Source: a virus. Taken from it: 29,910 bases of DNA. Shown here piece after piece: positions 1-29,910 of the stretch. The notes below the pieces were generated by a model, which saw only the letters and a program-made list of their open reading frames with translations, had not been told where the DNA came from and did not search any database. The DNA lies in the IMG/VR virus record IMGVR_UViG_3300025120_000337, positions 1-29,910 of that record; one strand, written 5' to 3'. Made by a program: the position numbers and the translations under genes. The first letter of the stretch is position 1. Every line of letters begins with the position of its first letter.

Positions 1-84
1 CAGTTAGACGTAACTAATAGCGTAAACACTGGATTTGAAATTAATGATATTCAGATAGTTTATAGGACAAAGGTAAACAATTAA
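1..84 (+). CDS. C-terminal end of an upstream phage tail/structural protein (partial)
   Basis: Frame 1 is open from the window edge to TAA at 82-84 and encodes 27 residues ending GFEINDIQIVYRTKVNN. The GF-x-IND-x-x-x-x-YR pattern looks like the last beta-strands of a tail or stabilisation protein from podovirus-like phages, and the downstream virion genes fit that. The stop overlaps the next start (TAATG), so the gene belongs to the same rightward operon. The 5' part lies outside the window, so the product cannot be named more exactly. Confidence 0.65.
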   Translation, partial: QLDVTNSVNTGFEINDIQIVYRTKVNN

Positions 85-320
85 TGTATAAAAGAAAAAA
101 AAGTTTATTAGGTTCTATAAATTCTATAATAGATCCCAGAAAAAAAATAGAAGAAATAAAGCAACAATATGAAACACCTATCAAAACATCTGAGCCTATA
201 CCTACTAATGATAAAGGTACTGACGGTGATAGAAAGATAGTAAAAGAATCTGATGGAGAATATTTATATATAAAAAGTAGTGGAAGATGGATGAAGCTAC
301 AACTACAGGAGGTAGAATAA
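84..320 (+). CDS. Small phage structural-type protein, 78 aa, unknown function
   Basis: The 78-residue product has a basic N-terminus, a predicted helix (about residues 10-30) and a C-terminal part with the pattern GTDGDRKIV...GEYLYIKSSGRW. That pattern resembles short beta-rich modules seen in phage tail and fibre-associated proteins (G-D ... LY-x-K ... W). It starts in a TAATG overlap with the upstream tail gene and ends in a TAATG overlap with the next gene, so it is translationally coupled on both sides. I do not recognise a specific family. A virion-associated role is inferred from position only. Confidence 0.6.
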   Translation: MYKRKKSLLGSINSIIDPRKKIEEIKQQYETPIKTSEPIPTNDKGTDGDRKIVKESDGEYLYIKSSGRWMKLQLQEVE

Positions 321-853
321 TGGCTACGGAAGCACAGAATATTATGCAAGCCTTTTATGCGTCTAATAAAAGAGCTGAAGTAAAAGAAGAAGAAAGAGAG
401 TTTAAGAAGGGATCGCTTGGATATATGGGTGGATTACCAGGGGCTTTATACGATATAGCTGGAGGTATGGAAGCTATTAATATGTTTAGTGAATTAAAAG
501 AAGGTATTACAGAATTGTTTGATAGAAGAAGTCTTGGGGAAAAAATAGCAGATGAAACTATACTAGCAAATAATGCAGTATCTGAAGCTAAAACTATTTT
601 AAAAGCAGCTGGTTATGATTACGATGCTGATAGTTCTGTTGCTGATATTTCTAGTGCCATGTTTAAAGATATGGGTTTTATAACTACTAATTTATTTGGT
701 GGAGAATTTACCAACAAATATAATAAACACGTAGCAGGTACATCATTAGTTAGTAAAACACCTCAAGGTAATACTATAAATTATACTGTAGCTACAAAGA
801 ATCAACCTAAACCTTGGAATATGGGTGGCGGTAAAATGAATTTGACTAGATAA
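320..853 (+). CDS. Hypothetical virion-module protein, 177 aa
   Basis: I chose ATG 320 because AGGAGG lies at 308-313 and the ATG overlaps the upstream TAA. An in-frame ATG at 287 is further upstream but lies inside the previous gene and lacks this signal. The product is helical, with a Gly-rich stretch (GYMGGLPGALYDIAGGMEA) at about residues 35-53. Its C-terminus is polar and Gly-rich (MGGGKMN). No enzymatic motif or clear membrane span is visible. It lies immediately before the lysozyme and overlaps it through TAATG. A tail-associated or internal virion role is possible, but nothing in the sequence proves it. Confidence 0.6.
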   Translation: MATEAQNIMQAFYASNKRAEVKEEEREFKKGSLGYMGGLPGALYDIAGGMEAINMFSELKEGITELFDRRSLGEKIADETILANNAVSEAKTILKAAGYDYDADSSVADISSAMFKDMGFITTNLFGGEFTNKYNKHVAGTSLVSKTPQGNTINYTVATKNQPKPWNMGGGKMNLTR

Positions 854-1371
854 TGTTAACAAAATTAATCATACCAAAAGATATTAGTTTTAGACAGAAA
901 CTTTACGACCATATTAAACTTCGTGAAGGTTATAAATCTGTAGTATATCTAGACACATTAGGTAAACCTACGGGTGGTATAGGACATTTATTATCTAAGG
1001 AAGAAAAAAGAATGTATCCTGTTGCTTGTCCTTTAAAAGAATCTGTTATTAAAGAATGGTACGATAGTGATATACAAAAATCATTAGATGCTTGTAACAA
1101 GCAATGTAAAGTATTAAATATATTTGATACCGATTTTAAGATTGCATTAACATCTGTAAACTTTCAATTAGGTACAAGATGGTATAAAAAATTTCCTGCA
1201 GCATGGCATGCTTTATGTCACGGAGAGTACGATAAAGCTATAAACGAAATCATGTATGCAAATAAGGAAGAAGAGAGGTACTCTCGTTGGTATAAACAAA
1301 CACCAGTGAGAGTAAAGGATTTTGTAGAAGCAATTAAAAATATTAAGGAGATTAATAATGGCTCAAGATAA
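853..1371 (+). CDS. Phage lysozyme, GH24 (T4 lysozyme-like endolysin)
   Basis: This 172-residue muramidase is predicted to hydrolyse the glycan beta-1,4 bonds of peptidoglycan, for host lysis or cell-wall penetration. The GH24 active-site pattern is intact: Glu25 (LREGYK), Asp34 (YLDTLG) and Thr40, followed by GGIGHLL. The E-9-D-6-T spacing is the same as Glu11/Asp20/Thr26 of T4 lysozyme. Residues 90-165 form the helical C-terminal lobe, including a TSVNFQLG stretch where the family usually has a similar helix motif. There is no signal peptide or SAR-like N-terminal span, so release would need a holin, which is not evident here. Its position among virion genes also allows a virion-associated role. 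Confidence 0.93.
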   Translation: MLTKLIIPKDISFRQKLYDHIKLREGYKSVVYLDTLGKPTGGIGHLLSKEEKRMYPVACPLKESVIKEWYDSDIQKSLDACNKQCKVLNIFDTDFKIALTSVNFQLGTRWYKKFPAAWHALCHGEYDKAINEIMYANKEEERYSRWYKQTPVRVKDFVEAIKNIKEINNGSR

Positions 1372-1735
1372 AAAGAAAAAAGGAACAGCAGAAGATTTAA
1401 TGTTACCAACTCCTGAAACTTCAGGTGATCCAATGTTGGCAGGAACAGGACAACCAGGTGAGTTAGCAAACACTCCTACGTCACCTAGTCAAGAGTTTTT
1501 AGATACAATGCGTTTAGAAGAAGCTGGTATTGAACAAGACCCAATGTTAAGAGGTACGGGACAACCAGGAGAATTATATGGTGCACCTGAAAAACCTAGT
1601 GATTCTTTTTTGGAAGCACAGGAAAAAGCTGCCAGACGTAAAGCTTCTATAGACGTTGGTAAAGATTTTAGTATATGGGATATAACAGAGGATTTAGAAT
1701 TAGATTTCAATCCGTTTAAAAGGGAGGAAGAGTAA
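1358..1735 (+). CDS. Small acidic/charged protein with a duplicated motif, 125 aa
   Basis: ATG 1358 follows GGAG (AAGGAGATTAATAATG) and overlaps the end of lysozyme by 14 nt. The protein is low in complexity and rich in charge, Pro and Gly, and probably mostly disordered. A 13-residue unit is duplicated: DPM-L-A-G-T-G-Q-P-G-E-L at about residues 24-36 and the same with A to R at about 61-73. Each copy is followed by a Pro/Ser-rich segment and an EFLDTMR- or SFLEAQE-type helix, so the whole ~37-residue block is repeated. The function is unknown. Its place just before internal-virion-like genes suggests a minor virion or assembly protein. Confidence 0.65.
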   Translation: MAQDKKKKGTAEDLMLPTPETSGDPMLAGTGQPGELANTPTSPSQEFLDTMRLEEAGIEQDPMLRGTGQPGELYGAPEKPSDSFLEAQEKAARRKASIDVGKDFSIWDITEDLELDFNPFKREEE

Positions 1736-2262
1736 TGCCAATACCAGTAGCATTAGCAACAGCATCTGCAGCTGTAGGAATAGCTCAAGGAGTAGCAGGT
1801 TTCTTTACTAGTTTTAGTGCAAGAAAAAGAAGAAAAGCTGAAGCTCAAAGAAGAAAAACAGCGGCAATTAAAAGTGAAAACTTATTATTAGGAACAGCTA
1901 AAAACGTAGAACAAGACATATCAAAACAAGGAGCGTTTTTAAATCAAGCTTACGGTATGCAACAGAAAGAAGGAAGGCAAGCTTTTGGTATACAAATGGA
2001 TCAGTCTATGTCAGCACAAGGACTTACTGGTTTAGCAGGTTCAGGTTCAGCAATACAAGCTACTGATTATTTACAGAATCAATATGCATCTAGTCAAGAA
2101 CAAAGTGCTTTACAATTTAATGAAAATAGATATCAGTTAGCACAACAAAGAGAATCTAGAATGAGAGATATACAAGGTAGTTTAATAGAGTTATCTTCTT
2201 ATAGTGGAAATAATTTAAATGTATTAAGTACATATGGAATAGGAGGTTCTAATGTCGTATAG
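1735..2262 (+). CDS. Internal virion (ejection)-like protein with N-terminal hydrophobic segment, 175 aa
   Basis: The N-terminus (residues 3-25) is an Ala/Val/Gly-rich hydrophobic helix able to cross a membrane. A very basic stretch follows (ARKRRKAEAQRRK, about 29-42), then a long Gln-rich amphipathic helical region with Gly-rich LAGSGSA in the middle. This is the layout of small ejection proteins such as T7 gp14, which form a channel in the cell envelope. The location, just ahead of another helical protein and a giant protein, matches the gp14-gp15-gp16 order of T7-like phages. The start overlaps the upstream stop (TAATG). The assignment rests on architecture and synteny, not on a recognised signature. 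Confidence 0.6.
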   Translation: MPIPVALATASAAVGIAQGVAGFFTSFSARKRRKAEAQRRKTAAIKSENLLLGTAKNVEQDISKQGAFLNQAYGMQQKEGRQAFGIQMDQSMSAQGLTGLAGSGSAIQATDYLQNQYASSQEQSALQFNENRYQLAQQRESRMRDIQGSLIELSSYSGNNLNVLSTYGIGGSNVV

Positions 2263-2875
2263 TAAAGATGTTTTAGATGGAATGAGAGCTGTAACACAAG
2301 CTGCAGCTGGATTAAAAGACGACTCAGTAGAAGAGTTAGTAGGAAATTTAGTATTACAATTTCAAAGTGCTAAGTTACAACAAGACGCTGCATTGTTTAA
2401 TGCTAAAGTAAATATTGCTACAGGTCTAGTAGAAAAAGGTATGCAAGGATATGAAGATGCAATGAGTAATATAAGTAGTTCTAATTTATCATCTGGTAGA
2501 TTAAAAAAATATGCAGCAGAAGGAACTCCAGGTTTTGGTTATAAACTTGCTAGAAGAAAAGTAAACAATGATGTAGAATCTTATTTAGATAACTTCGAAG
2601 CTAACTATACACAAAGTGAACAATATTATAAAAAACTTTCTACAGTTTCAGCATTGACTGGAGGAGAAAGTAATCCTATAGTTGCTGGTGCATTAGATGG
2701 TTTAAAAACTCAAAGAGAAAATTTAATAAAAGCAAAAGAACTTTATACTTCTCAAATTTTTGAAGCTAGAGGAGAAGGAGTTCTTACTAGCAAGGGAAGA
2801 TCAATGGGTATTACAGCTAGATTAAATGCAAACATAAGTTTATTAGATAGTATTATTGACCCTATAGAGGATTAA
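2252..2875 (+). CDS. Helical internal virion-like protein, 207 aa
   Basis: ATG 2252 is preceded by GGAGG (AGGAGGTTCTAATG) and overlaps the previous gene by 11 nt. The 207-residue product is almost entirely predicted helical, with no Cys and no enzymatic motif, and has coiled-coil-like stretches around residues 20-70 and 110-160. By position between a gp14-like protein and the giant protein it could correspond to a second ejection protein. The sequence shows no family signature that I recognise. It joins the giant gene by TAATG at 2873-2877. Confidence 0.6.
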   Translation: MSYSKDVLDGMRAVTQAAAGLKDDSVEELVGNLVLQFQSAKLQQDAALFNAKVNIATGLVEKGMQGYEDAMSNISSSNLSSGRLKKYAAEGTPGFGYKLARRKVNNDVESYLDNFEANYTQSEQYYKKLSTVSALTGGESNPIVAGALDGLKTQRENLIKAKELYTSQIFEARGEGVLTSKGRSMGITARLNANISLLDSIIDPIED

Positions 2876-5800
2876 TGGAATACAAAAACGGAAAGTTAAT
2901 ACAAGCAATAGATGCTTATAAGACTGGTGTATTAGACCAACAACAATATTACAATCAATTAGATTTAATATACAGAGCTAACCCTACTTCATTTACAGAA
3001 GAAGAAGTAGACTTTTTAGAAAAGCAATTTAAAAAAGTTGATTTACCTTTTAATAGGGATTTGGAAGCAGCTGACAGTAATTTAATATCTACTGTAAATC
3101 AATTTGTATCTGGTATGGTAGAAGGTTTTACTACATTAGGTTGGGCAGAAGACCCTGATACAACAGCAGAATCTATAGCAAATAAAGTAGGACACCTTAT
3201 TGGTTTTGCTCCTGATGTTGTAGCTAGTGTTTTATCTATGGGTCAATATGTACCTATAGCTACTGCTAAAGCTATAAGTCGTAAAGGTGCTGGTACAGTT
3301 ACCAAAGGTTTACAAGCAGCTGGTCAGAAAGCTCCACCTATGTTACGTAAAGAAATAGGTACGGACACATTTGTTTTACAATCAATACCTATGAAGGTAG
3401 CAGACGTTGTAATGGACAATGTAAAGGCTAGTTTAGGTAGGGCTAATGTAGATACTACAGGATTCTTAGCTAAAGGTATATTTAGAAATCCTAGATTTAG
3501 AGATATAGGAGAACAGTCTATGCATCTTGGTGTAGCTATGGCTGTTTCAAGTTGGAAAGATGGACCTAAAGCAATGGCAGACACTGCTGTTCATGGTGCT
3601 ATGGCGGGGGCTTTGTTTGGAACTATAGGTAACTATGTAAACGTTGCTCGTGTATTAGGTAATCCTAAGACTACTAAAGCTGGTCAACAAATAATTCGAG
3701 GGGTAGCACAGAAAGCTTACGATACAGACACACAGCTTACAGGTATTAACATGGCTATAAAAGGTACGTTAGGTGCTGGTTTCCAGGGTGGTATGGCTAC
3801 AGCACAAGGTTTACCTGTACCAGAACAAATATATGAATATCTATTAGGTGGATTTTTTGGAGCTACAGCTAGAGATAGAGGATTTGTAGACAGAACTAGA
3901 TACATAAATAAAAACACACAAAAATTTGGAGACCCTACAAAACCAGTAGAACAAGTATTAAAAGATTTAGCCCAAGATCCAGAGTTTGAAACTTTATCTA
4001 GTTACGATAAACAATATGTAAAGAATCATATAAACGTAGTACAGCAACAAATATTTAATAGATTAAATTCACTTGAAGGTGAAGCTATTACTATTATAAG
4101 ACAGATAGCTAAAGAAAATAAAATTGATTTACCTAATGCTTCTAAAGAACAATTCGAAGCTATTAAAAAAGAATATCAAGAAAGAAAAGTATCTGAAGTT
4201 TTTGACAACACTACCATAACAATGAAGGATGATGTTGTAGAATCTACTAGAGAGGTAGATAAAATTAGAAAAGAAATAATAAATGATTTAGGATTGGACA
4301 TTGATAGTTATATAAGAATACAAGACAATAAAGATTTGAATGAACCCTTAGCAATTAATAACGATGTTCGTGCAATGGCTGACATAATGCGTGGATATAA
4401 AATTGGTAGAAACACAAAAGATAACACTGGTGCTTTACTTGAGTTGTCTACATTAATAGAAAAATCTAATTATGATTTACCTACATTCCGTAAAGAATTT
4501 GTAAAGCGTTATAAAGATATATTAGATGATCCAATAAAAGTTATTAATGAAATGGACGTTAATAGATTAGGTTCTTATTTAAAGATTAGAAAAAATTTAC
4601 AAGATAGACCTGAGCTATTAGTAGACATGTCTTCTTCACAAGTAAAGGTAGTGGAAGCACCAAAGGTTAGTTTAGAAGGGTTACCTATCAATGCTAATAG
4701 ATCTGAAAATAAATACAACAATATTTTTAGAAACCCTGATGGAAAAAGAACTAGATTAATATTAAGAAAATCTTACGTGCTAGAGAAGTATCATACCTTT
4801 GGTATTAAAGGTGGTAAACAACAACCAGTATATAAGGTAGAGTCTCCTTTAGGTTTTGAAACAAAGCCTATGAGTAAAGCTGAGCAACAAAAAATTAAAA
4901 GAAAACAATTTGAAGACTATCTAACTAAGGAAGCTTTAACTACAATAAAAAAAGAATTATATAAAAAAGATGCATACATATTTAGTGGAGCAAAAGACTC
5001 TGGTATGGTATTGGTGCATGCCTTTCCTTTTAAAAATACTGATATAACTAGCTCACAACAACAACAAGTATTAAATACATTAGGATTATTTAAAGGACAA
5101 AAACTTTCCGAATCTCAATTAAAAGAATATACTTCTAATATATATTATTTATTAGCAGAGTCTGGTTATATTAATACTAATACTGTACCCACAGTTAATA
5201 CATTGGTTACTGGTATGAAGGATTATATTAACCAACCTTTATATGAAACAGTACAAAAGTTTAACAAGTATCAAAACTTATCACAGAGTCCTGATGTAAA
5301 ACTAGAAGCTGAAGACTATGTAAACCATTTACAAAACAATAAAAGACCAGAGTTAGTAACTGATGGTACTTTCAATTTTATAACAATGAAAGATTTACAA
5401 TCTAGTTTTACAGTAAAGGGAGAGCCTTCTGTTTCAGCTACTGATGCTGTAGTCTATGCAAGAAGCGATACTTTTAATACAATACAAACTAAAAATTATA
5501 GACAAGCAAAGAATGGATTCTTAAAACTTGTAGGATATAAAGCACCAGCTGAAGGTGTAGGTAATATATTATTAAAAACTGGTACATTTAAAGCTACTAA
5601 AGCTATGGATAAGTTTATGTTTGAAAATAACATACACTTTATAGCTTCTGAATCTGCAGCTAAAACACAAGTAGGATTAAAATTACATAACATAGCTTAC
5701 GATCTTATAAGTAAGACCTGGGGATTTGGTTCTTCAGATAAGGTTATACAAAAATTTAAAATGAAACCAGAAGAATTGTATTTGAATTATGGTGTTTACG

Positions 5801-8800
5801 AAAACGTTATGAAATTAAATAAACCAGCATTGATATCTAAACAAATGTTTGATAAGATAAATTACGAACAATTAGGAACTGATGGTCAAGCTTTTAAAGA
5901 TGCGTATAATAAAATGGTACAAGATTCTTTAGGAGGTAAAGAAGCAGATAATATACTATTCAAAGAAGCAATGACAAAAGATGATTCTAACTTTGACATA
6001 CGTGATTTAAATAGTGTAGATTTAACTTTAATTAATGAGGCTATATCTAACGAAGGACTAAGAACTAAGTTTGGTAAAACAGTTTTAAAGAAAATATTAG
6101 AAAGAGGACAAGAAGATTATCACACATTAATACAAGAGCAAGGAGATAGAATAGACGCTGAAAGATTTGGTATAGAAACTATGGATGTACCTGATGTATT
6201 AGCTAAGTTAGATTATGACATATCTGCTATAACATATCCACCTTTATTGTCTTGGATAAATAAAAGTTTATCTAACTACAGACAGATGAGACTTGTAAAA
6301 CCTACAGTTGAACATGGCTTTGATGCTAAACTAGGCCCAGCAGATTTAGAAGTTGCTAACAATCTAAGAGATAATGAAATAAAATTTGGCGAAACAATTA
6401 GACAGAAAACTATAAATGTAAAAGATGTTGGTGAAATGACAATGGAACAAGCTTGGAATACGTTTGAACCTATGAAAAAAAATCCAACACAACATCCTTT
6501 ATACAATAACTATAAAGAAGCATTGACTTTTTTAATTATGAGAAATCCTAATAGTGGTAATGGTGGTGTTCGTGTAGTTGAGTTTGTTGGTTTTAGTGGA
6601 CGTGACGGACAGCATGCTGTTACTACATCAAAGACAGATTATTATTTAGGTGGTGCAGATAAAGACGCTGATGCTGTAATAGTGTATCAAAATATGCCTG
6701 AAATATTTAAGAAAGTATTTAATAAATATGAAAGCGAACTGTTTATTGGTGGTGAGACTAGGTCATTTGAGCAACCAGAAGGTACCTGGAAGGACTCAAA
6801 ACTAGTTGAGCCTTATGATACCACCAATACAAAGAAAGTGTCCCTTAAAAACAAGAAAGCTTTAGAAGACTTAATAGAAACAGATACTCGTATAAGTGTA
6901 GCACGTAATGCAAAGATAGGTAAAGTTAACATAGATTATATTGTTTCAAGTTTTAATAAGATGCAAGTTGTTGCAGATATAATAGAACAAAACGGTGGAT
7001 CATTAGAAGGTACATATACTACCAAGGTTAAAACTAAAAATAAAAAAGGTAAAACAATATATAAGACTGTTACAAAAGATGTTACAATAGAATTAAAAGA
7101 CGCTGTTAAAAAATTACAATTAGATAATTACATTGGTGTCAATCTTATGGCAGACTCATCAAACTTTATTAAGATAGAAAAATATAATGTAATACAAGAT
7201 ACCTTTTGGAAAAAATACTTTAATGTAAAAGGTGCTAAAGTAGAACAATTTAGTGATGCATTTAAAAAAATAGATTCGTTAGCAACTATTAAAGATTTAC
7301 ATTCTTTAGTTTATTTAGGTAAAGGTCAAGCTAAGTATGACCTTGTAAATAAAATAGCTGATTCTTATTTAGAAATACATGGAGATGCTAATCATTTTTA
7401 TAGCAATCTAGCTTTAGGTATGAAAGAATTTCCTAATTTTACTATTAATCCTTTTAAGTATATGTTTGAAAAAGACTTCCAAGGATTTAATTCTATAGAA
7501 GTAGCAGAGCAATACACTTTATTATTAAGAGAAAAATTAATAAATAGTAAGATGTTAAAAAGATTTGGTATTGCTGACAATTATCGTAACGAACTAGAAG
7601 CTAGAGCTACTTTAAAAAACTATGTTAAGAACGATAACTTTGATGGCTTGTATCAAAAAATGATAGAGTATAACGGTGTTTATATTTCCTCACAAATTAG
7701 TGCACAACTTGCTAGAGATGTTGCAAGACTAACAGAAACAAGATATTCTAATGAAGCTATAGAGCCTGTGATACAAGACATGATAGACACAGCTTATAAA
7801 ATAAAAAGATTATACAATAGAGATGAAACTATATCTGTAACTGGTAAAGAAAAAAATGAAATGAGTGTAGCTGATATTAATAATTTTATAGCTACATATA
7901 AATTTAAATTAAAAACTAAATTCAAATCTGAACCTGACTTATATAAAAAATTAGAAGACGTGTTTGAGTCTTGGTTACAATCAACACCTATCATAGGTAA
8001 AGATCCAACTAAATTACAACAAAAAATTATCAATGATATTGAAAGTCAAAATGCAGAAATGGTAATAAAGGAACAGTCTAAAGGTTTCAATGTTAATAGC
8101 GGTGTATATCAAAAAGCTTTAGAGATAAAAAGTAAAGCTATAAATAGTATACAACCTTATACACCTTTTATGATTAAATCTGTAGCTATAAATCCAAAAA
8201 ATAGAGAGATGTTTTTTAAGAGAATGCAAACTGTGTTAAATCAAAACACGAGAATTATTGCAGATAGATTGTTAGGTGATAGAGATATAGAGTTAGACAA
8301 GTTTATAAACGATCATATGATTGGCGACGATAGAACTTTTAATATAAAAACAATTAGAAATGCAGTAGAGAACGATAGTTTAACTAAGGATGTTATGACT
8401 GTAGAAGGTGACAATGTTGTATATAATTACAGAGGATTAGATAAAGCAAAAAAGAATAAGACAATACCTAAGGATACTCCTAGTACTTTAGATAGAGTAT
8501 TGAATGCAGAAGAACTTGTTGGAAAACTTTTACCTCAATTTGATTATCTATCTAATCAACAAAACACTAGAAACAAAGTTATAACTACTGAAGCACAAAA
8601 AGAATTAAAAAGATTAAGAGAAATTATAACCAAGTCTCCAGATTCTATTAATAGATTTGAAGAGTTGTTTATTGATATGACTTATAGATTAGAAGGAGTA
8701 GGTAGAAGACTAGATACTTTAACTGTTCAAGATTTAAAATCGTTTAATAGTGGATTAGAAATACTATATAGTCCTAAATCAGCTAAAGAAAAATTAAATG

Positions 8801-11800
8801 AATTTGAACGTGGCCCTGACTGGAAAGACAATACATTTAATTATCAAGTTGTAGGTAAGGAGCTGGCAAGAACAGAACAGTTAACAGAAGAATTTACTAG
8901 ACCAGTGTTAGATAAGTTTGGTAAGATGAAAGTTATGCGTATAGAAGTTCCTACATCTACATTAGAACTAGGAAGACAGACTATAGATAGGTTTGATACT
9001 TTTCAAAAGGTAATGAATCCTGCTATGCAAAATAAAATAGATGGTACTTTTGAATACCTAGATGCTAATAGTGCAACTTTAATAAAATATAGAGACTTAT
9101 TATTTGAAGCTGCTGTAAACAAATTAGAGTGGAACGACGGTAAATATCCTACTGGATCTTATGATAAGGTTGAAAAAACATATATAAAAGATTCATGGAA
9201 GGATTCTGAAAGAGCTATAAAAGAATTAACTTCAGCTGGAGAAACACTACCATTGTCAACTAAGACAGGTGAAGGTATTAAAAGAAGAGTAAAACCTATG
9301 GAGTTTGTTGATAAGATAGTTAAAGATATAGAAACTCTAACAAAAGATATAGATAAAAACTTTATAAAGTCTAGACATAAACAACTAGCACAAACTTTAG
9401 TGGTTAACTATAAACTACCTGGATTATTTATAAGAAAAGATGGAGATGTTGTAGGGAAGTGGAAGCTTTCAAGAACAAAAGATATTTCTACTAAAAATTT
9501 AGAACAGTTATTTTTACAAGACTCTGGTATTATTGATACAAATAAAATATCAATACTATATAAAGATATGTCTAATAGAAATATTGCTGAACGAGAATAC
9601 ATTGCTAAGTATTTACCTTCTATAAATGATTATAGGTTCTTTAAATACCATTTACAAGTTAAGGATAGAGTACAATTCTTATTACCTAAAATAGATTTGA
9701 ATAAAAAATTAAATCCAACTCAAAAAAAATTAGTACAACAAGCTGTGTTGAAAGAAATATATGGAAAGACTGGCAAGAAAACTGATTACTTTGCTAAGTA
9801 TCAAGTAGGTGACATAATGCAAGGTTACTTTCCTAGGAATGGACACGGTTCTTACAAAGCACAAAGACCTGAATTAGAAAAGTGGCAAGCTAAAAAAATA
9901 GAAAACGATTTACAAGCTGCAAAAGATGATCCAAAAAGATTACCATTTGAATTACAAGTAGCTCTTAAATTTAAAAGAATTAATATGGCTACAGCATTAT
10001 CTACATACAGAGAACATTTAAATACTTTATTCAAAAGAAGAGAGAACAGTTCCTTAACTGCTGGTCAAGCAGAAGCAGAAAGACAAATGATAGATATTAT
10101 GTCAAGACCTAATGTAGATGGTTTTATTGGAGACTATGCTACTGGTTCTACTAAAAGTAGAGGTGAAGAGTTTATGCCTTTATATAAAAAAGATTTAGAT
10201 GCGTTAAGATATTATGCTAATGGATTATTTAAAATGTACTTTACAAATTTAGCTGGATTACGTAGTGAAATATTATTAAAAGATTTTGATTACTCAAATA
10301 AGGGTAAAGAGTATGCAAGAGACTGGTCTAATTATATGCGTAATGCTTTTACTAATATGATGGGACTAAGTACTTATAGAGCATACAACATACATGGTAT
10401 AAAAAAAGCAGATCAACCTTTGTTTAAAGAATATATTGACAAGGGACTAGACATAAGTGCTATGAAGACTAAAGGTTCTTATCAAAGAGATTTAATTAGA
10501 GACTTTGATATAGCTATTGACGTTAAACCTAATGAACAACTTTTAATACTTAGTAAAAATAGAGGTAATATAAAGTTAGCTGAAAAAGCTATACAAGATT
10601 TAAAAATGAAACGTGCTTTAGATCTTGTAGAACAGGTAAACACTACAGGTAAGTATGGTTCTTTATATCATTACACAAGTGATGAAGTAGCAGTTGGTTT
10701 GTTTAGTAAGATGAATACTTTATTTGGTGGTAAATTGTTTGGAAGATTGCCAGAGAACAGGCGAGATAGACAGTTTGAAATTATGTCACGCATAAGACAC
10801 CTAAGTGATTTAGAAGGTAAGTTTGAATTGTTATCATTATTATCACACCCTAAGACAGCTATAACTAATCTGTATGGTGGTATGCAAAACACTATATCTG
10901 ATACTGGATGGTCTTCTTTTAGAAAAGCTAATGATCCAGCGTGGATGATAAAAAATATATTTGATAATGGTAGAGCTGAGTTTAGTTTTGTTAATGAAGC
11001 AACTGGTAAAGTAGAAGTTAAAAAAATTAATAGTAAAGAACGTATATATGAATGGTTAGAATCTTTAGGTGTATACGATCAAATGTTTTTAGATTTAATC
11101 TCTTTAGATAAGAACTTTGGTAAACAAGGTATAAGAAAATTTGTAGAAGAAGCTACAAGAAGAATGAATAGATCTTATGCTAGAGGAGAGATAACTACTA
11201 AAGAAATGCATACTAAAACAGAGCAAAGAACTTTGACTGAAGTTGCAAGAGATTTAAAAATAGATATACCTATAACAGAGTTTGGTGCATTGCCTATGAA
11301 GTGGTCTGAACGTAAGCTACGTGGTACTGCATTCTTAGCTAATTATATTAACATGCATCAAAATGTTTTGGGTCCTAAGATATCTGATGGAATACCATTT
11401 AATAGTACTGTACTAACTGACTTTGCTATGAAAGGTGTAACAGCATCACAGTTTATGTATCAAGCTACATTTAGACCTAACTTTGCTAACACATCATTAG
11501 GACGTGTGCTTACAAGATTCCAACCTTATGCATGGAATAGTATTGGTAGACGTATGAGACTGTTTAAAGATGCACAACAAGCACAATGGAATGCAGATGT
11601 TCAAGCATCTAAAAAGTTTCAAAGACAATTTACATTTGATGTAATGGCATTAGCTATGGCAAATATATTTGTAGCTAGTATATTTGAATACGCTTTATCA
11701 CCACCTATGAATTGGTTGCAAGATACAAGTGGATTATTATTTGGTGATGCTAAGGAACGTGAACGTGCTTTCTTTAGTTCTTACCCTCACCCTGTGTTAG

Positions 11801-12090
11801 CTCCATTACAAATTGTAACTCCCCCTATTGGACGTTTTGTTCTTTCTCCTATCACTGCAGTATTAAATGGAGACTTTGATAAGTTTACTAAATACCAATT
11901 AGCTACATACTTTCCTTTTGGTAGGTTATATCGTGATGCTAAAAGAACTTATGAGTCACCTGCTATGGCAGTAGATTTTATGACTGGTCTACCTCTACAT
12001 CAAATACATACATTGAGACGTGGTCAAGTAGAAGAACAAGAAATGCTGGAAGCAGAAGACTTAGCTGACGAGCTTACTCTAGAAGAGTAG
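2875..12090 (+). CDS. Giant (3071 aa) virion/ejection protein, candidate virion RNA polymerase
   Basis: A single uninterrupted reading frame of 3071 codons. The N-terminal part has Gly/Ala-rich hydrophobic stretches (about residues 105-135, 236-260, 298-340). A hydrophobic helix lies near the C-terminus (about 2920-2940), followed by Pro-rich amphipathic segments and a FPFGRLYRD motif near the end. The central part is soluble and Lys/Asp-rich. This architecture and the genomic place fit a giant internal protein ejected with the DNA. At residues 1223-1266 there is R-N-P, then 39 residues from that Arg to the first Asp of A-D-K-D-A-D-A-V-I-V. The arrangement matches the RAPT ... NADFDGDQMAV block of the beta-prime double-psi barrel, with the usual Gly replaced by Ala1265. 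About 80 residues before R1223 lies VKPTVEHGFDAKLGP (1141-1155), a possible upstream barrel segment. A virion RNA polymerase related in fold to crAss-like phage or YonO enzymes is therefore possible but unproven. I saw no T7/N4-type palm motifs and no lytic transglycosylase motif. Confidence 0.8.
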   Translation: MEYKNGKLIQAIDAYKTGVLDQQQYYNQLDLIYRANPTSFTEEEVDFLEKQFKKVDLPFNRDLEAADSNLISTVNQFVSGMVEGFTTLGWAEDPDTTAESIANKVGHLIGFAPDVVASVLSMGQYVPIATAKAISRKGAGTVTKGLQAAGQKAPPMLRKEIGTDTFVLQSIPMKVADVVMDNVKASLGRANVDTTGFLAKGIFRNPRFRDIGEQSMHLGVAMAVSSWKDGPKAMADTAVHGAMAGALFGTIGNYVNVARVLGNPKTTKAGQQIIRGVAQKAYDTDTQLTGINMAIKGTLGAGFQGGMATAQGLPVPEQIYEYLLGGFFGATARDRGFVDRTRYINKNTQKFGDPTKPVEQVLKDLAQDPEFETLSSYDKQYVKNHINVVQQQIFNRLNSLEGEAITIIRQIAKENKIDLPNASKEQFEAIKKEYQERKVSEVFDNTTITMKDDVVESTREVDKIRKEIINDLGLDIDSYIRIQDNKDLNEPLAINNDVRAMADIMRGYKIGRNTKDNTGALLELSTLIEKSNYDLPTFRKEFVKRYKDILDDPIKVINEMDVNRLGSYLKIRKNLQDRPELLVDMSSSQVKVVEAPKVSLEGLPINANRSENKYNNIFRNPDGKRTRLILRKSYVLEKYHTFGIKGGKQQPVYKVESPLGFETKPMSKAEQQKIKRKQFEDYLTKEALTTIKKELYKKDAYIFSGAKDSGMVLVHAFPFKNTDITSSQQQQVLNTLGLFKGQKLSESQLKEYTSNIYYLLAESGYINTNTVPTVNTLVTGMKDYINQPLYETVQKFNKYQNLSQSPDVKLEAEDYVNHLQNNKRPELVTDGTFNFITMKDLQSSFTVKGEPSVSATDAVVYARSDTFNTIQTKNYRQAKNGFLKLVGYKAPAEGVGNILLKTGTFKATKAMDKFMFENNIHFIASESAAKTQVGLKLHNIAYDLISKTWGFGSSDKVIQKFKMKPEELYLNYGVYENVMKLNKPALISKQMFDKINYEQLGTDGQAFKDAYNKMVQDSLGGKEADNILFKEAMTKDDSNFDIRDLNSVDLTLINEAISNEGLRTKFGKTVLKKILERGQEDYHTLIQEQGDRIDAERFGIETMDVPDVLAKLDYDISAITYPPLLSWINKSLSNYRQMRLVKPTVEHGFDAKLGPADLEVANNLRDNEIKFGETIRQKTINVKDVGEMTMEQAWNTFEPMKKNPTQHPLYNNYKEALTFLIMRNPNSGNGGVRVVEFVGFSGRDGQHAVTTSKTDYYLGGADKDADAVIVYQNMPEIFKKVFNKYESELFIGGETRSFEQPEGTWKDSKLVEPYDTTNTKKVSLKNKKALEDLIETDTRISVARNAKIGKVNIDYIVSSFNKMQVVADIIEQNGGSLEGTYTTKVKTKNKKGKTIYKTVTKDVTIELKDAVKKLQLDNYIGVNLMADSSNFIKIEKYNVIQDTFWKKYFNVKGAKVEQFSDAFKKIDSLATIKDLHSLVYLGKGQAKYDLVNKIADSYLEIHGDANHFYSNLALGMKEFPNFTINPFKYMFEKDFQGFNSIEVAEQYTLLLREKLINSKMLKRFGIADNYRNELEARATLKNYVKNDNFDGLYQKMIEYNGVYISSQISAQLARDVARLTETRYSNEAIEPVIQDMIDTAYKIKRLYNRDETISVTGKEKNEMSVADINNFIATYKFKLKTKFKSEPDLYKKLEDVFESWLQSTPIIGKDPTKLQQKIINDIESQNAEMVIKEQSKGFNVNSGVYQKALEIKSKAINSIQPYTPFMIKSVAINPKNREMFFKRMQTVLNQNTRIIADRLLGDRDIELDKFINDHMIGDDRTFNIKTIRNAVENDSLTKDVMTVEGDNVVYNYRGLDKAKKNKTIPKDTPSTLDRVLNAEELVGKLLPQFDYLSNQQNTRNKVITTEAQKELKRLREIITKSPDSINRFEELFIDMTYRLEGVGRRLDTLTVQDLKSFNSGLEILYSPKSAKEKLNEFERGPDWKDNTFNYQVVGKELARTEQLTEEFTRPVLDKFGKMKVMRIEVPTSTLELGRQTIDRFDTFQKVMNPAMQNKIDGTFEYLDANSATLIKYRDLLFEAAVNKLEWNDGKYPTGSYDKVEKTYIKDSWKDSERAIKELTSAGETLPLSTKTGEGIKRRVKPMEFVDKIVKDIETLTKDIDKNFIKSRHKQLAQTLVVNYKLPGLFIRKDGDVVGKWKLSRTKDISTKNLEQLFLQDSGIIDTNKISILYKDMSNRNIAEREYIAKYLPSINDYRFFKYHLQVKDRVQFLLPKIDLNKKLNPTQKKLVQQAVLKEIYGKTGKKTDYFAKYQVGDIMQGYFPRNGHGSYKAQRPELEKWQAKKIENDLQAAKDDPKRLPFELQVALKFKRINMATALSTYREHLNTLFKRRENSSLTAGQAEAERQMIDIMSRPNVDGFIGDYATGSTKSRGEEFMPLYKKDLDALRYYANGLFKMYFTNLAGLRSEILLKDFDYSNKGKEYARDWSNYMRNAFTNMMGLSTYRAYNIHGIKKADQPLFKEYIDKGLDISAMKTKGSYQRDLIRDFDIAIDVKPNEQLLILSKNRGNIKLAEKAIQDLKMKRALDLVEQVNTTGKYGSLYHYTSDEVAVGLFSKMNTLFGGKLFGRLPENRRDRQFEIMSRIRHLSDLEGKFELLSLLSHPKTAITNLYGGMQNTISDTGWSSFRKANDPAWMIKNIFDNGRAEFSFVNEATGKVEVKKINSKERIYEWLESLGVYDQMFLDLISLDKNFGKQGIRKFVEEATRRMNRSYARGEITTKEMHTKTEQRTLTEVARDLKIDIPITEFGALPMKWSERKLRGTAFLANYINMHQNVLGPKISDGIPFNSTVLTDFAMKGVTASQFMYQATFRPNFANTSLGRVLTRFQPYAWNSIGRRMRLFKDAQQAQWNADVQASKKFQRQFTFDVMALAMANIFVASIFEYALSPPMNWLQDTSGLLFGDAKERERAFFSSYPHPVLAPLQIVTPPIGRFVLSPITAVLNGDFDKFTKYQLATYFPFGRLYRDAKRTYESPAMAVDFMTGLPLHQIHTLRRGQVEEQEMLEAEDLADELTLEE

Positions 12091-12100
12091 TCTTTTTTTT
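12074..12100 (+). terminator. Weak rho-independent terminator at end of the giant gene
   Basis: TACTCT-aga-AGAGTA (12075-12089) overlaps the stop codon of the giant gene and is followed by GTC and eight T residues (12093-12100). The stem is short and AT-rich, so efficiency is uncertain. Two further T8 tracts follow immediately, which may strengthen termination at this convergent junction. Confidence 0.55.
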
Positions 12101-12138
12101 CGGTGGCTGATATTTTTTTTCCCATCATCCTTTTTTTT
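12093..12138. repeat. Three regularly spaced T8 tracts
   Basis: Runs of exactly eight T lie at 12093-12100, 12113-12120 and 12131-12138, so their starts are 20 and 18 bp apart, near two helical turns. The first spacer contains CGGTGGCTGATA, which recurs inverted at 22149-22160. Phased A/T tracts can bend DNA. Here they may also act as poly-U ends for rightward termination. Confidence 0.6.
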
Positions 12139-12143
12139 AAATC

Positions 12144-12218
12144 TTGGCCTACTGGTTTGCCAACCTATATATTTACGAACAGAACTAAAATACTGTTTAT
12201 ATATTTAACGTAGGCCAA
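12144..12218. other. Long-range stem-loop 1 in the convergent junction
   Basis: TTGGCCTAC (12144-12152) pairs perfectly with GTAGGCCAA (12210-12218) across a 57-nt loop. Inside, ACAG/CTGT (12180-12183 with 12192-12195) can form a small hairpin. The near-repeat TATATATTTACG / TATATATTTAACG flanks that hairpin. A competing short hairpin TTGGC...GCCAA (12144-12148 with 12159-12163) uses the same left arm. It lies beyond both converging operons and could serve as a 3'-end or terminator structure. Confidence 0.6.
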
Positions 12219-12225
12219 AGAATTG

Positions 12226-12283
12226 TTAGGGTGGATTATTAATTAGAAAGTATTAATAAAATGAAGTAACCGTTCCACCCTAA
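12226..12283 (-). other. Long-range stem-loop 2, downstream of the leftward operon
   Basis: TTAGGGTGGA (12226-12235) pairs perfectly with TCCACCCTAA (12274-12283). Directly inside, TTATTAAT (12236-12243) pairs with ATTAATAA (12252-12259) around an 8-nt loop. An unpaired 14-nt insert (12260-12273) lies on one side only. It starts 3 nt after the stop of the last leftward gene (12287), so it probably forms the 3' end of that transcript. Its plan matches the element at 22084-22148. Confidence 0.65.
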
Positions 12284-12286
12284 TTA

Positions 12287-12445
12287 TTATAGTTCGTTTA
12301 CACGATCTAATAGTTCTTCTAAGATAATCATTTCTTGTTTAGATATAAATGGTGCTTTCTTATAATTAACTAAAGCTGCTTTTATTAATAGCACTTCAGC
12401 AGGATTATAAAATATAAGCATCATTTTTTCATCAGATGTTGTCAT
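12287..12445 (-). CDS. Small hypothetical protein, 52 aa (last leftward gene)
   Basis: The ATG at 12445 is preceded by an excellent ribosome site (AGGAGATCATAATG read leftward). The frame runs to TAA at 12287-12289. The 52-residue product begins MTTSDEKMMLIFYNPAEVLL and ends LEELLDRVNEL, with two predicted amphipathic helices and no motif. Its start lies inside the previous small gene (14-nt overlap), as expected for coupled phage genes. The function is unknown. Confidence 0.65.
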   Translation of the reverse strand: MTTSDEKMMLIFYNPAEVLLIKAALVNYKKAPFISKQEMIILEELLDRVNEL

Positions 12446-12566
12446 TATGATCTCCTGATTCTCTAAGTTTTTCTTTATCTTTTAACTCTTGTTCAATAGC
12501 TATAATAAGTTTTTGAGCTAATTTTATTATTACAGTAGCTTCATCTTTATTTATTTCTATCATCAT
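12432..12566 (-). CDS. Small hypothetical protein, 44 aa
   Basis: Two adjacent ATG codons at 12566 and 12563 follow AGGGA (AAAGGGAATATAATGATG read leftward). The upstream one has the better spacing and is chosen. The frame ends at TGA 12432-12434. The product is a Lys/Glu-rich helix with an Ile/Val-rich middle (ATVIIKLAQKLIIAIEQEL), so it may form a coiled coil or bind a partner. It overlaps the nuclease gene by 20 nt and the next small gene by 14 nt. No family is recognised. Confidence 0.6.
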   Translation of the reverse strand: MMIEINKDEATVIIKLAQKLIIAIEQELKDKEKLRESGDHNDNI

Positions 12567-12882
12567 TATATTCCCTTTCTATCTTAATTAATCTTATCCA
12601 TTCCGTGTATGGTATTACAGCTAACGCTTCTTTGCGATCCATTCTCGTGACTACTAGATCAACATCATCTGCATGATGCTTAGGATATAACCATTGTGCA
12701 ATCTTTTTTTTCATTTTAGCTTGGACTGCATATCCTTCTACTAAACAATCAACTTGTTCAGACTTACCTAATGCCTTACCATTTGAGGCGTAGGCCCTCT
12801 CAGCAGAGAGCCCTTCCTTTTTAGCAATATTAACACACTCTCTCTCTAGATTGTTGCCACGTATTTTATTTCTATGAGTCAT
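12547..12882 (-). CDS. PDDEXK-family nuclease, Holliday-junction-resolvase-like, 111 aa
   Basis: Small restriction-endonuclease-fold protein. An N-terminal RGNNLEREC helix carries a candidate acidic ligand (Glu13 or Glu15). Asp45 (VDCLVEG) and Gln54-Ala-Lys56 (VQAKMKKK) form the D-x8-QxK version of the catalytic PD-(D/E)xK core, with Gln replacing the more common Glu. Length and order resemble archaeal Hjc-type or phage resolvases that process branched DNA. The neighbouring primase-helicase, SSB and annealing protein support a role in replication or recombination intermediates. A mismatch- or nick-specific nuclease of the same fold remains possible. It overlaps the upstream 67-residue gene by 11 nt. 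Confidence 0.7.
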   Translation of the reverse strand: MTHRNKIRGNNLERECVNIAKKEGLSAERAYASNGKALGKSEQVDCLVEGYAVQAKMKKKIAQWLYPKHHADDVDLVVTRMDRKEALAVIPYTEWIRLIKIEREYNDDRNK

Positions 12883-13075
12883 AAAAGTGTCCTAAGTTTG
12901 CATGTACATCCCAGTTTCTTGTAAGTATATGTAATTGTTTATTACCTATACCTATAGATATACCATAATGTTTACCGCAATTATTATCTATGTAACATGA
13001 AAAATCAATCAATGAAAACAATCTAATCCTTTTCATGTTTATATTAGCTTCATTCCTATTTATAAATTTAATCAT
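12872..13075 (-). CDS. Hypothetical protein, 67 aa
   Basis: ATG 13075 follows a strong AAAGGAG site (AAAGGAGAAGCATATG read leftward) just after the primase-helicase stop. The product starts with a basic stretch and then has alternating short strands (FSLIDFSCYIDN, GISIGIGNKQLHIL), so it is probably a small beta-rich domain. It contains two Cys and several His, but not in a convincing zinc pattern. No family is recognised. The overlap with the nuclease gene suggests that the two are translated together. Confidence 0.6.
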   Translation of the reverse strand: MIKFINRNEANINMKRIRLFSLIDFSCYIDNNCGKHYGISIGIGNKQLHILTRNWDVHANLGHFYDS

Positions 13076-13086
13076 ATGCTTCTCCT

Positions 13087-14877
13087 TTATATTTCTATTC
13101 TTTTAAATGTCATTGTTTCAGGTTGAAATTCTGTAACAAATTCTAATTTACCGTCATCTCTTGATTTTTCTGATTGTACGGTCCTATAAATTTCGTTACG
13201 ATTACCCTTTAAAACAATAACTTTATCAGCTTTTTGTACTACATTTGAAGAACCTTTCAAGGAATGTAATCCAACAGTACCTTGTGCTGCACTAGCTTTA
13301 TTTAAATGATGAACTGCAAATATTAAAGTGTTGTTACGTTGTGCTATTTGTTTTAAAGCATCTATAACTACATTTTGTTTTTGTATTTCACCATCAAATC
13401 TATCTACTTGCATCTCGTCTGTTGTATCTACAACTAATATGTTAGGTTGATATTGTGCTACTACTTTCTTAACAGCTTCAATCTCTGGTGCTATAACCAT
13501 AATTTTAATATGATCTAATACATCTTTAGCACTAAAGTCTGGGTTACTTTTGTATTGATTTTGTACCCACTCAGCTGTTTGTCCTTTAGCTATCTGAACA
13601 AATCGTCTCCAAATTAATATTTCATTCATCTCTAATGATAGAAACAAAGTATCTTTCTTTGAATGTGTTACTAAGTTTTGTACAAAAGCAGTCTTACCCA
13701 TACCAGTATCACCACTAAACACAACTAACTCTCCAGGTTTAAACAAGTAATCAGGTCCACCTGGAAATACATCATTAATATTTACACTACGTTCTGTAAA
13801 ATCTTTCATAATGTACTCTGTAAATGTATCTTCTAATGAATCTACATCTCTAATATCAAGTACATAATCTTTACGTTTAAAGTGTATACATTTTGGATCA
13901 CAATATTCCATAAGAATTGCATCGTCACAACCATATATGTATTGATTATCATATACATTCATAACAGTTCTTTCTATTTCATGTGATTCTAATTCATTCT
14001 GTGACCACTTCATCATACCGTTTAACGTTACAATAAATGGTATTCCAGCTCTCTTCCAAGAACTAATCATACGCATCATGTTTTTATTTCTTGAACCTTG
14101 TGTAGGTCCTTCGTTAAATATATGTTGAACACATGTAACTACTGAATTAGTTTCTCCTGTTCTAACTGGTGTAAGACTAGCAGTATTCTTTATACTAGCT
14201 ATAATAGAAGTTTGTAAATAAGGTTCTATTATACTATTTTTATTGTGTAAAGTTGCATAGAAATTTACTTTAGATTTAGAGTATTCATCGTAAGATTTTT
14301 TTGATTTAGCTATCTCACATACTCTATCGTAAGTCATTGTCCATATATCTTCTAAAGGTATCCATACTTTAAATAAATTACTTTTAGTATTGCGTGACCA
14401 TTTTGATCTTATAATTCTAGTCTTATCATATATGTTGTCACCAAAACTAAAGTGTTCATTTATAGTAGCTTTGACTTTCTTATGCAAGTTCTTATTTGGT
14501 TGAAAGCCAAATACATTGAGTAACTCAATATGATAGCCAGTACCACTGAACCAAACATTAACATGATTACTATCAATACCGAAATCAAACAACTCATTAC
14601 AAGTGTGTCGTAAATAATTTTGCATTGCTTCATCATCTATAGTTCCTTTATCTAAGTCAATAATTATCTTATCAAGATATATTAATCCGTTGTAATTTTT
14701 AACTGATTTGTGTTTCATAACGTGTTCAGTAAAAGTATTATCAAACGTATAGTACGAACGATACATTTCTTTTTTGAACGCATTATCTTTTTCTTTTTCT
14801 AAATAGTCTACGTATGTAATTAAAGTATTTCTTTTGTTCAATCCACCTTCAACTATTTCTATTACTTTATTTTCCAT
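13087..14877 (-). CDS. Bifunctional AEP-type primase and DnaB/RecA-type helicase
   Basis: This 596-residue replicative primase-helicase primes and unwinds the phage fork. The N-terminal archaeo-eukaryotic primase domain has Asp74-Leu-Asp76 (IIIDLDKG), Ser111-Gly-Thr-Gly-Tyr-His116 and basic RIIR at 154-157, which are the metal- and nucleotide-binding motifs of PriS-like enzymes. Residues 317-332 hold Cys317, Cys326, Cys330 and His332, a possible zinc-binding linker. The C-terminal RecA-like motor has Walker A at 389-396 (GDTGMGKT), Walker B ending at Asp484 (ILVVD) and AVHHLNK at 521-527. It sits downstream of SSB and the annealing protein in the leftward block. Domain fusion of AEP primase with an SF4 helicase is known in phages and plasmids. 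Confidence 0.92.
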   Translation of the reverse strand: MENKVIEIVEGGLNKRNTLITYVDYLEKEKDNAFKKEMYRSYYTFDNTFTEHVMKHKSVKNYNGLIYLDKIIIDLDKGTIDDEAMQNYLRHTCNELFDFGIDSNHVNVWFSGTGYHIELLNVFGFQPNKNLHKKVKATINEHFSFGDNIYDKTRIIRSKWSRNTKSNLFKVWIPLEDIWTMTYDRVCEIAKSKKSYDEYSKSKVNFYATLHNKNSIIEPYLQTSIIASIKNTASLTPVRTGETNSVVTCVQHIFNEGPTQGSRNKNMMRMISSWKRAGIPFIVTLNGMMKWSQNELESHEIERTVMNVYDNQYIYGCDDAILMEYCDPKCIHFKRKDYVLDIRDVDSLEDTFTEYIMKDFTERSVNINDVFPGGPDYLFKPGELVVFSGDTGMGKTAFVQNLVTHSKKDTLFLSLEMNEILIWRRFVQIAKGQTAEWVQNQYKSNPDFSAKDVLDHIKIMVIAPEIEAVKKVVAQYQPNILVVDTTDEMQVDRFDGEIQKQNVVIDALKQIAQRNNTLIFAVHHLNKASAAQGTVGLHSLKGSSNVVQKADKVIVLKGNRNEIYRTVQSEKSRDDGKLEFVTEFQPETMTFKRIEI

Positions 14878-15116
14878 CCTTTAATTTTCCCATTCTTATT
14901 ATGTTCAACTTCTTCTAATTTAATTCCGTGTGCATTTAAAGTTTCACTTTCACGTATCTGTCTAAATGCCCTAGAATAAGTACTTGCAGTGTGTAACTTT
15001 TGGTGAGCAAGCCTACCATATAATGGTAAGCTGCTTTCCAAATCGTAACTATAAAACACTTCAGTTTTACCTTTCATGCTTTTAATCCACGCAATTACTA
15101 TGTCTTTAGTTGACAT
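14862..15116 (-). CDS. Small basic DNA-binding-like protein, 84 aa
   Basis: The start overlaps the SSB stop (TAATG read leftward) and the end overlaps the primase-helicase start by 16 nt, so it is embedded in the replication operon. The sequence resembles a winged-helix fold: helices at about residues 4-14 and 30-45, a TASTYSRAFRQIRES recognition-helix-like stretch at 43-57, then a two-stranded wing (IKLEEVEHNKNGKIKGWKIK). A DNA-binding accessory role in replication is inferred from this pattern. I do not recognise a named family. Confidence 0.6.
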   Translation of the reverse strand: MSTKDIVIAWIKSMKGKTEVFYSYDLESSLPLYGRLAHQKLHTASTYSRAFRQIRESETLNAHGIKLEEVEHNKNGKIKGWKIK

Positions 15117-15658
15117 TAAAACGGTATCTCATCACCATCAAATTTCTTCTTGACAGTTTCTACTAAAGATTCTACTTGAGGAGTTTCTCCTTTATCGTAA
15201 TCTTTAGGATACCCTTTAGATACTTGCTGATTAAAACGAGACTCAAGTTGTTCTTTTCCTTCTGGACTAGATACTACACCCCAAGTTTGACGTTTGTATT
15301 TACCAGTAGATCTATAAGTAATACAAGATACTTTCTTATCTGTTAAAGATTCTAATGATTTTGTATCTAAAACACCATTGTCACTTACATTTAAATCACA
15401 TTTTGCAGCAACAAATAAAGTATTAAGATCGTCAGGATATGCTAACCCTGTTACTACTCCATTATTATCTTTCTCGAACTTTTGATTAATGAAACACGTG
15501 TATGTGTATCCATTATTATCATCAGTTAATTGTAATTTTAAACTCATGTCTGTGTATTGTGAGTCCATTACTTGTACGTCAGTAATACTAGTATCATTAA
15601 CAAAATAATTTCTCATTGTTGTACTTGCATTACTATGTTTTGTTCCATTTATAGCCAT
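15116..15658 (-). CDS. ssb: Single-stranded DNA-binding protein, 180 aa
   Basis: The C-terminus ends in acidic DGDEIPF, equivalent to the D-D-x-I-P-F tip that SSB proteins use to recruit partners. Before it lies a polar linker (about 140-173). The N-terminal 130 residues are beta-rich with aromatic residues (YTYTCFINQKF, CITYRSTGKYKRQTW), consistent with an OB fold. The body is divergent from E. coli SSB, so the call depends mostly on the tail and on the neighbours (annealing protein, primase-helicase). It is longer than a minimal OB domain but within phage SSB range. The start overlaps the neighbouring stop at 15658. Confidence 0.75.
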   Translation of the reverse strand: MAINGTKHSNASTTMRNYFVNDTSITDVQVMDSQYTDMSLKLQLTDDNNGYTYTCFINQKFEKDNNGVVTGLAYPDDLNTLFVAAKCDLNVSDNGVLDTKSLESLTDKKVSCITYRSTGKYKRQTWGVVSSPEGKEQLESRFNQQVSKGYPKDYDKGETPQVESLVETVKKKFDGDEIPF

Positions 15659-15921
15659 TACGCCTCCATTCCTGTCTTATTGTCATTAATATAGTCTTGA
15701 TTTTTTTCATTGATTGCATCTTGCATAGAGTCATTATGATTTGCTATATGTCTTACTAACTCTTTGGTTGTTTGTACATCATCAATGAAGTCATATCCGT
15801 ATTCACCTGGGTTAAATGCTACTCTTACAAGTACATAATTACCAAAGTCATTAGATATAACTTGAATGTCACCTTCATTCATATCAGATATCTTGTGTTC
15901 ACTAGGCATCCTTTTTGACAT
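15658..15921 (-). CDS. Hypothetical protein in the replication operon, 87 aa
   Basis: ATG 15921 is preceded by AGGGAG with 5-nt spacing (leftward) and overlaps the end of the annealing-protein gene by 20 nt. The product is acidic. Residues 15-55 look like a small beta sheet (DIQVISNDFGNYVLVRVAF) and the remainder is a charged helix. No motif is seen. Its fixed position between annealing protein and SSB suggests a recombination or replication accessory role, which is inference only. Confidence 0.6.
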   Translation of the reverse strand: MSKRMPSEHKISDMNEGDIQVISNDFGNYVLVRVAFNPGEYGYDFIDDVQTTKELVRHIANHNDSMQDAINEKNQDYINDNKTGMEA

Positions 15922-16477
15922 CCTTGCTCCCTTCTTCTATCTGATTGTTAAAGTATTGTGTTGTAGTATTTACTCTAACTTTTGTATCAAAATATCCGTC
16001 TTCTCTTTGCTTTAAATATTTAAGGTAACTTTCTTTACCTACAATATCTTTAGCTTTTTTTGCTAACGTATCTAAATCTTCTAACATTTTAATTGTTACA
16101 TGAGATTTCTTTTGTGCAACTTTAGCATTCTCTACTTCATCCTTAGATGCTATTGAATAGCCTCCACCGTATCCAGCAAATGCTAATGCTCTACCTACTG
16201 CAGATGTTTCACAGTTTTCTAATGCTGATGTTTTGTTTACAAACCCTGTATTGTCACGTTCAGCTGCATGACCTTTGTAATACCAATCAGGTTTGCCTTC
16301 TTTATCTGGATATACTGTAGCTTGTACTAAGTATTCATTACATCTCTCACCTGACGGTGTGTCTGTAACATTATTAACAGATACTAACTGTGGTTCTATT
16401 GTAGCTTCTGGAAATTCTGTTAGAAATGCATCAAGACGATCTTTTACTTCTGTGTATTCTTTACCTTTGAACTTCAT
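15902..16477 (-). CDS. Single-strand annealing protein (ERF/Rad52-like), 191 aa
   Basis: The start is placed at ATG 16477 because AAAGGAACTAAAATG gives a proper ribosome site. An in-frame ATG 15 nt upstream (16492) has a weaker one. The protein has the beta-rich N-terminal half of phage annealing proteins (EPQLVSVNN...EYLVQATVYPDKEGKPDWYYKGHA). The highly typical block K-T-S-A-L-E-N-C-E-T-S-A-V-G-R-A-L-A-F follows, then GYGGGYSIASKDEV. This block marks the ERF/Rad52-like superfamily that anneals complementary single strands. The Lys/Glu-rich C-terminus may contact SSB. The SSB and nuclease neighbours complete a recombination set. Confidence 0.85.
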   Translation of the reverse strand: MKFKGKEYTEVKDRLDAFLTEFPEATIEPQLVSVNNVTDTPSGERCNEYLVQATVYPDKEGKPDWYYKGHAAERDNTGFVNKTSALENCETSAVGRALAFAGYGGGYSIASKDEVENAKVAQKKSHVTIKMLEDLDTLAKKAKDIVGKESYLKYLKQREDGYFDTKVRVNTTTQYFNNQIEEGSKDVKKDA

Positions 16478-16512
16478 TTTAGTTCCTTTCATTTTCTATT
16501 TATCTATTATTG

Positions 16513-16641
16513 TAGATATTGCAGGGGTGATTTGGCAAGTATCACTATTACGCAAGTGCAAGTAGGGATTCTCAAGTCTGCCATACTCTATGAATGCAGT
16601 ATCTGCTCCCTGGGCATGTTATGGGAACCTGCTAATATCTA
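16513..16641 (-). ncRNA. Structured intergenic element, about 130 nt, upstream of the annealing-protein gene
   Basis: TAGATATTGCAGG (16513-16525) pairs with CCTGCTAATATCTA (16628-16641) with one bulged base. Inside are GTGAT/ATCAC (16527-16531 with 16541-16545), TGGCA/TGCCA (16533-16537 with 16579-16583) and GCAG-tat-CTGC (16596-16606). CAAGT occurs four times (16536, 16553, 16559, 16573). The element fills most of the 188-nt gap before the annealing-protein gene. It has no open frame and no tRNA signature. It may be a structured 5' leader, a small RNA or a protein-binding site. Confidence 0.5.
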
Positions 16642-16665
16642 ACCTTGTAATATACGAATTTAACT

Positions 16666-16941
16666 TTAGTTTTCCAAGTCATTTTCGTATATAAAGTCTG
16701 TCCAATCTCTGCATATACTGCAGATACCAACTGGTGGGTCATCGTCGATTGGTTCTGTAACGCAACCACCATTACAACATGTTGATATCAAAGCACCTCT
16801 ATCTATTTCTCCTATTGTATCATTAACTTTTTTGAGTGTTTCATATAATTCTTTATATTTATTACTAGTGAAGATAATGTTATTAGGATTAAGTGGACCT
16901 TCGTGTTTGATAGACCATGTCGTATCTTTCTTTTCTTTCAT
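16666..16941 (-). CDS. Small putative zinc-binding protein, 91 aa
   Basis: Residues 54-77 contain Cys55, Cys56, Cys60, Cys74 and Cys77, with spacing C-x4-C-x13-C-x2-C, like a small zinc ribbon. Between the pairs lies an acidic TEPIDDDPPVG loop. The N-terminal half is a charged helix. The start follows GAAAGG (GAAAGGTTTAAAATG read leftward). It is the next gene after the ubiquitin-like cassette, separated by a stem-loop. A protein-protein or nucleic-acid binding role is possible. I cannot tell whether it belongs to the cassette, although a RING-like partner would be interesting. The Cys count is too low for a true RING. Confidence 0.6.
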   Translation of the reverse strand: MKEKKDTTWSIKHEGPLNPNNIIFTSNKYKELYETLKKVNDTIGEIDRGALISTCCNGGCVTEPIDDDPPVGICSICRDWTDFIYENDLEN

Positions 16942-16953
16942 TTTAAACCTTTC

Positions 16954-17017
16954 ATATAAGGGGGCTGTATTTGTATAGTGGATCAGAAGAGAGGTATAGT
17001 ATCACAGCCCCTTATAT
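16954..17017 (-). other. Long-armed stem-loop between the E1-like and zinc-protein genes
   Basis: ATATAAGGGGGCTGT (16954-16968) pairs with ACAGCCCCTTATAT (17004-17017), 14 bp with one bulged G. The 35-nt loop contains the direct repeat GTATAGT twice (16973-16979 and 16994-17000). It lies 3' of the E1-like stop and just before the GAAAGG ribosome site of the next gene. It may separate the cassette mRNA from downstream genes by termination, or protect or process the RNA. Confidence 0.7.
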
Positions 17018-17023
17018 ATTTAT

Positions 17024-17674
17024 TTAATTGACAAATCCATTGGAGTTTAATGACATAGTTTGAAAATTAAAAGAGAATTCTTTTAAATAAGGTTCCTTTT
17101 TAATAATCTGTTTTACATTATTACATATAAAACTACCTGTCATATTACTACAATAACTTGTAGCTCTGGCATTACAAGGATCGTCATCACCCTCGTCATC
17201 ACTATACCAGTACTTTTTATATTCTGTTAGAGTTGGTTCTTTCAAAGTGTATTGCTGGTAATGCTCAGCACCCATTCGTCCGTCTATAAGAACATCTGGT
17301 TTTTTATCTTTGATTATATTTTCAACCGCTTCTAACCTATCTTTCATTGAGTCAAACCCTAGTATAACTACATTTTTGTCTTGTGCTTGGTATCTCTCAA
17401 ACCTACCATTGTAACACTCAACATCTATTGATGGATTAATTGCTATCAATCTATCTTTCAATGCATCTACTTTTGATTTGTTCAAATCATTTCTATCATA
17501 TATAGAAACTCCTATGTTTGGACTTTCTACTATATCCATATCGTATAAGAATATACGGCTTGCACCCATCTTACCTAACGTTACAGCTGCGGCACTACCT
17601 ATAGCACCGCAACCTAAGAAATGATATGCATACTCATCGAAATTATTTATTATTCCTGAGTATCTTTCATTCAT
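17024..17674 (-). CDS. E1/ThiF-like ubiquitin-activating enzyme, 216 aa
   Basis: Predicted to adenylate the C-terminal Gly of the ubiquitin-like protein encoded upstream. It has a Rossmann nucleotide loop Gly21-Cys-Gly-Ala-Ile-Gly26, the acidic motif Asp45-Met-Asp47-Ile-Val-Glu-Ser-Pro-Asn53, and basic residues Arg61, Lys66 and Lys68 in the ATP region. GFDSMKDR (106-113) stands where E1 proteins bind ATP and metal. Cys167 (DPCNAR) and Cys175 (SYCSN) are candidate thioester cysteines. The length is near that of ThiF/MoeB, without the large extra domains of eukaryotic E1. The start overlaps the JAMM gene stop (ATGA) and has AAAGGAG. The usual NLxRQ Arg is not obvious, so the activating site is divergent. 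Confidence 0.9.
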   Translation of the reverse strand: MNERYSGIINNFDEYAYHFLGCGAIGSAAAVTLGKMGASRIFLYDMDIVESPNIGVSIYDRNDLNKSKVDALKDRLIAINPSIDVECYNGRFERYQAQDKNVVILGFDSMKDRLEAVENIIKDKKPDVLIDGRMGAEHYQQYTLKEPTLTEYKKYWYSDDEGDDDPCNARATSYCSNMTGSFICNNVKQIIKKEPYLKEFSFNFQTMSLNSNGFVN

Positions 17675-18540
17675 CTAAAACTCCTTTCCCATGCACTTGT
17701 TTCTAGCATAGTATCTACGTCAAAGCTTGTCCCTTTAACATATATGTATTGATCAGCCATTACTAAATTGATAACCGCATCTAACATATCTTTATCAAGT
17801 ACACCTACTCTTAACTCGCTTTTTCTTGCACCAAGCTTTCTGTTTAGATTACCTAATTGCTTACGACATGTATCATAATCGTCATCATTTATGTAATCTT
17901 GTAGTATGTTATCTATATCTGTTTCAAGATTTGTTTTCTCTTGATCAGATTCATCTGCCCATAATTGCACTTGTTGTTTAGATATATTAGTTTTAGTAGA
18001 CCAGTTATTACCCCAAGTTCCACCTGTTCTGATAACAGGAGTTGGTTTTACGCACAGTTCTGCCACATTGTCAGATATTTCTTTAGGTATTTCCATAGAT
18101 TTACCTATTATTGTAACTTCTGTGTCAGTTTGTGTCCCTGTTTTCCAATCACTAATGCGTAATATCTGTTCTTCTTTCAAGTTTATAACTAATGAAAAAT
18201 CATAATCATTATGTTTGTCTTGTTCAATAGCAGTAATATCTGTAGCTGACCAGAATACACCCATAGTATGGTGACTATGCCACCAGCAAAACCAATACGG
18301 TTCACCACCATGTTTGATTTCTGATTCAGTAAAGTATTTACCCATTGCTTCTTTAGTTATGTCTGTATTACCAGCAGTAATTTCTTGCTCTAGTATTACA
18401 GGTTCAGTGAATACAAATTGATTATTGATGTACTTAACAATCATGTATCCACCTATTTCACTTTGATATTCATCCCAAGCATGTCTAGCATACTGTTGTA
18501 ATGTTGTCCAATTTTCATCAGACATTATGAACTTATTCAT
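17671..18540 (-). CDS. JAB/MPN (JAMM) isopeptidase, deubiquitinase-like, 289 aa
   Basis: Zinc metalloprotease domain with a complete JAMM signature. Glu28 (SEIGGYM) is the general base, His88-Ser-His90 are zinc ligands, and seven residues later come Ser98-x-x-Asp101 (WWHSHHTMGVFWSATD). This is the exact H-x-H-x7-S-x2-D pattern of enzymes that remove ubiquitin-like modifiers. Residues 120-289 form a second, mostly helical region with an acidic IDNILQDYINDDDYD segment that I do not recognise. It may bind the Ubl or E2-like protein. It starts 2 nt after the E2-like stop with AGAGAGG and overlaps the E1-like gene by 4 nt. A tail-tip JAB role (lambda K-like) is unlikely here. Confidence 0.93.
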   Translation of the reverse strand: MNKFIMSDENWTTLQQYARHAWDEYQSEIGGYMIVKYINNQFVFTEPVILEQEITAGNTDITKEAMGKYFTESEIKHGGEPYWFCWWHSHHTMGVFWSATDITAIEQDKHNDYDFSLVINLKEEQILRISDWKTGTQTDTEVTIIGKSMEIPKEISDNVAELCVKPTPVIRTGGTWGNNWSTKTNISKQQVQLWADESDQEKTNLETDIDNILQDYINDDDYDTCRKQLGNLNRKLGARKSELRVGVLDKDMLDAVINLVMADQYIYVKGTSFDVDTMLETSAWERSFR

Positions 18541-18541
18541 T

Positions 18542-20368
18542 TTAACCTCTCTCCATTAACTGTTGTTCCATAGCAGTCATAATTTCTTCTGCTGTTTGAA
18601 CTGTTATCGTTTCATCTTCTCCAAATGGTAAATCTGTTTCTACTTCATAACTAAATGGTTCAGTAGTATCGTCATGATTTCCATCGAAAGAAGGTAAGTC
18701 TGGTACTATTGTATCACTATCATCACTTGTATCAAGCTCTTCTGATGTTACATTGTATAGTTCGTATCCACAATCTTCACCTAATACATCTTGTAACACT
18801 TTAACTAGATCATTATAGTGTCCATGATCTCTAGTAATACACTTATCTGCATCTAACATATCAACAGTGCTTTGTATACTATCAAATAAATAGTTTTGCA
18901 ACATTGTTATATGCTTTACTTCAACTTCATTTCTATCTAAATCAGGGTCACAAACATCTCTAACCTGTTGTATAGATGCTAACCAGTTCTTTTCAGTGAA
19001 TTGCCATCCGTATGTATATCTACTAGAATCATGTAACAGATCTATATGATCTTGTTCTGTTCCATTAATAAATATTGCATTGGATATTGATTGACCGCTC
19101 CAAGAATTATCACTAGCATAAGGTCCTGGTCTATGTGTACTGTTGATGCCATTCATTTGTAACAAGTTTTCTTGTATTACTTTTACTTGTATACTGCCTG
19201 AATCAAGAAAGATGCTATTATCCCATCTATCTTCTGGTAATGTAACAATACTATAACTAATATTGTTTAGAGGATTAGTACTCTCTACACAATATGTTTG
19301 CCATTGATCTAAATTTGCAAGTAAATCTACAAAATCTAATCTAAGTAAAGCATTGTTAATATCTTCTTGCATATTACCAAAACAAACATTCATCATAACT
19401 ACTCCTTTTTCTTCACCAAATAATTGTTTAGTGTAACTTAAAGAATTACCTATGAAAGGATGTCTCAAACCGTCGTCAATATTGTAATGTCCTACAGATT
19501 CTTGTCTACATCTGTAATGACTACGATTAGTTGACAATCCCATTGAAATTAAATAACTATCAATTTCACGTTCATAGACATAATGACTACTATTAAAGAT
19601 AGATGTATCTAACTCATCAAATGACCTAGTTTGTAGTGCTTGAAAAAGCTTATAAAATGGTATCTTAAGTGACAAATACAAATCTTTATTTGTTTTTAAC
19701 ACACCATAATGTTTACTTCTGTTAACATTTATAATTGGTATTTGAGCATTCTTGTATTTCAAGTCTAAACATATTGAACCTGTAAGAAACTTTAACATAT
19801 CTAACTGTGCTGCTGTTAACGGATCTTCTGATACACGATTAAATGTTTCGTATTGAAAAGTAAAATCGTATTCTAAATTATCTTTCAATCCAAATATCAT
19901 CTCAGCTTCTTTATCTTTTTCTTTGAACTTATTAATTGCAGACTCCATTGCTGTTTTAGCTATCTCTAAATCAGAATCTGTTGTAGCATTTCTACTTCTC
20001 AATAATCTTAGTTGTTCTTCTATGTTCAATACTCCTTTTTCGAAGTTTTCTTTAGACCAGCTCATATTAGAAGCTCTGTTGAACATAGTTTCTAACGTAC
20101 CAGTCTTATTGTATTGTAACATTCTATCTACGATTACTTCCTTGATTATATCTTTATAACCAGGAGACCATCTATAAGTCCTTGTAAAACCTAAGGGCTT
20201 AATTGGTTGTAGTAAACTTCTATTTCCACTAACATAAGTTGATGTAATATATCTTCTGTTGAGATTTTTTACTGCTTTTGCTAATTGATTTGAAGGACCT
20301 ATTACCATTTCTTGTGTAAGATTATCTAGATTAATAGACAAATCTTCCCATTCTTCTTTTATCCACAT
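18542..20368 (-). CDS. Putative E2-like ubiquitin-conjugating protein, 608 aa
   Basis: I chose ATG 20368 because GGAG is 6 nt upstream. A TTG four codons earlier lacks a ribosome site. The protein has no eukaryotic homologue that I recognise overall. Residues 303-329 contain His-Pro-Phe-Ile (303-306) and, 23 residues later, Cys329-Phe-Gly-Asn. A helix-rich stretch follows (331-355), then Trp356, Cys360 and Asn365-Pro-Leu-Asn. This order resembles the HPN ... catalytic Cys ... helix ... NP(x)N layout of E2/RWD-fold conjugating enzymes. The N-terminal 200 residues are helical and basic. The C-terminal region (about 535-590) is acidic and probably disordered. Its position between Ubl and JAMM genes is where E2 genes lie in Bil-type operons. 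The E2 role is inferred from motif order plus context, and the HP-to-Cys gap is long. Confidence 0.75.
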   Translation of the reverse strand: MWIKEEWEDLSINLDNLTQEMVIGPSNQLAKAVKNLNRRYITSTYVSGNRSLLQPIKPLGFTRTYRWSPGYKDIIKEVIVDRMLQYNKTGTLETMFNRASNMSWSKENFEKGVLNIEEQLRLLRSRNATTDSDLEIAKTAMESAINKFKEKDKEAEMIFGLKDNLEYDFTFQYETFNRVSEDPLTAAQLDMLKFLTGSICLDLKYKNAQIPIINVNRSKHYGVLKTNKDLYLSLKIPFYKLFQALQTRSFDELDTSIFNSSHYVYEREIDSYLISMGLSTNRSHYRCRQESVGHYNIDDGLRHPFIGNSLSYTKQLFGEEKGVVMMNVCFGNMQEDINNALLRLDFVDLLANLDQWQTYCVESTNPLNNISYSIVTLPEDRWDNSIFLDSGSIQVKVIQENLLQMNGINSTHRPGPYASDNSWSGQSISNAIFINGTEQDHIDLLHDSSRYTYGWQFTEKNWLASIQQVRDVCDPDLDRNEVEVKHITMLQNYLFDSIQSTVDMLDADKCITRDHGHYNDLVKVLQDVLGEDCGYELYNVTSEELDTSDDSDTIVPDLPSFDGNHDDTTEPFSYEVETDLPFGEDETITVQTAEEIMTAMEQQLMERG

Positions 20369-20385
20369 ATTATTCTCCAAATTGT

Positions 20386-20409
20386 GAGGGGTAACTAATG
20401 CTACCCCTC
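20386..20409 (-). other. Hairpin between the Ubl and E2-like genes
   Basis: GAGGGGTA (20386-20393) and TACCCCTC (20402-20409) form a perfect 8-bp stem with an 8-nt loop in the 53-nt gap. No U-run follows in the leftward direction (ACAATTTGGAG follows), so it is not a standard terminator. It could protect the mRNA end or set different levels of the abundant Ubl and the E2-like protein. Confidence 0.7.
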
Positions 20410-20421
20410 TGTTTATTACTA

Positions 20422-20721
20422 TTATCCACCACGTTTAGTGTTACTATTGAAAGCAACATAACATAACTTACCATCTGGATCACTATCTCCAGCACCTGGT
20501 CTCATTGCAGCTAATGCTTCTTGTCTGTTAACTGGGTTAACATTTACATTAACTGTACTATCTTCTCTGATCAATGAAGCTGAATGGCTATCTGCACCTT
20601 GCAAATACGTAATAAATTCGGCTACTGTTGTTACGTGAGCTGGTACATTTAAGTCTGTAATCCATTGCTCAGTATTAACTTTGTATTTTACGCCAGTAAA
20701 TGGCATTTGAGTTTCACTCAT
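20422..20721 (-). CDS. Putative ubiquitin-like modifier ending in free Gly-Gly, 99 aa
   Basis: The 99-residue product ends CYVAFNSNTKRGG directly at the stop codon. The exposed diglycine after a basic residue is the hallmark of a mature ubiquitin-like protein that can be adenylated without trimming. Predicted strands at about 10-16, 26-33, 56-63 and 85-92, plus a helix near 32-41, would suit a beta-grasp fold, but identity to ubiquitin, ThiS or MoaD is not visible. The call rests on the C-terminus plus the adjacent E2-like, JAMM and E1-like genes. The start overlaps the upstream stop (ATGA), with AAAGGA before it. An alternative is a sulfur carrier for the E1-like protein. Confidence 0.7.
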   Translation of the reverse strand: MSETQMPFTGVKYKVNTEQWITDLNVPAHVTTVAEFITYLQGADSHSASLIREDSTVNVNVNPVNRQEALAAMRPGAGDSDPDGKLCYVAFNSNTKRGG

Positions 20722-21125
20722 TTTTCTTTTCCTTTTTTATCATGCTTACTTGCTACCATAAGGAAGTATAAAGCGTAGTATAAGTAAGCGTTAGCTTTTC
20801 TTAAGTAATCATATGTTTTAGTATGTACTAACTGAGTTTGTAACATTGACTCAGATATAGAATATATTAAAGCATCTATTACTTCTTCTATTGTCTCTGC
20901 AAGGTTATCTCTCTCGACTGAGAAACATTCTTGCAAAGTTATTGGAACTTCACGGTGATATAACTTAGCACCATCGTCCAATCTTTTGTGAGCTATATGA
21001 TTGACTGTATCAACCAGCTCATTTCTTTCTTGAAATGTAATATCTTTTACTGCTTCTAATTGCTCACCAGCAAAAGTCATTTCTGTTTTAAACCTTCTTA
21101 GTATTTCTTCGTTATTGCCTTTCAT
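20718..21125 (-). CDS. MazG-like helical nucleotide pyrophosphatase-type protein, 135 aa
   Basis: An all-helical protein. The segment RLDDGAKLYHREVPITL (about 48-64) is followed by ERDNLAETIEEVIDALIYS (71-89), with Glu80-Glu81-x-x-Asp84. This is the G-x-x-x-Y ... E-x-x-E-E-x-x-D arrangement of phage MazG-like/all-alpha NTP pyrophosphohydrolases, which bind Mg through paired acidic residues. Such proteins reduce nucleotide alarmones or clean non-canonical NTPs during phage growth. It ends in a Lys-rich tail and overlaps the Ubl gene by ATGA and the preceding gene by TGA/ATG. The match is partial (only one EExxD helix is clear), so the activity is uncertain. Confidence 0.5.
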   Translation of the reverse strand: MKGNNEEILRRFKTEMTFAGEQLEAVKDITFQERNELVDTVNHIAHKRLDDGAKLYHREVPITLQECFSVERDNLAETIEEVIDALIYSISESMLQTQLVHTKTYDYLRKANAYLYYALYFLMVASKHDKKGKEK

Positions 21126-21319
21126 CTAGTATCCTTCTTCCTATATTGATCTACCCATGACTTTTTGTAAGTACTTGAACCACTGTTTCTACCTTGATTT
21201 CTACCTACAAAACACCACCAACCATTCCCGTTCTTCTTAAACAAAGCTTCTTTGTCCTTGATATATTGTGGGTCTTTAATACTTTTGTACGGCCAATTAT
21301 ACTTTCTTTCTTTATCCAT
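21122..21319 (-). CDS. Small basic hypothetical protein, 65 aa
   Basis: ATG 21319 has an ideal AAGGAG site. The in-frame TTG one codon earlier does not. The product is rich in Lys, Tyr, Trp and Asn (NWPYKSIKDPQYIKDKEALF, GNGWWCFVGRNQG) and strongly basic towards the C-terminus, suggesting nucleic-acid or protein binding. It overlaps both neighbours by a few nucleotides. No family is recognised. Confidence 0.6.
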   Translation of the reverse strand: MDKERKYNWPYKSIKDPQYIKDKEALFKKNGNGWWCFVGRNQGRNSGSSTYKKSWVDQYRKKDTR

Positions 21320-21719
21320 CAATGCTCCTTGTTCTTATCTTTAAATGAACATACTTCTGTTCTAACTTAAGAAATGTTTCGTATGGTATATTATCTATTT
21401 CGTATTGTAATGCTTTTCTAAATACATTAACATCTACTCTAAACATAGGCCATACTGTTTTGTGCAACTCTACTCTTTCACCTCTCATCCTCATATCTAC
21501 TCTGTCTTCTTCAGATGTTGGCGTACCAAAATAACACCACAATCTATTGTGATGGTATCGCATATACTCCATTTCTATGTGAACTATATCTCTTATATCA
21601 ATTACAAAATCTATTGTCTCGTGATTAGCAAACAAATCTTTTAACTTGTATTGTTCGTATCTGAGACTAGAATAGTCTTCATTGTATTGATATAGTGCTT
21701 CTCTGATGTTAACTTTCAT
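21312..21719 (-). CDS. Hypothetical protein, 135 aa
   Basis: AGGAG is 5 nt upstream of ATG 21719. A further in-frame ATG and GTG just upstream are too close to it. The product is helical and Tyr/His/Arg-rich, with YMRYHHNRLWCYFGT at about 52-66 and DMRMRGERVELHKTVWPMFRVDV further on. The paired His and alternating acids could bind metal, but there is no recognisable catalytic pattern. It is coupled to both neighbours by overlaps. The function is unknown. Confidence 0.6.
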   Translation of the reverse strand: MKVNIREALYQYNEDYSSLRYEQYKLKDLFANHETIDFVIDIRDIVHIEMEYMRYHHNRLWCYFGTPTSEEDRVDMRMRGERVELHKTVWPMFRVDVNVFRKALQYEIDNIPYETFLKLEQKYVHLKIRTRSIDG

Positions 21720-21945
21720 CATCACTCCTGATCTTTCTTATTGAAGAAGTCATGTTGTGTTCCATGTATTCATAACCTAAATCATTTAACTTTTTCAAGT
21801 CATCTTTTGCTTTTTTTGAATATTTATCTATGTAATCATTTAATTGAACAGTTTGTTCTTTTAACAACTTTTTAGTAGATACTGTGTATTCTAAGTGACT
21901 ATCAATGGATTTCTGTAGTTTTATTGCTTTATCAAATTCACTCAT
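21709..21945 (-). CDS. Small coiled-coil protein, 78 aa
   Basis: ATG 21945 follows AGAGGT. Nearly the whole product is charged helix with heptad-like Leu/Ile spacing (AIKLQKSIDSHLEY, KKLLKEQTVQLNDYIDKYSKKAKDDLKKLNDLGYEYM), consistent with a coiled coil. It is the first gene after a 217-nt non-coding gap that holds two long stem-loops, so it may have its own regulated leader. No function is assigned. Confidence 0.6.
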   Translation of the reverse strand: MSEFDKAIKLQKSIDSHLEYTVSTKKLLKEQTVQLNDYIDKYSKKAKDDLKKLNDLGYEYMEHNMTSSIRKIRSDDES

Positions 21946-21974
21946 TTTTCTATACCTCTTTCTAATTTAATAAA

Positions 21975-22064
21975 CAGCAATACTTAGATATCCCTTACGG
22001 ACACTTACACTCACGTCTGAGAATTGTGGAAAGCCGCTAAGCTTAAAACTCTATAGTATTGCTG
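21975..22064 (-). ncRNA. Long-range stem-loop C (possible structured RNA or leader)
   Basis: CAGCAATACT (21975-21984) pairs perfectly with AGTATTGCTG (22055-22064). The inside is also structured: CTTACGG (21994-22000) can pair with CCGCTAAG (22034-22041) with one bulge, and CTCA/TGAG (22010-22013 with 22018-22021) forms a small hairpin. The result is a nested three-level fold with no open frame. It ends 30 nt upstream of the 78-residue gene start (leftward). It is not a tRNA: there is no T-arm GTTCRA and no CCA. Confidence 0.55.
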
Positions 22065-22083
22065 CTTAATATTTAATTGTGAT

Positions 22084-22148
22084 GATAGGTTAGTTAATCA
22101 TATACAAAAATGATTTCCCAGATATGAAACCTTTACGGCTAACCTATC
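22084..22148 (-). ncRNA. Long-range stem-loop A (same plan as 12226-12283)
   Basis: GATAGGTTAG (22084-22093) pairs perfectly with CTAACCTATC (22139-22148). Inside, AATCAT (22096-22101) pairs with ATGATT (22110-22115) around an 8-nt loop, and a 23-nt unpaired insert (22116-22138) lies on one side only. The right arm directly adjoins TATCAGCCACCG (22149-22160), the inverted copy of the 12-mer at 12101. It lies 15 nt after the stop of the 42-residue gene in the leftward direction. Confidence 0.6.
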
Positions 22149-22162
22149 TATCAGCCACCGAT

Positions 22163-22291
22163 CTATCTGTATCGTTCTGATACATCTAACATAATGTCTT
22201 CTACATTACTTACTTGATTCTTTTCTTTTTGACTAAGTTTTAACACAAGTTTCTTGATGGACTTCTTACTTACTTTCTTTTGCCTAATCAT
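22163..22291 (-). CDS. Small basic hypothetical protein, 42 aa
   Basis: Read leftward, ATG 22291 overlaps the TAG of the membrane-protein gene by 8 nt and runs to TAG 22163-22165. The product, MIRQKKVSKKSIKKLVLKLS at the N-terminus and VEDIMLDVSERYR at the end, is a basic helix followed by an acidic helix. No good Shine-Dalgarno is seen, so translation would depend on coupling. The overlap and codon use like its neighbours support it, but the size leaves doubt. Confidence 0.5.
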   Translation of the reverse strand: MIRQKKVSKKSIKKLVLKLSQKEKNQVSNVEDIMLDVSERYR

Positions 22292-22526
22292 TGATTTGTT
22301 CTTTGATGTCATCAAATAACTCCCTTGTTAGGTATTCAGTTCTCGTAGTATGTGGTCTCATATCCATTTCATACTGACGCTTTGCATCTAATCTCTTTAC
22401 TCTCTCGAATGCATACTTATCATACATTGCTGCTAAATCAAACCTAAGCTTAACAACTAACATTGCTAGCATAAAGAATGATAGTATCAGTATTGCTGAT
22501 AGTAGTATTAACATAACTATATTCAT
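22284..22526 (-). CDS. Small single-pass membrane protein, 80 aa
   Basis: Residues 3-25 are a strong hydrophobic span (VMLILLSAILILSFFMLAML). A charged helical domain of about 55 residues follows (VKRLDAKRQYEMDM...TREYL-type), giving an N-out/C-in or spanin/holin-like arrangement. AGAAAGGAACACC precedes the ATG. The position in the early leftward block, far from the lysozyme, argues against a dedicated holin. A superinfection-exclusion or membrane-associated early function is possible. No family is recognised. Confidence 0.65.
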   Translation of the reverse strand: MNIVMLILLSAILILSFFMLAMLVVKLRFDLAAMYDKYAFERVKRLDAKRQYEMDMRPHTTRTEYLTRELFDDIKEQIND

Positions 22527-22547
22527 ATCGGTGTTCCTTTCTCCCTA

Positions 22548-22565
22548 TATTGAAGGGTATATAAT
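22548..22565 (-). promoter_or_regulatory. 18-nt repeat, copy 1, upstream of the membrane-protein gene
   Basis: Read leftward, ATTATATACCCTTCAATA. The same 18 nt with one change occurs at 22833-22850 before the next leftward gene, and each copy follows a hairpin. This is a candidate phage-specific promoter or mRNA processing element. No standard -35 box lies at the right distance. Confidence 0.45.
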
Positions 22566-22574
22566 GTTTAAGAC

Positions 22575-22597
22575 TAGGTAGACTTTATGCCTACCTA
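22575..22597 (-). terminator. Hairpin downstream of the 63-aa gene
   Basis: TAGGTAG (22575-22581) pairs with CTACCTA (22591-22597) around a 9-nt loop. Read leftward it follows the TAA of the 63-residue gene (22614) and is followed by GTCTTAAAC rather than a clean U-run. It may be a weak terminator or an RNA-stabilising end just before the 18-nt repeat. Confidence 0.5.
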
Positions 22598-22613
22598 ATC
22601 TATGTAATATGAT

Positions 22614-22805
22614 CTATTTACCGTAATGTACTAGACTATCTTGTGCTATTACATTATCAGCTTTATCTACTAAGTCTAAGACTTCTAGTAGTTCTTTCTT
22701 ATTTAGTTTATCTAGTTTCTTTACTATCTTGTCAGACACGATTACTCTATTAAAATCTGAGAAGACTAGTATTAGTTGATGCACTAAATCTGCTTTATAA
22801 TCCAC
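22614..22805 (-). CDS. Small hypothetical protein with GTG start, 63 aa
   Basis: The frame begins at GTG 22803-22805 with AAAGAGAG about 8 nt upstream; no in-frame ATG is near. The product is a compact helical protein (LVHQLILVFSDFNRVIVSDKIVKKLDKLNKKELLEVLDLVDKADNVI) with alternating Leu/Val helices, similar in style to small phage inhibitors or regulators. It is flanked by two hairpin plus 18-nt-repeat units, so it may be transcribed or processed separately. No family is recognised. Confidence 0.55.
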   Translation of the reverse strand: MDYKADLVHQLILVFSDFNRVIVSDKIVKKLDKLNKKELLEVLDLVDKADNVIAQDSLVHYGK

Positions 22806-22832
22806 GATGGCTCTCTTTCACAACTATTGTTG

Positions 22833-22850
22833 TATTGTAGGGTATATAAT
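22833..22850 (-). promoter_or_regulatory. 18-nt repeat, copy 2, upstream of the 63-aa gene
   Basis: Read leftward, ATTATATACCCTACAATA, one mismatch from copy 1 at 22548-22565. It begins right after the hairpin at 22852-22872 and ends 27 nt before the GTG start. Confidence 0.45.
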
Positions 22851-22851
22851 A

Positions 22852-22872
22852 AAGGGACTGTTAAGTCCCCTT
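22852..22872 (-). terminator. Terminator-like hairpin after the 95-aa gene
   Basis: AAGGGACT (22852-22859) pairs with AGTCCCCTT (22864-22872) with one bulged C and a 4-nt loop. Read leftward it lies 4 nt after the TAA of the first leftward gene and is followed by TATTATAT, a U-rich tail. It would separate that gene from the rest of the leftward block. Confidence 0.65.
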
Positions 22873-22876
22873 AGTA

Positions 22877-23164
22877 TTAACCTTGGACTGTGAAGCCCTT
22901 AGATGTATTAACTTTAACTGGAGTAATGAACACACAATCATCTACTATATTATTCCAAGTAAATGGTGTAGCTGTCTGTTTCAACTGCACATTCTCAAAC
23001 AAAGACATATTCAACTCTCTCTCAAAACAAGATGTGATAATAGTATTCATCTGCTGTGCTGTCAATGACTGTCCACCTAAGCCTAAAACTCTGACCTTTT
23101 CTACTGGTGTAACCTTATCATTAACATATTCATTATTTCCATTTTCTGGTTCAACTGTAAACAT
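22877..23164 (-). CDS. First leftward (early) gene, 95 aa, unknown; possible second Ubl-like protein
   Basis: ATG 23164 follows AGAAAG/TAGG and is the first gene leftward from the divergent control region, with its own terminator-like hairpin. The product begins acidic (MFTVEPENGNNEYVNDK). It has a KVRVLGLGGQSLTAQQ strand-loop-helix and ends DDCVFITPVKVNTSKGFTVQG. The last part is loosely like the end of the 99-residue Ubl (KLCYVAFNSNTKRGG), but the terminus is a single Gly after Gln. No family is recognised. A beta-rich regulator is equally possible. Confidence 0.6.
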   Translation of the reverse strand: MFTVEPENGNNEYVNDKVTPVEKVRVLGLGGQSLTAQQMNTIITSCFERELNMSLFENVQLKQTATPFTWNNIVDDCVFITPVKVNTSKGFTVQG

Positions 23165-23186
23165 ATTTAACCTACTTTCTAATTAA

Positions 23187-23217
23187 TTGACTTTTCTCAA
23201 CTGATTTCTAAAATCAG
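23187..23217 (+). promoter_or_regulatory. Rightward sigma-70-type promoter with overlapping palindrome
   Basis: TTGACT (23187-23192), a 16-bp spacer and TAAAAT (23209-23214) make a good sigma-70-like promoter for the rightward 23286 gene and the terminase genes. A 17-bp palindrome, CTGATTT-cta-AAATCAG (23201-23217), covers the -10 box and could be a repressor operator. Read leftward, CGTTATAGT (ending 23223) offers a possible -10 for the early genes. Confidence 0.6.
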
Positions 23218-23285
23218 AAGACTATAACGATGGGGGTGGTTTCCATATATATCACTCACACACATTCTAGTTGCATTTTTGAAAA

Positions 23286-23519
23286 ATGGGTTGTAAATTT
23301 TCAATTATGAGAATTCCTAGAAAAATGTTATTTGATATGGTTATGACTGGAAATCTACAAAAATTTTGTAAAAATAAAAAGAAATGGGTTAAGGTAGACT
23401 TTTCTCCAGGGAATGAAGAACATATTCATATAAAGAGTATGCACTATGCTGAGGCTGAGATCGATTTTGTTAATGAGTCTTTGCAAATAGGATTAAATGT
23501 AATAAGAGAAATAAATTAA
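23286..23519 (+). CDS. Small basic hypothetical protein, 77 aa
   Basis: First rightward gene of the packaging side. The product has a basic first half (MRIPRKMLFDMV, KFCKNKKKWVKVDF) and an acidic, His-containing middle (GNEEHIHIKSMHYAEAEIDF). It ends in an amphipathic segment. It could be a small DNA-binding regulator of the adjacent operator-like repeats, but no helix-turn-helix is clear. No Shine-Dalgarno is visible at ATG 23286. Another in-frame ATG lies at 23307, so the start is uncertain. Confidence 0.5.
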   Translation: MGCKFSIMRIPRKMLFDMVMTGNLQKFCKNKKKWVKVDFSPGNEEHIHIKSMHYAEAEIDFVNESLQIGLNVIREIN

Positions 23520-23522
23520 ACA

Positions 23523-23571
23523 TACTTAAAGTATACTAACACATGTGTTAAGTAGTACTTAGAGTATACTA
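23523..23571. repeat. Direct 16-bp repeats around a 10-bp palindrome (operator-like)
   Basis: TACTTAAAGTATACTA (23523-23538) and TACTTAGAGTATACTA (23556-23571) differ at one base and start 33 bp apart, about three helical turns. The perfect palindrome ACACATGTGT (23539-23548) lies between them. Each repeat contains the palindrome AGTATACT. They sit in the 79-nt gap before the 73-residue gene and TerS. Confidence 0.75.
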
Positions 23572-23598
23572 CTAAAAAAAGAGGATGTCAAGTAAAAT

Positions 23599-23820
23599 AT
23601 GATGCAAAAGAAAAAAAAGAAGCCTACTATTAAAGAATTGTCAGGAATGATTGGAGCTTTGATGGTTCAGCTAGAACAAATGAAAGCACACGTTTTCAAC
23701 GGGGATAAGGCCCTAGATGAATATATCAAGATGAAAGGCGACAAAGAAGACTTTGTAAAATATTTAGAAGAAAATTATAAAGAAGATGATACGGATAACG
23801 AGAAGACTGAAGATAAATAA
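23599..23820 (+). CDS. Small charged protein before TerS, 73 aa
   Basis: ATG 23599 (ATGATG) follows a weak GAGGA. The product begins with a polylysine stretch (MMQKKKKKPTIKEL), has a predicted coiled coil (MIGALMVQLEQMKAHVF) and ends in a strongly acidic tail (YKEDDTDNEKTEDK). This bipolar arrangement is common in small phage proteins preceding the terminase. It overlaps TerS by 35 nt. The function is unknown. Confidence 0.6.
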   Translation: MMQKKKKKPTIKELSGMIGALMVQLEQMKAHVFNGDKALDEYIKMKGDKEDFVKYLEENYKEDDTDNEKTEDK

Positions 23821-24553
23821 CTTTGATTCGGTTGATTATGAGGTATATCCATTAAAAGAATTTACTACAACTGGTAAGAAGTATAAGCATTGGTCTAAAT
23901 GTAAGCAAGGTGACTGGGGTATTAGTGATGATGACTACGTTTCTGAGTGTATTCAGTGTAATATGTACGGTAAAAGTATAGAAATGGTGTTTCCATATGG
24001 AAGACAATGGGTTAATAAGACTGCTAAGTTAGAGTTTGAGCCACATTATTATAGTAAAAACTACAGTAATGTCTCTACAAAGAGTTATTCTGAGCTAGAA
24101 GCTAAAAGATCTAGGGCTGATTTAGCTATAGATGCTTTCTTAGCCTACAAAATAGCAGGTGAAACACCAGATATGGACAAAATAGGTAGAATATACAGGC
24201 CTGACCAGAAAAAACCAGAGATAGCAGTACGAAAGTTATTTAAAACTAAAGAGGTAAAGAGGATTATGGCGGATAAGTTAAAAGAAATATTAGTTGATAA
24301 AAAAATTGACGAAGGATATGTGTTAGATGTAATTAAAGATGCAATAGACACAGCTAAAGTTAAAGAAGATCCAGCTAATATGATACGTGCTGCAAAAGAA
24401 TTGTCAGTGTTTTTAGATATGCAACCAAAAAACAAACAAGTTACAGAATCTATAGAAATGGATATGTCAAATCAAATAGCTGATACTTATAATAAGCAAA
24501 CAAAGAAGTTAAAAGCAACTCAAACGAGAATGGTAGATGAAGAAAACGATTAA
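23786..24553 (+). CDS. Terminase small subunit-like protein, 255 aa
   Basis: Predicted DNA-recognition subunit of the packaging motor. The C-terminal half (about 100-230) shows the helical pattern of phage TerS proteins. RSRADLAIDAFLAYKIAGETPDMDKIGRIYRPDQ is a possible DNA-binding helix pair. The block GYVLDVIKDAIDTAKVKEDPANMIRAAKELSVFLDM is typical of TerS oligomerisation segments. The N-terminal part (about 30-60) has CKQGDW and CIQCN cysteines that might bind zinc. It is followed at once by TerL. The start overlaps the previous gene and lacks a strong ribosome site, so it may lie slightly downstream. Confidence 0.75.
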   Translation: MIRITRRLKINNFDSVDYEVYPLKEFTTTGKKYKHWSKCKQGDWGISDDDYVSECIQCNMYGKSIEMVFPYGRQWVNKTAKLEFEPHYYSKNYSNVSTKSYSELEAKRSRADLAIDAFLAYKIAGETPDMDKIGRIYRPDQKKPEIAVRKLFKTKEVKRIMADKLKEILVDKKIDEGYVLDVIKDAIDTAKVKEDPANMIRAAKELSVFLDMQPKNKQVTESIEMDMSNQIADTYNKQTKKLKATQTRMVDEEND

Positions 24554-24647
24554 AATAGAAGGTAAGAAGATAGATGTTATAGAATTTTTAGCTGTACTTT
24601 CACAAGTATCAGAAGATTTTAGACTTACCGTAGTTATAAAAGACTAA
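24537..24647 (+). CDS. Tiny protein between TerS and TerL, 36 aa
   Basis: ATG 24537 lies inside the end of TerS in another frame and runs to TAA 24645-24647, whose last base starts the TerL ATG (TAATG). The 36-residue product starts MKKTIKIEGKKIDVIEFLAV and ends RLTVVIKD, a strand-helix-strand pattern. Its tight fit between two essential genes suggests a real coupled gene, although it could instead be a translational bridge. No function is assigned. Confidence 0.55.
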   Translation: MKKTIKIEGKKIDVIEFLAVLSQVSEDFRLTVVIKD

Positions 24648-26128
24648 TGGAAAAAGATAAGATATTACTTGAAATGGAGCAAGATATGCTTCTATTTGGC
24701 AGAATGGTAATGCCAAACATGTTTAGTGAAAACTCTCCAGGGTTTCATTACGATATTGTAAAGGAACTTAGTGGCCCAGAAAAACAAATAAATATTATTG
24801 CTCCACGTGGTCATGCTAAGTCATCGATTGTTGCTGGCGTTTATCCTTTGTGGCATTTAATGATGGATAAAGGTACAAAGGTTATTGTATTAGTATCTAG
24901 AACACAATCTCACGCTACAAAGTTAATGGGAACAATTAAAGACGTGTTAGACTATTCGCAAGAGTTTAGATATTTTTTTGGATACTGGGGGCAAAACTCT
25001 GCAAGAAAGTGGACTAACACTGAGATTGAACTAAAAGATGGTAGTATTATTATATGTAAAGGTACAGGACAACAGATAAGGGGGATTAAACATGGGAATC
25101 AAAGACCGACGTTATTGGTACTGGATGATCCTGAAGACGAGGTTAATACGAAAACTGCAGAAGCGATGGAATATAATCTACGTTGGTTGCTGCAATCTGG
25201 TGTTCCATCCCTTGACCCGCTCCGTGGTAGAATCTGTGTCATTGGTACTCCGCAGCATGAGCGATGTATGGTTGAAACGTTAAAAGAAATGAAGGGTTGG
25301 AAGAATATGCAGTTTAGTCCTGACCTTGAAAACAATCATGCACTATGGCCAGAGGTATGGCCCATTAAAAAATTAAAACAAAAAAAAGATGAGTTGAATA
25401 GTATTAATAGGTTGTCAGTGTTTTATAGAGAATATTTATGTCAAATCGTTGGAGATGAAGATAATTTGTTCCGTGCTGAGGATATTCAATATTATGACGG
25501 CTATATAGAAAGAGATGATCAGGGATTGTCGAATCTCGTACTGACGAACATAAATGGTGAGGAAGTTAAAGAGATTAGACCTGTAAACGTGTTTACTGGT
25601 GTCGATCCCGCATCAAGTACAAAGAAAGGAGCTGACTTTAGTGTTATTTTTAATCTTGCCATTGATGGCGATAATAACCGTTGGGTACTGCCATATTACA
25701 GAAAGAGAGCAACGCCACTAGATTTAGCAGATGCTATCATAGATAACTTCAAAGACTATAGAAGTGCTAAGACAAGAATAGAATCTGTTGGGTATCAAGA
25801 GATGTTACGTCAATACATAAAAGAAAAAGCAGAAGAAATGGGTATGTTTATACCTGGTTTAGAAATAAAAGAGAACCCAAGAACTAGAAAATCTTACAGA
25901 TTAGAAAGTTTACAGCCAATATTTGCAAATGGTAAGGTGTTTATACAAAAAAATATGCAAGCTTTACTAGATGAGTTAACTTTATACCCCAGAGGTAAAC
26001 ATGATGACTTGCTAGATGGTTTCTTTTATGCAAACAAAAATTGTTATAAGCCTGCTCACGACGCTGAATTGGTGTACGAAGAAGAAGATTATTACCTACC
26101 TCAGAAAAAAAACTGGAAGTTACAGTAG
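24647..26128 (+). CDS. terL: Terminase large subunit (ATPase-nuclease), 493 aa
   Basis: Motor that translocates and cuts DNA into the prohead. The N-terminal ATPase has a variant Walker A, APRGHAKSS (residues 52-60), and Walker B LLVLDDPED (156-164), where the second acid would be catalytic. GTPQHE (200-205) fits the coupling motif. The C-terminal RNase H-like nuclease has Asp320 in FTGVDPASS, an acidic residue near 330, and HDDLLDG (452-458), giving the metal-binding acids. The length is normal for the T7/HK97-like TerL range. Neighbours TerS and portal confirm the module. Fused coupling by TAATG with the 36-residue gene keeps stoichiometry. Confidence 0.95.
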   Translation: MEKDKILLEMEQDMLLFGRMVMPNMFSENSPGFHYDIVKELSGPEKQINIIAPRGHAKSSIVAGVYPLWHLMMDKGTKVIVLVSRTQSHATKLMGTIKDVLDYSQEFRYFFGYWGQNSARKWTNTEIELKDGSIIICKGTGQQIRGIKHGNQRPTLLVLDDPEDEVNTKTAEAMEYNLRWLLQSGVPSLDPLRGRICVIGTPQHERCMVETLKEMKGWKNMQFSPDLENNHALWPEVWPIKKLKQKKDELNSINRLSVFYREYLCQIVGDEDNLFRAEDIQYYDGYIERDDQGLSNLVLTNINGEEVKEIRPVNVFTGVDPASSTKKGADFSVIFNLAIDGDNNRWVLPYYRKRATPLDLADAIIDNFKDYRSAKTRIESVGYQEMLRQYIKEKAEEMGMFIPGLEIKENPRTRKSYRLESLQPIFANGKVFIQKNMQALLDELTLYPRGKHDDLLDGFFYANKNCYKPAHDAELVYEEEDYYLPQKKNWKLQ

Positions 26129-26135
26129 AAAAGAC

Positions 26136-26164
26136 TTGACAAACCTTACACTTGTAGTTAAATT
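26136..26164 (+). promoter_or_regulatory. Sigma-70-type promoter upstream of portal
   Basis: TTGACA (26136-26141), 17 bp, TAAATT (26159-26164) in the gap after TerL. The -35 box is perfect and the spacing ideal, so capsid genes from portal onward may be transcribed separately from the terminase genes. Confidence 0.65.
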
Positions 26165-26179
26165 ACGATTAAAAACTTT

Positions 26180-26332
26180 ATGAAATTTGATAAAGAAAAG
26201 TATAGGTTGGATCTCAAAGAAATACTGTCTGATCTTAAAATTGAAATCCCAAAGGGATATATAGAGGTAAATAGTGCCAAAAAACATACAGAAAAAAACA
26301 GCAGCGACAAGAAGCCAGAACAAAAGAGATAA
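26180..26332 (+). CDS. Small protein overlapping the portal start, 50 aa
   Basis: ATG 26180 lies 16 nt after the promoter -10 box and runs to TAA 26330-26332, overlapping the portal gene by 59 nt in another frame. The product begins MKFDKEKYRLDLKEILSDLK and turns highly basic at the end (KKHTEKNSSDKKPEQKR). It may be a real small virion or regulatory protein, or a leader that couples translation to portal. No clear Shine-Dalgarno is seen, and the transcript leader would be short. Confidence 0.45.
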   Translation: MKFDKEKYRLDLKEILSDLKIEIPKGYIEVNSAKKHTEKNSSDKKPEQKR

Positions 26333-28601
26333 TAAAGTTGTTTTTGGTTTTGAAGAAGGTATAGATTCTTATGAAATACCTAATGAAGTAGAGCTGTCTA
26401 GAGAAGTATTGTTAGAGTATAAAAGTTCAAGAGAGTTGTGGGCACAAAAATTTCAAGAATCAGTAGAGTTTAGAGCTGGAGCTCAATGGACTAACGAAGA
26501 ACAAGAAGTATTAGAGTCTAGAGGTCAATCACCGATAGTAGTAAATCGTATACACCCTATTGTGGAAACAGCAAAATCTTTACTTACATACAATTCACCA
26601 CAGTTTAGAGCTACTGCAAGAGAAGATTCAGATAGAAAAACAGCTAAAGTTTTTTCTGACTTATTTCAATACATATGGCAACAGTCTAGTGGTGACGAAG
26701 AACTTAAAAGAATTATAGATGATTACTATGTAGGTGGTATGGGCGTTATGCAAGTTTACCAAGACCCTTCTGCAGACTTTGGAAAAGGTGAAGTATGTGT
26801 TAAGTCTATAAATCCTCTAGATGTTTTTATTGATCCTAACTCAAAAGATGTATACGCTAGAGATGCTGCACACATTTTAGTATGTAAATACATGACAGAT
26901 GAATATGCAGAGCTTGTATATCCAGAATACATGGATATTATAGAGCAAGCAAATCCAGAACCAGATAACGATGACGACTATCCTGTAACAGATTTAGCAG
27001 CAACAGAGGGTCAAATGTTCTTTGGTGATGACGATTCTACTATACATACAAAAAGAAAGTACACTGAAAGATATACTAGGACTTTAATGCCTTACTGTAA
27101 TGTGTACGAACCTTTCTCACAAAGAGAATTTTTATTTAAATATGATGAATTTGAACAGTACGCTACTAAACATTACATAAAGATTAGAAAAATTACAGGA
27201 GAAGAGATTGTTGTATTTGACGATCAAGCTGTAATTAACTTATTTGAAGTTATAGAAGATACTGGTGGAATATTTCATTATAGATTACCTGAACCACAAC
27301 TAGACCCTATGGGTCAACCTATACCTCAACCCCCAGTTAGAGTGGCAGGTGAAGAAAATGAAGAAGCTATACCAGGCTCTACTACTATTTTAATTCCAAT
27401 ATCTACTGAAGAATTGATAAATATGGGAGAGATTAGTAAGAACGATATAGAGAAACCTTGTATAGAAATGGTAGTGACTGTTGGAGATCGTTTACTTTAT
27501 AAAAGAATGTTACCTACGGAAAACTATCCTATCATTCCTCTTATGAACGTACATCACAGAAATCCTTATCCTGAGTCTGATGTTAGATTATACAGACCTA
27601 TGCAGGAATATATTAATAAAATACGTTCTTTAATAATAGCACATGCTAGTACAAGTACAAATATTAAGTTGTTAATTCCTAGAGGCTCTGCTGATTTAAG
27701 ACAGATAGAAGAAGAGTGGAGCAAAGCTGGTACTAGTGTTATAGAGTTTGACGCAGAATTAGGTGCACCCATTGTTGCTGGCCCAGTGCCGTTACCAAAC
27801 GAATTGTATAAGAATGAAGCTGATGCTAAGTATGACTTAGAATATGGCTTTGGTATATTTGAACTTATGCAAGGTAGTGGAGCAAGTGCACCATCTACTT
27901 ATCGTGGTACTTTAGTTGTAGATGAGTTTGGCCAGCGTAGAATTAAATCTAGAAGAGACGATATAGAGAATTTTTTAAATCAAGTAGGTAAGGTAGCTAT
28001 TCCTTTAATACAACAAATTTATACAGAAGAGAAAGTAATTAGACTATTACAACCTAATGGACTAGAAAAAGAAGAACAAATTAATTTTTATAAAGAGATG
28101 GAAGATGGTTCCGTACAAAAGTTTCACGATGTTGGAGTAGGTAAGTATGACCTCGTTGTTGTTTCTGGTTCTACATTACCTACCAATAGAATGGCATTGT
28201 TAAATACGTATATGCAAATGTTCCAAATGGGCTTAATAGATCAAACAGAAGTATTAAAAAAGACAGAGCTTGTAGACATAGAAGGCGTAATGGAGCGTTC
28301 TGGTCAAATGAAACAAATGCAACAACAAATGATGGCTATGGAAGAAGAATTAAAGAAGGTCAAGGGAGACCTACAAACTGCTTCACGTGAAGAAGTTCAC
28401 GCTAAGAAGCGTTTGGAAGTAGAAAAATTCAGTGGGGACTTAGATAAAATATCTAATCGTGCTGATATGGCAGCCAGCTTATATAAAGCTAGGCTTAATG
28501 ATGCAAAATCAAATCTGATAAACTCCGTTACCCCAGAGACGGTCGAAGATATGGAAGAAGAAAATATCTTTGACATAGTTCCAGAGGATATGGAGAGTTA
28601 G
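26274..28601 (+). CDS. Portal protein (P22-like), 775 aa
   Basis: Forms the dodecameric ring at the head vertex through which DNA enters and leaves. The start is GTG 26274, preceded by GAGGT with 6-nt spacing. The N-terminal part (about 40-140) has KSSRELWAQKFQESVEFRAGAQWTNEE...SPIVVNRIHPIVETA, and the core has VGGMGVMQVYQDP and SINPLDVFIDPNSKD. This wing/stem pattern is typical of P22-type portals (DPxS, N-P-x-D-V-F-x-D-P). Residues 610-760 form a long Gln/Glu-rich helical barrel. The length is in the P22-like range. It sits between TerL and the scaffold-like protein. Confidence 0.93.
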   Translation: MPKNIQKKTAATRSQNKRDNKVVFGFEEGIDSYEIPNEVELSREVLLEYKSSRELWAQKFQESVEFRAGAQWTNEEQEVLESRGQSPIVVNRIHPIVETAKSLLTYNSPQFRATAREDSDRKTAKVFSDLFQYIWQQSSGDEELKRIIDDYYVGGMGVMQVYQDPSADFGKGEVCVKSINPLDVFIDPNSKDVYARDAAHILVCKYMTDEYAELVYPEYMDIIEQANPEPDNDDDYPVTDLAATEGQMFFGDDDSTIHTKRKYTERYTRTLMPYCNVYEPFSQREFLFKYDEFEQYATKHYIKIRKITGEEIVVFDDQAVINLFEVIEDTGGIFHYRLPEPQLDPMGQPIPQPPVRVAGEENEEAIPGSTTILIPISTEELINMGEISKNDIEKPCIEMVVTVGDRLLYKRMLPTENYPIIPLMNVHHRNPYPESDVRLYRPMQEYINKIRSLIIAHASTSTNIKLLIPRGSADLRQIEEEWSKAGTSVIEFDAELGAPIVAGPVPLPNELYKNEADAKYDLEYGFGIFELMQGSGASAPSTYRGTLVVDEFGQRRIKSRRDDIENFLNQVGKVAIPLIQQIYTEEKVIRLLQPNGLEKEEQINFYKEMEDGSVQKFHDVGVGKYDLVVVSGSTLPTNRMALLNTYMQMFQMGLIDQTEVLKKTELVDIEGVMERSGQMKQMQQQMMAMEEELKKVKGDLQTASREEVHAKKRLEVEKFSGDLDKISNRADMAASLYKARLNDAKSNLINSVTPETVEDMEEENIFDIVPEDMES

Positions 28602-28620
28602 AAAAGGAGAACAAAATAAT

Positions 28621-29511
28621 ATGCAAGAAGAAAAAAACATGGACAACGTACAAGAACAACAGGTAGAGGGACAGACTGCAATCGAACCTACCGTACAAGA
28701 AGATATCTTTTCCGAAGTTTTTGGTCAACAGGATGCTGAACAGTTTGTTGCAAAAGCTGCACCAGAATCTGAACCAGAGATAATCGACGAAGGTCAACCT
28801 TCTAATGTTCAACCTACAGAAGATCCAACGAATGATGCTGACAGTTATAAATACTGGCAGAGTCAAGCAGATAAACGTGCAGCTGAAGTAGATTTACTGA
28901 AATCACAAGTGACTGAACTAATGAAAGTTCAAACATCTACACCTGCAGAACCAGCTAAAGAGGAAACAGTTAGAGTAGAAAAACCTGTTAAACCTCGTAA
29001 GCCTGCTGATTATGATCATTCTGAAGCACTGGCTGATCCTGAAAGTATGTCAGGTAAATACCTTTCAAAACAGGAACAGTATTTGGATAGCTTAACTAAC
29101 TATATGGAAAGCGTAGAACAGAATAGAGAAACTGTAATGCAAAAACAAATGCACGAGCAAGAAGCTCAAATGCGTAATCAGAAATTGGTTACTGATTTGC
29201 AAACACATTACGGATACTCTGGACCAGAAGCTGCAGACTTTATAGATAGAATGAGTAAACCAGATTCTCTATCTTTAGACAATTTAGTTAAATTGCACAA
29301 GTTGAACCAGGGGAATGCCCCAGTACAAGTTACACAAGTAACTCCAGAAGCTCAACAAAAGCAAGCAATAATGAGTCGAAGACAAGAGAAGCTAAGTATA
29401 CCTACGCCAATAGGTGTACAACCAGGTGCTAACGTGCAGTCATCAAAAACAGTGGAAAATCAAATGATGGATTCTATGATAGGAAACTACAAAAAAAAGA
29501 ATCCGTTTTAA
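28621..29511 (+). CDS. Scaffolding-like protein, 296 aa
   Basis: A highly acidic, disordered N-terminal third (EEKNMDNVQEQQVEGQ...EDIFSEVFGQQDAEQF, EPEIIDEGQPS) is followed by a coiled coil (about 78-105, KYWQSQADKRAAEVDLLKSQ). Then come a Pro/Lys-rich linker (KPVKPRKPADYD) and a Gln-rich helical C-terminus ending KKKNPF. The basic C-terminal end could bind capsid protein, as in P22-type scaffolds. The place between portal and capsid supports this. A GGAG site lies upstream of ATG 28621; the alternative ATG at 28639 is less well placed. Confidence 0.8.
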   Translation: MQEEKNMDNVQEQQVEGQTAIEPTVQEDIFSEVFGQQDAEQFVAKAAPESEPEIIDEGQPSNVQPTEDPTNDADSYKYWQSQADKRAAEVDLLKSQVTELMKVQTSTPAEPAKEETVRVEKPVKPRKPADYDHSEALADPESMSGKYLSKQEQYLDSLTNYMESVEQNRETVMQKQMHEQEAQMRNQKLVTDLQTHYGYSGPEAADFIDRMSKPDSLSLDNLVKLHKLNQGNAPVQVTQVTPEAQQKQAIMSRRQEKLSIPTPIGVQPGANVQSSKTVENQMMDSMIGNYKKKNPF

Positions 29512-29527
29512 TTAAGGAGATGTAAAG

Positions 29528-29910
29528 ATGGCTAATATTTATAGCATGACACCAGGAGAAACAGTTCAGGGTACATCCATCAATGTTGATAGACGAATTT
29601 TCAACTTTGGTGAGAGAGTAGCTGAGTTAGCTCCTAACCAATCACCTTTCTTCACTTATTTGTCAAATGTATCAAAAATACCTACAGACGACCCTGTATT
29701 TAAATTTTTAGAACAAAGACACCAATATCAAAGACGTAACTTTGCATTGCAAGCAGCAGTAGTATCTGATGTTTACGGCGGAAGCGGTACTGGATTCAAT
29801 ATTGTATCTGGTAAGGAATTTGATGTTGATTGTGGCTATGATAAATTCGGTAGAGAAGTGGCAGATCAACAACCTAACTTTTTGTTAGAGAACCAAATTA
29901 TTGCTGTTCA
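29528..29910 (+). CDS. Major capsid protein, N-terminal part (cut by window end)
   Basis: ATG 29528 follows AAGGAG (AAGGAGATGTAAAGATG). 127 codons are visible, beginning MANIYSMTPGETVQGTSI. N-arm residues are followed by NVDRRIFNFGERVAELAPNQSPFFTYLSNVSKIPTDDPVFKFLEQRH, typical of HK97-fold coat proteins in podovirus-like phages. Position directly after the scaffold-like gene is canonical. The rest lies outside the window. Confidence 0.85.
   Translation, partial: MANIYSMTPGETVQGTSINVDRRIFNFGERVAELAPNQSPFFTYLSNVSKIPTDDPVFKFLEQRHQYQRRNFALQAAVVSDVYGGSGTGFNIVSGKEFDVDCGYDKFGREVADQQPNFLLENQIIAV

Follow-up and report, generated by a model that had tools for sequence, protein, structure and literature searches.

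A probable ubiquitin-like conjugation system conserved in the replication block of a tailed-phage lineage

Background

Eukaryotes and bacterial defence have so far been the known sources of ubiquitin-type systems, and to our knowledge ubiquitin-like conjugation in bacteria is known so far mainly as a weapon against phages. One such system is Bil, whose operon carries the genes for a ubiquitin-like modifier (Ubl), an E2 enzyme, a JAMM protease and an E1 enzyme in this order. The Bil modifier BilA is a tandem Ubl, the E1 protein BilD is composed of an inactive and an active adenylation domain (IAD and AAD) together with a Cys domain, and BilB contains a CEHH motif after the catalytic cysteine (PMC11354881). 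Additionally, bacterial operons comprising Ubl, E2, JAB and E1 genes (type 6d) were predicted by Iyer in 2006, and the lambda tail proteins I and K likewise represent a pair of a Ub-like and a JAB protein, but one that serves in tail assembly and has no E1 or E2 (PMC1779556). Neither a phage-encoded ubiquitin cascade nor a connection of crAss phages with ubiquitin or ThiF was found in the open-licence PMC literature.

Here we describe four phage genes that are likely to specify a complete ubiquitin-like conjugation cascade. With somewhat less assurance, we also consider it probable that a lineage of tailed phages possesses a complete and reversible system of this type as a regular, vertically maintained component of the replication block, which is distinct from Bil, CBASS and PRTRC and has cellular relatives with a eukaryotic-like E2. 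If this is true, phages too use protein tagging, and the whole cascade is one of their conserved traits.

Results and discussion

Gene organization of the module and its phage context

The window, which is the whole stretch of DNA analysed here, is a linear 29.9-kb virus fragment from IMG/VR that originates from a tailed phage. The following features were assigned:

17024-17674, minus strand: E1/ThiF-type adenylating enzyme, 216 aa, single domain (Pfam ThiF, 1.1e-18)
17174-17176, minus strand: candidate catalytic Cys167 of the E1, motif C-[NT]-x-[RK], invariant in the alignment
17597-17614, minus strand: nucleotide-binding loop GCGAIG of the E1, from the alignment
17671-18540, minus strand: JAMM/MPN metalloprotease, 289 aa (Pfam Prok-JAB, 1.3e-6)
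18238-18279, minus strand: JAMM motif HSHHTMGVFWSATD (His88, His90, Ser98, Asp101), with Glu28 at 18457-18459
18542-20368, minus strand: E2-like protein with large N- and C-terminal extensions, ATG start, 608 aa, ribosome-binding site GGAGAA
18839-18841, minus strand: second invariant cysteine of the E2-like protein, Cys514 (41/41 homologs)
19382-19462, minus strand: candidate E2 active-site motif His307-Pro308-Phe-Ile ... Val332-Cys333-Phe-Gly-Asn
20422-20721, minus strand: open reading frame of the Ubl modifier, 99 aa, C-terminus KRGG followed by the stop codon
20425-20430, minus strand: codons of the terminal Gly98-Gly99, invariant in 40 aligned homologs
24647-26128, plus strand: terminase large subunit (PHROG 38, 1e-80)

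The open reading frames confirmed four adjacent, tightly packed genes on the minus strand that encode the Ubl, the E2-like protein, the JAMM protease and the E1 in transcription order. The tight coupling reported in the earlier note, namely an overlapping ATGA at the JAMM/E1 junction and a spacing of 1 nt between the E2-like and JAMM genes, was found again in the sequence, and the four genes are presumably co-transcribed as an operon. The proposed location in a phage replication block agrees with the presence of a DnaB-type helicase gene (Pfam and PHROGs scans), the terminase gene and a portal gene (PHROG 156, 4e-69) in the window. The closest relatives of the terminase are those of Alteromonas phage AD45 and of Mannheimia and Pseudomonas phages, with 24-27% identity, and the portal protein had no match in a search of INPHARED, which indicates a phage group without a close cultured member there. 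An E3 gene was not recognised.

Two small genes flank the module on the same strand. A 91-aa gene located just after the E1 gene (16666-16941) encodes a CC-x3-C and a C-x2-C motif, possibly a zinc ribbon, and occurs close to the module in some of the loci. A 135-aa gene (20718-21125) overlaps the start of the Ubl gene by 4 nt and, with a dN/dS of 0.80 against locus L007, is evolving much faster than its neighbours. Elsewhere in the window, a 3071-aa protein (2875-12090, plus strand) had no Pfam or PHROGs match, and a 111-aa open reading frame (12547-12882, minus strand) gave a sub-threshold match to the restriction endonuclease NaeI (E=0.0015).

Conservation of the four genes

A search of IMG/VR with the E1 yielded 221 relatives, from which 80 distinct loci were kept. 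The JAMM gene adjoins the E1 gene in all 75 loci with sufficient room, the E2-like gene is located upstream in 57 of 58, and a Ubl gene is present in each of the 47 loci reaching far enough. In a second search, which took an E2-like subfamily as its starting point, 40 loci were obtained, some of them shared with the first set; here the JAMM gene was detected in 39/39 newly stored loci, the E1 gene was missing from a single short contig, and a Gly-Gly Ubl was present wherever the contig extends upstream. The search for the four-gene block in other phages that had been suggested as a check thus revealed a block conserved across IMG/VR loci. All four genes are under purifying selection, as the comparison of the window with L007 gave dN/dS values of 0.17 for the Ubl, 0.45 for the E2-like protein, 0.24 for the JAMM protease and 0.08 for the E1; the highest value, that of the E2-like gene, would not be surprising if this component selects the targets.

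In the E1 tree, which was rooted at the midpoint only and contains some long branches, the proteins form three separate and strongly supported groups, consisting of phages (21), Crassvirales and Flavobacterium phages (4) and cellular relatives (7). The separate phage clade argues for a module that has long been resident in phages rather than for a recent copy of Bil. The recent capture suggested by the wording of the earlier note is therefore not upheld in view of a clade of their own for the phage E1s and at least 80 loci; by these sequence comparisons the module appears to be an old phage-resident trait and not a fresh capture from defence.

Comparison with Bil, PRTRC and CBASS

The designation of the module as Bil-like holds for the gene order and the catalytic logic, which are the same in both systems, but not for the components. 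In contrast to the tandem, ISG15-like BilA with two Ubl domains, the phage Ubl is single and short; the phage E1 consists of one ThiF domain of 216 aa, whereas BilD is a multi-domain protein with a Cys domain; and the E2-like protein of 608 aa has an HP...C pattern without the CEHH motif of BilB. Measured against the published description of Bil (PMC11354881), the phage module is, as far as its sequences indicate, not a member of this group.

These differences bear on the view that the tag sabotages the virions of rival phages, as Bil does, and thereby provides superinfection exclusion. This function could overlay a conjugation cascade, and the gene order identical to that of Bil speaks in its favour, but the block lies beside replication genes and lacks the defining features of Bil, so that we regard it as unlikely. 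To the same degree unlikely, and equally able to overlay the cascade, is a counter-defence in which the module competes with, de-conjugates or mimics a Bil- or CBASS-type tag of the host. Phage inhibitors of ubiquitin-like signalling do exist, for example Vs.4, which acts downstream of Cap2 (PMC10097602), and the JAMM protease could act on host conjugates; a decoy or a deubiquitinase would however require one gene, whereas four genes are kept together here in the loci of sufficient length, all of them under purifying selection, and the similarity to Cap2/3 is limited to shared superfamilies. In type II CBASS, E1 and E2 are fused and accompanied by a CD-NTase, in contrast to the separate genes of the phage module; PADLOC E1-E2 models matched the E1 domain only, and no CD-NTase was recognised in the window.

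The PRTRC cassette, which is probably the type 6d operon, was compared by means of curated models. Only PRTRC_ThiF matched the module (E=2e-4), with 20.7 bits against a cut-off of 144.75, and some cellular relatives scored better to this model, but still below the cut-off. PRTRC_B was not found in roughly 440 genomes, a result that does not imply its absence. Like the phage module, the type 6d operon unites the genes of a small Ubl ending in Gly, an E2-like protein, a JAB protein and an E1 of the ThiF type, but its JABs have an extra N-terminal domain (PMC1779556).

The E2-like protein

Besides the ATG at 20368, the open reading frame offers an alternative TTG start (18542-20380) that underlies a 612-aa numbering; the ATG, located downstream of GGAGAA, should be the more likely start and yields the length of 608 aa stated in the earlier note. 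In the 612-aa numbering the central cysteine of the motif is Cys333, which corresponds to Cys329 of the 608-aa protein. Among 41 aligned homologs, Cys333 is invariant, Pro308 is conserved in 40 and His307 in 27, being replaced by Phe or Tyr in the remainder. The HP...Cys pattern recognised earlier is accordingly real, although its histidine is not invariant. Some homologs read HPYI...YGTVCLD at this site, and a conserved His downstream of Cys333 was not detected in the 41 sequences; the type 6d E2s, in contrast, lack the classical His and have a downstream one. The region of Cys514 reads C-x4-C-x5-C in most homologs (alignment A2), which suggests a metal site or a second catalytic cysteine that has been reduced to a single Cys in the subfamily of the window.

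Scans with Pfam, PHROGs, PADLOC and NCBIfam gave no match on this protein and none with an E2 model. Neither it nor the JAMM protease had a tblastn match among the INPHARED phages, and single-sequence pattern scans of IMG/VR with either protein likewise found nothing. The AF2 model of the full protein (pLDDT 81.7) retrieved no E2 from the PDB with Foldseek, the matches being gyrase and coiled-coil noise with E-values of at least 0.4, while the BFVD contributed six unnamed viral homologs. A likely relationship to E2 enzymes became apparent with profiles. The core of the phage family was linked by hhalign to the core of the E2-like family from the cellular operons described below (E=4.4e-8, probability 95%; 6.4e-7 with the whole cellular proteins). 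A profile built from the core of these cellular proteins in turn matched 37 PDB sequences, 35 of which are E2 enzymes, including UBE2A, UBE2L3 and UBC9; the E-values were marginal (best 0.01), and the best alignments cover nearly the whole domain and place HP and Cys onto the E2 active site. One cellular member alone matched Pfam UQ_con at 0.11. Since the link consists of two legs, each of which is modest, we rate it as likely that the protein is an E2, with Cys333 as the presumed catalytic residue. The reading of the block as Ubl-E2-JAMM-E1 in the earlier note is thereby supported, its E2 part by way of this profile link and not by Foldseek.

The same data bear on a transfer without E2, as for the archaeal SAMPs, in which the 608-aa protein would be a substrate or scaffold that takes the Ubl directly from the E1. 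The Foldseek result and the variable His307 would fit such a role, but the hhalign alignment with an E2-like family includes the Cys motif and the invariant Cys is embedded in an E2-type motif, which makes this explanation rather improbable.

The JAMM protease

The exact JAMM motif is confirmed, as Glu28, His88, His90, Ser98 and Asp101 are invariant across 32 homologs and HSHx7SxxD is present in 92 of 93 JAMM matches. The family profile retrieved an Rpn11-like protein as the top match in the PDB (4.3e-7). With its active-site residues intact, the protein is a putative deconjugating or processing protease.

The Ubl modifier and the E1 enzyme

The free Gly-Gly end of the 99-aa protein is as described before. 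The Ubl of the window itself has no family match, but Pfam ThiS was matched by 14 of its 40 homologs (best 1.9e-5). The AF2 model (pLDDT 83.7) has a beta-beta-alpha-beta topology, and the best 50 Foldseek matches in the PDB all have the ubiquitin fold, comprising ubiquitin, ISG15, FAT10, NEDD8, LC3-type proteins and UBL domains, with E-values from 0.0016 to 0.013 and probabilities of 0.97-1.00 for most. The beta-grasp fold on which the earlier note had made its proposal depend is thus the predicted one, and the model characterizes the protein as a ubiquitin-like beta-grasp protein.

Nearly all members have a single Ubl of about 65-115 aa. In 47/47 Ubl genes on contigs of sufficient reach, Gly-Gly either lies at the C-terminus or close to it or precedes a longer tail, whereas only 7 of 3133 other open reading frames of the same loci have a terminal Gly-Gly, which excludes chance. 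As the first alignment (A1) had been selected partly by Gly-Gly ends, all loci were searched with the A1 HMM without that selection, and Ubl genes with a K-x-GG type end were detected in loci earlier set aside as exceptions. The Gly-Gly is terminal in about half of the proteins. Most of the remaining ones have 1-10 residues after it, and three cases have tails of 31, 117 and 126 residues (overall 0 to 126). In ubiquitin precursors, the residues after Gly-Gly need to be trimmed by a protease, and variable tails encoded beside a JAMM gene would fit precursor trimming.

With respect to the E1, the GxGxxG and DxD motifs were verified as GCGAIG and DMD. Cys167 is invariant in all 23 aligned E1s, including those of crAss and FpV4, and C[TNS]x[RKQ] occupies this site in cellular relatives too. 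The motif C-[NT]-x-[RK] resembles canonical E1 active sites, and Cys167 is the candidate catalytic residue. The identity with crAss-like E1s is about 30%, and 28-33% with those of Crassvirales and Flavobacterium phage FpV4.

The ThiS matches of the Ubl homologs and ThiF as the best family match of the E1, together with known ThiS/MoaD-JAB-ThiF clusters without E2 (PMC1779556), would also fit a sulfur-carrier module that thiolates a metabolite, tRNA or nucleotide instead of tagging proteins, with the JAMM protease releasing the carrier and the 608-aa protein as sulfur acceptor or scaffold, but this is very unlikely given the E2-like family of the fourth gene, the motif at Cys167 and the fact that the rhodanese, thiamine or molybdopterin/Moco genes of ThiF/ThiS clusters were not recognised among the scanned ORFs of the window.

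Proposed function of the phage module

Taken together, the sequences point to a real and conserved phage-encoded ubiquitin-like cascade, the function of which is put forward here as a proposal. In the most likely scenario, infection involves a ubiquitin-like tag of the phage's own, which the phage both conjugates and takes off again. Judging from the enzyme families involved, the reactions would comprise trimming, adenylation, thioester formation, transfer, conjugation and reversal. The JAMM protease would trim tailed Ubl precursors and expose the Gly-Gly, while the Ubl of the window phage would be made in mature form. The E1 would adenylate the Gly-Gly end and load the Ubl as a thioester on Cys167, from which Cys333 of the E2-like protein would accept it for transfer to target lysines or other acceptors, the target probably being chosen by the additional N- and C-terminal domains of this protein. 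The JAMM protease would remove the tag as well, which would make the modification reversible. Proteins of early infection are the most likely targets, either replication proteins of the phage or host factors; DnaB and other genes of early type are neighbours of the block.

Related modules in cultured phages and in cellular genomes

The E1 search of INPHARED identified 76 phages, all with less than 60% identity and mostly crAss-like phages of Bacteroides and phages of Flavobacterium, and in many of them the E1 gene is annotated as thiamine biosynthesis. In Crassvirales (crAss001 gp79-gp76, L002:4283-8693, and DAC15) and in Flavobacterium phage FpV4 (L003:4595-8606), the JAMM gene is followed by the E1 gene among replication genes, as in the phage module, and a comparison of the JAMM profiles gave E=5e-9. 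Two genes upstream of the JAMM gene lies a Ubl-like gene that encodes KSG or KSGG; unlike the Ubl of the window, its product has a long C-terminal extension, and the comparison of crAss gp79 with the phage and cellular Ubl proteins was not convincing. As crAss gp78 gave no significant hhalign match to the phage E2-like or the cellular E2 family, gp78 as an E2 is a guess from position only. Since these related genes reside in cultured phages, the proposal is open to experiments with phages grown in the laboratory.

When species genomes were scanned with the JAMM profile, 11 MAG contigs were detected (L086-L096), with bins assigned to Deltaproteobacteria, Calditrichota, KSB1, Verrucomicrobia, Myxococcales and Lokiarchaeota; the short contigs may be misbinned or mobile. 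In most of these contigs a GG-ending Ubl gene precedes the JAMM gene, and between both a protein of about 320-480 aa is encoded that has the motif HPH[IV]..G..C[LW]GN and in many cases a tail rich in Cys (examples are L087:1143-3882 and L091:1719-4887). The phage and cellular Ubl families were linked by hhalign at 1.8e-11; together with the link between the E2-like families and the retrieval by the JAMM profile, several components thus match one cellular operon. This operon shares the order, the motifs, the GG Ubl, the JAMM protease and the one-domain E1 with the phage module, but differs by its separate E1 clade, a shorter E2-like protein and JAMM sequences that are 24-38% identical. The phage module is thereby connected with a cellular Ubl(GG)-E2-JAMM-E1 operon that is apparently undescribed so far and has an E2 similar to those of eukaryotes. 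The cellular operon of L087 is followed by a ParB gene. The contig L090, binned as Natrialbaceae, encodes a DFDRD-motif protein upstream of an E2-like gene (L090:3858-5819) and looks like a wrongly binned virus.
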